Positions 1 through 42,072 of a DNA stretch of 42,072 nucleotides are shown in pieces. This stretch comes from a virus. Location of the stretch: positions 1 through 42,072 of the IMG/VR virus record IMGVR_UViG_3300005833_000026. One strand, 5' to 3'. The first letter of the stretch is position 1. Each line of letters opens with the position of its first letter. The position numbers were made by a program, and so were the translations under genes. The notes beneath the pieces are model-generated. The model saw only the letters and a list, made by a program, of their open reading frames with translations, was not told the DNA's origin and did not search any database.

Positions 1-499
1 CCGCCCGCGCCGCCGCGTCCGCCGCCCACGCCGCCCGTGCCGCCGCCCGCGCCGCCCACGCCGACCGCGCCGCCGTCTCTGCGGGCGACGCAGATCGGTC
101 GGTACCATCCAGCCAATGGCGGGCCCAGGCCTGCCAGCCAGTCTCTCGGAAGACTTCGGCCGTGCACCGGATACCGATCTCCACGCGTTCGAGCACCGTC
201 AGGCCAGGCAAAGCCACTTCTTCTCCCGTCCACGTCGCCTCCTTCGACCACTGCTTGAGACCATCGCTCCCGATCACATCGACCTCGACCACCAGGCATC
301 GAGGTGCCTTGATGTCGGCGTGGATCGGATTGGCGAAATCCGCGAGTTCGGGAGTCGGGTAGGAGTGGATCACTCCACCGGAGCATGGCTCAGTCCCGCT
401 CCCGGTGGCCACCACCGTCCGGCCTGCCACCCAAAGCGTCTCCCCGACCTGTCCGCGGCGCGTGTAGTAGTCCTGGGTTACCAGTTTGTACGCCTTCAT
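1..499 (-). CDS. DUF7666-like Ala-rich phage protein, N-terminal part (gene continues at window end)
   Basis: The ATG at 499 follows a GGGAGGAAGGC ribosome site and overlaps the stop of the upstream gene (ATGA). The first ~80 residues (MKAYKLVTQ..., then GETLW, SGGVIHSYPTPELADF, and LVVEV) resemble the small domain I know as DUF7666, whose members carry a C-x-GG-(I/L)-H-x-(Y/F) signature. From about residue 135 the protein becomes an AAR/AAW alanine-arginine-tryptophan repeat, typical of this family's tail. The frame is open to base 1. Using the 28-bp end overlap it continues in frame into complement(41967..42072), giving about 191 residues. The function of the family is unknown. The number of Ala-rich units may be misassembled. 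Confidence 0.8.
   Translation of the reverse strand, partial: MKAYKLVTQDYYTRRGQVGETLWVAGRTVVATGSGTEPCSGGVIHSYPTPELADFANPIHADIKAPRCLVVEVDVIGSDGLKQWSKEATWTGEEVALPGLTVLERVEIGIRCTAEVFRETGWQAWARHWLDGTDRSASPAETAARSAWAARAAARAAWAADAAARA
2..29. repeat. terminal direct overlap, left copy
   Basis: Bases 2-29 are identical to 42045-42072 (28 bp); base 1 differs from 42044. The overlap lies inside an Ala-codon-rich repeat. It could be an assembler end overlap of a circular molecule or two units of the same repeat. The restored reading frame across it favours circularity. Confidence 0.8.
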
Positions 500-639
500 G
501 CCTTCCTCCCGTTGCACCACTGCGCCGCCGCTAGGGCCATGCTCTGCTGGAGGTACTCAATCCCGGTGGTAGGCGCCTTGCCCGACCACACGAGGCGATA
601 CCATCCCGTGCGTTTGATCGTGTCGATGGCCAAAACCAT
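496..639 (-). CDS. hypothetical 47-aa phage protein
   Basis: ATG at 639 is preceded by GAGGCTTGAGGTC and lies 4 bases past the stop of the upstream gene. The stop overlaps the next ATG (ATGA at 499). The product begins MVLAIDTIKRTGWYRLVWSG and is basic and Trp-rich, with no domain I recognise. A longer in-frame start at 684 has no ribosome site and would overlap the upstream gene deeply. It belongs to the leftward small-gene operon. Confidence 0.6.
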   Translation of the reverse strand: MVLAIDTIKRTGWYRLVWSGKAPTTGIEYLQQSMALAAAQWCNGRKA

Positions 640-643
640 GACC

Positions 644-928
644 TCAAGCCTCCATGCAGAGCGCAGCGATATCCGCTCGCACAAGATGCCATGTAATCGC
701 GCGATCCTTACGGCCCGCCCAATGCGCTTCCGCCTGAGCCTCGTTAAACCAATGACACCCAGCCATTACGCGAACCTTGCCATCTGGAAATCGGACCACG
801 TAGATCAGACAGCCATAATCACCAGGACCAAGTACTACCAGCCCATTTACCCCGCTCAGGTCCGCCCCGCTCAGGTTCGCCCCGGTCTTCATCGCCGCTT
901 CCAACTCGACTCGTGTCATCACTCCCAT
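644..928 (-). CDS. pentapeptide-type 94-aa phage protein
   Basis: ATG at 928 follows GGGGAGACAGCC and overlaps the upstream stop. Residues 17-28 contain a short pentapeptide-repeat-like stretch (GANLSGADLSGV). The rest reads CLIYVVRFPDGKVRVMAGCH and ends with a helical tail. Phage proteins that pair a few A(D/N)LSG repeats with a 'G-C-(H/R)-W-F...EA..HW' C-terminal domain are common and of unknown function. A second possible start (MTRVE, 916) has a poorer ribosome site. Confidence 0.65.
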   Translation of the reverse strand: MGVMTRVELEAAMKTGANLSGADLSGVNGLVVLGPGDYGCLIYVVRFPDGKVRVMAGCHWFNEAQAEAHWAGRKDRAITWHLVRADIAALCMEA

Positions 929-1233
929 GGCTGTCTCCCCTTCTGCTTGTCCGCATCTCGAGCATCGGCCAGGCAGTCCGAGCACAGCATCTCCCGGTCG
1001 CCATCTCGGTTCAGGTACGCCTTGAGCTTGGGCGTACTCCAGGTGATCTCGCTGACCGGCGTGAAACACCATTCGCATATGTCCTCGGGCATGTCCTGTT
1101 CCTCCCTGTCGTGCCAGTCCTGGAGCGCGTCCCCGCAGCTCCGGGGCGCGTCCCGTTCATCCCAGCGGAATCGTTCGTCCGGATCCCCCTCGATCCATGG
1201 GTCCGGGTTCGGCATGTGCCAGTGGTCGCCCAT
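919..1233 (-). CDS. zinc-ribbon phage protein, 104 aa
   Basis: ATG at 1233 sits 2 bases downstream of GGGAGGGAG. Two CxxC pairs (CEWC and CSDC, about 30 residues apart) form a zinc-ribbon pattern in the C-terminal half. The N-terminal half is acidic (DPWIEGDPDERF). The 3' end overlaps the next start by 10 bases, implying coupled translation. Zinc-ribbon proteins recur through this genome; a nucleic-acid or adaptor role is only inference. Confidence 0.65.
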   Translation of the reverse strand: MGDHWHMPNPDPWIEGDPDERFRWDERDAPRSCGDALQDWHDREEQDMPEDICEWCFTPVSEITWSTPKLKAYLNRDGDREMLCSDCLADARDADKQKGRQPWE

Positions 1234-1248
1234 GGCTCCCTCCCGGCC

Positions 1249-1452
1249 CTAGCGGGCCTGCTGCCGGATCGGCACTACGGCGAATACCTCGCCATCTCGC
1301 ACGCTTACCGTACCGACCATGCCGAGGGCAGTCGGCGACCGGCGTCCCGGGCCAGCCACTACGGTGTATCCGGGGCCAAAATGTACACGGCAGGCCTCGA
1401 ACACGGATTCCCCGGCGGTGCATCGTACATGCCTCAATCCTTGGTGGCTCAT
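1249..1452 (-). CDS. hypothetical 67-aa phage protein
   Basis: I start it at the ATG at 1452 because AGGAGGG lies five bases upstream. A longer ATG start at 1488 has no ribosome site. The product (MSHQGLRHVRC...) has a Gly-Pro-rich centre and a beta-like C-terminus (VRDGEVFAVVPIR). No family recognised. It lies inside the leftward operon with short gaps on both sides. Confidence 0.55.
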   Translation of the reverse strand: MSHQGLRHVRCTAGESVFEACRVHFGPGYTVVAGPGRRSPTALGMVGTVSVRDGEVFAVVPIRQQAR

Positions 1453-1491
1453 TGTTCCCTCCTGGGCCTGCTCCTTGTCGGCGGTCATCGC

Positions 1492-1713
1492 TTACACCCG
1501 CTCCACGGTGGTCCAGGTGCCGGCGGGAAAGGCGCGCTGGATCTCGACCCAGCAGCTCTCGCCACCAGCGGCCTGGAGCTGCTCGGCCAGCTCGATTACC
1601 CGAGCTCGGCAAGTGGGAACATTCCGACGGACCGAGCGCTTGCCGTAGCCCCAGTCCGTCTGAATGACCAGCCGATACATGCTGCCGCTTTGCGTTCCGT
1701 GCTTTAGGCTCAT
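1492..1713 (-). CDS. hypothetical 73-aa phage protein
   Basis: ATG at 1713 is preceded by CCAGGAGGGAACGAAG, a strong ribosome site. The product reads MSLKHGTQSGSMYRLVIQTD and contains an amphipathic helix (RARVIELAEQLQAAGG), then a beta-rich end with tryptophans. No domain recognised. Spacing to both neighbours is short, so it is probably co-transcribed. Confidence 0.6.
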   Translation of the reverse strand: MSLKHGTQSGSMYRLVIQTDWGYGKRSVRRNVPTCRARVIELAEQLQAAGGESCWVEIQRAFPAGTWTTVERV

Positions 1714-1731
1714 CTTCGTTCCCTCCTGGCC

Positions 1732-1890
1732 CTAGCGGGTCGACTCCCTGTTGCGTTGCGCTTCGAGATGGGCCATGACTTGGACATCGGTCATGTAGGC
1801 CGTGATCGTGAGGATGTCCTGCGGGATTCTTTTAGCCCACAGGCCGTTTTGGATGACGCCGAGTTCCGCGATCATCTGGCTCCGTGTCAT
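1732..1890 (-). CDS. hypothetical 52-aa phage protein, first gene of the leftward operon
   Basis: ATG at 1890 follows GGGAGGGAACG. The product MTRSQMIAELGVIQ... is a helical, mixed-charge peptide ending in NRESTR. No family recognised. Nothing leftward-coding lies between it and 2150, so it heads the leftward operon. The promoter is presumably in the AGTGTAAA-containing spacer, although I see no convincing -35/-10 pair there. Confidence 0.55.
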   Translation of the reverse strand: MTRSQMIAELGVIQNGLWAKRIPQDILTITAYMTDVQVMAHLEAQRNRESTR

Positions 1891-2006
1891 CGTTCCCTCC
1901 CGGTCCGTCTTGCGCTGCATGCATCACCCTATTGCGAGCGCCATGCCAGACGCGCAAGTGCCCGAAATCGTTCAACTCTCTCCGAGCTGCGTTGACACGC
2001 CATGCG

Positions 2007-2018
2007 AAAGTGTAAAGG
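2007..2018 (+). promoter_or_regulatory. AAAGTGTAAAGG motif, copy 1 of an inverted pair
   Basis: AAAGTGTAAAGG occurs here and in inverted orientation at 2066-2077, 47 bases away. A related GAAGTGTAAAA lies at 2117-2127. All three are in the spacer between the leftward operon (start 1890) and the rightward ORF at 2153. This arrangement is typical of repressor or activator sites controlling divergent units. No protein can be assigned to it. Confidence 0.4.
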
Positions 2019-2065
2019 TTCCCGGCAGAGTCGGCCGCCCAGAGCGGCAAACGCGGCCGCCCGGG

Positions 2066-2077
2066 CCTTTACACTTT
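2066..2077 (-). promoter_or_regulatory. AAAGTGTAAAGG motif, inverted copy 2
   Basis: Exact reverse complement of 2007-2018. The flanking bases also match a CC...GG context. Together with the third copy at 2117-2127 it marks a likely operator cluster. Confidence 0.4.
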
Positions 2078-2116
2078 GGCGCCATAACCAACGTTTCCGC
2101 GCACTTGGCCAACATG

Positions 2117-2127
2117 GAAGTGTAAAA
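2117..2127 (+). promoter_or_regulatory. GAAGTGTAAAA motif, copy 3
   Basis: Shares AAGTGTAAA with the two upstream copies and lies about 25 bases before the ATG of the small ORF at 2153. It may overlap a promoter for that ORF, but no clear -35/-10 pair is visible. Confidence 0.35.
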
Positions 2128-2152
2128 CTATCCGACGCGCTAGCATGGCCTC

Positions 2153-2320
2153 ATGGCCGAGCCGCCCACACCGCACGCTGCCTGGTGCCCGCACAAGCAC
2201 CTACCCGTCGAGCTCTGCTCGGCGTGCGGCGGGCTTCCTCGGCCCGTACCAGATGCAACGCCTACCGTCCCAGTTGGTACGGTGTCTCATCCTGGACACA
2301 CCGTTTCAGTGAAACCCTAG
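2153..2320 (+). CDS. putative 55-aa zinc-binding peptide
   Basis: Open frame of 55 codons with the pattern W-C-P-H-K-H...L-C-S-A-C-G-G in residues 11-27, a plausible treble-clef or zinc-knuckle set, followed by a Pro/Val-rich tail. There is no good Shine-Dalgarno before ATG 2153, so expression is uncertain. The Cys/His spacing resembles other small phage zinc proteins in this window, which is why I keep it. Confidence 0.4.
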   Translation: MAEPPTPHAAWCPHKHLPVELCSACGGLPRPVPDATPTVPVGTVSHPGHTVSVKP

Positions 2321-2540
2321 CAAAACCAGATCCTAGCCTTGTCGCCCACTTCCAACTACTCGCTTGACAAGCCTCGCGCCTTAACCCACAAAGACTCCGC
2401 TAGGACTCAGCGCCCGAGGCAAAGCCTTGGGTGGCGCCTTCCTCGAGGCATGGGTGCTTGGGTGGACGCACCCCGTAGGCTTCTCCCCAACTCCCTTCCC
2501 ACTCAGCCAAGACCACCTACGAGTGCTAGACTCGGCCTAG
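2321..2540. other. noncoding spacer with three consecutive hairpins
   Basis: No convincing gene here. Three consecutive stem-loops are visible. The first is CCCGAGGC/GCCTTGGG with an AAA loop (2413-2431, one G-T pair), the second GCCT/AGGC around 2436-2449, and the third GGGTGC/GCACCC (2452-2473). CACTC/GAGTG arms flank 2500-2525. A TGC-TAGACT extended -10-like sequence (2524-2532) lies just before the GTG at 2541. Possible roles are a small RNA, a leader or part of a replication or packaging region. Confidence 0.4.
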
Positions 2541-2909
2541 GTGCTCCTGAATGAAGACCTACTCCGTCGCGTCGCCGAGCTCGAGAAGCAAGTCACATGG
2601 CTGCTGACCCGACAGGCAAGCCAGGACGGAAGAACGCTCCAGCCCCTGTACACGATGCGGGAGATAGCCGATCTCCTGAGATGCAACGAGCGAACGGTCA
2701 GACGCGATCTCTACAGGCTGAAAGTCCCTACCAGATATCTGAAGATCGGCACGTCAAGACGCAAGACACGGGTGCTGTACGAAGCGGAAGTGATGGAACT
2801 GCTAAGGCGCCATCAAGGCTCAGGCAGCACATGGAGCCCATGGGAGCAGATCAGCGGACAGATGCCTTGGGTAGACGGCGCGATAGCAGCAGAACGCCGA
2901 ACCGCCTAG
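2541..2909 (+). CDS. helix-turn-helix DNA-binding protein
   Basis: The 122-residue product has an N-terminal heptad-like helix (LLRRVAELEKQVTWLL). It is followed by an excisionase/MerR-type winged helix: MREIADLLRCNERTVRRDLY, then a basic wing with YLKIGTSRRKTRVLYE. This suggests a DNA-binding accessory or regulatory protein. The GTG at 2541 has no Shine-Dalgarno but lies 8 bases after an extended -10-like TGCTAGACT, so it may be leaderless. The 3' end overlaps the next frame by about 79 bases. It could alternatively be the DNA-binding half of a small terminase. Confidence 0.65.
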   Translation: MLLNEDLLRRVAELEKQVTWLLTRQASQDGRTLQPLYTMREIADLLRCNERTVRRDLYRLKVPTRYLKIGTSRRKTRVLYEAEVMELLRRHQGSGSTWSPWEQISGQMPWVDGAIAAERRTA

Positions 2910-3226
2910 AGCAAACCCGAGAGCGTCTGTTGGCGCAAGCTGGCTTCAACGTTGACGTAATCGGCGCCGCAATCGCAGCGTGTCACACGATCGCACGCAA
3001 CGATACAGCGGGTGAGCAAAGCCGCGATCGAGTGAACGCCGCTCGCACACTGCTCGCATTGCTCCCCAAGCAAGAGCTGAAGCGCGGCCCGCAGAAGCTC
3101 GTCGTCGAGATCCAAGCGCCCGACTGGCTGAAGCCAAAGGCTGGCGTACCTATAGGTGGTGGCGAGTCACAAGGCGTGATCGAGATGCAGGCGCTGCCCG
3201 CGGCGCCACCGGAGGATGCATCATGA
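2831..3226 (+). CDS. hypothetical protein, C-terminal region reminiscent of small terminase
   Basis: The non-overlapping part (after 2909) is clearly coding. It has a helical block (LLAQAGFNVDVIGAAIAACH), then DRVNAARTLLALL and KLVVEIQAPDWLKP, and a Pro-rich acidic end. The 'RVNAARTLLALL...KLVVEI' layout resembles C-terminal parts of some small terminases, but this is weak. The start is uncertain: ATG 2831 or 2840 overlaps the upstream gene by about 70-80 bases, and TTG starts also exist. The stop overlaps the next ATG (ATGA). No other small terminase is visible in the window. Confidence 0.5.
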   Translation: MEPMGADQRTDALGRRRDSSRTPNRLEQTRERLLAQAGFNVDVIGAAIAACHTIARNDTAGEQSRDRVNAARTLLALLPKQELKRGPQKLVVEIQAPDWLKPKAGVPIGGGESQGVIEMQALPAAPPEDAS

Positions 3227-3447
3227 CCAGAGGAAGCATCATCATGCGAAAACGGTGTGGGTGTCCTGAGCAGTACAAAGGACGGTGGTGCCCCGCATGC
3301 TGCGGGACCGGACTGATACCACCAGTGTCTCACGTCCCCATCTCGCTCTTGCCTGACGACAAGGAGCCAAGGTGCGATGGCCGGCATAGCCCCGAGGAAG
3401 CAGCCGCTACCTTCAGTGATCCCGCCGCGCCCCATGAGCAGAGATGA
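3223..3447 (+). CDS. small zinc-ribbon protein
   Basis: ATG at 3223 overlaps the upstream stop and follows CCGGAGGATGCATC. The 74-residue product contains C-G-C-P...W-C-P-A-C-C-G-T-G-L (residues 12-30), a DnaJ-type CxxCxGxG-like zinc ribbon. A disordered Pro/Ser/Glu-rich tail follows. A second start (MRKRCG, 3244) also has an AGGAAG site. Role unknown. Confidence 0.55.
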   Translation: MTRGSIIMRKRCGCPEQYKGRWCPACCGTGLIPPVSHVPISLLPDDKEPRCDGRHSPEEAAATFSDPAAPHEQR

Positions 3448-3512
3448 GCGTGCGGTCGCGCTAGAGCGCGTGAGCCCGCACCCACGTATCCTTGATGAGG
3501 AGGAAGAGCAGC

Positions 3513-3710
3513 ATGAACCAACAGCTCCGCAAAGCCCTCGCTCGCCTGGTGATGGCCTACTCTGATGCTGGCCTGAGCTTGCCCAACGACGGCGGCGAGA
3601 TCGAGCAGGCGCATGAGCGCCTGGCCGCCGCGATCGATGCCTACCGCCGAGCGCGAGGCTTGCCGGCCGGCTGGTCCCTGGACATCGAGGTCGCCATCGG
3701 GCAAAGCTAG
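3513..3710 (+). CDS. hypothetical 65-aa helical protein
   Basis: ATG at 3513 is chosen because GAGGAGGAAGAG lies immediately upstream. The product begins MNQQLRKALARLVMAYSDAG and is rich in Ala/Arg helices (IEQAHERLAAAIDAYRRA). No domain recognised. It sits in the rightward accessory set. The 65 bases before it hold no gene; the 75 bases after it are G-rich and serve as the next gene's leader. Confidence 0.6.
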   Translation: MNQQLRKALARLVMAYSDAGLSLPNDGGEIEQAHERLAAAIDAYRRARGLPAGWSLDIEVAIGQS

Positions 3711-3784
3711 GCTCCGCTCCCCGGCGCGGCGATGGATCGAGAGGCGAATCCCGCGCGCGAGGGGGGGGAGGGGGAAAAAACGGG

Positions 3785-4126
3785 ATGCGTGAGCGTAGTT
3801 CGGGACCCGTTCTGATCCCCGACAATTTCCGGGGAAACGGTGACCTGACGATAGACGTTAGGCTACGAGATGGGCAGATGGAGGTTGAGATGCGTCGGGG
3901 GAAGCCTGAACGCTGTAAGTGGTGCGGCAAGCATCCGCAGATGGAGCTGAAGGAGAGGGTTGACGAGACAGCAGGGTTTGTGAAGGTACACACGTGGTGG
4001 CTGGAGGTTGGGGGCGAGCGCTACGTGTATGAGGACACGCTGAGCGGAGACAACAGCGGCGAGCATATCCGGCAGGTGTCGTGCATGGCAGCGCAGCGCG
4101 TGATGCAGGAACTGGGCAAGGGCTGA
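3785..4126 (+). CDS. hypothetical 113-aa protein with CxxC motif
   Basis: ATG at 3785 follows a purine run (GGGGGAGGGGGAAAAAACGG). A beta-rich N-terminal half (GDLTIDVRLRDGQMEVEM) precedes a CKWC pair. The C-terminal half contains HTWWLEVGGERYVYEDTL and a helical end. Only one CxxC pair is present, with a single further Cys at SCMAAQ. No family recognised. Its stop (TGA 4124-4126) shares a base with the ATG of the interrupted gene that follows. Confidence 0.65.
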   Translation: MRERSSGPVLIPDNFRGNGDLTIDVRLRDGQMEVEMRRGKPERCKWCGKHPQMELKERVDETAGFVKVHTWWLEVGGERYVYEDTLSGDNSGEHIRQVSCMAAQRVMQELGKG

Positions 4127-4138
4127 TGCGCCATTTCC

Positions 4139-4146
4139 GGGGAAAC
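4139..4146. repeat. target-site duplication, left (GGGGAAAC)
   Basis: Direct repeat of the 8 bases at 4557-4564, immediately outside the inverted repeats of the insertion. Confidence 0.8.
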
Positions 4147-4556
4147 GGTAGTGTCTCAGTTTGACTCCGGCTAGCCGCGAAAAACCATCACCCGCCGTCT
4201 TGCAGACGAGAACCCAAAGGGGTAACCTCAACAAAGAATTCTCCTACTGGCTGTGGAGCGCCTTGTTTGGGGGTTCACTGCACCTCGGGATCACCCCTGC
4301 CAGGGTGATCCCGGGGGAGACTTCCATCTTGAGGAATGCAACCTGGATCGCTGCATCCTGAAACCGTTCGGACCGGCAGCGCGAATGATGGCGCTGCTCC
4401 CGATGTTCGGCTGGTCTTACTCCCCTCCACACGAGCGGCTTTAATGAAGAACGTCATGTCAAAACTCTAGCATGTTGACCGAGAAGCCGGCAGCATACGG
4501 CTTACTCCTTCGGTGGCTTTCCCGAGGTGTTTCCGATCCGAAACTGAGACACTACC
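4147..4556. mobile_element. 410-bp non-autonomous insertion (MITE-like)
   Basis: The ends are perfect 16-bp inverted repeats: GGTAGTGTCTCAGTTT at 4147-4162 and its reverse complement at 4541-4556. They are flanked by the 8-bp direct repeat GGGGAAAC at 4139-4146 and 4557-4564, a classic target-site duplication. Removing the element restores a small phage gene. No transposase is encoded; the interior has hairpins at 4283-4310 and about 4377-4399. An 8-bp duplication with GG-starting ends fits IS1595-type or IS256-type transposases acting in trans, but the family is not proven. Confidence 0.85.
4283..4310. other. 11-bp perfect stem-loop inside the insertion
   Basis: Arms CGGGATCACCC and GGGTGATCCCG enclose a 6-base loop (CTGCCA). 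It has no T-run, so it is not a standard intrinsic terminator. Internal palindromes are usual in short non-autonomous elements. Confidence 0.6.
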
Positions 4557-4564
4557 GGGGAAAC
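4557..4564. repeat. target-site duplication, right (GGGGAAAC)
   Basis: Matches 4139-4146. The reading frame of the interrupted gene resumes directly after it. Confidence 0.8.
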
Positions 4565-4701
4565 TGGCACTGGCACAGGTGGAGCAGGTGGTATTTTCCT
4601 GCGGATCGAGCATGTGCGCAGGTGAGGGTTTGCAGGGTCTGCGCTCGAGTAGAGGAGCGGGACGACAGTTTCGGCAGGTGGCGGCGGGGCAGCGTGGACT
4701 G

Positions 4702-4890
4702 ATGCTAGTAGAAATCAAGTGGCACCATCACGTGCGGACGGCGGGGTACCAAGCCGGGTGCGAGGCGTGCGAGGCGGAGAAGGCGGCAGAGCTTGAGAGC
4801 GAGTTGGGAAAGGGAGTCAGCGATGGCGAAGAAGGCGAAGCCAAGGAAGCCGGTGGTACCGAAGGGGCGAGGGTACTAGGGGAGGGATGA
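4702..4890 (+). CDS. hypothetical 62-aa protein with CxxC and acidic tail
   Basis: ATG 4702 overlaps the stop of the interrupted upstream gene (TGATG). Residues 1-25 include IKWHHHVRTAGYQAGCEACE, a His/Cys-rich segment that could bind zinc, followed by a Glu/Gly-rich tail. Within it, in another frame, ATG 4823-TAG 4879 encodes an 18-residue Lys/Pro peptide (MAKKAKPRKPVVPKGRGY) with a GGGAAAGGGAG site; either or both may be made. Function unknown. Confidence 0.45.
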   Translation: MLVEIKWHHHVRTAGYQAGCEACEAEKAAELESELGKGVSDGEEGEAKEAGGTEGARVLGEG

Positions 4891-4933
4891 GGGCGAGAGG
4901 AGGTGATGCCTTAGGCAAGGGCGTGGACCTGGG

Positions 4934-4980
4934 GCAACGCCCGGGGGTGATGGTCCCTTACGCTCCGGCCCGGGCGTTGC
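4934..4980 (+). terminator. strong stem-loop, possible terminator
   Basis: Perfect 12-bp arms GCAACGCCCGGG (4934-4945) and CCCGGGCGTTGC (4969-4980) with a 23-base loop lie in the gap between 4890 and 5029. No U-tract follows, so it could be a terminator of the upstream unit, an mRNA-stability element or a protein site. Confidence 0.45.
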
Positions 4981-4989
4981 GCCTCCATC

Positions 4990-5018
4990 TTGGATCCGGG
5001 TAGGTTCTCCCCTATCCT
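4990..5018 (+). promoter_or_regulatory. candidate sigma70-type promoter
   Basis: TTGGAT (4990-4995), 17-base spacer, TATCCT (5013-5018), 10 bases before ATG 5029. The strong stem-loop just upstream would insulate it. There is no good Shine-Dalgarno before 5029, so the transcript may be nearly leaderless. Confidence 0.4.
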
Positions 5019-5028
5019 GGGTAAAAGA

Positions 5029-5343
5029 ATGGACACCCAGACCGTCCTGGCACTGATAGCAGCGGGTTCGGTACTTCTCAACGCGCTGATCGCGGGAGTC
5101 TTCTCGGTATGGTTGGCTCGCATCAACCGGGCGCAGAAGGATCATGCGGAGGTACTGTTTGGCAACCGCCAGATCATGGAATCGACCGAGCGAAAAGTCA
5201 CGTCTCTCGAGGAAAACTCCAATGGAATCAAGTGTGTGCTGATCGAGCACTACAAGAAGATGGGCTTCAAGGAAGCGCGTATTGTGGAAGCGCTTCGGCA
5301 AGATGTGATCGAGCGTGACGCCGCGGCTGGCGGGGGGATATGA
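5029..5343 (+). CDS. membrane-anchored protein, 104 aa (holin or spanin candidate)
   Basis: Residues 1-30 form one transmembrane segment (TVLALIAAGSVLLNALIAGV) followed by WLARINRAQKDHAE and a soluble helical domain. This N-terminal anchor plus cytoplasmic/periplasmic helix resembles small phage membrane proteins near lysis or coiled-coil genes. With no endolysin recognised, the lysis assignment is a guess. An in-frame TTG start at 4990 is unlikely because it lies in the promoter candidate. The stop overlaps the next ATG (ATGA). Confidence 0.65.
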   Translation: MDTQTVLALIAAGSVLLNALIAGVFSVWLARINRAQKDHAEVLFGNRQIMESTERKVTSLEENSNGIKCVLIEHYKKMGFKEARIVEALRQDVIERDAAAGGGI

Positions 5344-5621
5344 CCTTGGCATCTGAGCAGGACCGGAGAATAGCGAAAGATCTTCAACGTTTTTCTCAGG
5401 CCAGGGCTACACAAAAACCAAGACCTCCCGAGGAGCTCGTTGGTGCGCTCCAGGATTCCATTCACCGCGAGAGTGGTATCTTCCGTCCAGCCAAGAGTGT
5501 GAAGGTCCCGCACGTGCCTGTGGCACCACGCGCAAGGGTGACCACCGAGCCCAAGTCCTGGTGGCTTAGGTTGGCCGAGTGGATCGACAAGAGGCTCGGC
5601 GAGGGCTCGCGGCCGCTATGA
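5340..5621 (+). CDS. hypothetical 93-aa basic protein
   Basis: ATG 5340 overlaps the upstream stop. The product has an N-terminal helix (EQDRRIAKDLQRFSQARA), a Pro-rich middle and a C-terminal SWWLRLAEWIDKRLG amphipathic helix. No domain recognised. It lies between the membrane protein and the coiled-coil protein, with translationally coupled overlaps on both sides, so the three probably act together. Confidence 0.6.
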   Translation: MTLASEQDRRIAKDLQRFSQARATQKPRPPEELVGALQDSIHRESGIFRPAKSVKVPHVPVAPRARVTTEPKSWWLRLAEWIDKRLGEGSRPL

Positions 5622-6022
5622 ACGACGGCTTCTACGCCTGGGACGTTTACCGCCAGCGCCACGAGGACGTCACGAAGAGCCTGAAGGAGATCGAGCACTA
5701 TCTCCGCCTCTTCGACCAGAAGGTAGGGACGATGTTTCAAACCGTTGGGCGCCGGCTCGACGAGATCGTGGAAAGGCAGGACATGACCATGGCAAGACTC
5801 GAAGAGGTATCCGCTGTACTCGACCAGCTCCAGGCGAAGGTACAGGAGACGGCGATCACCCTGACGGAACTGGTAGAGCTCTCGAAGAATGCGGTGACGC
5901 CCGAGGAGATCAAGGCGGTCACTGACAAGGCCCAGGCGATCCTGGACAACCTGACGGCGGCCGAGGACGCCTCAGACCCGACTCCGGACCTTCCTCCACC
6001 GACGACTACCCGCCGACCGTAA
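5618..6022 (+). CDS. coiled-coil phage protein, 134 aa
   Basis: ATG 5618 overlaps the stop of the upstream gene. Almost the whole chain is helical with heptad spacing (KSLKEIEHYLRLFDQKVG, LDEIVERQDMTMARLEEV, VLDQLQAKVQETAITL). It ends with 'TPEEIKAVTDKAQAILDNL' and a Pro/Thr tail. Similar coiled-coil proteins with a TPE(E/Q)xxxxxxKAQAI tail occur next to tail-fibre genes in phages. A structural or chaperone role is inference. It is followed by a 54-base gap with a GGGGCC/GGCCCC stem (6036-6051). Confidence 0.6.
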   Translation: MNDGFYAWDVYRQRHEDVTKSLKEIEHYLRLFDQKVGTMFQTVGRRLDEIVERQDMTMARLEEVSAVLDQLQAKVQETAITLTELVELSKNAVTPEEIKAVTDKAQAILDNLTAAEDASDPTPDLPPPTTTRRP

Positions 6023-6076
6023 GCCTGACGGATGTGGGGCCCCGCGGCCCCCGTCCGGCCGGAAAGGTGGTGCTCG

Positions 6077-6259
6077 ATGATCTGCGCCTCCTGTGGCAAC
6101 GACACGCTCGACGATACCGACCTTTGCCGGAGCCATCCCATCATGGGCGACATGCTCTGGGCGGCCACCAACAAGCTGATGTGCGACTTCTTCCACCGTC
6201 ACCTGATCCCCCCGCGAGTGCCCATCGAGATAGAGGATCCTGATCTCGGTCCGTTCTGA
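6077..6259 (+). CDS. small zinc-knuckle protein, 60 aa
   Basis: I start at ATG 6077 because GGAAAGGTGG lies just upstream. Longer starts at 6032 lack a site. MICASCGNDTLDDTDLCRSH gives C-x2-C...C-x2-H, a treble-clef-like set at residues 3-20, followed by a helical and Pro-rich end. Function unknown. The 35 bases after its stop carry the AGGAGGAG site of the tail-fibre gene. Confidence 0.6.
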   Translation: MICASCGNDTLDDTDLCRSHPIMGDMLWAATNKLMCDFFHRHLIPPRVPIEIEDPDLGPF

Positions 6260-6294
6260 AGGTGATACTTTAGCGTCAGGAGGAGTAACCCAAC

Positions 6295-7278
6295 ATGGCA
6301 AGCACCTGGTCGTTCCCGGTCGAAAGCGATCCTGGTCAGGCAACTGGAGATGTTCCTTACCTGTACAAAAACAATGGGGTGACGGAACTCCGCTTCCTGC
6401 CGGCAGGGGCCAACGGGACGGTTGTGACCTCGGCTGGAGCGGGTGCGGAGCCGACCTATGCGGCTGCTGGCGCTGTCAGTACCACCGGCACCGACCTTGC
6501 TCTGAGCGGACTTCTCACCGTCGCCAGCACGCTTGGCGTGACGGGTACCTCCACGCTGGGCGTCCTCAGTGCTGGGGCGAGTACCCTGGCGTCCCTTGCC
6601 GTGACGGCAGGAGCCACGGTGGGGACGACCCTTGGCGTCACGGGAGCCTCGACCCTCGCCTCGGCCTCGGTCACCGGGGCTCTCACGGTCGGAACGACTC
6701 TCGGGGTGACCGGCACCACGAGCCTCGGGGTACTGGGGACCAGTGGTCTCGCCACCATGGCATCGGCCAGCGTCACCGGAAACGAGACCGTTGGCGGCAC
6801 CTTGACGGTCACCGGCACCACTACCACGAACGGTACCCTTCAAACCAACGGGATCACGAACATTACGGGTGGCCACGTCCGGGGCGCCCTCATCGACACC
6901 GGCACTGGCGCCACCCTTAGCCAAATCCGGTCCTCGAATCTCATCATCTGTGACGCCACCGGCAACAACGTCTGCAACTACATCCTGCCGGCCGCCGCCG
7001 CCTACGGAGTGGGCGGGGTCCTCTGGTACGAATTCGTCTTCGCCTCCTCGCTGATCGAGACCCGGGAGCTTCGGATCAACACCCCGGCCGGGACCGACAT
7101 GATCATCGGAACGACCACCCCGGCTGGTGGGACGGGCATCGCCACCACGGCGGGTACAGGCCACGGGATCAAGAACACCAACGGCACGAACGTGCGCGGA
7201 AACTACGTCATCCTCGTCAGCGACGGTGTCTCCAAGTGGTACATGACGTCTCTCAACGGCATCTGGGCGGCCTTCTAG
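6295..7278 (+). CDS. tail fibre / appendage protein with TLGVTG repeats
   Basis: ATG 6295 follows GGAGGAGTAACCCAAC. Of 327 residues, about 60-190 consist of degenerate VTGASTLAS / TVGTTLGVTGT-type repeats, the pattern of phage fibre shafts. The C-terminal ~130 residues are non-repetitive and Gly/Thr-rich and end SKWYMTSLNGIWAAF, like a fibre tip. The virion location is inferred from the repeats and from position at the head of the late block. It probably contributes to host attachment. Confidence 0.75.
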   Translation: MASTWSFPVESDPGQATGDVPYLYKNNGVTELRFLPAGANGTVVTSAGAGAEPTYAAAGAVSTTGTDLALSGLLTVASTLGVTGTSTLGVLSAGASTLASLAVTAGATVGTTLGVTGASTLASASVTGALTVGTTLGVTGTTSLGVLGTSGLATMASASVTGNETVGGTLTVTGTTTTNGTLQTNGITNITGGHVRGALIDTGTGATLSQIRSSNLIICDATGNNVCNYILPAAAAYGVGGVLWYEFVFASSLIETRELRINTPAGTDMIIGTTTPAGGTGIATTAGTGHGIKNTNGTNVRGNYVILVSDGVSKWYMTSLNGIWAAF

Positions 7279-7281
7279 GTC

Positions 7282-7539
7282 ATGGCCGACTCCGCCGCCC
7301 AGAGGTTCGTTGCCAGATCACAGGAACTCGAGCAGATCCGTCCCGTGTTCGCCAAGCCGACACCGGACGGCAAGCTGGTCGCCATCGCCGCCCTGATCGC
7401 CATCCCTACCGACAACGGGATGGTCCCCGGCTTCACCATCACCCGTGAGGGCCAGACGCTGGACGAGGCCCTCTTCCGCGAACTAACTGCCTGGGGCCTG
7501 GGTCTTCTCGAGGCCCGCCCCGAGACCGAGCTAGGCTAA
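7282..7539 (+). CDS. hypothetical 85-aa protein in tail block
   Basis: ATG 7282 starts 4 bases after the fibre stop. The chain reads MADSAAQRFVARSQELEQIR and then PTPDGKLVAIAALIAIPTD...GFTITREGQTLDEALF, a mixed alpha/beta fold. No family recognised. Its place between tail-appendage genes suggests a virion or chaperone role. Confidence 0.6.
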   Translation: MADSAAQRFVARSQELEQIRPVFAKPTPDGKLVAIAALIAIPTDNGMVPGFTITREGQTLDEALFRELTAWGLGLLEARPETELG

Positions 7540-7552
7540 CCGGAGGAAATGA

Positions 7553-7945
7553 ATGGCAGCAGACGCCGCCAGCACCCCAGCCGGAAGTATCGTGTACGGA
7601 AAGGGTCCGGACGGAACTCGGTCGGCCATCCTGACCTGGGCCGCAATCACCGGAGCCGCTACTGGATCCTGGCTCGAGGTCCCTGGCGGATTCGTCGTTG
7701 AAAGTGTGAACGCAAGCCCGACGGCTACCTTCGGCTCAGCCACTCTGGTGCTTCAGGGATCGAACGAGCCGATCACCACGACCACACCCGCGGCGGTCGG
7801 CCTCACCTCGGACGGCACGGCCGCCATCTCCATCACGGCGAACGCTCTGAAGAAGGTCTGGGAACAACCCCATCTGATTCGTCCCGTCACCAGCGGCGGA
7901 ACTTCAACGGTCGTCAACGTCTATGTGAAGTGCCGAGCCTCCTAG
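7553..7945 (+). CDS. hypothetical 130-aa structural-type protein
   Basis: ATG 7553 follows CGGAGGAAATGA. The sequence is beta-rich and Ala/Thr/Gly-rich (GSIVYGKGPDGTRSAILTW, then VVESVNASPTATFGS and TSTVVNVYVKCRAS). This style is common for small head-decoration or tail-appendage proteins. No specific family recognised. Confidence 0.6.
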   Translation: MAADAASTPAGSIVYGKGPDGTRSAILTWAAITGAATGSWLEVPGGFVVESVNASPTATFGSATLVLQGSNEPITTTTPAAVGLTSDGTAAISITANALKKVWEQPHLIRPVTSGGTSTVVNVYVKCRAS

Positions 7946-7951
7946 CGTAAG

Positions 7952-10105
7952 ATGCCGCAACGCTCGAGCGCCGGCCGACGCCAGCATTTCATCGGCAACC
8001 CCGGGACCCGGATCTCCGGAACCATCCACGTATCCGGTAGCACCTCGCCAGAGTGGACGGATCCCGTAACCGCCACCTGGACCAACGCGACTTCTGCCCC
8101 GACAAACCTCGATCTCGACGTTTCCCAGATGGCCTCGGCCATCGTCTACGTGAACGAGACGGCGGGTGTGGGCGGCTCGATCGACTTCCTTGTTTCAGGA
8201 GACGGCACCAACTTTGATGCCATCATACCGCTCGATCTCGTCCTACGTGTTTCGGCGACGTCATCCACGCATGCCATCGGCGCCGGCGACAAGACCTACA
8301 GCTTCAACGTCTCGGCCTACAAGACCCTTAGGACGCGCCTCTCGGTCGCTATCACCAGCGGCACCGTGGCCATCACCGCGCGAGCCACGAGTGCCTGGGG
8401 CCACGGAATCCTCTACACGCTGCCGGCCAACGCCGGAGCGGCCCTGGTCGATACCGAGCTCCCGGCCGCAGTCCTCCTGACCGACAACACGGCGACCCCG
8501 ACCGCGCCGGCCGTGGGCTCCTTCGGGATGCTCTACGACGGGGCGGCGTGGGACTTCGCGCGCGGGACCTCGGCTGACGGGGCGCTGGTCAACCTCGGGG
8601 CGAACAACGATGTCACCGTCACATCCGGAACGATCACCACGATCACCAATGTCGTCCACGTGGACGACAATACAGCTTCCCTCACGGTGGACAATCCCAT
8701 CCTCAGCGTGGTTGGTGGTGGCACCGAGGCCACGGCCCAGCGGGTAACGATAGCCACAGACTCGACGGGTGTTCTCAGCGTCAATGACAACTCTGGCTCG
8801 TTGACCATCGACAACGCGACCCTGAGTGTGGTCGGAGGAGGGGCCGAGGCAACCGCACTACGCGTCACGATCGCCAACGACACCACCGGGAGTCTATCCG
8901 TCTTCCCCGCCTATCAGAAGGTCGATAACGGGCCCTTCACGGATGGCTCGAGCTTCGTCGCTACGGCAGGATTCATCCTGGATGAAGTAGCCGGCACAGC
9001 TCTGACGGAAAACGATGTAGGCGCAGCTCGCATTGACCCGAAGAGGGCCCAGGTGCTTGTCATCGAGGACGAGACCACGCGCGGTCGCCGAACCACGGTT
9101 ACCGCGGCCAACGCCCTCAAGGTAGATAACTCAGCCGTCACTCAGCCAATCAGCGGGACCATAGCCGCCACCCAGTCAGGAACTTGGACCGTCACCGGGG
9201 CCGGTGGGACGTTCCCTGTCACCGACAGCGCTGGTTCTCTTACCGTAGATGCCCCGGTTGACACTCCAGTCTTCGTGCGTCTGAGCGATGGAGCGGCGGC
9301 GATTACGACCCTCCCGGTCAGTCTCGCCAGCGTACCGTCTCACGCTGTAACGAACGCTGGCACCTTCGTTGTCCAGGAAAACGGGGCCGCTCTCACGTCA
9401 CTTCAATTGATCGACGATGTGGTGGTAGCCGACGACGCCGCGTTTACCCCGGCTACTACGAAGGTGGCCATGGCCGGCTTTACCTTCGACGACGTGGCGC
9501 CGGACAGTGTCAACGAAGGCGACGCCGGAGCGGCGCGAATGAGCGCCAACCGGAACGTCTACACGACGATTCGCGATGCTGCCGGCAACGAACGTGGGGC
9601 AAACGTAACTTCGCTGAACGAATTAGTGGTGAGTGTCTCGACGGATACCTCTACTCCTACCTACATCGTCCAGGAAGATACAGGACACTTCAGCGGAGAT
9701 CCTGGTATCCAGCTCCTGGGTGTTCGCAGAGACGCAGAGACCTCTCCAGTCAGCGCCAACAACGATTACCATCATCCTGTTTTCGACAATGCCGGCCAGC
9801 TCAAGGTCCGCACCAGCAGGCCGGCCACACCCGCTCAGTCAACCGTGGCGTCAAGCGCCAGTTCTACCACGCTAGTGGCAGCGAACACAGGACGACATGG
9901 CGCAACGATCTACAACGACTCCACCGCGCTGCTCTATCTGAAGCTGGGTGCCACGGCTTCTACTACCAGTTTCACCGCTGTGCTCACTGGTACTCAGAGC
10001 GGAGTAGGAGGCTATTACGAAGTGCCTTTCGGCTACACAGGAATCATAGACGGAATCTGGGTCAGTGCCACTGGCAACGCTCGGATCACGGAACTGACGA
10101 CCTGA
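7952..10105 (+). CDS. large tail appendage / fibre protein, 717 aa
   Basis: The 717-residue chain is built of beta-rich modules. A tandem pair of about 43 residues (SLTVDNPILSVVGGG..., SLTIDNATLSVVGGG...) lies around residues 235-315. A second duplicated module (DEVAGTALTENDVGAARID / DDVAPDSVNEGDAGAARMS) occurs near 345 and 510. The C-terminus resembles small jelly-roll tips (STTSFTAVLTGTQSGVGGYY). Phage adhesins and baseplate-associated fibres often carry such repeats. The stop overlaps the next ATG by one base (TGATG). Confidence 0.7.
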   Translation: MPQRSSAGRRQHFIGNPGTRISGTIHVSGSTSPEWTDPVTATWTNATSAPTNLDLDVSQMASAIVYVNETAGVGGSIDFLVSGDGTNFDAIIPLDLVLRVSATSSTHAIGAGDKTYSFNVSAYKTLRTRLSVAITSGTVAITARATSAWGHGILYTLPANAGAALVDTELPAAVLLTDNTATPTAPAVGSFGMLYDGAAWDFARGTSADGALVNLGANNDVTVTSGTITTITNVVHVDDNTASLTVDNPILSVVGGGTEATAQRVTIATDSTGVLSVNDNSGSLTIDNATLSVVGGGAEATALRVTIANDTTGSLSVFPAYQKVDNGPFTDGSSFVATAGFILDEVAGTALTENDVGAARIDPKRAQVLVIEDETTRGRRTTVTAANALKVDNSAVTQPISGTIAATQSGTWTVTGAGGTFPVTDSAGSLTVDAPVDTPVFVRLSDGAAAITTLPVSLASVPSHAVTNAGTFVVQENGAALTSLQLIDDVVVADDAAFTPATTKVAMAGFTFDDVAPDSVNEGDAGAARMSANRNVYTTIRDAAGNERGANVTSLNELVVSVSTDTSTPTYIVQEDTGHFSGDPGIQLLGVRRDAETSPVSANNDYHHPVFDNAGQLKVRTSRPATPAQSTVASSASSTTLVAANTGRHGATIYNDSTALLYLKLGATASTTSFTAVLTGTQSGVGGYYEVPFGYTGIIDGIWVSATGNARITELTT

Positions 10106-11256
10106 TGCCGCTCTGGAATCCAGATACAGAACGTTTCTTCTCTGGCGGCCGAGCATCGGTGGTGAGCGGAGACCCGTACCCGACAACCGATCAACTGACC
10201 AAGTCCACTATCTATTACATACCTTCCGGACCTGACGGGAATTCCATAACACTTCTCAATTCATCGAGCCAGATGGTGAATGTGCAGTTCTCTGAGCTCT
10301 CGGTTGCCGTACCATCTACCACGAATAATTCTTTCGATATATTCGGTTACGCAAGTGGCGGCACAATGGCGCTTGAGACGCTGAACTGGACGAATTACTA
10401 CACGAGAGCCACGGCGGTTACGTTGGTCGGCGGAATGTGGACGAAGTCCGGCGATCCGACCAGGAGACTACTTGCTTCGGCTTGCACCACCGGGACCAGC
10501 GGAAAGATTGAGGACTCTAGGACCAGACGTCTTCTGTACAACGTCAACAACCAGATTGTCCGCTTCTGCTGGCGCCAGGACAACAACGTCGCCGCTTATA
10601 CTACTGCCGCATGGAGGGAATGGAACAACTGGAAGCCAGGAGTTTCTGTAGGTGGGACGGGGGGAGTGTGGGGAGCAACGGGGACCTATTACTACCAGAT
10701 CGAGGCTTATAACTCGGATGGTGAGCTCATAGGCGTCTCGAAGGAAAGCGCCGGCGCTGTTGTCACGGCCACTACCCAGAAGGTCACCCTCACCTGGACA
10801 GCCGTGGACGATGTGTCGGTAGCGACCTACAAGATTTATCGAACCACAGTCTCAGGAACCTATACTCCCACGGCACTCCGGAACACGTTTACCAAAACGG
10901 TGAGTTATTCTTCAGGCGAGACTTACGTGGACGACGGCACGGCTACTACAACCGGAGCTATTGGAACGTCACGAACCAGTTACGTCAGGATGATGACGGG
11001 ACTTCAATCTACATTCCTTGCTCAGGAAGCAATCATGGGGATTGCCGTAGGCGAAGGTGGGTTGGCTTTGGATACTGATTTGTATGGATATTACGGCAAT
11101 CCAGTATGCATCAATTTGAATGCAGGATACGTGACACTGGTGGCGGCGGCAAAGTCTGTCGTGTCCGCGGCGAGACATCTATATGAAACTACTCAGTTGG
11201 GAAACGCATCGGCAACCTATAACGATTGGCAGCTGTACGCCTACCAGATGATGTGA
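10105..11256 (+). CDS. tail spike/fibre protein with fibronectin-like domain
   Basis: The 383-residue protein has a beta-rich N-terminal half. Residues ~190-285 read like a fibronectin III/Ig module (GTYYYQIEAYNSDGELIG ... VTLTWTAVDDVSVATYKIYR). The last ~100 residues form a distinct C-terminal domain. Codon and base composition is a little more A+T-rich than the adjacent terminase/portal genes, as often seen for exchanged receptor-binding genes. Role in host recognition is inferred from position and composition. Confidence 0.65.
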   Translation: MPLWNPDTERFFSGGRASVVSGDPYPTTDQLTKSTIYYIPSGPDGNSITLLNSSSQMVNVQFSELSVAVPSTTNNSFDIFGYASGGTMALETLNWTNYYTRATAVTLVGGMWTKSGDPTRRLLASACTTGTSGKIEDSRTRRLLYNVNNQIVRFCWRQDNNVAAYTTAAWREWNNWKPGVSVGGTGGVWGATGTYYYQIEAYNSDGELIGVSKESAGAVVTATTQKVTLTWTAVDDVSVATYKIYRTTVSGTYTPTALRNTFTKTVSYSSGETYVDDGTATTTGAIGTSRTSYVRMMTGLQSTFLAQEAIMGIAVGEGGLALDTDLYGYYGNPVCINLNAGYVTLVAAAKSVVSAARHLYETTQLGNASATYNDWQLYAYQMM

Positions 11257-11257
11257 C

Positions 11258-11587
11258 ATGGATAGGGTGAGGGCGTTTCAATTCGTTCGCGCTTTGGATC
11301 CGGATGGGAGTCTATTCATTACGGAGACGGGAGATGCTGTCTATACTCCAGGAGTCTCGCTGGATGCCGCGACTGCTCAGAAGATCCTAGACAGACTGTC
11401 TGACTCGGGATCATTCGACACACAGATAAAATCGCGAAGTGAAATTCTCGTGGAGCTCGGCAAGCTCAAACCCGCTGAGCGTGATGCTCTACTTATTGCC
11501 TTGGTAGCCGACAAGCTACAGACCGATCCAGAGTTTCTGGACAAGGCTGGAATCGTAGCATCAGTGAAAAAGCCTAAGGAGGCGTGA
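11258..11587 (+). CDS. hypothetical 109-aa protein
   Basis: Starts one base after the previous stop. It has a short beta N-terminus (FQFVRALDPDGSLFITETG) and a helical C-terminal half (AERDALLIALVADKLQTDPE). It resembles small tail-fibre-associated proteins of unknown role. No domain named. Confidence 0.6.
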   Translation: MDRVRAFQFVRALDPDGSLFITETGDAVYTPGVSLDAATAQKILDRLSDSGSFDTQIKSRSEILVELGKLKPAERDALLIALVADKLQTDPEFLDKAGIVASVKKPKEA

Positions 11588-12097
11588 ATGAGTTGGAGAG
11601 CGATTCCGCAGTGGCACATCACCGACTACCGAACGCCAACCAGTGAGCATATTCTACTCGGAGCGACGACACCTATAACCACTGTTAACCCACCCATGGC
11701 CGCTTACAACACATGGCTTACGGTGGACGTGACTAGATCGTGGTACGGATACACAATCATTCCGCCCACCGTGAAGGGGCTCACCCTGTCTATCCTCACC
11801 GGAATGGTTCAAGCGACGAACACCAGCAAACCGTCGCGGAATCTCTACTACTACTTCGCGGCTCGACCACAGGACCAGGCTGTGGACGTTGCTCCTGATG
11901 TAAAAGTCATGCTGGCGAGAGGCGTAGACGGGGTGCGATCGCAGAACGTGGTAATCGTCCCTGTAGCTTCCGATCTGACCATCCAGTTCAAGTGGGCGGT
12001 TCAGGACGTGAACAACATCGTGGTGCCGGAAGCGCAGCTAGGTGCTCCGTACGTTCACGTCGGATTCGAGATCATGATCTCGGGTTGGGGGGAGTAG
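11588..12097 (+). CDS. hypothetical 169-aa beta-rich virion-type protein
   Basis: Directly abuts the preceding stop. The sequence is beta-rich with aromatic strands (NTWLTVDVTRSWYGYTIIPP, NLYYYFAARPQDQAVDV) and ends HVGFEIMISGWGE. It looks like a single-domain tail or decoration protein, but I do not recognise the family. Confidence 0.6.
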   Translation: MSWRAIPQWHITDYRTPTSEHILLGATTPITTVNPPMAAYNTWLTVDVTRSWYGYTIIPPTVKGLTLSILTGMVQATNTSKPSRNLYYYFAARPQDQAVDVAPDVKVMLARGVDGVRSQNVVIVPVASDLTIQFKWAVQDVNNIVVPEAQLGAPYVHVGFEIMISGWGE

Positions 12098-12100
12098 GCC

Positions 12101-12307
12101 ATGCCGCTTGGTAAGGGCGTTCGCTACAGGATGGTCAAGATGAAGGGTGGTGGTTACGAGCGCCTTGCCTTCAAGGGTAACAAGGTGATCGAGACCAAGA
12201 ACATGAAGACAGGCGCCATGCACACCCCGGCCGAGTTCGCGGCCGACCACGCCAGGATGATGAAGAAGCACGGCAAGAGGAAGTTGACGATGATGGGCCA
12301 CAAGTGA
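12101..12307 (+). CDS. small basic protein upstream of terminase
   Basis: The 68-residue, strongly Lys/Arg-rich peptide (KGVRYRMVKMKGGGYERLAF ... HGKRKLTMMGHK) ends in a GTGA overlap with the terminase start. Its charge and position next to terL could suit nucleic-acid binding or a terminase partner, but no motif proves this. Confidence 0.6.
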   Translation: MPLGKGVRYRMVKMKGGGYERLAFKGNKVIETKNMKTGAMHTPAEFAADHARMMKKHGKRKLTMMGHK

Positions 12308-13707
12308 AAGTCCAGGTCCCCTACAACTACACGCCGAGAGCCTACCAGATGCCCGTGTGGGAAGCCTTCCAGGCGGGAATCAAGAGGTTCGCGTGCGTGT
12401 GGCATCGCCGGAGCGGCAAGGACAAGACGTGGCTGAACATCATGGTCCACGCGATGTATCAGCGCAAGGGCACCTACTACTACCTGTTGCCGACCTACAA
12501 CCAGGCCAAGAAGATCATCTGGGATGGCATGGGCAAGGACGGTTTCCGGTTCCGTGATCACTTCCCCATGGAACTCGTCGAACGAATCGACGAGACCGAG
12601 ATGCAAATCCATTTCAAGATGGGCTCGATCTTCCAGTTGATCGGTACGGACAAGATCGATAGGATCGTCGGCCCCAACCCCATCGGGTGCGTCTTCTCCG
12701 AGTACTCGCTTCAGCGCAAGCAGGCGTTCGATCTTCTCGAGCCGATCCTGCTGGAGAACGGCGGCTGGGCGGCCTTCATCTTCACCCCGCGGGGCAAGAA
12801 CCACGCCTGGGAGATCTGGAACTACGCGACCTCCAGGCCACACTGGTTCACGTCCCTCCTCACGGTGGACCAGACCGCCGACGAGCACGGCCTACCTCTG
12901 ATCTCCCCCGAGCAGCTCGCCGAGCTCCGACGCCGTGGGGTAGACGAGGAACTCATCCAGCAGGAGTACTACTGCAGCTTCCGCGGGTCCATGCAGGGGG
13001 CTTTCTACACGGCTCAAATGAAGAAGGCCGAGGACGAGAACCGGATCGGCGTCTATCACTACGATCCTCGATTCCCTGTGGAGACCTGGTGGGATCTTGG
13101 GCAGGACGACGCCATGGCCGTTGGCTTCCTCCAGCAGATCGGCATGGAGGTCCGCTTCATCGACTACATCGAGGAGCACCACAAGGGCTTTCCGTGGTTC
13201 GCGGCCGAGATGAGGGCCCGGGGCTACGCCTACGCCGAGCAGCACGTGGCTCCCCACGACATCGAGGTTCAGGAGTACTCGGAGCTCACCCGTAAGGAGA
13301 CAGCCGCCCAGCACGGGATCCACTTCATCGTGGCGCCCAAGCTGCCGCTGCAGGAAGGTATCCAGGCGGTGCGGGAAAAATTCCACCGGTTCACTTTCCA
13401 TGAACCTCTGACAAACCGCCTCATCGACTGCCTCAAGAACTACCGACGCAAGTGGGACGAGGATCTCCAGGAGTACTCGGTCCAGCCCGTGAAGGATCAG
13501 TACACCCACGGAGCGGACATGGTGCGCAACGGCGTGATGGCCTTCGACGACCGGGGATACTCCCGCTTTGCGCGACGCGTCACCCAGCAGTACGCGGACT
13601 CAGATTTCGATCCGTTCACCTACCAGCAGCACGGCCAGGTAATCGACGTGGGCGAATCCCGTATACTCGAGGTCGAGACGGATTTCGACCCGTTCTCGAG
13701 GAGATAG
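12304..13707 (+). CDS. terL: terminase large subunit
   Basis: ATP-driven DNA-packaging motor with nuclease. The Walker A-like WHRRSGKDKT is at residues 33-42, Walker B IGCVFSEYS at 127-135 with E133 as catalytic acid, and the coupling motif FTPRGKNHAW follows at 160-169. The C-terminal RNase H-like nuclease begins around TWWDLGQDD (261-269). The length of 467 residues is normal. GTG start overlaps the upstream stop (GTGA). It is followed by a small gene and the portal, the usual packaging order. Confidence 0.93.
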   Translation: MKVQVPYNYTPRAYQMPVWEAFQAGIKRFACVWHRRSGKDKTWLNIMVHAMYQRKGTYYYLLPTYNQAKKIIWDGMGKDGFRFRDHFPMELVERIDETEMQIHFKMGSIFQLIGTDKIDRIVGPNPIGCVFSEYSLQRKQAFDLLEPILLENGGWAAFIFTPRGKNHAWEIWNYATSRPHWFTSLLTVDQTADEHGLPLISPEQLAELRRRGVDEELIQQEYYCSFRGSMQGAFYTAQMKKAEDENRIGVYHYDPRFPVETWWDLGQDDAMAVGFLQQIGMEVRFIDYIEEHHKGFPWFAAEMRARGYAYAEQHVAPHDIEVQEYSELTRKETAAQHGIHFIVAPKLPLQEGIQAVREKFHRFTFHEPLTNRLIDCLKNYRRKWDEDLQEYSVQPVKDQYTHGADMVRNGVMAFDDRGYSRFARRVTQQYADSDFDPFTYQQHGQVIDVGESRILEVETDFDPFSRR

Positions 13708-13709
13708 CG

Positions 13710-13919
13710 ATGGGTGGCTACCTGGCCTACAGTTCCGCGACCAGCATCCCGGATGCGAAGAAGCCTCCCGTTGCCGACCCCAACAAGGTGGACAAGGAAG
13801 CCGCCGACATCACCCTGGCCAACAAGAAGAAGAAGGGCTACCCGTCCACGATGGTGGCCCGGATGCTAGGGCCTGGAGCGAATGACACGTTCGGCAACCA
13901 AGCTACGCTGGGGGTGTAA
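13710..13919 (+). CDS. hypothetical 69-aa protein between terminase and portal
   Basis: ATG 13710 follows GAGGAGATAGCG directly after the terminase stop. The product (MGGYLAYSSATSIPDAKKPP...) has a Lys-rich helical middle and a Gly/Asn end. Short proteins of this kind often sit between terL and portal genes of podoviruses; no function is known. The stop TAA is followed at once by the portal GTG. Confidence 0.65.
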   Translation: MGGYLAYSSATSIPDAKKPPVADPNKVDKEAADITLANKKKKGYPSTMVARMLGPGANDTFGNQATLGV

Positions 13920-15659
13920 GTGCCCGTAAATATAGAGGAACTCTGTCGCCAGCACCACAGGATCTGGGAACGCATGCTGCTAATGCGGTCGACCTGGCAG
14001 GAACTGGCCGACTACGAGGTTCCCCGCAAGGGCGACGTTGACCGGTCTAACTTCTGGACGCCCCGCAAGCAGACCGAGAAGATGTTCGACGAGACCGCTC
14101 CCCAGGCCGCCAGCGAGCTGGCTGCGGAGATGCAAGGAAACCTCACCAGCGCGGCTGCGAAGTGGTTTGGCCTGGTCATGAGCGACAAGGCGCTGCGCGA
14201 GGAGTCGATGTGGCAAGAGTGGCTGGAGAACTCGGCCCAGGCCATCTACGACGCCTATCAGAACTCGAATTTCGCCGAGGAGGTCCAGGAAGCCTACCTC
14301 GATCTCGTGGTCTTCGGAATCGCCGCCATTCTCATGGAGGAGAAGGACGATAGCGCGGCCAAGTTCTCGGGCTTCCGCTTCGAGGCCCTGGCTCTGGGTA
14401 GCTACGCCATTGACGAGGATCGAGATGGCATGGTGGATGTACTTCACAGGCGATTCCGACTCAGCGCCCGAGCCCTGGTTGACAAGTGGCCCATGGACGA
14501 CTGGGAGGGCAAGGATGAAGGTGCTCTCATCAGCGCCCGAAGCTCGTTCGCCTCCAAGCTGAGGAACGATCCATTCGAGATGATCGACGTGTGCCACGCG
14601 GTCTATCCTCGTCCCGAAGCGGACGAGGACTACGGCGGCCGGCGCCGGCGCCAGAAGAACAAGAAGTACGCGAGCTGCTACTTCCTCGAGGCCGAGAAGA
14701 TCATGTTGAACGAGGGAGGTTTCGATGACTTCCCCGCTCTGGTGCCGCGCTGGAGCAAGCACCCTGGCGAAATCTACGGCCGCGGCCCGGGCTGGTTGGC
14801 TCTTCCATCGACCAAGAGCCTGAACAAAGCGATCGAACTGGATTTCAAGTCCTGGGCGAAGGACCTCGATCCGCCCATGAGCGTGAAGGACCGCGGCGTC
14901 ATCGGCCGGGTGCGTACCTCGGCGGCGGCCGTCAACATCGTCCGGGTTGACGATGCGATCAAGCCGACCTTCGACCGCCGCACTTCGAGCTATCAGCCGA
15001 CCCAGATTCGGGTCGAGCGACTGGAGCGCAAGATCCAGAAATGCTTCTTCGTGGATCAATTCCAGTTGCCGGGAGGTGGGCCCTCCCCTGGTAGCCAGAA
15101 CACCTACATGACGGCCACCGAAACCGAGAAACGTTACGAGATCATGCAGCAGCTTCTTGGGCCGACCCTCGGCCGGCTCAAGTACGAACTCCACAAGCCC
15201 CTGGTCGAGCGGACTTTCCGGCGCATGGGTGCTCGTGGGGCGATCCCACCCATTCCCGAGGGCCTCAGAGCAGCTTTCCGCAACAGCCGGCAGCGCCCGC
15301 TCTACAGCGTGGTTTACGAAGGCCCGCTCGAGCGCGCGGCCCGCGCCTCGTCACTCCAGGCGATCAACCGGGCGTTGTCGGTCTCGCTGCCGATCATCCA
15401 GGCCAAACCCGAGACGATGGATGTGCTCAACGGCGACAACCTTGTGCGGGAAATCTTCCTGGCCTCTGGGACACCTTACGGAGTCCTTGAGGACAAGAAA
15501 TCCGTCAAGAAGAAACGAGACGAGCGCGCCGCGGCAATGAAGGCCGAGGCCGAACGCACCAGGTTGAACGAGATGGCCGGCGCGGCCGGACAGGCGGCCC
15601 CGATGGTGAAAGCTCTCCAAGGAGCAGGACAGAATGGCCAAGCGCCCCCAGGTCAGTAG
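13920..15659 (+). CDS. portal (head-to-tail connector) protein
   Basis: The 579 residues match the T7 gp8 / podovirus head-tail connector family in layout. The N-terminal helix HHRIWERMLLMRSTWQELAD is followed by YEVPRK and DETAPQAASELAAEMQGNLT. The central region has HPGEIYGRGPGWLALPSTK, and the C-terminal crown is Ala/Lys-rich. The family forms a dodecameric ring at one capsid vertex through which DNA passes. The GTG start abuts the previous stop. Confidence 0.9.
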   Translation: MPVNIEELCRQHHRIWERMLLMRSTWQELADYEVPRKGDVDRSNFWTPRKQTEKMFDETAPQAASELAAEMQGNLTSAAAKWFGLVMSDKALREESMWQEWLENSAQAIYDAYQNSNFAEEVQEAYLDLVVFGIAAILMEEKDDSAAKFSGFRFEALALGSYAIDEDRDGMVDVLHRRFRLSARALVDKWPMDDWEGKDEGALISARSSFASKLRNDPFEMIDVCHAVYPRPEADEDYGGRRRRQKNKKYASCYFLEAEKIMLNEGGFDDFPALVPRWSKHPGEIYGRGPGWLALPSTKSLNKAIELDFKSWAKDLDPPMSVKDRGVIGRVRTSAAAVNIVRVDDAIKPTFDRRTSSYQPTQIRVERLERKIQKCFFVDQFQLPGGGPSPGSQNTYMTATETEKRYEIMQQLLGPTLGRLKYELHKPLVERTFRRMGARGAIPPIPEGLRAAFRNSRQRPLYSVVYEGPLERAARASSLQAINRALSVSLPIIQAKPETMDVLNGDNLVREIFLASGTPYGVLEDKKSVKKKRDERAAAMKAEAERTRLNEMAGAAGQAAPMVKALQGAGQNGQAPPGQ

Positions 15660-15858
15660 GGACGAGGCTCGCGTAATCGAGGCCTACCGGAATTGCTTCA
15701 CCTCTCCGCTGGGGGCGATCGTACTTCAGGACCTGAAGGACTCGTTCTACCGGCAGCCCTACGGAAAAGACAGTCATGACACGGCTTTCCGCTGCGGCTC
15801 CTTCGAGGTGGTCCAGCGGATCCTCGACTTCCTGAAGGAAAGACAAGATGGCAACTGA
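15634..15858 (+). CDS. Bbp19-like phage protein
   Basis: The 74-residue product has VIEAYRNCFTSPLGAIVLQD, a DTAFRCGSFEVVQRIL segment and an acidic/basic tail. This is the pattern I know from the Bbp19 domain of Bordetella phage BPP-1 and relatives, where the gene also sits between portal and scaffold. Function unknown; a virion-assembly role is likely. It overlaps the portal 3' end by 26 bases and the scaffold start by 11. Confidence 0.8.
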   Translation: MAKRPQVSRDEARVIEAYRNCFTSPLGAIVLQDLKDSFYRQPYGKDSHDTAFRCGSFEVVQRILDFLKERQDGN

Positions 15859-16795
15859 AGCACCAGCCGCACCCACGGCAGCACCCAAACCAACCGGACC
15901 CACCAGCATGATGGCCATGGGGGACCTGGGCGATGGCGGAGACTCCGGGAGTAATCCCGACTCGCCGGCTACTCCAACGCCTCGTGCAACGCCTTCTGAC
16001 GCGCCTGCTGATCAGAGCGGCGACGCGCCTGCCCCTACGCCGAGCCTCGCGCCGGACGACTGGCGCACGGGCCTCGGTCCGGAGGAAGTGAAGCGGCTGC
16101 AGAAGTTCAAGAGCCCGCTGGACGTGGCCCGGAGCTACCTCGCGCTGGAGGGCAAGCTCGGTACCGCGGTCCAGATCCCGGGCCCCGACGCCAAGCCCGA
16201 GGATATCAAGGCATTCCACGTGAAACTCGGCGTCCCTGAGCGGGCCGAGGACTACAAACTTGACACCCCGCCCGAGGAGGCGGGCTGGTCCAAGACGTTG
16301 GAGGGTAAGGCCCGCCAGGCCTTCCATGAGGCCTATCTCACCCCCGAACAGGCCCAGAAGATGATCGACATTCACGTCAAGGTGGTCGAGGAGGAAGGCA
16401 TCGCCCTCGTCGAGGAGGGCAAGAGAAGCCTCCAGGCCCTCAGAAGCGAGTGGGGCCCGGACTTCAAGACGAAGTGGGACCTCGGCCAGCAGGCCATCGC
16501 CGATTTCTTCGGTAAGGAGGCGTTGCAGCTCCTGGCCCGGTCTCCCCTGGGAAACTCGGTCTCGTTCTTCAAATCGATGGCGGCACTAGGCGCCGAACTC
16601 AATGATGGCAGGATGGAACGTGGTGACGGACCCGTGTCCTACAAGGATCTGAAGACGGAACTCAACTCGATTCGCGGCGACCGGAAGGGCCCGTACTGGG
16701 ATGCGCGACACCCGCTGAACAAGTCATACGTGGACCGAGCGTTCGAGATCGAGCAGATCCTGACCGCGCAGGACGAAAGGAACGAGCGACCGTAA
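15848..16795 (+). CDS. capsid scaffolding protein
   Basis: The first ~70 residues are low-complexity Ala/Pro/Thr. The rest is helical and charged, including EEVKRLQKFKSPLDVARSYL and YLTPEQAQKMIDIHVKVVEE, with no enzymatic motif. These properties, the length (315 aa) and the position between portal/Bbp19 and major capsid identify a scaffold. It overlaps the upstream gene. The major-capsid promoter begins only 5 bases after its stop. Confidence 0.8.
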   Translation: MATEAPAAPTAAPKPTGPTSMMAMGDLGDGGDSGSNPDSPATPTPRATPSDAPADQSGDAPAPTPSLAPDDWRTGLGPEEVKRLQKFKSPLDVARSYLALEGKLGTAVQIPGPDAKPEDIKAFHVKLGVPERAEDYKLDTPPEEAGWSKTLEGKARQAFHEAYLTPEQAQKMIDIHVKVVEEEGIALVEEGKRSLQALRSEWGPDFKTKWDLGQQAIADFFGKEALQLLARSPLGNSVSFFKSMAALGAELNDGRMERGDGPVSYKDLKTELNSIRGDRKGPYWDARHPLNKSYVDRAFEIEQILTAQDERNERP

Positions 16796-16799
16796 GTAC

Positions 16800-16827
16800 T
16801 TGACATTATAGAAGTTTTGTAGATACT
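16800..16827 (+). promoter_or_regulatory. sigma70-type promoter for the major capsid gene
   Basis: TTGACA (16800-16805), 16-base A/T-rich spacer, GATACT (16822-16827). It lies immediately after the scaffold stop and is followed by a ~150-base untranslated leader. A separate strong promoter for the capsid gene matches its high copy need. Confidence 0.7.
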
Positions 16828-16835
16828 CTGAAGCC

Positions 16836-16976
16836 GTGGACAAACCCGAGAGGGTCCCACAAAGCCTGCTGGGGTATCCAGCCGCCAGAGATCCCGCGTG
16901 AGGGATCGAGGTAGGGCCCGGTTGTCGGACAACCCACCGCCATGACTGAAAACGGTCATAGCCGAGTGAGGTACTC
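16836..16976 (+). ncRNA. structured leader RNA upstream of major capsid gene
   Basis: Six consecutive stem-loops fill the leader. First, GTGG/CCAC enclosing ACCC-GAGA-GGGT with a GNRA-type loop (16836-16860). Then GCTGG/CCAGC (16868-16882), GATCCC/GGGATC (16890-16907) and GGTTG/CAACC (16920-16934). The fifth is ATGACTG/CGGTCAT with an AAAA loop (16942-16959). The last, GAGT/ACTC (16964-16976), exposes the GAGG Shine-Dalgarno in its loop. It may be a translational regulator, an mRNA stabiliser or a packaging/assembly RNA. No known family is assigned. Confidence 0.6.
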
Positions 16977-16978
16977 CA

Positions 16979-17845
16979 ATGTCCGACACAGTTACCCAAG
17001 CAAGGGTGCGGGCCTACCGCGCCAACATCATCATGCTTGCCCAGCAGAAGGGCTCGCGGCTGCAAGACAAGGTCACGGTCGAGAACCAGACCAGCGCCGA
17101 GCAGCTTTTCTTCGAGCGCATCGCCAAGACTGCCGCGGTCAAGAAGACCGTACGCCACGGCGACACCAGCCTCGTGAACACCCAGCACTCGCGTCGGCGC
17201 GTCACGATGGTCGATTACGAGTGGGCCGATCTGATCGACCGCCAGGACCAGATCCGCATGCTGATCGAGCCGACCTCAAAGTACGCCATCCAGGCGGTCT
17301 GGGCAATCGGACGATCCACCGACGACGAGATCATCGCCGCGATGAACGGAACGGCTTACACGGGTGTTGACGGAACCAGCACATCTGCCTTTCCGGCCGC
17401 TCAGAAGGTGGCTGTGGCCGGCAGTGGCCTGACTCTAGCCAAGCTCCTGGCCGCTCGAGAGATCCTCGGGACCAACGACGTGGATCCCGACGAGATGAGT
17501 TACATCGTCTACCGGCCGAAAGACCGGACGACGCTTCTGAACACCACCGAGGTGAAGAACGCCGACTACAACACGGTGAAAGCGCTGGTCAACGGGACCA
17601 TCGATTCCTTTCTCGGCTTCAAGTTCGTCCTCTCCAACCGGCTCATCACCTCGACCGATGCGAGTTCCATCGCCGTCATGGCCTGGAACCCCGAAGCGAT
17701 CGGCCTCATGATGGGGATCGAGCTCGATTCTCACATCGACGTTATGCCAGGTAAGTCCCACGCCACTCAGGTGGCCTGCTACGGATCATTCGGCGCCACA
17801 CGGATCCAGGACGAGTCAGTCGTCGAAATCTCCGTGACCGCGTAA
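16979..17845 (+). CDS. major capsid protein
   Basis: The 288-residue protein has an N-terminal arm, an RRRVTMVDYEWADLIDRQDQ core segment, AIGRSTDDEIIAAMNGTAYTG, a conserved-looking YIVYRPKDRTTLL and an IELDSHIDVMPGK C-terminal part. This is the pattern of the podoviral 'phage capsid protein' family that follows scaffold and Bbp19-like genes; the fold is presumably HK97-type. It has its own promoter and a structured leader. A decoration-type gene follows. Confidence 0.85.
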   Translation: MSDTVTQARVRAYRANIIMLAQQKGSRLQDKVTVENQTSAEQLFFERIAKTAAVKKTVRHGDTSLVNTQHSRRRVTMVDYEWADLIDRQDQIRMLIEPTSKYAIQAVWAIGRSTDDEIIAAMNGTAYTGVDGTSTSAFPAAQKVAVAGSGLTLAKLLAAREILGTNDVDPDEMSYIVYRPKDRTTLLNTTEVKNADYNTVKALVNGTIDSFLGFKFVLSNRLITSTDASSIAVMAWNPEAIGLMMGIELDSHIDVMPGKSHATQVACYGSFGATRIQDESVVEISVTA

Positions 17846-17863
17846 GGAAAGGAGGCAGATCCA

Positions 17864-18361
17864 ATGTCCGCTACTACGGTTACAGTCAACATCGGATACG
17901 GAGAACAAACCGCCCTCGTCCAGGGGAAGACCGGCCCCCAGAACCTTGGAGGCCTCAGGGTTGCCAACTTCAAGTTCACTGCCGACGGAACAGGAACGCT
18001 TGCGGCCACTCCAGTGGTGCAACTCCCCGCCGGTTCCCTTGTGATCTACCGACTCCTCTGCGGAGCCTACTCGTCCGACCAGGCGTCCTCGGCGACGCTC
18101 GACCTCGGATACGCCGCCCACACCGACGAGACCGGGACAGCGGTGAACGCGGCGGGCGACGTGATTCTCGACGGTTACGCCATCGACGCCACGGTGCAGG
18201 CTGCTCTTGCCGGCACCGGTACCAACGCTGCGAATCTTCCGCCCCTCAGACTCAACAGCCAGTCGGGGATCAACATCACCGCCACCGTCGCCGGTGGCAA
18301 TCTCACGTCCGGAGAGAACGTCCAGGGCTGGATCGTCTTCTCTGGCGGCACCGCGAACTAA
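17864..18361 (+). CDS. putative head decoration / minor capsid protein
   Basis: ATG 17864 follows AAAGGAGGCAGATCCA. The 165 residues are beta-rich and Gly/Ala/Thr-rich (LGGLRVANFKFTADGTGTL, VVQLPAGSLVIYRLL, SGINITATVAGGN), as in small decoration proteins directly downstream of major capsid genes. The assignment rests on position and composition. Its stop overlaps an AGGAGG placed before the hairpin that precedes the next gene. Confidence 0.65.
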   Translation: MSATTVTVNIGYGEQTALVQGKTGPQNLGGLRVANFKFTADGTGTLAATPVVQLPAGSLVIYRLLCGAYSSDQASSATLDLGYAAHTDETGTAVNAAGDVILDGYAIDATVQAALAGTGTNAANLPPLRLNSQSGINITATVAGGNLTSGENVQGWIVFSGGTAN

Positions 18362-18368
18362 GGAGGTC

Positions 18369-18390
18369 AAGGGGGGCTTCGGCCCCCCTT
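18369..18390 (+). terminator. UUCG-loop hairpin, terminator or SD-positioning element
   Basis: A 9-bp perfect stem AAGGGGGGC/GCCCCCCTT closed by a TTCG tetraloop. It ends only 5 bases before ATG 18396. It could attenuate transcription after the capsid genes. Alternatively, because AGGAGG lies at 18361-18366 just upstream, folding would bring it to 7 unpaired bases from the start codon. The two roles are not exclusive. Confidence 0.65.
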
Positions 18391-18395
18391 CCTAA

Positions 18396-19334
18396 ATGGC
18401 AGCCGACACATCGATTGTCCCGACCGGCTTCACGGTTGCCAGCGCCTTTTGCCAGTACGTCATCGGACGGGACAACGGGCTTCATGACGACGGAGTGCTC
18501 GCTGAGTTCTTCGAGCTTCAGCCGGCCCAGTATATCAACTCCACGACGGCAGAAGTGATGTTTCTGGCGCAGATCACCTCTCCTACCATCATCACGTTTC
18601 AAAGCAATTTTGGTTTCCAGGAAACTCCTCTGACCTATAATCTCGGGACGACGGTTTGCACCATCGATGCGATTTCGGTCGGTGATCGTCCCAATGTTCT
18701 GGTTCTTCAGAATGGAAACTCCAGCAGTTCGCATCAAAGGGGAAGATATGCCCCGTGGGGCCCTCCAGGACAAACAACACGGACTAGCGGTTGGTATTAT
18801 CTGGAGGCAGGTCGCAGCTTCAAGCTGACCTACACGGTAGCCGTTCGCGCTTTGGGTTTCTGGGGAGTCGACCTGGGGGACTGGACTGGAAACCTAGTTC
18901 TCAAGATCTACTACACCGACGCCACGACGGAGAATGTCCAGCTTCCGTACACCCTCGCCGACGAGGGTAAGGCTCCACAAGCGCAGTCGATGACCTATTT
19001 CGGTTTGGTGACGGCCAAGGACTTCGATCGCGTAGATTTCCTCAACTCGGCTCCAGGCTACGACATCTTTGGATTCGACAACTTCACGTCGGCTATCACC
19101 ACTCAGGTAAGTTTCCCGACGCCTCCTCCAGGGGCGCCTACCGTCGAGCCCCTTCCGCCCGGCAGCGCCTCGATCGCGTGCGGCCCCTCGCTGGGGCCTT
19201 CGGTCTGCTCCCAGTCCTGCCCCATCCCGGTCCCGACCTGGGTGCCGGTGGTCTATTCTGTTATCACCAGCGGGCAGCCGACCGGGCTCACGCTGTGCGG
19301 CCACTCTCTCGGCCGGCAACCAGTGGAGGCGTAG
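18396..19334 (+). CDS. hypothetical 312-aa virion-associated protein
   Basis: The N-terminal ~230 residues are beta-rich with a lectin/jelly-roll feel (WYYLEAGRSFKLTYTVAVRA, FWGVDLGDWTGNLVLKIYY, DIFGFDNFTS). The tail is Pro/Ser/Cys-rich (four Cys in SIACGPSLGPSVCSQSC and GLTLCG). The 'GYDIFGFDNFT' ending of the main domain resembles carbohydrate-binding/PEP-CTERM-type modules, but this is not decisive. No Shine-Dalgarno is near ATG 18396 except the one before the upstream hairpin. The stop abuts the tail tube A start. Confidence 0.6.
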   Translation: MAADTSIVPTGFTVASAFCQYVIGRDNGLHDDGVLAEFFELQPAQYINSTTAEVMFLAQITSPTIITFQSNFGFQETPLTYNLGTTVCTIDAISVGDRPNVLVLQNGNSSSSHQRGRYAPWGPPGQTTRTSGWYYLEAGRSFKLTYTVAVRALGFWGVDLGDWTGNLVLKIYYTDATTENVQLPYTLADEGKAPQAQSMTYFGLVTAKDFDRVDFLNSAPGYDIFGFDNFTSAITTQVSFPTPPPGAPTVEPLPPGSASIACGPSLGPSVCSQSCPIPVPTWVPVVYSVITSGQPTGLTLCGHSLGRQPVEA

Positions 19335-20183
19335 ATGGCTGACGTGGATCTTGCGAACCAGGCGCTCAACATGCTGGGCGAGGATGCGATCACGGCCTTG
19401 GCCGATACCACGCGGCGAGCTGTCCTCGTCAATCGCATGTTCGACCAGGTACGCAAAGCGACGCTCCAGGCCCATCCCTGGCGCGAGGCTCTGGTCCTGG
19501 CGACGCTCTACGCCTACACCGAGCCGACCGGCACGCTGACTCCAGGAACCGGGGCGACCACGGTCGGTACCACCGGAGTTACCTTCACGGCTTCCGTCGC
19601 CGTGCCGTTCACCACGACCCACTCCACCGGCGGCTGGCGCCTCTGGGGAGACGGCGTCGCCGGCAAGGCCACCATCACGGGGTTCTCCTCGACGACGCAG
19701 GTGACGGCCACGATCGATGAGGCGTTCGGCGGCACCACGGCCATAGCCACGGGTTCCTGGAGGCTCTACACGCCCGCGCCCGCGCACACGTGGGATTTCA
19801 TCATCGCTCGGCCCTCGGCGATGCTGAGGGCCTGGAAGATCAACGAAACACTCGGAAGTTTCTCCAGCCTTCTCTGGAGTCCCTTCAACGAGCCCAGCGG
19901 CCGGTTTGCCCGGATCGGCGACTCGATCTACACCTCGGACGACCAGATCGAGGTCGAGTACATCTCCGATCTGGCGACCACCAGTTTCGGGCCGCTGCTG
20001 ATCGACGCCTTCGTTGCGCATCTTGCCGCCAAGATCGCGGTTCCATTGACTAAAGACACGCCCAAGGCCATGGGTTTTCAGAAGATTTACCACGACATTC
20101 TCCAGGACTGCCGGACGCTCACCGACCAGGAGGCCACTCCAGAGGAGTTTGAGTCGAACGATCTGATCGACGTGAGGTTCTAG
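19335..20183 (+). CDS. tail tubular protein A (T7 gp11-like)
   Basis: N-terminal DLANQALNMLGEDAITALAD and RRAVLVNRMFDQVRKATLQA HPW are hallmarks of the T7 gp11 family, which forms the ring below the portal. At 282 residues it exceeds T7 gp11 (about 196). The extra is a ~90-residue Thr/Gly-rich Ig-like insert (about residues 58-145: TPGTGATTVGTTGVTFTASV ... ATGSWRLY). The C-terminal half resumes the family pattern (IEVEYISDLATTSFGPLLID). It abuts the next gene. Confidence 0.88.
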   Translation: MADVDLANQALNMLGEDAITALADTTRRAVLVNRMFDQVRKATLQAHPWREALVLATLYAYTEPTGTLTPGTGATTVGTTGVTFTASVAVPFTTTHSTGGWRLWGDGVAGKATITGFSSTTQVTATIDEAFGGTTAIATGSWRLYTPAPAHTWDFIIARPSAMLRAWKINETLGSFSSLLWSPFNEPSGRFARIGDSIYTSDDQIEVEYISDLATTSFGPLLIDAFVAHLAAKIAVPLTKDTPKAMGFQKIYHDILQDCRTLTDQEATPEEFESNDLIDVRF

Positions 20184-22742
20184 TTGTCCCTTCACACCAT
20201 CCAGACCGATTTCTCGGCGGGTACGGGAAGCCTCAAGCTCTCCGGGCGGATCGATCTCGAGAAGTACAAGCGGATGGCCAAGTGCATCCGCAACATGGTG
20301 GTGCAGCCCCAGGGCGGCGCGGCCAAGCGAGCGGGTACCTACTACATCGCCAAGGCCAAGTACGCGGACAAGAAGTGCCGGATGGAGCCCTTCGAGTACT
20401 CGACGACCGTCGCCTACATGCTGGAGGTCGGCTACCAGTACATCCGGTTCCATCAGAACCGTGCTCTTCTCCGCGTGGCGAGCTCGACGCCCGCGATCGT
20501 CGTCACCCTGGGGGCCGTCAGCGGTTACGGCGTGACGGCCACCGCCGGCTCCGCCTTCTTCACGTCGACCGAGATCGACCAGGAGCGCGAGATCACGCTC
20601 GGTATCGGCAAGGCCCGCATCCGGACGGTCAGCGATACCACTCACGCCGTGGTCGATATCATCACGGCCTTTGCCAGCATTACGCTCGGTTCGGGCCTTT
20701 GGACGATCACTGGGATCCCGGTGGAAGTGGTCACGACCTACACCGAGGCCGAACTGCCGGCCCTTGGCTTCGCCCAGCAGAACGACGTGATGTACATCAC
20801 CGAGGACAGCCACCCTCCGGCCAAACTGACGAGGGTGACGACTACTTCGTTCACTCTGGCCGACGTGGTTCTGAGCCCTCCTCCGACCTACGAGGCCGGG
20901 ATCGTCTTAGCTTTGACGGCGACCGACAAGATCACCATCGGGTCCAGCGGCGCGGTCGGTTTGGCCAGGACTCTCACCCTGGCCGGCGCTCACGGGACTC
21001 CGGGGGTACTCCTGGCATCTGACGTCGGTAGAACCTTGACGCATGGCACAGGAAGAGCCGTCATCGTTAGCGTCCTGTCAACGTCTAGCGGGACCGTCGA
21101 TGTCCAAACTGCATTCTCTGGATCTGGAGTCCTGACTTCTGGAAATGCCACCATCGGTCTCTCGCCCTACGCCCGCCTGGTGATCGAAAAGAAGGGGCCC
21201 GCCGGGATCCACGCCACCTTCAAGACGGCAGATCCCAACGACACCAGCCGGGTTGGCAACGTCTTCCCCAGCCTGGAGTGGGACGAGTTCGACGCCTTTC
21301 GCTCCACTGACGTGGGCAAGTACATCATCGGCCGGGAGGGCGTGGCGAAAATCTACTCCGTCACCAGCGCCAAAACTGTGGTCGTCCAGATCCTCAAGGC
21401 TTTCGAGAACGTCACCCAGGCCAATCTGAACGCTGAACAGGACGGCGACGTGGAGGCCGGTCCGTGGACCATCGGCGCGGGGCTCTGGACGATCGAGACG
21501 GAGACGTGGGACGCGACCCGAGGTTACCCTGCAGCCGTCTTCTTCCACGACCAGCGCCTGGGCTTCGTGGGATCGATCGCCGAGCCCGAGGCCGGATGGC
21601 TGTCGGTGACCGGAGATTACGAGAACTTCGGCGTGGGATCCAATCCCGACGACTCCGTCAAGTTCCTTATCACCTCGGGCAAGGCCAACCAGCTCCGGTG
21701 GGGACTTTCCTACACCAACCTACTTCTGGGCAGCCTCGGCTCGGAGCACATCGCCAAGGGAACGGGTATCGATGACCCGATCACGCCGACCTCGATCCAG
21801 ACCAAGGCCCAGTCGAAGGTAGGCTCCAGCACCACCGTCAAGGGCTTCATGGCCGAGAACATGGCCATCTATCTTCAGCGCGGCGACCAGAAGGTACGTG
21901 AGATCGAGTTCTCGCAGGAGCGGGATCGATACGAGTCTGGCGACCTCTCTCTGATCGCCGAGAACCTCTTCAACGGCTCCAAGCAACTGACCTACGGGAC
22001 CTATCTAGCCTCGCCCGATCCCTACCTCCTTTTCACGCGAAACGATGGGGCGATGGTGGTCTGCGCCTACAAACCCGCCGAGAACGTCCGGGCCTGGTCC
22101 GATTTCGTCACCGGACCGCTGCAGACCTACGCTGACGGCCAGTTCGAGTCGGTCGGCGTGATGTCCAACAACTGCGGCACGGGCGAGGAAGTCTGGGTCA
22201 GCGTCAAGCGCGTCCTGACCTCTGGTACCTACCGGTATATCGAGGTGTTCGACGGGCAGCTCAACACCGACTCGGCCTTCTACTACTCCGGGACGGCCGT
22301 TAACTCGATTGGGGGCCTGACCCACCTCAACGGAGAGACCATCTACGTCGTCGGCGACGGGACCACCGGCTACATGGTCGCCGTGTCCAACGGCACGATC
22401 ACGACAGCGGCGACCCACACGACGCTCGAGGGAGGCTTCAGCTACGGGGAGACGCTGACTCTCCACCGGCCGATCGTTTCCGACGCCAAGGGCCCGAGCC
22501 TTGGTAGGATCCTGAACCTCAAAGAAATCAAGCTCTTACTGCACTGCACCCGGGGCGACGTCAAGATCAACGGCGAGATCATCGGCTACGGTGAGGAGAC
22601 CCAGACCTACCCCTTCACGGGAGTGGTGCGGAACACCGAGATGGGTTTTGACCGGGACGGCGAGGTCTCGATCACCAAGTCCGATCCGTTCCCGCTGACG
22701 GTGTTGGCGACCGTCCTCTCGGTGGAGATGGAAGATGGCTAA
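20184..22742 (+). CDS. tail tubular protein B (T7 gp12-like nozzle)
   Basis: The 852-residue chain opens with TDFSAGTGSLKLSGRIDLEK and NMVVQPQGGAAKRAGTYYIA, diagnostic of the gp12/nozzle family, and contains FFHDQRLGFVGS and a KVREIEFSQERDRYESGDLS segment. At least two ~70-residue beta inserts interrupt the family core (about residues 105-180 and 250-330), similar in style to the insert in the tail tube A protein. The TTG start abuts the upstream stop. It overlaps the acetyltransferase gene by 8 bases. Confidence 0.9.
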   Translation: MSLHTIQTDFSAGTGSLKLSGRIDLEKYKRMAKCIRNMVVQPQGGAAKRAGTYYIAKAKYADKKCRMEPFEYSTTVAYMLEVGYQYIRFHQNRALLRVASSTPAIVVTLGAVSGYGVTATAGSAFFTSTEIDQEREITLGIGKARIRTVSDTTHAVVDIITAFASITLGSGLWTITGIPVEVVTTYTEAELPALGFAQQNDVMYITEDSHPPAKLTRVTTTSFTLADVVLSPPPTYEAGIVLALTATDKITIGSSGAVGLARTLTLAGAHGTPGVLLASDVGRTLTHGTGRAVIVSVLSTSSGTVDVQTAFSGSGVLTSGNATIGLSPYARLVIEKKGPAGIHATFKTADPNDTSRVGNVFPSLEWDEFDAFRSTDVGKYIIGREGVAKIYSVTSAKTVVVQILKAFENVTQANLNAEQDGDVEAGPWTIGAGLWTIETETWDATRGYPAAVFFHDQRLGFVGSIAEPEAGWLSVTGDYENFGVGSNPDDSVKFLITSGKANQLRWGLSYTNLLLGSLGSEHIAKGTGIDDPITPTSIQTKAQSKVGSSTTVKGFMAENMAIYLQRGDQKVREIEFSQERDRYESGDLSLIAENLFNGSKQLTYGTYLASPDPYLLFTRNDGAMVVCAYKPAENVRAWSDFVTGPLQTYADGQFESVGVMSNNCGTGEEVWVSVKRVLTSGTYRYIEVFDGQLNTDSAFYYSGTAVNSIGGLTHLNGETIYVVGDGTTGYMVAVSNGTITTAATHTTLEGGFSYGETLTLHRPIVSDAKGPSLGRILNLKEIKLLLHCTRGDVKINGEIIGYGEETQTYPFTGVVRNTEMGFDRDGEVSITKSDPFPLTVLATVLSVEMEDG

Positions 22743-23127
22743 GGTGCGCGCGATTCCCTACGAGGAGCACCACGCGCCCCACCACTCCGAGCAGGCTCGC
22801 CATGGCCTATCGGCGACCCTCGTGGCGGACACCGGCGAACTCCTCGGCGTGGGTGGCATCCAGATCCCGTGGCCCGGGCTGGGGATCGCCTGGCTCGAGC
22901 TGTTCCCGCCCGCGCGAGATCACGTCCGGCCCCTTTGGAAGACGATCGTCGCCACCATCGTGGGCTGGCAGATCGAGCACCGCTTCATCCGCCTACAGGC
23001 CCACGTCTACCCGAATGACCCGGCCGCTCTCAGGACCGCAGAGAAGCTAGGGTTCCGGAAGGAGTCCACCATGCGACGATGGGGACCGGGAGGTGCCGAC
23101 GTCGACATGATGGTGGTGATCCAGTGA
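22735..23127 (+). CDS. GNAT-family N-acetyltransferase
   Basis: The 130 residues have the GNAT order. A central strand is followed by FPPARDHVRPLWKTIVATIV (acetyl-CoA loop region), the helix HRFIRLQAHVYPNDPAALRT and the family-typical AEKLGFRKESTMRRWG. Acetyltransferases at this position, between nozzle and internal virion genes, are known in several podoviruses. The acceptor substrate is unknown. The stop is shared with the next GTG (GTGA). Confidence 0.8.
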   Translation: MAKVRAIPYEEHHAPHHSEQARHGLSATLVADTGELLGVGGIQIPWPGLGIAWLELFPPARDHVRPLWKTIVATIVGWQIEHRFIRLQAHVYPNDPAALRTAEKLGFRKESTMRRWGPGGADVDMMVVIQ

Positions 23128-23669
23128 GTTCCACCATGGGCGCGTTGATGGGCGTCCTCCAGGCCGAGCTCCAGGGCCAGGTCAAGGAGAAGCAGGCCAC
23201 CGAGTCGATCTATCAGGCGGGCGCCGCCCGGACGCAGGCGGGCAAGGTAGCCGAGCAGCAGAGTTCCAGGGACCGCGCCATCCTCGGCCTACAAAGGGCC
23301 AGGTTTGCTCGTGCCGGGGTGTCCCTGGACACCGGATCGCCTCTGGCGGTGATGGTCTCGTCCGCGACCGAAGCTGCGATGAACAAGGCGAACATCCTCC
23401 GCAAGGGGGATCTGGCCTTCTACCAGCTCCACAACCAGGCGGACATGCTGACCTGGGAGGCGAAGGTCGGACGCAAGCTCTCCTATCTCAACGTCGGCCT
23501 ATCGCTAGTAGCGGATGCCGCAAGCGCGTTTGGTATCGGAGGTGGTCAAGTTTCCCAGCAGGCTGGCTTCGGCAACGGAGCCCAGCCCGGATCGGGTATG
23601 GCGCCAGGTGACTACTACGTTCAGAGGGACCCTTATCGGCCACCCACGGTCAATGAGTTCCGCGACTGA
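23124..23669 (+). CDS. internal virion protein (T7 gp14-like)
   Basis: I start at GTG 23124 (GTGA overlap); a TTG start at 23079 would invade the upstream gene. The 181 residues are helical with ARTQAGKVAEQQSSRDRAIL, RARFARAGVSLDTGSPLAVM and a KANILRKGDLAFYQLHNQAD helix, the pattern of gp14-type ejection proteins that follow tail tube genes. It is expected to be released into the host envelope at infection. Confidence 0.78.
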   Translation: MSSTMGALMGVLQAELQGQVKEKQATESIYQAGAARTQAGKVAEQQSSRDRAILGLQRARFARAGVSLDTGSPLAVMVSSATEAAMNKANILRKGDLAFYQLHNQADMLTWEAKVGRKLSYLNVGLSLVADAASAFGIGGGQVSQQAGFGNGAQPGSGMAPGDYYVQRDPYRPPTVNEFRD

Positions 23670-25327
23670 TGGCTGAGATCCCGCGCATCTTCTCGTCGGT
23701 TGAACCGGCCGCGCCGGGTGGCGGCTACGCGGGCGAGGCGCCTCGGGTTCCGCGCGAAGGCGCCCAGGCGCTAGGCAACGCGTTCGAGCACTTCCTGGAA
23801 GTTAACAAGAAGATGCGGGATGCCCAGACGGAACTTGACGCCTTGGGCGTCATGCAAAACGTGTCGGAGGCGTTCGCCAGGAAGCAGGCGATCCTGCTAG
23901 AGAACCCGGATCCCGCCACGCACATGGACAACCTAAAATCGGCGATCAACGACGTCAGGTCGGAATATGTAGATTCGATCCCAAATCCAGACGTAAGACA
24001 GCGGGTTCTGAAGTCCTTTACCCAGGCGTCGACGCTGGCGATCGTACAGGGTGTTCACGACACGCACTCTCTGCAACTAAAGAAGTGGGACGATGAACTG
24101 GTCTCACAAAACGATAATGCCGTGAACGTGATTCGCGGACCCAGCACTTTCGATGAGGCTGTAAACGCTGAGACAACAGCAGTAGCCGGGATGCAGATAC
24201 GCAAGAAAAAGGGCGCCGTCTCTCCCGAGAGAGAACGGATGGAATTACTAAAGTTCAAGGATGCCTGGTTCGGAAAAATCAACGATTTTGCTGTTCAACG
24301 TCCTGCGGACTTCGTCACCTATGACGACAAGGGTCAGCTAGAGCAGCTCAAGGAGAAGGTCACTCCTCATCAGTGGGTGCAGATTAGGCAGGGTGCAGAG
24401 ACGAGAGCCGAGACCCAATACAATCGAGCGCGCGCGGATCTTGAAAGACAATTGAAGTTAGACAGCCACCGAGAGCAGACCCAGATCATGTTGGGCGCTC
24501 TTGACCCTAACAGAGATCAGGCTGGACTTCTGAAGCGCCTTAGTGAGTCGGCGGTAAAGCACGATTTTTCCCGCGAAGACGTGGCCACTCTAGAAAAAGC
24601 AATCACCTCACCACCGAGAGAAACCGCCTCGGACCCTCTTGTTTATACTCAGATGGTCGAAGGTATTCATTCCGTCAGACCCTCGGTGACGTTTCCTCAG
24701 CTTACCCAAGCCTTCAGAGCGGAGAAGCTCAACCTGAAGGATTATGTGGCCTTTCGAGACAAGTTGACGACCCGGATGGACCACATGATTACTGAGGAGC
24801 GGACAATTGGCCTAGAGAGGTTCACGGCAGCCAAGACGGAACTCAAGGCCGCGCTCAATATTCCTGACATCATCTCGGAAAAGATTGATCCGGTGCGAGC
24901 GACGATCTACGCGGATTTGCTCGGAACTCTGGGCAGACGATCCTTTGTCCTGGGAGGAAAGGAAGATCCTCTTGCTGTAGCCCGAGATGAGCTGATCCCG
25001 GAAGCCTACAAGCGGCTGAATCTCAACCTTGATGGGAAGCTACAAGATTGGAACGCTCAACTCAAAGTCCAGGGTGCGCGGGAACTCGAGGCGGCGAAAG
25101 CTCAAGGCTTTGGCCCCAACAAGACCATCAAAAGCAAGGAGGATTACGAAAACCAGCGGCGCATCATCCTAGAGCGTGATCGGGCTCTCCAGGAATATGG
25201 TCAGTACCAGAAGCCCATCGGTCCGGAGAAGCCACAGAAGCCCAAGGGATTTTTCGAGGGACTCTTCGGACCTTCGGCACCTCCGCCCGTGAGTCGTGGT
25301 CTTGAACAGAGACGAGGACAACCCTGA
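23669..25327 (+). CDS. internal virion protein (T7 gp15-like ejection protein)
   Basis: The 552-residue, almost wholly helical and charged protein has long heptad regions (e.g. KKMRDAQTELDALGVMQNVS, RADLERQLKLDSHREQTQIM) and no catalytic motif. It lies between gp14-like and gp16-like genes, sharing single bases with both (stop/start overlaps). It presumably forms the inner core or trans-envelope channel for DNA ejection. Parts of it (24050-24300) are more A+T-rich than the neighbouring genes. Confidence 0.75.
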   Translation: MAEIPRIFSSVEPAAPGGGYAGEAPRVPREGAQALGNAFEHFLEVNKKMRDAQTELDALGVMQNVSEAFARKQAILLENPDPATHMDNLKSAINDVRSEYVDSIPNPDVRQRVLKSFTQASTLAIVQGVHDTHSLQLKKWDDELVSQNDNAVNVIRGPSTFDEAVNAETTAVAGMQIRKKKGAVSPERERMELLKFKDAWFGKINDFAVQRPADFVTYDDKGQLEQLKEKVTPHQWVQIRQGAETRAETQYNRARADLERQLKLDSHREQTQIMLGALDPNRDQAGLLKRLSESAVKHDFSREDVATLEKAITSPPRETASDPLVYTQMVEGIHSVRPSVTFPQLTQAFRAEKLNLKDYVAFRDKLTTRMDHMITEERTIGLERFTAAKTELKAALNIPDIISEKIDPVRATIYADLLGTLGRRSFVLGGKEDPLAVARDELIPEAYKRLNLNLDGKLQDWNAQLKVQGARELEAAKAQGFGPNKTIKSKEDYENQRRIILERDRALQEYGQYQKPIGPEKPQKPKGFFEGLFGPSAPPPVSRGLEQRRGQP

Positions 25328-28300
25328 TGGCGACCGTACCGGGTCTTTCGATCTATCAGGAGGCCGATCGTCAACAAACGGAGAGCGACTGGCAGGCGAA
25401 GCTCGCAGCCGAAGGTGGCGTGCAGGGGATTCGCCAGGATACCTCCAGCATGGGCAGCGACATCGCTGGCGTCATCAGCCTCACTCAGGGAATCACGCCG
25501 GAGGGCCGGCGTATCACCTATGACCAGGCTCCGCCAGAGGTCCGATCGGCTGCCGATCAGATCGTCAAGGGTGTGACTGGCTCGACGATCGACGAACTCC
25601 GGGCGGCTTTTGACGATCCGAACAAGATCCTGACGGTGGCCAAGGCAATTGACCCGATGGGGAACATTTCCGAGTCTCTCATGCAGGAACGGCTACAGGC
25701 CGCCGGGGTGCCTGTAGCCGAGGCTACAAAGGCAGCCAGCCTCGCATCGATGGTTTTGAGCGCTTTCTATCAGCCGGTGGGCAAGGCAGGCAAGACACCC
25801 CTGATCGGAGAACGCCTGTCTGCCACCGCTGGCCCTCAGGCCGCCCAGGCCACCCCGGAAGCAGCACGTGCTGTTGGGCCGGCCGCCGGTATTCTCGGGG
25901 CTGGTGCTGCGGCCGGTCTAGCAGCCAGCCAGATGGGCCAACCTCCCCAAGCAGAAGCGGCTCCTTCGTGGAACGTCAATCCGAAGAAGATCGTCGAGCG
26001 CCTCAAGCAGGTGCTATCGACGCCCGGCGAGTCGCGCATCAACGTGGGACGGGTATCGGCTACGCGATCCGTCAAACAGATGATGCAGGACATCAACCGG
26101 GCCGAGGCCGCGGGCTTGGAAGCCTCCCGCCAGGCGGTTCCACACGCTGCGGTTGTAGAAAGCGCCAAGCAGATCCCCATCCAGGAGGTTCTGAAGGCCG
26201 ACCTGGAGAAGTTCGACTCGGCCGCTCTTCGCACCGCTGCTCGGGGATTCAACGTCGGAGCGACGCGCCGGACGGAACGGCTCATGAAAGCAGCCGCCAA
26301 GGGTGACGAGAAGGCCGCCGTCGACCTTCTGGCGGCTTATGCTCTTGCGGGTCAACTTTCGTTCATTCAAGAGCGACTTGGGACGATACAGGCGCGTGCC
26401 CTAGCGGCCGGGCGCATCGTAGTGCCGGGTAACCTTTCGACGAAGGGCATGTCTCGCCTCTACGCTGAAATGCGTCAGAAGGCTGAAGAGGCGTCAGCCG
26501 GAGCAGCGCTTGCACCCATGGGACCGGCAGGGCAACCAACACATCGTGTGATCGCCGGCGAGCTCCTTGAAGGTCTGTCGGCCTTGCGAGGCGAACCGGA
26601 CGTTACGAGGATCGTGGACGCCCTTACTCTGGAACTCGGCGACGGAGATCCAGTCAAGGCTGGTCTGGCGCTCGCGCGCAAACTCCGAACTCTTACCCCT
26701 GACCAGCAGGCCAAGGCAGCCCTTCAATCCACGAGTCTGATCCATAAGATCGGGCGAGGCTTCTATTCTGCGTGGATCGAGACCCTCCTTTCTGGACCAC
26801 AGACCCACGCGGCGAACATGATCAGCAATGCCTTGACTGCTGCGATGGCGCCTCCGGAACGATTCATCGCTGCCATGACCGATGGCTGGTTTAAGGAACG
26901 CGAAATCTTCTTCGGAGAATCCACGGCGATGGCGATGGGTATGCTGCGGGTCTGGAAGAGAGCCTCCGTGGCCGCTTGGCAGACGGTCCGCACCGGAGAG
27001 TCGAGCTTCGGACCATCGAAAGTGGCGGAGATGGCATCGCGGATCAATCCCAAGCTGGCTCTCAAAGGAGAAGCAGCCTCAGCACACACCAGCGCCGTCG
27101 AACACCTCAAGATGGTTCTCCCGACCCGGTGGATGACAGCCGAGGACGAACTCTGGAAGATAATGAACCTTGCCGGCGAGTTCGATGCTCTGGCGCTGCG
27201 CGAAGGGAGAATTCGTGGCCTCTCTGGAGGCGCCTTCGCCGAGTTCGTTGCCAAGGTGAAGCAAAATCCCCAGGACTACCCCGACATCGTCGAAAAGGCT
27301 CAGGTCGCGGCGCTGGAGCGGACCTTCAACGGGCCTACGAAGGGAGTCATCGGCGCCTTCGCGGATGCGGCGATGGGTATCCGGACAAAGTATCCCGTGC
27401 TGGGAGTCATCGTTCCCTTCATCCGGACTCCTGCGAACCTGCTTCAGTTTGCGACGGAAAGAACCCCAGGGCTAAACCTCCTCTCAACCCAGCTATGGTC
27501 CGAACTCAGGGCCGGTGGGGCGAGTGCTGCGCTGGCGCGCGGCAAGCTCGGTATGTCCGGCATGATTGCCGGAAGTTTTGCGATGTACGCCAGCACGCCT
27601 GTTCCTAGAGGGCATTGGTTCAACCGTGGCATGAAGAACATTCCGGAAGGTCAACCCATTCCCTACATGACGATGATAACGGGAGCTGGGCCAGCGGACC
27701 CGGAGATGCGTCGGATGCTCGAGACGGAACTTGGCTGGAAACCTTACTCCATCTGGCACGATGGCCAGTACGTGACCTATCAGCGGATCGATCCCTGGGG
27801 GACCGTCCTGGGATTGATCGCCGATACAGCCGAAGTCTACGGGAACGCCCCAGAAAATGACCTAGCCACTCTCTCTGGGGCTATCGTTCTCGCTCTCAGC
27901 AAGTACACCGAGGAAAAAACCTTCATGCAGGGAGCGGCCCAGATTTTTGCCACGCTGGACGGCCTGAAGCAGGGTCGAGCCGGCGCTGCTTCAGCCTGGG
28001 CACGAGGGGTGGCAGGATCAGTAGTTCCGGCGTTCGTAGCCCAGACAAACAAGGAACTGTTCGATCGGCACATGCATGAGGCGAGAACGATCGTTGATGC
28101 AGTTCGCGCTCGAAACTGGAACTTCGTTCCGGGCGTGAAGGGATCAGAAACCGTTCAGCGGCGCTACAACCTATTTGGCCTGCCTCAGATGTACTCGCAC
28201 GGTTACGTCCCGTTCAAAGGCACAGAGGGTAACGACTCGGACACTCCTGGGATTATCTCGATAGCGGCCGATCTCTTGTCTCCTGTAAAGGCGGCGAGTA

Positions 28301-28812
28301 GCCGACGCGACGAGAACGCGCCTGAGTTCAAGGCGGCGGTCGAGATCGCCAAGCTACGCATGACGATCCAACCCACACCTCCTCAGATTGGAGGAACTCA
28401 GGATGATCCTCTGGGCCTTAGGAACCCAACACACTATCCAGGTATTCCCTTGAAAGCAGAAGAACGAGAAACCTGGACCTTGCTTGCGGCAAACTACAGG
28501 GTGGGCGGCAAGAATCTGGCCGAAGGGATTGTGGATCTCATCGGCCGCGCAAGTTATGTTACCGCGCCGCCAAACGTGAAGTCAGCCCAGATCAACCTTC
28601 TCATCAACAACTACCGGGCCGCAGCTCAACCCGAACTCCTGAAGAAATTCCCGGATCTGAAGGATAAGGTTGACCAGTTGCGCGGGCTCAACACAGACCT
28701 ACAGAAGCGTGTCACGGATCCTAGATCCCCGTTCCAGGGCGAGACCGACAGCGGTCAGCAGATCAGGATGCAGGGAACTACGATCCGTGGCATGAAGGAA
28801 CTCCTCCGCTAG
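25327..28812 (+). CDS. large internal virion protein (gp16-like / polyvalent ejection protein)
   Basis: The 1161-residue protein contains LSGPQTHAANMISNALTAAM (around residue 490), a motif I associate with large podoviral ejection and polyvalent proteins. It also has a hydrophobic Ala/Gly-rich segment near residues 175-205 (GPAAGILGAGAAAGLAASQM). I see no clear lytic-transglycosylase motif at the N-terminus, unlike T7 gp16. Its stop codon shares the CTAG of the convergent leftward gene's stop, leaving no terminator space. Confidence 0.78.
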   Translation: MATVPGLSIYQEADRQQTESDWQAKLAAEGGVQGIRQDTSSMGSDIAGVISLTQGITPEGRRITYDQAPPEVRSAADQIVKGVTGSTIDELRAAFDDPNKILTVAKAIDPMGNISESLMQERLQAAGVPVAEATKAASLASMVLSAFYQPVGKAGKTPLIGERLSATAGPQAAQATPEAARAVGPAAGILGAGAAAGLAASQMGQPPQAEAAPSWNVNPKKIVERLKQVLSTPGESRINVGRVSATRSVKQMMQDINRAEAAGLEASRQAVPHAAVVESAKQIPIQEVLKADLEKFDSAALRTAARGFNVGATRRTERLMKAAAKGDEKAAVDLLAAYALAGQLSFIQERLGTIQARALAAGRIVVPGNLSTKGMSRLYAEMRQKAEEASAGAALAPMGPAGQPTHRVIAGELLEGLSALRGEPDVTRIVDALTLELGDGDPVKAGLALARKLRTLTPDQQAKAALQSTSLIHKIGRGFYSAWIETLLSGPQTHAANMISNALTAAMAPPERFIAAMTDGWFKEREIFFGESTAMAMGMLRVWKRASVAAWQTVRTGESSFGPSKVAEMASRINPKLALKGEAASAHTSAVEHLKMVLPTRWMTAEDELWKIMNLAGEFDALALREGRIRGLSGGAFAEFVAKVKQNPQDYPDIVEKAQVAALERTFNGPTKGVIGAFADAAMGIRTKYPVLGVIVPFIRTPANLLQFATERTPGLNLLSTQLWSELRAGGASAALARGKLGMSGMIAGSFAMYASTPVPRGHWFNRGMKNIPEGQPIPYMTMITGAGPADPEMRRMLETELGWKPYSIWHDGQYVTYQRIDPWGTVLGLIADTAEVYGNAPENDLATLSGAIVLALSKYTEEKTFMQGAAQIFATLDGLKQGRAGAASAWARGVAGSVVPAFVAQTNKELFDRHMHEARTIVDAVRARNWNFVPGVKGSETVQRRYNLFGLPQMYSHGYVPFKGTEGNDSDTPGIISIAADLLSPVKAASSRRDENAPEFKAAVEIAKLRMTIQPTPPQIGGTQDDPLGLRNPTHYPGIPLKAEERETWTLLAANYRVGGKNLAEGIVDLIGRASYVTAPPNVKSAQINLLINNYRAAAQPELLKKFPDLKDKVDQLRGLNTDLQKRVTDPRSPFQGETDSGQQIRMQGTTIRGMKELLR

Positions 28813-29309
28813 CGCTTCTTCGACGGAAACTCCACTTCGGGGACGGCCACCGGCAGCACGAGCTCCGGCCCCATGGCCTCGGCGATCGCCTGATGCGGCA
28901 TCAGCGTGGACCTAGAGATGTCCTCGCCCGTCAGAGGATCCTTCCCCAGCAGCACCTTCACGACCCATTGGCAGTTCCCGTGACAGTTGGCGTACAGCGC
29001 CAGCGGGCCGAAGCGTCGGGCATCATACTCTCGAGCCTTCTCGAGGAAGGTATCGGTGCCCATCGCTTCCTCCAGCGCGTCGAGGAACGTGAACCGTTCG
29101 ATGGGCTTGGCTACGAAGTTCGTTCCGAAGACGCGAGGGTTGTCCTCGTCCACCTTGCGGCCGTCTTTATCGGTGAAGCGGTGGTCGATGTACTTCGCCC
29201 CCGGCCCGGTCAGGAGCGCGGCGAGTAGAACGTCATCTCCTCCCCTCGCGGTGATCTTCTCGTCAGGCTTCAGGGGAACGTTCGGGAACAGCGGCTCTCG
29301 TGCTGCCAT
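28809..29309 (-). CDS. hypothetical 166-aa protein
   Basis: I start at ATG 29309, just after CAGGAGGAGATTCAC, although that overlaps the upstream gene by 47 bases. The sequence has RFTDKDGRKVDEDNPRVFGT, DALEEAMGTDTFLEKAREYD and a CHGNC motif before QWVVKVLLGKDPLTGEDI. No family recognised; CHGNC could bind a metal. It is the last gene of the short leftward trio and meets the rightward ejection gene stop-to-stop. Confidence 0.65.
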   Translation of the reverse strand: MAAREPLFPNVPLKPDEKITARGGDDVLLAALLTGPGAKYIDHRFTDKDGRKVDEDNPRVFGTNFVAKPIERFTFLDALEEAMGTDTFLEKAREYDARRFGPLALYANCHGNCQWVVKVLLGKDPLTGEDISRSTLMPHQAIAEAMGPELVLPVAVPEVEFPSKKR

Positions 29310-29757
29310 GTGAATCTCCTCCTGGGTTGATCGTCTCATCTCCGATGATGTTCCGTGTTAACCATTCCCTGATCGCGGGTTCCTCAGTCGTATTAGCTAC
29401 GCTGAGTTCCCAGAACTCCTCCCACCTTCGTTTTACCTCGGTAGCCGTCATCGGCATTCCAGGCTGCCATGGCTTTCGGGTCACCTCCAGCGAACAACCC
29501 TGCCCGATCCCATTGGTTAGGATGGCCATGGCTTCCTCATCCGATCCCTTGCGGCAGACGGCGGGAGTGTCGATGCCAACGAGCTTGATCGGCATGCCTT
29601 CGTAGCGTGTGTCGTAGACAGAGCAGAGGGTCGAATTCGGCTCGCCTAGAATGCCCTCGGGCACTAGGTTGATGCAAGGATGGCGCACGCCGTCGATCAC
29701 CGGCGCACAGCAGAGGCCGCAGCGGTTGCACTCTCCGGTCAGCGTGAAGTTCAGCAT
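29263..29757 (-). CDS. YkgJ-like cysteine cluster protein
   Basis: The 164 residues carry the zinc/iron-chelating YkgJ-type signature: C10-x2-C13-x2-CC (CNRCGLCC), C28 in PCINLVPEG and C45 in STLCSVYDTRYEGMP. The middle adds AVCRKGSDEEAM and GCSLE. Such proteins are found in bacteria and many phages; the activity is unclear. ATG 29757 overlaps the upstream stop. The Ser/Arg-rich 3' end overlaps the next gene. Confidence 0.75.
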   Translation of the reverse strand: MLNFTLTGECNRCGLCCAPVIDGVRHPCINLVPEGILGEPNSTLCSVYDTRYEGMPIKLVGIDTPAVCRKGSDEEAMAILTNGIGQGCSLEVTRKPWQPGMPMTATEVKRRWEEFWELSVANTTEEPAIREWLTRNIIGDETINPGGDSHGSTRAAVPERSPEA

Positions 29758-30023
29758 GGGTTGCCCTCTGGCCCAAGTGGCAGCATGGCCCAGTGAGTGA
29801 TCCAGGGAACCAGGGCTCCGTATTTATAGAAAGCCGGTCGCCCGGTCGCTCGTCGCCCGTAGAAAGCAGTGGCTCCGATCTCCATCCCGGTATTTTCGCT
29901 TAGATTGTTTGGCCATATCAGAACTTCAATCCCCGGGGCGTCCGGCTTCCTTGAACACGGCGGCGTCTTTTCCTTGACCGAATACCACACCACGTGCGGT
30001 CCGCACCTATGATGGATGCTCAT
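29751..30023 (-). CDS. DUF551-like phage protein
   Basis: ATG 30023 follows CGGAGGAGCATCAC. The 90-residue product matches the DUF551 pattern. It has an early VWYSVKEKTPP, a conserved EVLIWPN strand, GATAFYGRRATGRPAFYK and a C-terminal VPWITHWAMLPLGPEG, comparable to the family's 'VTHWMPLPEPP'. The family is widespread in phages and of unknown function. It is the first gene of the leftward trio, directly under the divergent promoter. Confidence 0.7.
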   Translation of the reverse strand: MSIHHRCGPHVVWYSVKEKTPPCSRKPDAPGIEVLIWPNNLSENTGMEIGATAFYGRRATGRPAFYKYGALVPWITHWAMLPLGPEGNPC

Positions 30024-30046
30024 GTGATGCTCCTCCGATGGAATCA

Positions 30047-30075
30047 ACTCTACCCTTGACAGAATCGTGTGTCAA
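30047..30075 (-). promoter_or_regulatory. leftward sigma70-type promoter
   Basis: Reading leftward: TTGACA (30075-30070), 17-base spacer, TAGAGT (30052-30047), then the ribosome site and ATG 30023 of the DUF551-like gene. Its -35 box is one arm of the palindrome that also holds the rightward -35. Confidence 0.6.
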
Positions 30076-30084
30076 CGATAATCT
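30056..30084 (+). promoter_or_regulatory. rightward promoter overlapping the leftward one
   Basis: TTGACA (30056-30061) followed by GATAAT (30077-30082, 15-base spacer) or TAATCT (30079-30084, 17-base spacer), upstream of the Cro/Ner-like gene. The two -35 boxes form TTGACA-8-TGTCAA (30056-30075), so one operator could control both directions. Confidence 0.6.
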
Positions 30085-30114
30085 TTGATCATGCTGGTTC
30101 ACCGAGGAGGAGGG

Positions 30115-30306
30115 ATGACGCCTGAACAAATCCGTAAAGAGTTGACGCGACTCCGGATTCACATGGCCGATGTGGCTCGCCGTCATGGGTGCCACACGTC
30201 GGTAGTATCGAGGGCGCTCCGGGACCGTGGTACTTCATGGCCGGTGCTAAAGACCGCGCAGCGAATGATCGAGGAGAAGAAGGAGAAGAAGGAGAAGAAG
30301 GAATGA
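30115..30306 (+). CDS. Cro/Ner-like helix-turn-helix regulator
   Basis: ATG 30115 follows GAGGAGGAGGG. The 63 residues start MTPEQIRKELTRLRIHMADV, then ARRHGCHTSVVSRALRDRG provides a helix-turn-helix of the Ner/Nlp or Cro type. The chain ends in a charged (EKK) repeat tail. It lies immediately downstream of overlapping divergent promoters with a TTGACA/TGTCAA palindrome and is the likely local regulator. No repressor or integrase partner is visible. Confidence 0.7.
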   Translation: MTPEQIRKELTRLRIHMADVARRHGCHTSVVSRALRDRGTSWPVLKTAQRMIEEKKEKKEKKE

Positions 30307-30494
30307 GCTACAACGCGCCAGGATCTCCCGGGTGGTTCATAGTACAACCACGACTGTCCGAGTGGCATTGTGAGCTCTTCGGACTAGGGCCGATGGGCAT
30401 CCAGTACCGGCCCAATATGGGCAAGGAGCCTCACTGGTGGTGGCGCTGGTGGCAGTGGGCGCTTCTTGGTAACAACTGGATCAAGGACAAATAA
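30303..30494 (+). CDS. hypothetical 63-aa Trp-rich protein
   Basis: ATG 30303 overlaps the regulator's stop. The product reads MSYNAPGSPGWFIVQPRLSE and contains a remarkable HWWWRWWQW cluster (residues 44-52), which might be membrane-interfacial. Function unknown. It is followed by a string of even smaller genes coupled by overlaps or short gaps. Confidence 0.6.
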   Translation: MSYNAPGSPGWFIVQPRLSEWHCELFGLGPMGIQYRPNMGKEPHWWWRWWQWALLGNNWIKDK

Positions 30495-30506
30495 GGAGGA
30501 AGAGAA

Positions 30507-30653
30507 ATGACAGAGAAGCGAACGAGGACCCCGAAGGATGCCGAACTCCAAGCGATGTCTATCATCTCACGCACGTTGGCGGGCCTGACCCCGGCCGGGC
30601 GCCAGCGGGTTCTAGACTTCGTGAACGCACGGCAGCTCGAGAAGGAGGCGTGA
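30507..30653 (+). CDS. small helical phage protein, 48 aa
   Basis: ATG 30507 follows AAGGAGGAAGAGAA. The peptide (MTEKRTRTPKDAELQAM..., then LTPAGRQRVLDFVNARQ) has the 'L-x-x-L-x-P-x-x-R-x-R-V-L-x-(F/Y)-V' helix common in small phage proteins next to regulators. Too short for a confident family. The stop shares a base with the next ATG. Confidence 0.55.
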   Translation: MTEKRTRTPKDAELQAMSIISRTLAGLTPAGRQRVLDFVNARQLEKEA

Positions 30654-30736
30654 TGGTCTTGGCGGCTGGCGTCCTGTGCCTGCTGGGCGCTGTCGCGGTC
30701 CTGATCGTCCTGACCGCGCCGAAGGAGGATGAATGA
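30653..30736 (+). CDS. 27-aa membrane peptide
   Basis: ATG 30653 overlaps the previous stop (TGATG) and the GAAGGAGG before it is a strong ribosome site. The peptide is one hydrophobic helix (MVLAAGVLCLLGAVAVLIVL) with a charged end. Tiny membrane peptides are plausible phage products; its role is unknown. Its own 3' end carries the AAGGAGG site of the next gene. Confidence 0.5.
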   Translation: MVLAAGVLCLLGAVAVLIVLTAPKEDE

Positions 30737-30828
30737 ACTACTACTCCTTCTTCGCGTTAGGAACGATGTTCATACTGGGCGTGGTCGCGGGCCTGCTGCT
30801 TGCAACCTCGCCAAGGAGGCGCCAGTGA
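30733..30828 (+). CDS. 31-aa membrane peptide
   Basis: ATG 30733 overlaps the previous stop (ATGA) and follows AAGGAGGATGA. MNYYSFFALGTMFILGVVAG is a clear transmembrane helix, followed by LLLATS and a basic end (PRRRQ), so the C-terminus is probably cytoplasmic. Function unknown. Confidence 0.5.
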   Translation: MNYYSFFALGTMFILGVVAGLLLATSPRRRQ

Positions 30829-30838
30829 GGTGTCGTGT

Positions 30839-31825
30839 ATGAGAGTCGTAATCTCGACACAGGCGGAACTGGACGCCCTAAAGGCGGGCGATGTCGGTGT
30901 CATCCGATCCGCGCACGTGGTGGCCAGGGGATCCGCGCACGTGGTGGCCTGGGGATCCGCGCACGTGGAGGCCAGGGGATCCGCGCACGTGGTGGCCTGG
31001 GGATCCGCGCACGTGGTGGCCTGGGGATCCGCGCACGTGGAGGCCTGGGGATCCGCGCATGTGGAGGCCAGTGAATCCGCGCACGTGGTGGCCAGGGGAT
31101 CCGCGCACGTGGTGGCCTGGGGATCCGCGCACGTGGTGGCCAGTGAATCCGCGCACGTGGTGGCCTGGGGATCCGCGCACGTGGTGGCCAGTGAATCCGC
31201 GCACGTGGTGGCCAGGGGATCCGCGCACGTGGTGGCCAGTGAATCCGCGCACGTGGTGGCCTGGGGATCCGCGCACGTGGAGGCCAGGGACTCCGCGCAC
31301 GTGGTGGCCTGGGGATCCGCGCACGTGGTGGCCAGGGGATCCGCGCACGTGGTGGCCTCATCCCTTGTTGTCATTCACAGGCTCTGGCCGAAAGCAGTCG
31401 TGGTGGGCGGCACGATCATTGAGGTGCGTCCACCGGCGACCATCGTCGAGTGGTGTACGTTCTATGGGGTGCCGGTTGATGCCGGCCACATCGTCCTCTA
31501 CAAAGGCCTGGACGAGAATTACCGATCCGGCCACGACTTCCTTTATCTGCCGGGCCACTCGGTGGAGGCTGATGATTGGGATGGAGGCGCCGCCGAATGC
31601 GGTGGCGGACTTCATTTCTCACCACATCCTGTAATGGCCCTTGAATTCGCGCCCGATGTCACACGTTTTGTGGCCTGTCCCATCGCGCTGGAAGACATCC
31701 GTCCGTCGGCGGCGGACGATATCTATCCGCAGAAGATCAAGGCCCGCCGAACCTGCGGGCCGGTCTGGGAAGTGGACCGGCAGGGTAAGCCGGTGGAACG
31801 GACGATACCGAAGGAGGATGAATGA
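30839..31825 (+). CDS. 8-residue-repeat protein with DUF7666-like C-terminal domain
   Basis: ATG 30839 follows GAGGTGTCGTGT. Residues 1-23 (MRVVISTQAELDALKAGDVG...) are followed by 19 tandem copies of an SAHVVA(R/W/S)(G/E/D) octapeptide (residues 24-175), a likely beta-helix. The C-terminal ~150 residues read IVLYKGLDENYRSGHDF, CGGGLHFSPHPVMALEFAPD and CPIALEDI, the DUF7666-type signature. Known phage proteins combine the same repeat with this domain; their function is unknown. The repeat DNA is open in all six frames. Confidence 0.75.
   Translation: MRVVISTQAELDALKAGDVGVIRSAHVVARGSAHVVAWGSAHVEARGSAHVVAWGSAHVVAWGSAHVEAWGSAHVEASESAHVVARGSAHVVAWGSAHVVASESAHVVAWGSAHVVASESAHVVARGSAHVVASESAHVVAWGSAHVEARDSAHVVAWGSAHVVARGSAHVVASSLVVIHRLWPKAVVVGGTIIEVRPPATIVEWCTFYGVPVDAGHIVLYKGLDENYRSGHDFLYLPGHSVEADDWDGGAAECGGGLHFSPHPVMALEFAPDVTRFVACPIALEDIRPSAADDIYPQKIKARRTCGPVWEVDRQGKPVERTIPKEDE
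30908..31363 (+). repeat. 24-bp tandem repeat array, 19 units
   Basis: Nineteen in-frame 24-bp units of the form TCCGCGCACGTGG-TGGCC-nnG-GGA encode SAHV(V/E)A(R/W/S)(G/E/D). Variation is confined to a few positions: the fifth residue (V/E) and the last two. Each unit holds CACGTG, and most unit junctions form GGATCC. It is not a CRISPR because there are no spacers. Confidence 0.9.
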
Positions 31826-31998
31826 TGAGCTATGTCCCGGTGGGATTCGCTGGCTTGTGTCTGGACTGCGACGTGGTGTTCTCACTCCTGGACAGGCAGT
31901 GGTGCCCCGTCTGTCTGAGGGAGAGCTGGATGCCGCTCTCGCGGATCACGGGGCGAACGGGACTGGATACGCAGACAGAAACGTGGAGGGAAACGTGA
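31822..31998 (+). CDS. small zinc-ribbon protein, 58 aa
   Basis: ATG 31822 (or 31825) overlaps the upstream stop and follows AAGGAGGATGA. CLDC at residues 13-16 and CPVC at 28-31, in the context GLCLDCDVVFSLLDRQWCPV, give a clear zinc ribbon. This layout is common in small phage proteins. Its role is unknown. The stop overlaps a GTG (GTGA). Confidence 0.65.
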   Translation: MMSYVPVGFAGLCLDCDVVFSLLDRQWCPVCLRESWMPLSRITGRTGLDTQTETWRET

Positions 31999-32006
31999 AA
32001 GGAACG

Positions 32007-32282
32007 ATGAGAGTACGGCCTGTAGTCGTGACCACGGAGTTTCGTGGTGTGTTTTTCGGCTACGCCACTGACACGTCCGGCGAAACGATCTTTCTTGCGA
32101 AGGCGCGCAACTGTCTCTATTGGTCTTCTGATGTCAAGGGCTTCATGGGGCTTGCGGTGACTGGACCGACTAGGTCTTGCCGAGTCGGACCGGCTGCGGA
32201 TGTAACTCTGCGAAAGATCACCTCAGTTCTCGAAACCACTTCAGCAGCGGTCAAGGCATGGGAATCCGCACCTTGGAAGTGA
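32007..32282 (+). CDS. DUF6948-like phage protein
   Basis: The 91-residue product reads [60 protein letters not shown] and a C-terminal [11 protein letters not shown]. This is the pattern I know as DUF6948: a VVVTTEHRGVF start, an ARNCIYWS core and a VxAWExAPW end. Function unknown. ATG 32007 is preferred for its AAAGGAACG site; GTG 31995 (GTGA) is possible. Its last 25 bases also encode the N-terminus of the next gene in another frame. Confidence 0.75.
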
Positions 32283-32298
32283 AAGGGTACGGGTCCGG
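32249..32298 (+). repeat. gene-boundary direct repeat, copy 1
   Basis: About 48 bp nearly identical to 32551-32600, with the first 30 bp identical. It spans the end of the DUF6948-like gene ([10 protein letters not shown]) and the start of the Gly-rich gene (MGIRTLE) in two frames. Confidence 0.85.
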
Positions 32299-32584
32299 GT
32301 ACGGGTTCGGGGACGGGGACGGGTCCGGGTCCGGTTCCGGGGACGGGTCCGGGTCCGGGTTCGGGGACGGGTCCGGCGACGGGTTCGGGTACGGGGACGG
32401 GGACGGGTACGGTTCCGGGTTCGGGTACGGTTCCGGTTCCGGATACGGGTACGGGTTCGGGGACGGTTCCGGGTACGGGGACGGGGACGGCGACGGGTAC
32501 GGTTCCGGGTCCGGGGGCGGTTCCGGGTACGGGTCAGAGGACGGGAAGGAGGTCAAGGCATGGGAATCCGCACCTTGGAAATGA
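32258..32584 (+). CDS. Gly-[Tyr/Ser/Phe/Asp] repeat protein, 108 aa
   Basis: ATG 32258 lies inside the 3' end of the DUF6948-like gene. After [10 protein letters not shown] come about 40 G-(Y/S/F/D) dipeptides, then [15 protein letters not shown], whose last ten residues copy the tail of the upstream protein. Such glycine-rich phage proteins are known and unexplained; they look disordered and possibly phase-separating. Its coding strand is almost continuous GGG-N3, giving strong G-quadruplex potential in the mRNA. The 3' end encodes the next gene's ribosome site and start. Confidence 0.6.
32283..32550 (+). repeat. hexanucleotide Gly-X array, G-quadruplex-prone
   Basis: Tandem GGG-(TAC/TCC/TTC) and GGGGAC hexamers with single-base variation, giving dozens of G3-4 runs separated by 2-4 bases on the + strand. 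Frame is preserved throughout. Confidence 0.85.
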
Positions 32585-32600
32585 AAGGGGACGGGTCCGG
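32551..32600 (+). repeat. gene-boundary direct repeat, copy 2
   Basis: Second copy, 302 bp downstream. Again it encodes a [10 protein letters not shown] end in one frame and an MGIRTLE start in another. Confidence 0.85.
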
Positions 32601-32643
32601 TTCCGGGGACGGGTCCGGGTCCGGGAAGGAGGTCGGCGCATGA
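32560..32643 (+). CDS. short 27-aa copy of the Gly-rich protein
   Basis: ATG 32560 is preceded by GGGAAGGAGGTCAAGGC. The peptide [20 protein letters not shown] plus SGKEVGA is a truncated paralogue of the upstream 108-residue protein, produced by duplication of the gene boundary. Its end again supplies a GGAAGGAGGT ribosome site for the next gene and overlaps its ATG. It may be translated mainly to couple ribosomes to the Erf gene. Confidence 0.5.
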
Positions 32644-33353
32644 GCGAGGCACTGGTCACAACGGACGGAGGGCAGGTCGCCACGCTGCTGACGCTGGCGA
32701 TAGAGAAAGGCCTGGGGGTGGAGGGATTGGAGAAGCTCGTCGCCCTTCAGGAACGCGTGATGGCGAAGAAGGCGGAATCCCAGATGTACGATGCGATGGC
32801 GACATTCCAGAGGCGGTGCCCGTCGATCAAAAAATCGACAGTGGCGAAAGTAGTCACGACGGGCGGTGGCACCTACAGTTACAGCTACGCCGAGCTCGAC
32901 GAGATCGCCTACACGGTCAATCCGATCCTCGCCGAACTGGGCCTGTCCTACACCTGGGATTCGAGTCTGACGGACACGATCCACACATGCCGGTGTACGC
33001 TGCGGCATGTCGCGGGACATCACGTCACGGCAAGTTTCACCTGTCCGATCGATACGCAGGCCAAGATGAACGGCACCCAGAAAGCCGGGGCCGCACTGAC
33101 CTACGCGCGGCGCCAATCGCTGATTTCGGTACTCGGCCTGACGACGACGGATCCGGATACGGACGGAGAGGAACACGGCGGCGGCTTCGTCACCGAGGCC
33201 CAGGCGGCTAACATCCAGGCGCTGATCTCCGAGGTCGGGGCCAAGACAGAACTCTTCCTGCAGTGGCTGGGCGCGGCATCGCTGGCCGAGATCCCGGCGA
33301 AGGACTACAACCGCGCGGTGAACGCACTGGTCGAGCGGAGGAAGAAGCGATGA
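32640..33353 (+). CDS. erf: Erf-family single-strand annealing protein
   Basis: The 237 residues show the ERF superfamily pattern. It has a helical N-terminus ([20 protein letters not shown]), then [39 protein letters not shown], and [20 protein letters not shown] with the conserved 'G(S)AxTYARRYxL' helix. These are ring-forming proteins that anneal complementary strands during phage recombination. It is followed at once (ATGA) by the partner exonuclease. The C-terminal ~60 residues form a separate helical bundle. Confidence 0.88.
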
Positions 33354-33985
33354 TCCGCCTCGACGTTGTCCAGGGGACCGACGAGTGGAGACAGGCCCGC
33401 TGCGGACTTCCCACCGCCAGCAATTTCGACTCGCTCCTGACGGCCAAGACGCTGAAGCCCTCGGCGACCTCGCACGCCTACCTCTGCAAGCTGGTGGCCG
33501 AGCACTACCTTGGCCGTCCGCTCGACGATTCAGAGAACGGCTTCATGACTCGTGGCCGCGCGATGGAGCAAGAAGCCGTCTCCTGGTACGAGATAGCGCG
33601 GGATGTCAAGGTCGAGCACGTAGGCCTCTGCCTCAGCGACGACCGACGATACGGCTGCTCTCCTGACGCCTTAGTGGGAGAGGACGGAGGCCTCGAGGTG
33701 AAGGTTCCGGGCGCTGGGCCCCATGTGGGCTACCTACTCGCTCCAGAGTCCCTGGTGGCCGCCTACCGAGGTCAGGTGCAGGGCAACCTCCTGGTGACAG
33801 GCCGGCGCTGGTGGGATCTCGTCAGCTACAACCCCGAGATCCCGCCGGTGGTGGTGCGCGTCACGCGGGACGACGATTACCTGGCGGTGCTGGTGCCGCT
33901 GCTGCGCGAGTTCCTCCAACGGCTCGACCAAGCCAAGGCCAAGATCGGGCGGTCTCCCAGAGAAACAGACAGGGTGGTGGCGTGA
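33350..33985 (+). CDS. YqaJ / lambda-type exonuclease
   Basis: ATG 33350 overlaps the Erf stop. The 211 residues carry QGTDEWRQARCGLPTASNFD, the family N-terminal signature, and RGRAMEQEAVSWYE. The catalytic set D106 (GCSPDALV) and E116-x-K118 (GLEVKVP) is intact, and a QVQGNLLVTGRRWWDLVSY segment matches the family's 'QxQgxLxvtG...w' helix. It degrades one DNA strand to load the annealase, so the pair forms a recombination module. Confidence 0.9.
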   Translation: MIRLDVVQGTDEWRQARCGLPTASNFDSLLTAKTLKPSATSHAYLCKLVAEHYLGRPLDDSENGFMTRGRAMEQEAVSWYEIARDVKVEHVGLCLSDDRRYGCSPDALVGEDGGLEVKVPGAGPHVGYLLAPESLVAAYRGQVQGNLLVTGRRWWDLVSYNPEIPPVVVRVTRDDDYLAVLVPLLREFLQRLDQAKAKIGRSPRETDRVVA

Positions 33986-34230
33986 TGAGTGACCCAGTCC
34001 CCCCGCCTCCTCTTGAAACCGTGATGAGGGTCCCGGGCAAGCAACCGGCTTACGCCAAGTGCCGGGTCGGCGCCTGTCTCCTGGCCGGGATCCGCACTGT
34101 CAGCATGTCCCCTAGGGACATGGTGGTCTCCGTCAAGTACAAGGGTTCAGAGTGTAATTTCTACTTTGGGAATGGCGGAGAAAACGAGGCCCGCGCCTTC
34201 TTCGACGCCATCATGGATGGCTTGCAGTGA
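33985..34230 (+). CDS. hypothetical 81-aa protein
   Basis: ATG 33985 overlaps the exonuclease stop. MSDPVPPPPLETVMRVPGKQ leads into a beta-rich body (MSPRDMVVSVKYKGSECNFY) and a helical end ARAFFDAIMDGL. No family recognised. It ends in a GTGA overlap with the Ead-like gene. Confidence 0.6.
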   Translation: MSDPVPPPPLETVMRVPGKQPAYAKCRVGACLLAGIRTVSMSPRDMVVSVKYKGSECNFYFGNGGENEARAFFDAIMDGLQ

Positions 34231-34640
34231 CCCGCGCCGAGCTCGACCGGGCGAAGGAACTGGAGGCCGCGGCGACTCCTGGGCCGTGGGTAATGGGGCG
34301 GCATCAAGCTTTGTCGAAGGATGAGATGATCGCCTACGTTATCAACTGTATAGAAGTCTCTCCCGTACAGGATCAATTCTACCTAATCGGGAAAGATGAT
34401 TGGTCTGTAGATATCGCTCACACTGGCAACGGCGCCACTTCTGCTAACAATGCCGCCTTTATCTCCAAGGCCAGAACGCTCGTCCCCGCCCTTGTGGCGG
34501 AAGTGGAGCGGCTAAGGCGGGCCCTGGCCGAGTCTCTCGTGATGATAGATAAGCTTTCGGATGGAGAGCACCGTGAGGAAGCGACGAAAGCCATGGATGT
34601 CACATCCTGGGCCGAGGTCGAGGAGGCGGCGAAGGAATGA
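34227..34640 (+). CDS. Ead/Ea22-like phage protein
   Basis: GTG 34227 overlaps the upstream stop. The N-terminal ELDRAKELEAAATPGPWVMG is the start of the Ead/Ea22-like family. The middle ends with AAFISKARTLVPALVAEVER and a helical tail, again family-typical. Function in lambda-type phages is unknown (an accessory early protein). Both ends are duplicated downstream: its first 26 bases at 35294-35319 and its last 41 bases at 35059-35099. Confidence 0.75.
   Translation: MTRAELDRAKELEAAATPGPWVMGRHQALSKDEMIAYVINCIEVSPVQDQFYLIGKDDWSVDIAHTGNGATSANNAAFISKARTLVPALVAEVERLRRALAESLVMIDKLSDGEHREEATKAMDVTSWAEVEEAAKE
34600..34640 (+). repeat. Ead-end boundary repeat, copy 1
   Basis: 41 bp ending the Ead-like gene (TSWAEVEEAAKE) and including the ribosome site and ATGA used by RusA. 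Identical to 35059-35099. Confidence 0.85.
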
Positions 34641-35014
34641 GGATCAAGTTCGTCGTCTACGGCACGCCCCGCTCGACGCAGACTGGCTCCGTGGTTGGGC
34701 ATAAGGGGAGATCCTTTCCCGTTCGGAGGAATCCCGGGTGGTCGCAGCTCGTGGCCCTGGAGGCCATGAACCATCGGCCGCCGAAGCCCTTCGCCGGCCC
34801 CTTGCGCGTCATGTGGACCATCGGGATCAAGCGGCCGAAGAAGCCGCGTGGCTCGTGGCCCACTGGCGCGCCGGACTGTACCAACGTCATCAAGGGGCCT
34901 AGCGATGCTCTCAACGGGATTCTCTGGGTGGACGACGCTCAGATCGTCAGCGAGCGGATCGACAAGTTCTACACCGCCACGCCCGGGCTTGGCATCGACG
35001 TGGAGGAGCTATGA
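34637..35014 (+). CDS. rusA: RusA-family Holliday junction resolvase
   Basis: The 125 residues have KFVVYGTPRSTQTGS and the catalytic block PDCTNVIKGPSDALNGILW followed by VDDAQIVSERIDKFY. D80, K86, D90 and the D99/D100 pair align with the E. coli RusA active site. The position of RusA D72 is T82 here (P-D-C-T-N instead of D-x-D-N), a variant I believe occurs in other phage members. It resolves branched DNA in phage recombination and replication. ATG overlaps the upstream stop; its last 30 bases are duplicated at 35319 onward. Confidence 0.85.
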   Translation: MRIKFVVYGTPRSTQTGSVVGHKGRSFPVRRNPGWSQLVALEAMNHRPPKPFAGPLRVMWTIGIKRPKKPRGSWPTGAPDCTNVIKGPSDALNGILWVDDAQIVSERIDKFYTATPGLGIDVEEL

Positions 35015-35027
35015 GCGAGAAGAAGAC
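34985..35027 (+). repeat. RusA-end boundary repeat, copy 1
   Basis: 43 bp spanning the last RusA codons and the MSEKKT start. Identical to 35319-35361 except for one base (GAG/GAA). Confidence 0.85.
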
Positions 35028-35043
35028 GGCCGGGATTGTGTAG
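35011..35043 (+). pseudogene. truncated MSEKKT peptide gene
   Basis: ATG 35011 overlaps the RusA stop and reads MSEKKTAGIV then TAG. The intact version (MSEKKTVEPWPAMAKDEADD...) starts at 35345 after the second copy of the same boundary. The first copy therefore looks cut by a recombination breakpoint near 35028. Confidence 0.5.
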
Positions 35044-35058
35044 CTCAGACCTACGGCT

Positions 35059-35099
35059 TCACATCCTGGGCCGAGGTCGAGGAGGCGGCGAAGGAATGA
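35059..35099 (+). repeat. Ead-end boundary repeat, copy 2
   Basis: 41-bp perfect copy detached from its gene. It now supplies the AAGGA ribosome site and start for the gene at 35096. Confidence 0.85.
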
Positions 35100-35296
35100 A
35101 AAAGATAACAGTTGCGATCTTTCAACATCCCGGGAGACGTTCGGTCCGTTTGGCCGCCTACACCCTCTGGTATTCCAAGGATTGGGCGGGCTGCTGCGAG
35201 CATCAAGTGGCCGCAGCAAACGGCACTGACGCTAAGCGGGTGGCCAAGATAGAACATCGGAAGCAGTGCATGGCAGAGCGAGAATCAAAACCATGA
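35096..35296 (+). CDS. small phage protein, 66 aa
   Basis: ATG 35096 sits in the duplicated Ead-end repeat, which provides GGCGAAGGA. The product reads MKKITVAIFQHPGRRSVRLA, then DWAGCCEHQVAAANGTDAKR and IEHRKQC. The 'W-x-G-C-C-x-H-x-V-x-A-x-N-G-x-x-A-K' pattern occurs in small phage proteins of unknown role and suggests metal binding (Cys, His). The gene appears imported together with foreign boundary sequences. Confidence 0.6.
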   Translation: MKKITVAIFQHPGRRSVRLAAYTLWYSKDWAGCCEHQVAAANGTDAKRVAKIEHRKQCMAERESKP

Positions 35297-35318
35297 CTCG
35301 CGTCGAGCTCGACCGGGC

Positions 35319-35361
35319 GGGCTTGGCATCGACGTGGAGGAACTATGAGCGAGAAGAAGAC
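35319..35361 (+). repeat. RusA-end boundary repeat, copy 2
   Basis: Second copy of 34985-35027. Here it is joined directly to a copy of the start of the Ead-like gene (35294-35319). Confidence 0.85.
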
Positions 35362-35410
35362 AGTCGAACCTTGGCCAGCAATGGCGAAAGACGAAGCGGA
35401 CGACGCTTGA
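35345..35410 (+). CDS. 21-aa peptide following the RusA-type boundary
   Basis: ATG 35345 follows GTGGAGGAACT. The peptide MSEKKTVEPWPAMAKDEADD plus A is short but is the apparently complete form of the truncated reading frame at 35011. Its normal position would be immediately after RusA. Confidence 0.4.
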   Translation: MSEKKTVEPWPAMAKDEADDA

Positions 35411-35503
35411 CGGCTGCTACTAGTGGATGCCAATGCCGGAATCCTCACGTCCTTGCGGTGCATTCGGTGTGGGTCCGAAGCAGAGCTGGGTAAAGAGGCT
35501 TCG

Positions 35504-35707
35504 ATGACCTACGATCACGTTGGAAGCAAGCTGGAGGACGCCATTATCAAGGCCGCGGTCGCATGGTTCAACAGCCACAAAGGGGCGGGGATGACGAGGC
35601 GAGATCACTTGTCCAATCCGAGGGTCAACCTTGGCTCTCGGGCTGAGATACGCCTGGCCCGAGCAGTGGCCGCGTGGGAACTCCAGAAAGAAACGCGACG
35701 GAGATGA
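35504..35707 (+). CDS. hypothetical 67-aa protein
   Basis: ATG 35504 is preceded by AAAGAGGCTTCG. The product MTYDHVGSKLEDAIIKAAVA and following helices (NLGSRAEIRLARAVAAWELQ) are not recognised. An in-frame GTG at 35423 would add a segment with CIRCG but has no ribosome site. Confidence 0.5.
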   Translation: MTYDHVGSKLEDAIIKAAVAWFNSHKGAGMTRRDHLSNPRVNLGSRAEIRLARAVAAWELQKETRRR

Positions 35708-35713
35708 TGCAGC

Positions 35714-36067
35714 GTGAGTAATATCGGACTGATGGGCGAGGCTGCGGCTCAGGTCTTCCTTAGTGCCGGCGAGACCTTCCAAATGGCGATGCGAGCCCGG
35801 GCCGAAGAAGCGAAAACCGGACGGAGAGCCGGAGAAAGGCGAAATATGGAAAATCAGCACAGGCAGATCAAGGGTTATCGGGAGTTGGATGCAACCGAGA
35901 TTGCGGCAATGAACGAGGTAAAGGAACTGGCCGCAAAGACGGGCGAGCTAGTTGAAAAGATCAAGGCGTCGGGCGCTGATATTCGCTGGGCTTCGATCGG
36001 AGCAACCCAACTCCAGCAGGGTTTCATGGCTCTGACTCGATCAATCGCCAAGCCAGGGTTTTTCTGA
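35714..36067 (+). CDS. acb2: Acb2/Tad1-hairpin-domain anti-CBASS protein
   Basis: The last 73 residues, starting MENQHRQIKGYRELDATEIA and ending IRWASIGATQLQQGFMALTR followed by SIAKPGFF, match the Acb2 family. These are phage proteins that bind and sequester cyclic oligonucleotides and so block CBASS (and related) immune signalling. The helical hairpin with a terminal 'LQQGxMALTRxxAKPxxF' is diagnostic. Two starts are possible: GTG 35714 (CGGAG site) adds a 44-residue helical extension, while ATG 35846 has GAGAAAGGCGAAAT and gives the usual core. Neighbours are other accessory genes. Confidence 0.82.
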   Translation: MSNIGLMGEAAAQVFLSAGETFQMAMRARAEEAKTGRRAGERRNMENQHRQIKGYRELDATEIAAMNEVKELAAKTGELVEKIKASGADIRWASIGATQLQQGFMALTRSIAKPGFF

Positions 36068-36118
36068 TACATGAGGTGCTGGCGGTGCGGCTGCTAGGCG
36101 AGCTGGGAGACGGAACCT

Positions 36119-36349
36119 TTGAGGCGACTGTGTGGTGAACAGAACGAGGCGCTCGATCACCTGGTTGACGTCGTCAACCAGGCCTGCAGTGACTCGACAG
36201 GCGCCCTCGACAGCCGGGCGCTCAGCGCCTACGCGGATGCGCTCCGCTACCTGGCCCTAGCGGGAAAGGTCGAGATCACGGAAGAGTATGGGCGCCGCGT
36301 CATCGGGCGATGGGTCGACCAACCATTGAGCCGTCGGACAGGACCATGA
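36119..36349 (+). CDS. hypothetical 76-aa helical protein
   Basis: TTG 36119 has GGGAGACGGAACCT upstream. The helices EQNEALDHLVDVVNQACSDS and ALSAYADALRYLALAGKVEI are well formed, so it is likely real despite the rare start. Family unknown. The gap before it (36068-36118) contains ATG 36071 with only eight codons (MRCWRCGC), a possible remnant of a zinc protein. Confidence 0.55.
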   Translation: MRRLCGEQNEALDHLVDVVNQACSDSTGALDSRALSAYADALRYLALAGKVEITEEYGRRVIGRWVDQPLSRRTGP

Positions 36350-36361
36350 TGGCACAAGGCG
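36341..36361 (+). repeat. 21-bp repeat flanking the methyltransferase, copy 1
   Basis: GGACCATGATGGCACAAGGC plus G, identical to 37391-37411. The two copies bracket the methyltransferase gene. Confidence 0.8.
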
Positions 36362-36420
36362 GCGGGAAAGTCGAACGGCGCCTGAAAGACTACCTGTTTT
36401 ATGAGGAGCCGGGGGAATGA
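36346..36420 (+). CDS. 24-aa peptide
   Basis: ATG 36346 overlaps the previous stop and the stop overlaps the methyltransferase ATG. The peptide is MMAQGGGKVERRLKDYLFYE plus EPGE. It may be translated chiefly for coupling. Its first 16 bases are part of a 21-bp repeat that recurs at 37391-37411. Confidence 0.4.
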   Translation: MMAQGGGKVERRLKDYLFYEEPGE

Positions 36421-37352
36421 GTGGAGGCTGGGTTTTTTCCGGTGACGCTTTGGAGTGGCTTCGCAGCATCAAGACGGGGTGTTGCGATTGCTGTGTGACA
36501 TCGCCGCCGTATTGGGGACTGAGGGATTACAGAGTAGAGGGTCAGATAGGGCTCGAGGCTACGCCAGAGGAATACGTGGCGAAGCTCGTAAAGGTTTTCG
36601 CGGAGGTTCGCCGTGTACTCCGGGATGACGGGACGTTGTGGATGAATCTCGGGGACACCTACAACGCTTACAATGGTGGCGCTGGGCCCGGCTCGAAGCT
36701 GAGCGATACCCAGACGCGGGAACGGCCCGCCCTACCGACCGGCTACGGCCTTCGGACGCCGAGCCTCAAGCCCAAGGATCTAGTCGGCATCCCATGGCGT
36801 GTGGCCTTCGCGCTCCAGGCTGACGGTTGGTACCTCCGCTCTGACATCATCTGGAGCAAACCGAATCCGATGCCAGAGAGCGTGACGGACAGGCCGACGA
36901 AGGCGCATGAGTACCTGTTCTTGCTTGCCAAGAGCGAGCGGTACTACTACGACGCAGGGGCTGTCAGAGAGCCCTCGGTCGATTCTCCTGGTGTGTCGCG
37001 GGGTGGCTCGCTGAGCAGATTCGGGTTTACCGAAAAGTTGATCTCGGCCAACGGCCACAGGGGGGGAGCCATAGTCAAGAGCAATGGGTGGCGCAACCGC
37101 CGCTCGGTTTGGACCATCGCTACAGAGCCATTTCCAGACGCCCACTTCGCCACGTTCCCGCGCGCTCTCGTGGCGCCTTGCATTCTGGCTGGATCGCCCA
37201 AAGGGGGACGTGTGCTTGACCCATTCGCTGGCTCCGGCACCGTGGCCCTGGTGTCGAAGAATCTAGACCGCAGATACTTGTCGATCGAGATCAACCCAGC
37301 CTATGTGGAAATTCATCAGAAGCGCTTGAGGCAAGAGGTGCTAGCTCTATGA
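36417..37352 (+). CDS. DNA methyltransferase (N4-cytosine or N6-adenine, SPPY type)
   Basis: The 311 residues have catalytic motif IV TSPPYWGLRDY (28-38) before the AdoMet motif I LDPFAGSGT (267-275), the beta-class order. Other conserved parts are GTLWMNLGDTY, DLVGIPWRVAFALQADGWYL and RSDIIWSKPNPMPES. SPPY favours N4-cytosine, although adenine enzymes of this class exist. No restriction partner is present, so it likely protects phage DNA. ATG overlaps the upstream stop. The C-terminus SIEINPAYVEIHQKRLRQEV resembles the remnant found 50 bases downstream. Confidence 0.9.
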   Translation: MSGGWVFSGDALEWLRSIKTGCCDCCVTSPPYWGLRDYRVEGQIGLEATPEEYVAKLVKVFAEVRRVLRDDGTLWMNLGDTYNAYNGGAGPGSKLSDTQTRERPALPTGYGLRTPSLKPKDLVGIPWRVAFALQADGWYLRSDIIWSKPNPMPESVTDRPTKAHEYLFLLAKSERYYYDAGAVREPSVDSPGVSRGGSLSRFGFTEKLISANGHRGGAIVKSNGWRNRRSVWTIATEPFPDAHFATFPRALVAPCILAGSPKGGRVLDPFAGSGTVALVSKNLDRRYLSIEINPAYVEIHQKRLRQEVLAL

Positions 37353-37399
37353 CTCCCCTTGGCATCGACCACGACAAGGAGGGCGGGGGCGGACCATGA
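37349..37399 (+). CDS. 16-aa peptide after methyltransferase
   Basis: ATG 37349 overlaps the methyltransferase stop; the frame MTPLGIDHDKEGGGGP ends in TGA inside the 21-bp repeat. Probably a remnant of a longer gene or a coupling peptide. Confidence 0.3.
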   Translation: MTPLGIDHDKEGGGGP

Positions 37400-37411
37400 T
37401 GGCACAAGGCG
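37391..37411 (+). repeat. 21-bp repeat flanking the methyltransferase, copy 2
   Basis: Second copy. Here it leads directly into a remnant of another methyltransferase C-terminus. Confidence 0.8.
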
Positions 37412-37483
37412 CGGATCGAAATCGAACCGCGCTATTGCGAGATCGCGGTCAAGCGCCTGCGCCAGGAGGTTTTCGCGTGGTGA
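37400..37483 (+). pseudogene. remnant of a second DNA methyltransferase C-terminus
   Basis: The frame reads WHKARIEIEPRYCEIAVKRL and RQEVFAW then TGA. It clearly matches the 'GIEIExxYCEIAxxRLxQEVF' end of SPPY-type methyltransferases and resembles, but is not copied from, the intact gene upstream. It has no start codon and follows a stop. It is the 3' stump of a displaced methyltransferase. Confidence 0.7.
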
Positions 37484-37489
37484 TTCCGC

Positions 37490-37519
37490 TTGCGTGGCGA
37501 TACCGGAAAAGTCTAGGAT
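37490..37519 (+). promoter_or_regulatory. candidate promoter for the replication segment
   Basis: TTGCGT (37490-37495), 18-base spacer, TAGGAT (37514-37519), only 6 bases before ATG 37526, so the transcript could be leaderless. Confidence 0.35.
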
Positions 37520-37525
37520 AGTTCC

Positions 37526-37708
37526 ATGCCAAAGGGATGGAAGGCCGTCTACGTTTCCGACCAGACACACAGGATGTTGAAGTCCAAGGCCAGGGCCGCC
37601 GGAGTCACCGTCAAGGAGTACGTGGGCCGGCTGGCGACGTTCGACGCCTTCCCGATTTGGCGCGTCTCGACGGAAGGAGCCGAGCTCGTTGAGGCTGCCG
37701 AGAAGTGA
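37526..37708 (+). CDS. small ribbon-helix-helix-like protein
   Basis: The 60-residue product begins MPKGWKAVYVSDQTHRMLKS, then KARAAGVTVKEYVGRLATF. An initial beta strand plus two helices of this type are typical of Arc/CopG ribbon-helix-helix DNA binders. It may regulate the replication genes that follow. It has no Shine-Dalgarno and sits just after a -10-like box. The stop overlaps the next GTG (GTGA). Confidence 0.55.
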   Translation: MPKGWKAVYVSDQTHRMLKSKARAAGVTVKEYVGRLATFDAFPIWRVSTEGAELVEAAEK

Positions 37709-38514
37709 AGATCCTCCAGTACGCCAAGGTGGATGTTGGTTTTCACGGCCACCGAAAGGCGCTCGAGGCTGGTCCTCTCGCCCGCGACTTGTACGTTGCT
37801 GGGCTGGAGTACGCTCGAAGAGAGCTCACAGATGGCTTGATACTCGAGAAGATGGTGAGGTTTTTAGCGCCTGACCATCCTCGCCCTAAGCAAGCGACAA
37901 AGAGGTTAGTCGATGTTGGCCTTTGGGATACAGTCGAGGGCGGGTATCGGATCCACGATTACCTCGACCACAACGATGCCGGCTCGGATGTACTTGCAAG
38001 CATGGAAGAAAAGAGAGCCTATCATCGGGAATACATGCGGCGTAAGCGGGCGACCGAACGCGGCACAGTGACTCCTGTTAACTCTTCACAGCCTCTTAAC
38101 AAGGTTAACGGTGATGCGTTCACTGTTAAGATCACTGACCCTCCATCGGTATCGGTATCGGTATCGAAAGAACTACAAAGACAAGAAGACTTGTGCGCCA
38201 GTGCCGACTTGGCACTAACGCACCCGCCCTCTAGCAGTAACGGTCATCACCCAGAACCCCAGAAAACCATCCCGGCTCTGATCCTTCGCGCCATCGACTC
38301 CTGCCCGCTGTTCGCTCGAGCAGCGGCGCTGCACGATCCGGTCTGGTGGCGTTCGACCGAGCTCGCCTACTCGGCGGCCGACCACCGCGACGAGATTTAC
38401 AAGATGGGCGCATGGATCGCCGCGAACCCGCGGAAGGCGCCGCGCAAGGATCTGCGCCGATTCGTCAACGCCTGGCTGAACAAGGCCCACAGAGAGGCCA
38501 TGGAGGACGCATGA
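37705..38514 (+). CDS. phage replication initiator (replisome organizer / lambda O-like)
   Basis: The 269 residues divide in three. The N-terminal winged-helix part (KILQYAKVDVGFHGHRKALE ... LARDLYVAGLEYARREL ... GYRIHDYLDHN) resembles phage replisome-organizer N-terminal domains. A polar linker contains NSSQPLNKVNGDAF and a VSVSVS run. The C-terminal helical part ends WIAANPRKAPRKDLRRFVNA and WLNKAHREA. Such proteins bind origin repeats and recruit the host helicase. The linker DNA carries four TTAA(C/G) repeats, as expected if the origin lies within the gene. Confidence 0.7.
   Translation: MKILQYAKVDVGFHGHRKALEAGPLARDLYVAGLEYARRELTDGLILEKMVRFLAPDHPRPKQATKRLVDVGLWDTVEGGYRIHDYLDHNDAGSDVLASMEEKRAYHREYMRRKRATERGTVTPVNSSQPLNKVNGDAFTVKITDPPSVSVSVSKELQRQEDLCASADLALTHPPSSSNGHHPEPQKTIPALILRAIDSCPLFARAAALHDPVWWRSTELAYSAADHRDEIYKMGAWIAANPRKAPRKDLRRFVNAWLNKAHREAMEDA
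38077..38130 (+). other. candidate replication origin: TTAAC repeats inside the initiator gene
   Basis: GTTAAC at 38077-38082 and 38104-38109, CTTAAC at 38095-38100 and GTTAAG at 38125-38130 cluster within 54 bases in the linker-coding part. The surroundings are locally A+T-richer than the flanks. The placement parallels lambda's origin inside gene O. The repeats are short, so this is tentative. Confidence 0.35.
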
Positions 38515-38999
38515 AACAGTGGCGCTGCCCCGAATGCGACCGCGCGAACTCCGCCAACCGAAGCACGTGCGTCGAGTGCGAGGCCGGGCGGCCGGACTCG
38601 GAGGCTACCGACAGAGGTTCGTCCCTCCAGTGCCCCGTCATCGGCTGCGGCGGTGTTCTTGAAGGCCTCGGAAAGTGCCGTACCGCAGGCGGCTACCCCG
38701 AGGGATTCGGCGTCAAGATCGCTGAAGGCAAGTGGCATTCATGCCCGCCGGAGGTGTGCGACCGATGCCGAGGGCCGCTCGAGTGGTCCGGGAAGTGTTA
38801 CCGATGCTGGCACGGCGGCCAGAGAGACCGTGTGCCGAGCAACGAGTACCAACTCAAGGACGGCCACTGGGTTGTGACGATCCGGGGTTCCCGGTCCGTC
38901 GCCGAGTGCGGCGTGCCCGGTTGCACCATGACCCTCGATGAGCACCGACGAGAAGGCATGCGGGCCATCCGGGAGATGCTGGAGGGGGTGAGGCCGTGA
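38511..38999 (+). CDS. multi-zinc-finger protein with RanBP2-type finger
   Basis: ATG 38511 overlaps the initiator stop. Of 162 residues, 4-28 read W-R-C-P-E-C-D...N-x6-C-V-E-C, the exact RanBP2-type zinc-finger spacing (W-x-C-x2-C-x3-N-x6-C-x2-C), unusual for phages. More pairs follow: CPVIGC, then CPPEVCDRC with CYRCW. The end ECGVPGCTMTLDEHRREGMR resembles a recurrent phage C-terminal motif. Its position just after the initiator suggests a role near DNA replication, but this is inference. Confidence 0.7.
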   Translation: MKQWRCPECDRANSANRSTCVECEAGRPDSEATDRGSSLQCPVIGCGGVLEGLGKCRTAGGYPEGFGVKIAEGKWHSCPPEVCDRCRGPLEWSGKCYRCWHGGQRDRVPSNEYQLKDGHWVVTIRGSRSVAECGVPGCTMTLDEHRREGMRAIREMLEGVRP

Positions 39000-39184
39000 C
39001 TAAGACATGGAGGCTCTGGCCTTACGATCTCTGCGAAGAATGCGGAGAGCCTGACCTCGAGGTTCTGAGCGAGGTACCCGAGGTGGTCGACGAGGTCGAA
39101 GACGGTGACACCGTCCGCTGCCGGTGCTGCAAGGCAGAGGGCCAAATATCCGTGCGAGGATCTCTCGCCGAGGTCGAGTGGTGA
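38996..39184 (+). CDS. small zinc-ribbon protein, 62 aa
   Basis: GTG 38996 overlaps the upstream stop. CEEC (residues 13-16) and CRCC (42-45) form a zinc ribbon around an acidic middle (EVPEVVDEVEDGD). Function unknown. The stop overlaps the next GTG. Confidence 0.6.
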   Translation: MTKTWRLWPYDLCEECGEPDLEVLSEVPEVVDEVEDGDTVRCRCCKAEGQISVRGSLAEVEW

Positions 39185-39627
39185 GCTCCAGGATCAATTC
39201 CAGACGGCCTTCCGCCGCCGTGGTTGAGCGCAGGCGGCCGGGTAGGGGTAAAGTGGCGGCCCCCCAGAATAACGCGCCGCTCAGGGGCGGCAAATTGGCA
39301 CAGGATGGATTGGCACACGTTCACCTGTTCGACCGCGAGGATCTCGAGTTCACGGTTCACGCACACCGTTTTGACAATCCGCTGCCCCAGAGGCGATGGA
39401 TTTGCCTCTGCGGCCACTCCGAGATTCGTGGAATACCCGAGGTCCTTCCCGATCCCAAGTTCCACGGGTCCACCGCCGTCGTCCGGAGCAGCCCGGGCCC
39501 GGTCGGCCGGCGGTGGACGTGGAAGAAGAAGGCCAAGGAGATTGTCACACGTCAAGGAGATTCGACCATGAAAATCACCATCCGCGCGGCTCACAGCGAA
39601 GACAAAACATCAACCAGAAAGGGGTAA
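39181..39627 (+). CDS. hypothetical 148-aa protein
   Basis: GTG 39181 overlaps the upstream stop. After a basic Arg/Ala-rich N-terminus, the body has AHVHLFDREDLEFTVHAHRF and RRWICLCGHSEIRGIPE, a possible CxC-H metal site, and a basic end (RRWTWKKKAKEIVTR). No family recognised. The N-terminal ~40 residues are low-complexity, and a later start is possible. Confidence 0.5.
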   Translation: MSSRINSRRPSAAVVERRRPGRGKVAAPQNNAPLRGGKLAQDGLAHVHLFDREDLEFTVHAHRFDNPLPQRRWICLCGHSEIRGIPEVLPDPKFHGSTAVVRSSPGPVGRRWTWKKKAKEIVTRQGDSTMKITIRAAHSEDKTSTRKG

Positions 39628-39633
39628 AAGCGC

Positions 39634-40101
39634 ATGAACATTCAGATTCTTCCAGGATCGGGTAACCTTGGCAAAAAGACTCCGACCTACGGCACAAACA
39701 CCCAGGGAGGCTCGGCCGCATTCGCTGTCGTCCAGCACAACGCCCCTCGCAAGATCAGAATCTTCGGGACCACCGTTCAGTGCATCGGCGGACTGGGAAC
39801 TCCCGACGTGCCTGGATTCCTCAGAGTCACTGTCCAGGAACGCTGGAACGCCGCGAAAAACGCACCTGGAGACGTCTTCATCGACGAGGCTTTCGACGCT
39901 GCCGGCGACGAGTTCACGGCCTTCATCCTCGGTTCGAGCTTCTCTCTGCCGCTTGGCATCGACGCCGGCTTCTTCGATGTCGAGGAACTCTTCGTCACCG
40001 TGTGGGCTTCGGGAGGGCGCGAGACAGGGCCCACCGCGGGCACAGCCTACGCGAACATCAAGGTCATCTGCGATCTGGGATTCGCCGACGTGGCGGTATG
40101 A
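39634..40101 (+). CDS. hypothetical 155-aa beta-rich protein
   Basis: ATG 39634 follows AAAGGGGTAAAAGCGC. The sequence is beta-rich (AFAVVQHNAPRKIRIFGTTV, GFLRVTVQERW, DVEELFVTVWASGG). Its composition resembles small virion proteins of the late block (for example 11588-12097) rather than early proteins. It ends 8 bases from the stop of a convergent gene, with no terminator between them. Confidence 0.6.
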   Translation: MNIQILPGSGNLGKKTPTYGTNTQGGSAAFAVVQHNAPRKIRIFGTTVQCIGGLGTPDVPGFLRVTVQERWNAAKNAPGDVFIDEAFDAAGDEFTAFILGSSFSLPLGIDAGFFDVEELFVTVWASGGRETGPTAGTAYANIKVICDLGFADVAV

Positions 40102-40109
40102 GTGGTTCA

Positions 40110-40289
40110 CTAGCTGACCTTGTGGGGATTCAGCAATGTTGCCACATCCGATTCGCCGATCAGGACCGCGCGGCCGAACCGATGGAGGGGGACCTTGCGC
40201 TCTCGCGCCCGTCGTCTCAGAGCCTCGGGGGTGACGCGCCCCTCAGTGTAGAGCTGAGAAATCTCGTGGAACGTAAAGAGCTTGTTCAT
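40110..40289 (-). CDS. MerR/excisionase-like helix-turn-helix protein
   Basis: ATG 40289 is used because GAAAGGAGAATGGTCC precedes it; longer starts run into the hairpin region. The 59 residues MNKLFTFHEISQLYTEGRVT ... LHRFGRAVLIGESDVATLLN follow the excisionase/MerR N-terminal pattern (helix-turn-helix plus wing). It probably binds DNA, perhaps the inverted repeats just upstream (GACCATT/AATGGTC at 40290-40318). No integrase is present for an excisionase role. Confidence 0.7.
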   Translation of the reverse strand: MNKLFTFHEISQLYTEGRVTPEALRRRARERKVPLHRFGRAVLIGESDVATLLNPHKVS

Positions 40290-40318
40290 GGACCATTCTC
40301 CTTTCACAGTTGAATGGT
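40290..40318. promoter_or_regulatory. 7-bp inverted repeat at the leftward HTH gene start
   Basis: GACCATT and AATGGTC arms lie about 15 bases apart around the AGGAG site of the leftward gene. They could be an operator for autoregulation or an mRNA hairpin masking the ribosome site. Confidence 0.4.
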
Positions 40319-40340
40319 CGCAGCTCGGCGCAGGAGAATC

Positions 40341-40369
40341 CCGCCCCAAATGAATTAATTAAGGGGCGG
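40341..40369. other. 7-bp stem with A+T-rich loop between divergent genes
   Basis: CCGCCCC (40341-40347) and GGGGCGG (40363-40369) flank a 15-base A+T-rich loop (AAATGAATTAATTAA). It lies between the leftward HTH gene and the rightward lipoprotein gene. Possible operator or terminator. Confidence 0.4.
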
Positions 40370-40385
40370 AAGGAGATCAGACGAA

Positions 40386-40700
40386 ATGAGCGGACTTACT
40401 AGACGAAACGAGCCCGGCATGTGGCTCCTTGTGGTAGTCGCCATTCTCGCCGCGGCCGGATGTGCCACCGACAATCTCTCGAGAGTGCTGTCGCAGGACC
40501 GCAACGCCTGCGCCTCGGTCAACGGCCAGTACCTCATGGCGAACGTGAAATTCCAGGCGTGCCGAGCGAACGACATCGGCACCATCTCGGTAACGCCTGA
40601 CGGAACGATCACGATGGACGTGCGGGAGCATCGCCCGGTGGTCTGCCCTTCCTGTCCCCAGCGTCCCAACATCCGGGAGCCGGCCGGACTCGGGAGGTAG
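40386..40700 (+). CDS. lipoprotein, 104 aa (possible outer spanin)
   Basis: ATG 40386 follows GAAGGAGATCAGACGAA. MSGLTRRNEPG then a hydrophobic stretch MWLLVVVAILAAAGC gives a signal peptide with lipobox LAAAGC and lipidated C26. The mature part is small, with paired cysteines (NACASV, QACRA, VVCPSC) and a beta-like TISVTPDGTITMDV. An outer-spanin role is possible, but the Pro-rich content usual for o-spanins is limited and no inner spanin is seen. It ends before a bidirectional terminator. Confidence 0.65.
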   Translation: MSGLTRRNEPGMWLLVVVAILAAAGCATDNLSRVLSQDRNACASVNGQYLMANVKFQACRANDIGTISVTPDGTITMDVREHRPVVCPSCPQRPNIREPAGLGR

Positions 40701-40716
40701 ATAGACGGTGGGGCTC

Positions 40717-40746
40717 GGCGGAGGGGGGGAGTCAATCCCCTCCGCC
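40717..40746. terminator. bidirectional terminator hairpin
   Basis: Perfect 10-bp arms GGCGGAGGGG (40717-40726) and CCCCTCCGCC (40737-40746) lie between the convergent lipoprotein gene (ends 40700) and the leftward gene (ends 40757). No strong U-run flanks it. Confidence 0.6.
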
Positions 40747-40756
40747 TCATCCAGGT

Positions 40757-40960
40757 TCACGCGTACCAGCGAATGTCCTGCACCTGTCTCAGTGCTTCGT
40801 CCAGGATCGTCTCGAGCTTCTCAAGGAGCTTTTGCTCCTTCCCTTCGAGCATGTCGTGCCTTCTATTCGTCGCCCAGTTGACCATTGCGATGAGGATAGT
40901 CTCTGGACCGTACTCGTCGAGAGTCTCTTGGAAAAATACTCCCGCTGGATCCATGCTCAT
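40757..40960 (-). CDS. hypothetical 67-aa helical protein, last gene of the leftward operon
   Basis: ATG 40960 overlaps the upstream stop (ATGA). The product MSMDPAGVFFQETLDEYGPE has helices ETILIAMVNWATNRRHDMLE and EKLETILDEALRQVQD. No family recognised. The operon ends at the hairpin 40717-40746. Confidence 0.6.
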   Translation of the reverse strand: MSMDPAGVFFQETLDEYGPETILIAMVNWATNRRHDMLEGKEQKLLEKLETILDEALRQVQDIRWYA

Positions 40961-41238
40961 GCCTCTGGGAGGAGATCGGCGTGCTCCCCCTTCTCGTCAA
41001 GATGCTTTTTCGTTCCATCCGCCACTCCTTCCCTAATCGCGGTCAGGAGCCGTTCCCCTGGAAGCAGACTGCCGGACTCGTGATTCCAGCCGTCGAAGGC
41101 GCCAAGGATCCCGTCCACCAGGCGACGCAGCTCGGCACCGCCCTCTCGCGCGTCGCCGAACAGCCGCGCCCCATCTCGACACGCCCAGCACTGGCCATCT
41201 CGCACGTCCACCGTGCCGCCGCAGATTTCGCACTTCAT
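40957..41238 (-). CDS. zinc-ribbon protein, 93 aa
   Basis: ATG 41238 follows AAGGTGATGAG; an alternative ATG at 41256 overlaps the previous stop. MKCEICGGTVDVRDGQCWAC gives CEIC and CWAC pairs 14 residues apart, a compact zinc ribbon. A long helical tail follows (GGAELRRLVDGILGAFDGWN). Role unknown. Confidence 0.65.
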   Translation of the reverse strand: MKCEICGGTVDVRDGQCWACRDGARLFGDAREGGAELRRLVDGILGAFDGWNHESGSLLPGERLLTAIREGVADGTKKHLDEKGEHADLLPEA

Positions 41239-41252
41239 CTCATCACCTTCTT

Positions 41253-41858
41253 TCATGAGTCGAACCCGAAGACCAGTCTGATCTCTGCATCGCCAGCGGC
41301 CTCCTTCTTGAGCCATGTCAAGGCATCCCAGAAGGAGCCCACGGCTTGCTTGTACGTCACCTCCCAGGTGATCCTGACGTAGGTAGCCTTTACCCCTCGG
41401 CGGCCAGCGCGGTATTGCTCTGGAGTAACCACTTGGATTACGATTCCGTCCCCGTAAATATCGCCCCACCAGTCAGATGGTTGGCTTTGTCCGTCCCACG
41501 AATCGAATATTTGAGACTCGACAACGCCCAGTTTGGTGATCTTCCGTTCCCACGTAACAGCCATCAGCTCGGCCAGGGTGACCCATGAGAAGTCGTGATC
41601 CCCTTCACAGAGACGCCATCCGCATCCGTCCGGCCAGATGAATCCATCCGGATACCCACGGGGTTCTGAAATGGGCTCGAAGGCTGTCGCTGTGGTAGGG
41701 ATACCGGCAAAGCCATAACCATTTCGCACGTTCGCCAGGATGGCGAAGGTGCTGTAGTTCCTTGCGTGCAGGGATTCCGGGTAGGTAGCGGGATCAAGGA
41801 GCTCCCAGTCTTTCCCCGCATACCGCCGCTCTACCACGATGTGAATATCAGTGCCCAC
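41253..41858 (-). CDS. MGTDIH-type conserved phage protein, 201 aa
   Basis: GTG 41858 follows GGAGGTGCTAA. The N-terminus MGTDIHIVVERRYAGKDWEL is the hallmark of a conserved phage protein family of unknown function. Further typical parts are NYSTFAILANVRNGYGFAGI and CEGDHDFSWVTLAELMAV. No enzymatic role is established. It overlaps the small membrane gene upstream by 11 bases. Confidence 0.72.
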   Translation of the reverse strand: MGTDIHIVVERRYAGKDWELLDPATYPESLHARNYSTFAILANVRNGYGFAGIPTTATAFEPISEPRGYPDGFIWPDGCGWRLCEGDHDFSWVTLAELMAVTWERKITKLGVVESQIFDSWDGQSQPSDWWGDIYGDGIVIQVVTPEQYRAGRRGVKATYVRITWEVTYKQAVGSFWDALTWLKKEAAGDAEIRLVFGFDS

Positions 41859-41970
41859 TTAGCACCTCCATCTCGCTCATCTTGACGAGAAGCCACGCCA
41901 GCATGTGCAGCACCGGCCAGCCCCACGTGAACACCAGGGCCAGCCCTATCGCCGCGAGAATTGGTCTCAC
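41848..41970 (-). CDS. 40-aa membrane peptide
   Basis: GTG 41970 follows GGAGGAAAGA and overlaps the stop of the Ala-rich gene. The peptide VRPILAAIGLALVFTWGWPV, then LHMLAWLLVKM and an acidic end, is one or two short hydrophobic helices. A longer frame through 42072 is an alternative reading of the Ala-rich gene and is not used. Function unknown. Confidence 0.55.
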   Translation of the reverse strand: MRPILAAIGLALVFTWGWPVLHMLAWLLVKMSEMEVLSGH

Positions 41971-42072
41971 TCTTTCCTCCTGCCAATCACTGCTTCGAGG
42001 GTGGTCTGGAGGTAGCTGGGCACCACCACCTTCTCCGACAAGTTCGCCCGCGCCGCCGCGTCCGCCGCCCAC
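41967..42072 (-). CDS. DUF7666-like Ala-rich phage protein, C-terminal part
   Basis: The frame reads WAADAAARA and then a non-repetitive tail beginning NLSEKVVVPSYLQ and ending RRKE before a TGA. That stop overlaps the next gene's GTG start (GTGA), the usual coupling in this genome. It joins the N-terminal half at complement(1..499) when 42045..42072 is merged with 2..29; codon phase is preserved exactly. Direct end-to-end joining without the overlap gives an Arg/Trp-rich frame that ends at a different TGA and looks non-coding. The overlap reading is therefore preferred. Confidence 0.75.
   Translation of the reverse strand, partial: WAADAAARANLSEKVVVPSYLQTTLEAVIGRRKE
42045..42072. repeat. 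terminal direct overlap, right copy
   Basis: Identical to 2-29. See the left copy for interpretation. Confidence 0.8.

Follow-up and report, generated by a model that had tools for sequence, protein, structure and literature searches.

What does a virus with closely packed genes keep in the long gap ahead of its major capsid protein (MCP) gene? The question is raised by the window, the whole stretch of 42,072 nucleotides analysed here, which is a 42-kb virus record (IMGVR_UViG_3300005833_000026, positions 1 to 42,072) of an HTVC010P-like podovirus. Phages of the HTVC010P type are considered highly abundant in the sea, and the nearest annotated relatives of the window are Pelagibacter phages of this type, with an MCP identity of 46–49%. 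Neighbouring genes in the window mostly abut or overlap, whereas the MCP leader extends over 183 nt, from the stop of the scaffold-like ORF (16795) to the MCP ATG (16979). The original prediction had pointed to an anomalous spacer of 150 nt, and the anomaly holds at this greater length. One other long gap is present in the structural block (13707–13920, 212 nt, after a terminase-like ORF) and is overlapped by an ORF at 13452–13919. The other arm of the genome contains an N6/N4 DNA methyltransferase (36417–37352, PF01555). The expected capsid promoter is present, and the setting of the leader is as follows:

15848–16795, + strand: scaffold/protease-like gene, upstream of the MCP gene (phrog_3742, phrog_458)
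16800–16827, + strand: sigma70-type promoter TTGACA-16-GATACT (10/12 consensus matches)
16979–17845, + strand: MCP gene (PF19821, E 1e-76; phrog_3437)

Stems of the capsid leader

From its letters, the leader had been drawn as a row of six simple stems, and all six can be drawn: 16836–16860 (GAGA cap), 16868–16882, 16890–16907, 16920–16934, 16942–16959 and 16964–16976 (GAGG in the loop). The folding energy is moderately low (z=-3.0 for 16800–17000 and z=-2.0 for the leader alone). Energy by itself would not settle whether a structure has been selected; comparison of related sequences did. For this, MCP relatives were gathered from viral contigs, bacterial genome contigs and phage records, and their leaders were then extracted. 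The elements of the window leader, with their state in two of these leaders, L001 and L002, are listed below; the labels P1 to P5 are used throughout.

16836–16860, + strand: P1, module copy 1 (orientation O2), GUGG-[ACA]A-ACCC-GAGA-GGGU-C-CCAC; the O2 arms covary across leaders
16868–16882, + strand: P2, hairpin GCUGG-GGUAU-CCAGC, retained in L001 and L002
16890–16907, + strand: P3, hairpin GAUCCC-GCGUGA-GGGAUC with a CGUNA loop; L002 keeps the pairing via double changes
16910–16938 (core 16914–16935), + strand: P4, module copy 2 (orientation O1), GGU-a-GGG-C-CC-GGUUGUC-GG-[ACA]A-CCC-ACC, identified by module counts and covariation
16920–16934, + strand: local hairpin GGUUGU-CGG-ACAACC, the alternative to P4 in the first drawing, lost in L002
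16939–16962, + strand: P5, hairpin with core AUGACUG-AAAA-CGGUCAU, retained in L001 and L002
16964–16976, + strand: weak 4-bp stem with the Shine-Dalgarno in its loop, GAGU-GAGGU-ACUC, lost in L002

The row of stems survives in part. P1, P2, P3 and P5 are kept in L001 and L002, but the fourth stem and the Shine-Dalgarno stem are lost in L002. Two details given weight earlier also fall away: the GNRA cap (GAGA) is not conserved, being GUAA in L001 and UCAG in L002, and the final stem said to show the Shine-Dalgarno has no GAGT/ACTC pairing in L002. Concerning the fourth stem, GGTTGT/ACAACC is not kept in L002, whereas the alternative GGG-C-CC...GG-ACAA-CCC at 16914–16935 is, in the form GGA-U-CC..GG-GCAA-UCC; judged by these relatives, the P4 module is the more likely structure. 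Of 62 nonredundant leaders, 21 have a hairpin with a CGUNA loop upstream of P4; no other of the 64 triplets tested is as frequent (next 11, median 4). On the comparative evidence, what the picture of a row of stems misses is the conserved feature itself, a duplicated bulge/wobble module.

A bulged module and its covariation

The module, 5'-GG-RYA-R-N / N'-Y-CC, recurs in the leaders of about 120 relatives, often in two copies. It consists of a 3-nt bulge RYA adjoining an R4·Y wobble pair. Orientation O1 has the order A-Y-CC-loop-GG-RYAR-A', and in O2 the same module has its loop on the other side. The window fits this definition at 16836–16860 and 16914–16935, with covarying flanking helices at both places. 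The module together with a flanking helix is present in 66 of 121 distinct leaders, compared with 1.4 (max 4) in dinucleotide shuffles, and two copies are present in 34 of the 121, compared with 0 in the shuffles; the module was first spotted in these same leaders, and the tests that follow weigh more than these counts. As a sequence-only motif, YCC-N3-9-GGRYAR occurs at 5.76/kb in the leaders and 0.26/kb elsewhere in the same loci. Arms pairing over at least 4 bp flank this motif in 44 of 100 cases, whereas exchanging the arms among leaders leaves 6.3 (max 13 of 2000); for the O2 orientation (copy 1) the arm-swap test gives 11 against 1.2 (max 5).

Pairing was also counted formally in 23 loop-4 hairpins, which were chosen by sequence motif, with no pairing requirement, from loci found through their protein. 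They derive from 26 raw matches (25 distinct); the near-duplicate L071 was omitted, as was the match of L002 at -204, since this position falls within the gene before, upstream of the leader proper. Paired cells make up 86.3% of the total vs 58.4% after shuffling, double-change cells number 49 vs 18.5, and the covariation score is 0.648 vs 0.159. Double changes are seen in all five outer pairs, and sliding the partner by one column lowers the score to 0.17 or less. Homologous spacers thus conserve both the stems and the compensatory changes whose absence would have spoken against the structure. Taken together, these comparisons strongly support a selected RNA structure, and they indicate that the leader RNA is kept for its shape rather than its letters in relatives from very different bacteria.

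The bulge region covaries too. Among 146 leaders, R4·Y is C·A in 70, U·G in 63 and U-A in 5, and standard pairs then follow. Because the wobble pairs C·A and U·G are isosteric, a 3-nt bulge RYA beside an R4·Y wobble describes this region better than a 4x1 loop does. Position 1 of the bulge tracks the same C·A/U·G switch, and position 3 is a near-invariant A. Based on 52 nonredundant two-copy leaders, the pair of Y with R4 is C-A in 27 (P1) and 24 (P4), U-G in 23 and 25, and U-A in 2 and 3, respectively. The two copies of a leader usually match each other: 47 of the 52 leaders have the same Y in both (26 on average and at most 39 after shuffling), and 31 have the same complete RYAR (shuffled 15.9, max 28). 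The clade of the window follows this pattern, with ACAA/C in both copies of the window and GCAA/U in both copies of L002. An MCP tree of 146 proteins shows at least 10 changes of Y. Across independent supported branches, R4 follows Y in about 3, opposes it in 0 and is unchanged in about 3 (sign test p ~0.25), and R1 follows Y in about 4.6 and never opposes it. The direction in which R4 and R1 move with Y on the tree is consistent, with too few independent events for significance.

The leader of L143 has three module-like O1 copies, not two.

Distribution of the module and position of its copies

Paired copies of the module are found only in MCP leaders when both strands of four complete genomes are scanned. 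The other matches in the window, from a whole-genome scan, are isolated, mostly short-stemmed and outside the leader. A further search of 2.9 million viral contigs used DNA patterns of the module, which contain no protein information. An MCP gene follows in 55 of 60 matches to GGTTTCCC..GGATAAAAACC, in 75 of 120 to GAGTCC..GGGTAGCTC and in 17 of 30 to GACGGGTAGC..GTCCGTC; the patterns were built from known leaders, and part of this yield is expected. Many of the p1 and p3 pattern matches that do not precede an MCP gene are probably due to chance, the patterns being short with variable gaps. The patterns also found a distant group of MCPs of ~350 aa, 24–32% identical to those of known phages, which shares the P1-P2-P3-P4 layout.

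Cultured carriers of the module are Alteromonas phage ZP6, Vibrio phage K300 and Pelagibacter phage Baldr. No recognisable module was seen by inspection in Yersinia YeP5, Vibrio 1.182.O, EcoM_APEC and Pelagibacter Hodr. Low-GC pelagiphages contain only copy 2, as a variant; in the HTVC010P-type isolates this variant copy 2 has AGAA, AAAA or AUAA (read by eye), and there is no obvious copy 1. ZP6 (L160) and K300 (L383) have an annotated aminoadenine (PurZ-type) synthetase and a dATP hydrolase adjoining their replication genes. The proteins common to the module-bearing genomes (the window, ZP6, Baldr, MW202510 and K300) are the portal, the scaffold, the MCP and tail tubular A and B. Gene-content profiling of these five genomes makes no dedicated partner gene stand out, because the shared proteins all belong to morphogenesis and most are also present in phages that lack the module. 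A partner encoded by the phage would be one of these shared morphogenesis proteins or would have diverged beyond detection, and a host factor is just as possible.

Concerning the position of the copies, P1 lies close to the promoter and P4 at a regular distance from the gene. A promoter scoring at least 9/12 is present within 70 nt upstream of P1 in 33 of the 52 two-copy leaders, where the mean score is 8.6 vs 7.6 shuffled. Where the promoter is good, P1 mostly starts 5–15 nt past the -10 (8 nt in the window), so it should close the 5' end of the mRNA, the transcript starts being predicted. From the end of P4 to the AUG the distance is clustered, with a median of ~42 nt (IQR 36–51).

In a group of uncultured relatives, 19 of 21 distinct L208-type leaders (L208, L246, L173, L276 and 15 more) have a terminator-like hairpin that straddles the capsid promoter. 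It has 8–10 bp and a U-tract; the 5' arm overlaps the -10, and P1 reuses the 3' arm together with the U-tract. RNA reading through from upstream could terminate at this hairpin and RNA born at the promoter could not, which would make it a possible built-in insulator.

Possible functions and known counterparts

Sequence comparison thus demonstrates a conserved RNA specific to the capsid message, with a module that is usually duplicated. Its most likely function, judged from these patterns, is post-transcriptional control of capsid synthesis, i.e. of the amount of MCP. We give about an even chance to the fuller explanation that the leader acts in cis as a structured 5'-UTR RNA, belongs to a family absent from Rfam 15 and specific to the HTVC010P-like capsid mRNA, and sets the stability and translation of that mRNA through its two modules. 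The P1 module would stand at the 5' end of the transcript and the P4 module ~42 nt before the AUG, with the CGUNA-loop hairpin between them in many leaders. A single partner, perhaps the capsid or scaffold protein or else a host factor, would recognise both modules at once, or the modules would dock with each other, and the binding or docking would set MCP mRNA stability and translation. That the capsid or scaffold protein reads the RNA directly at the two copies, as an autogenous control like that of RNA phages but independently evolved, is suggested by analogy, and we consider it unlikely. A conserved regulatory RNA on the capsid message of HTVC010P-type phages would offer a handle on the timing and dose of virion production. 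The covariation in the internal loop (C·A with U·G, tied also to the first bulge base and from one copy to the other) defines a recognition module open to testing in ZP6, K300 and Baldr.

The clade of the window has a further possibility, in that one strand of the P4 module has an alternative partner in the start codon and the codons after it:

16923–16931, + strand: anti-start strand UGUCGGACA, within P4, complementary to the first MCP codons
16980–16988, + strand: start-region strand UGUCCGACA, starting with the second AUG base and spanning most of that codon, partner of the P4 strand

The UGUCGGACA:UGUCCGACA pairing, a duplex of ~-16 kcal/mol, is present in the free MFE of the window, L001 and L002, and L002 retains all nine start-pairing positions through G-U pairs. 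The window folds at -72.8 kcal/mol when free (start-paired) and at -61.5 kcal/mol with both modules forced, and forcing the modules turns the U of the AUG from paired to open. Formation or stabilisation of P4 would leave the start codon free and its loss would close it, a plausible ON/OFF switch. The nearest-neighbour model favours the closed fold in the window by ~11 kcal/mol, so the module would need a stabilisation that the model does not see. The translational switch first suggested for this leader is thus the best fit within the clade, because P4 competes there with a helix that sequesters the start codon, but the alternative is limited to the window, L001 and L002 and so cannot be the general mechanism. 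Start-codon sequestration was rejected in that general role: outside these three leaders the mean duplex energy is -6.1 vs -5.6 for swapped sequences (range -6.2 to -5.2). As complementarity there is at background, the P4:start pairing may be a clade-specific addition.

The main rival to post-transcriptional control is a nascent-RNA antiterminator of the put type, in which P1 and P4 would bind RNA polymerase leaving the late promoter and allow read-through of the long structural operon. HK022 put acts in cis as two adjacent bulged stem-loops just past a phage promoter, is carried on early transcripts and binds the zinc-binding domain of the RNA polymerase beta' subunit (PMC9378689). Two bulged stem-loops right after a promoter at the head of a structural operon reproduce the putL layout (PMC9378689); in the window P1 starts 8 nt past the -10 and the P4 core 53 nt past the end of P1, for a predicted transcript start. 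The terminator-like hairpin that overlaps the promoter and P1 in the uncultured L208-type relatives would also suit such a role. The layout fits, the sequence does not: by inspection, HK022 putL (L159 28370–28180, - strand) lacks the YCC..GG-RYAR module and is rejected as a direct match. Moreover, put is found on early transcripts (PMC9378689), whereas this element marks the capsid gene only, its paired copies occurring at no other promoter of the four complete genomes. Terminators downstream of the MCP gene in the window show no excess over shuffles, and antitermination would not need the clustered distance from P4 to the AUG. On balance we think this role improbable.

Doubtful, too, is a leader that acts as a 5'-end stabiliser, with P1 shutting the mRNA against 5'-end-dependent decay and P3–P5 shielding the remainder. 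Many copies of the capsid protein are needed, and the position of P1 in most good-promoter leaders would leave almost no single-stranded 5' end. However, any hairpin would serve this purpose, which leaves the conservation of the bulge and wobble and their matching in both copies unexplained, and the HTVC010P-type isolates retain copy 2 with no obvious copy 1. A role in packaging or assembly had been proposed earlier. Such a pRNA-like RNA, or one incorporated into the virion, would suit a position between scaffold and capsid genes, but it finds no support in an element that is always the sense 5'-UTR of the MCP gene, at a clustered distance to the AUG and unmatched by the packaging RNAs of Rfam; we regard it as very improbable. 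Incidental, functionless GC-rich inverted repeats would agree with a folding energy that is only moderately unusual (z -2 to -3) and are scarcely credible given the compensatory changes, the module enrichment and the MCP leaders retrieved by module patterns.

With post-transcriptional control of MCP synthesis as the preferred reading, known RNA families offer partial likenesses. At gathering thresholds neither the window nor any of 38 related loci matches an Rfam 15 family, and relaxing the threshold to E<=1 for four loci also gives nothing; the best sub-threshold match in the leader of the window, WT1-AS_2, reaches 15 bits where 45 are needed. No published description of the element was found in the open literature, subscription papers lying outside the search. 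The coat operators of RNA phages (MS2/Qbeta) are single hairpins before the replicase start of ssRNA phages. Our element is like them in placing a small hairpin with a bulge before a gene of a phage mRNA, with capsid-linked control by analogy, and differs in having two modules before the capsid gene of a dsDNA phage. Kink-turns, with a 3-nt bulge followed by tandem sheared G·A pairs, and other 3-nt-bulge motifs likewise place such a bulge between two helices; identity with the kink-turn was rejected, as no tandem G·A adjoins the bulge; a single R4·Y wobble stands there, and bulge position 3 is a near-invariant A. Autoregulatory leaders of ribosomal proteins are structured 5'-UTRs with covarying helices and conserved internal loops before the gene of an abundant protein. 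All of these traits are shared by the phage leader, although it has no Rfam match to any such leader. Its most fitting description is a new family within a broad kind of RNA already known, the cis-acting leader.
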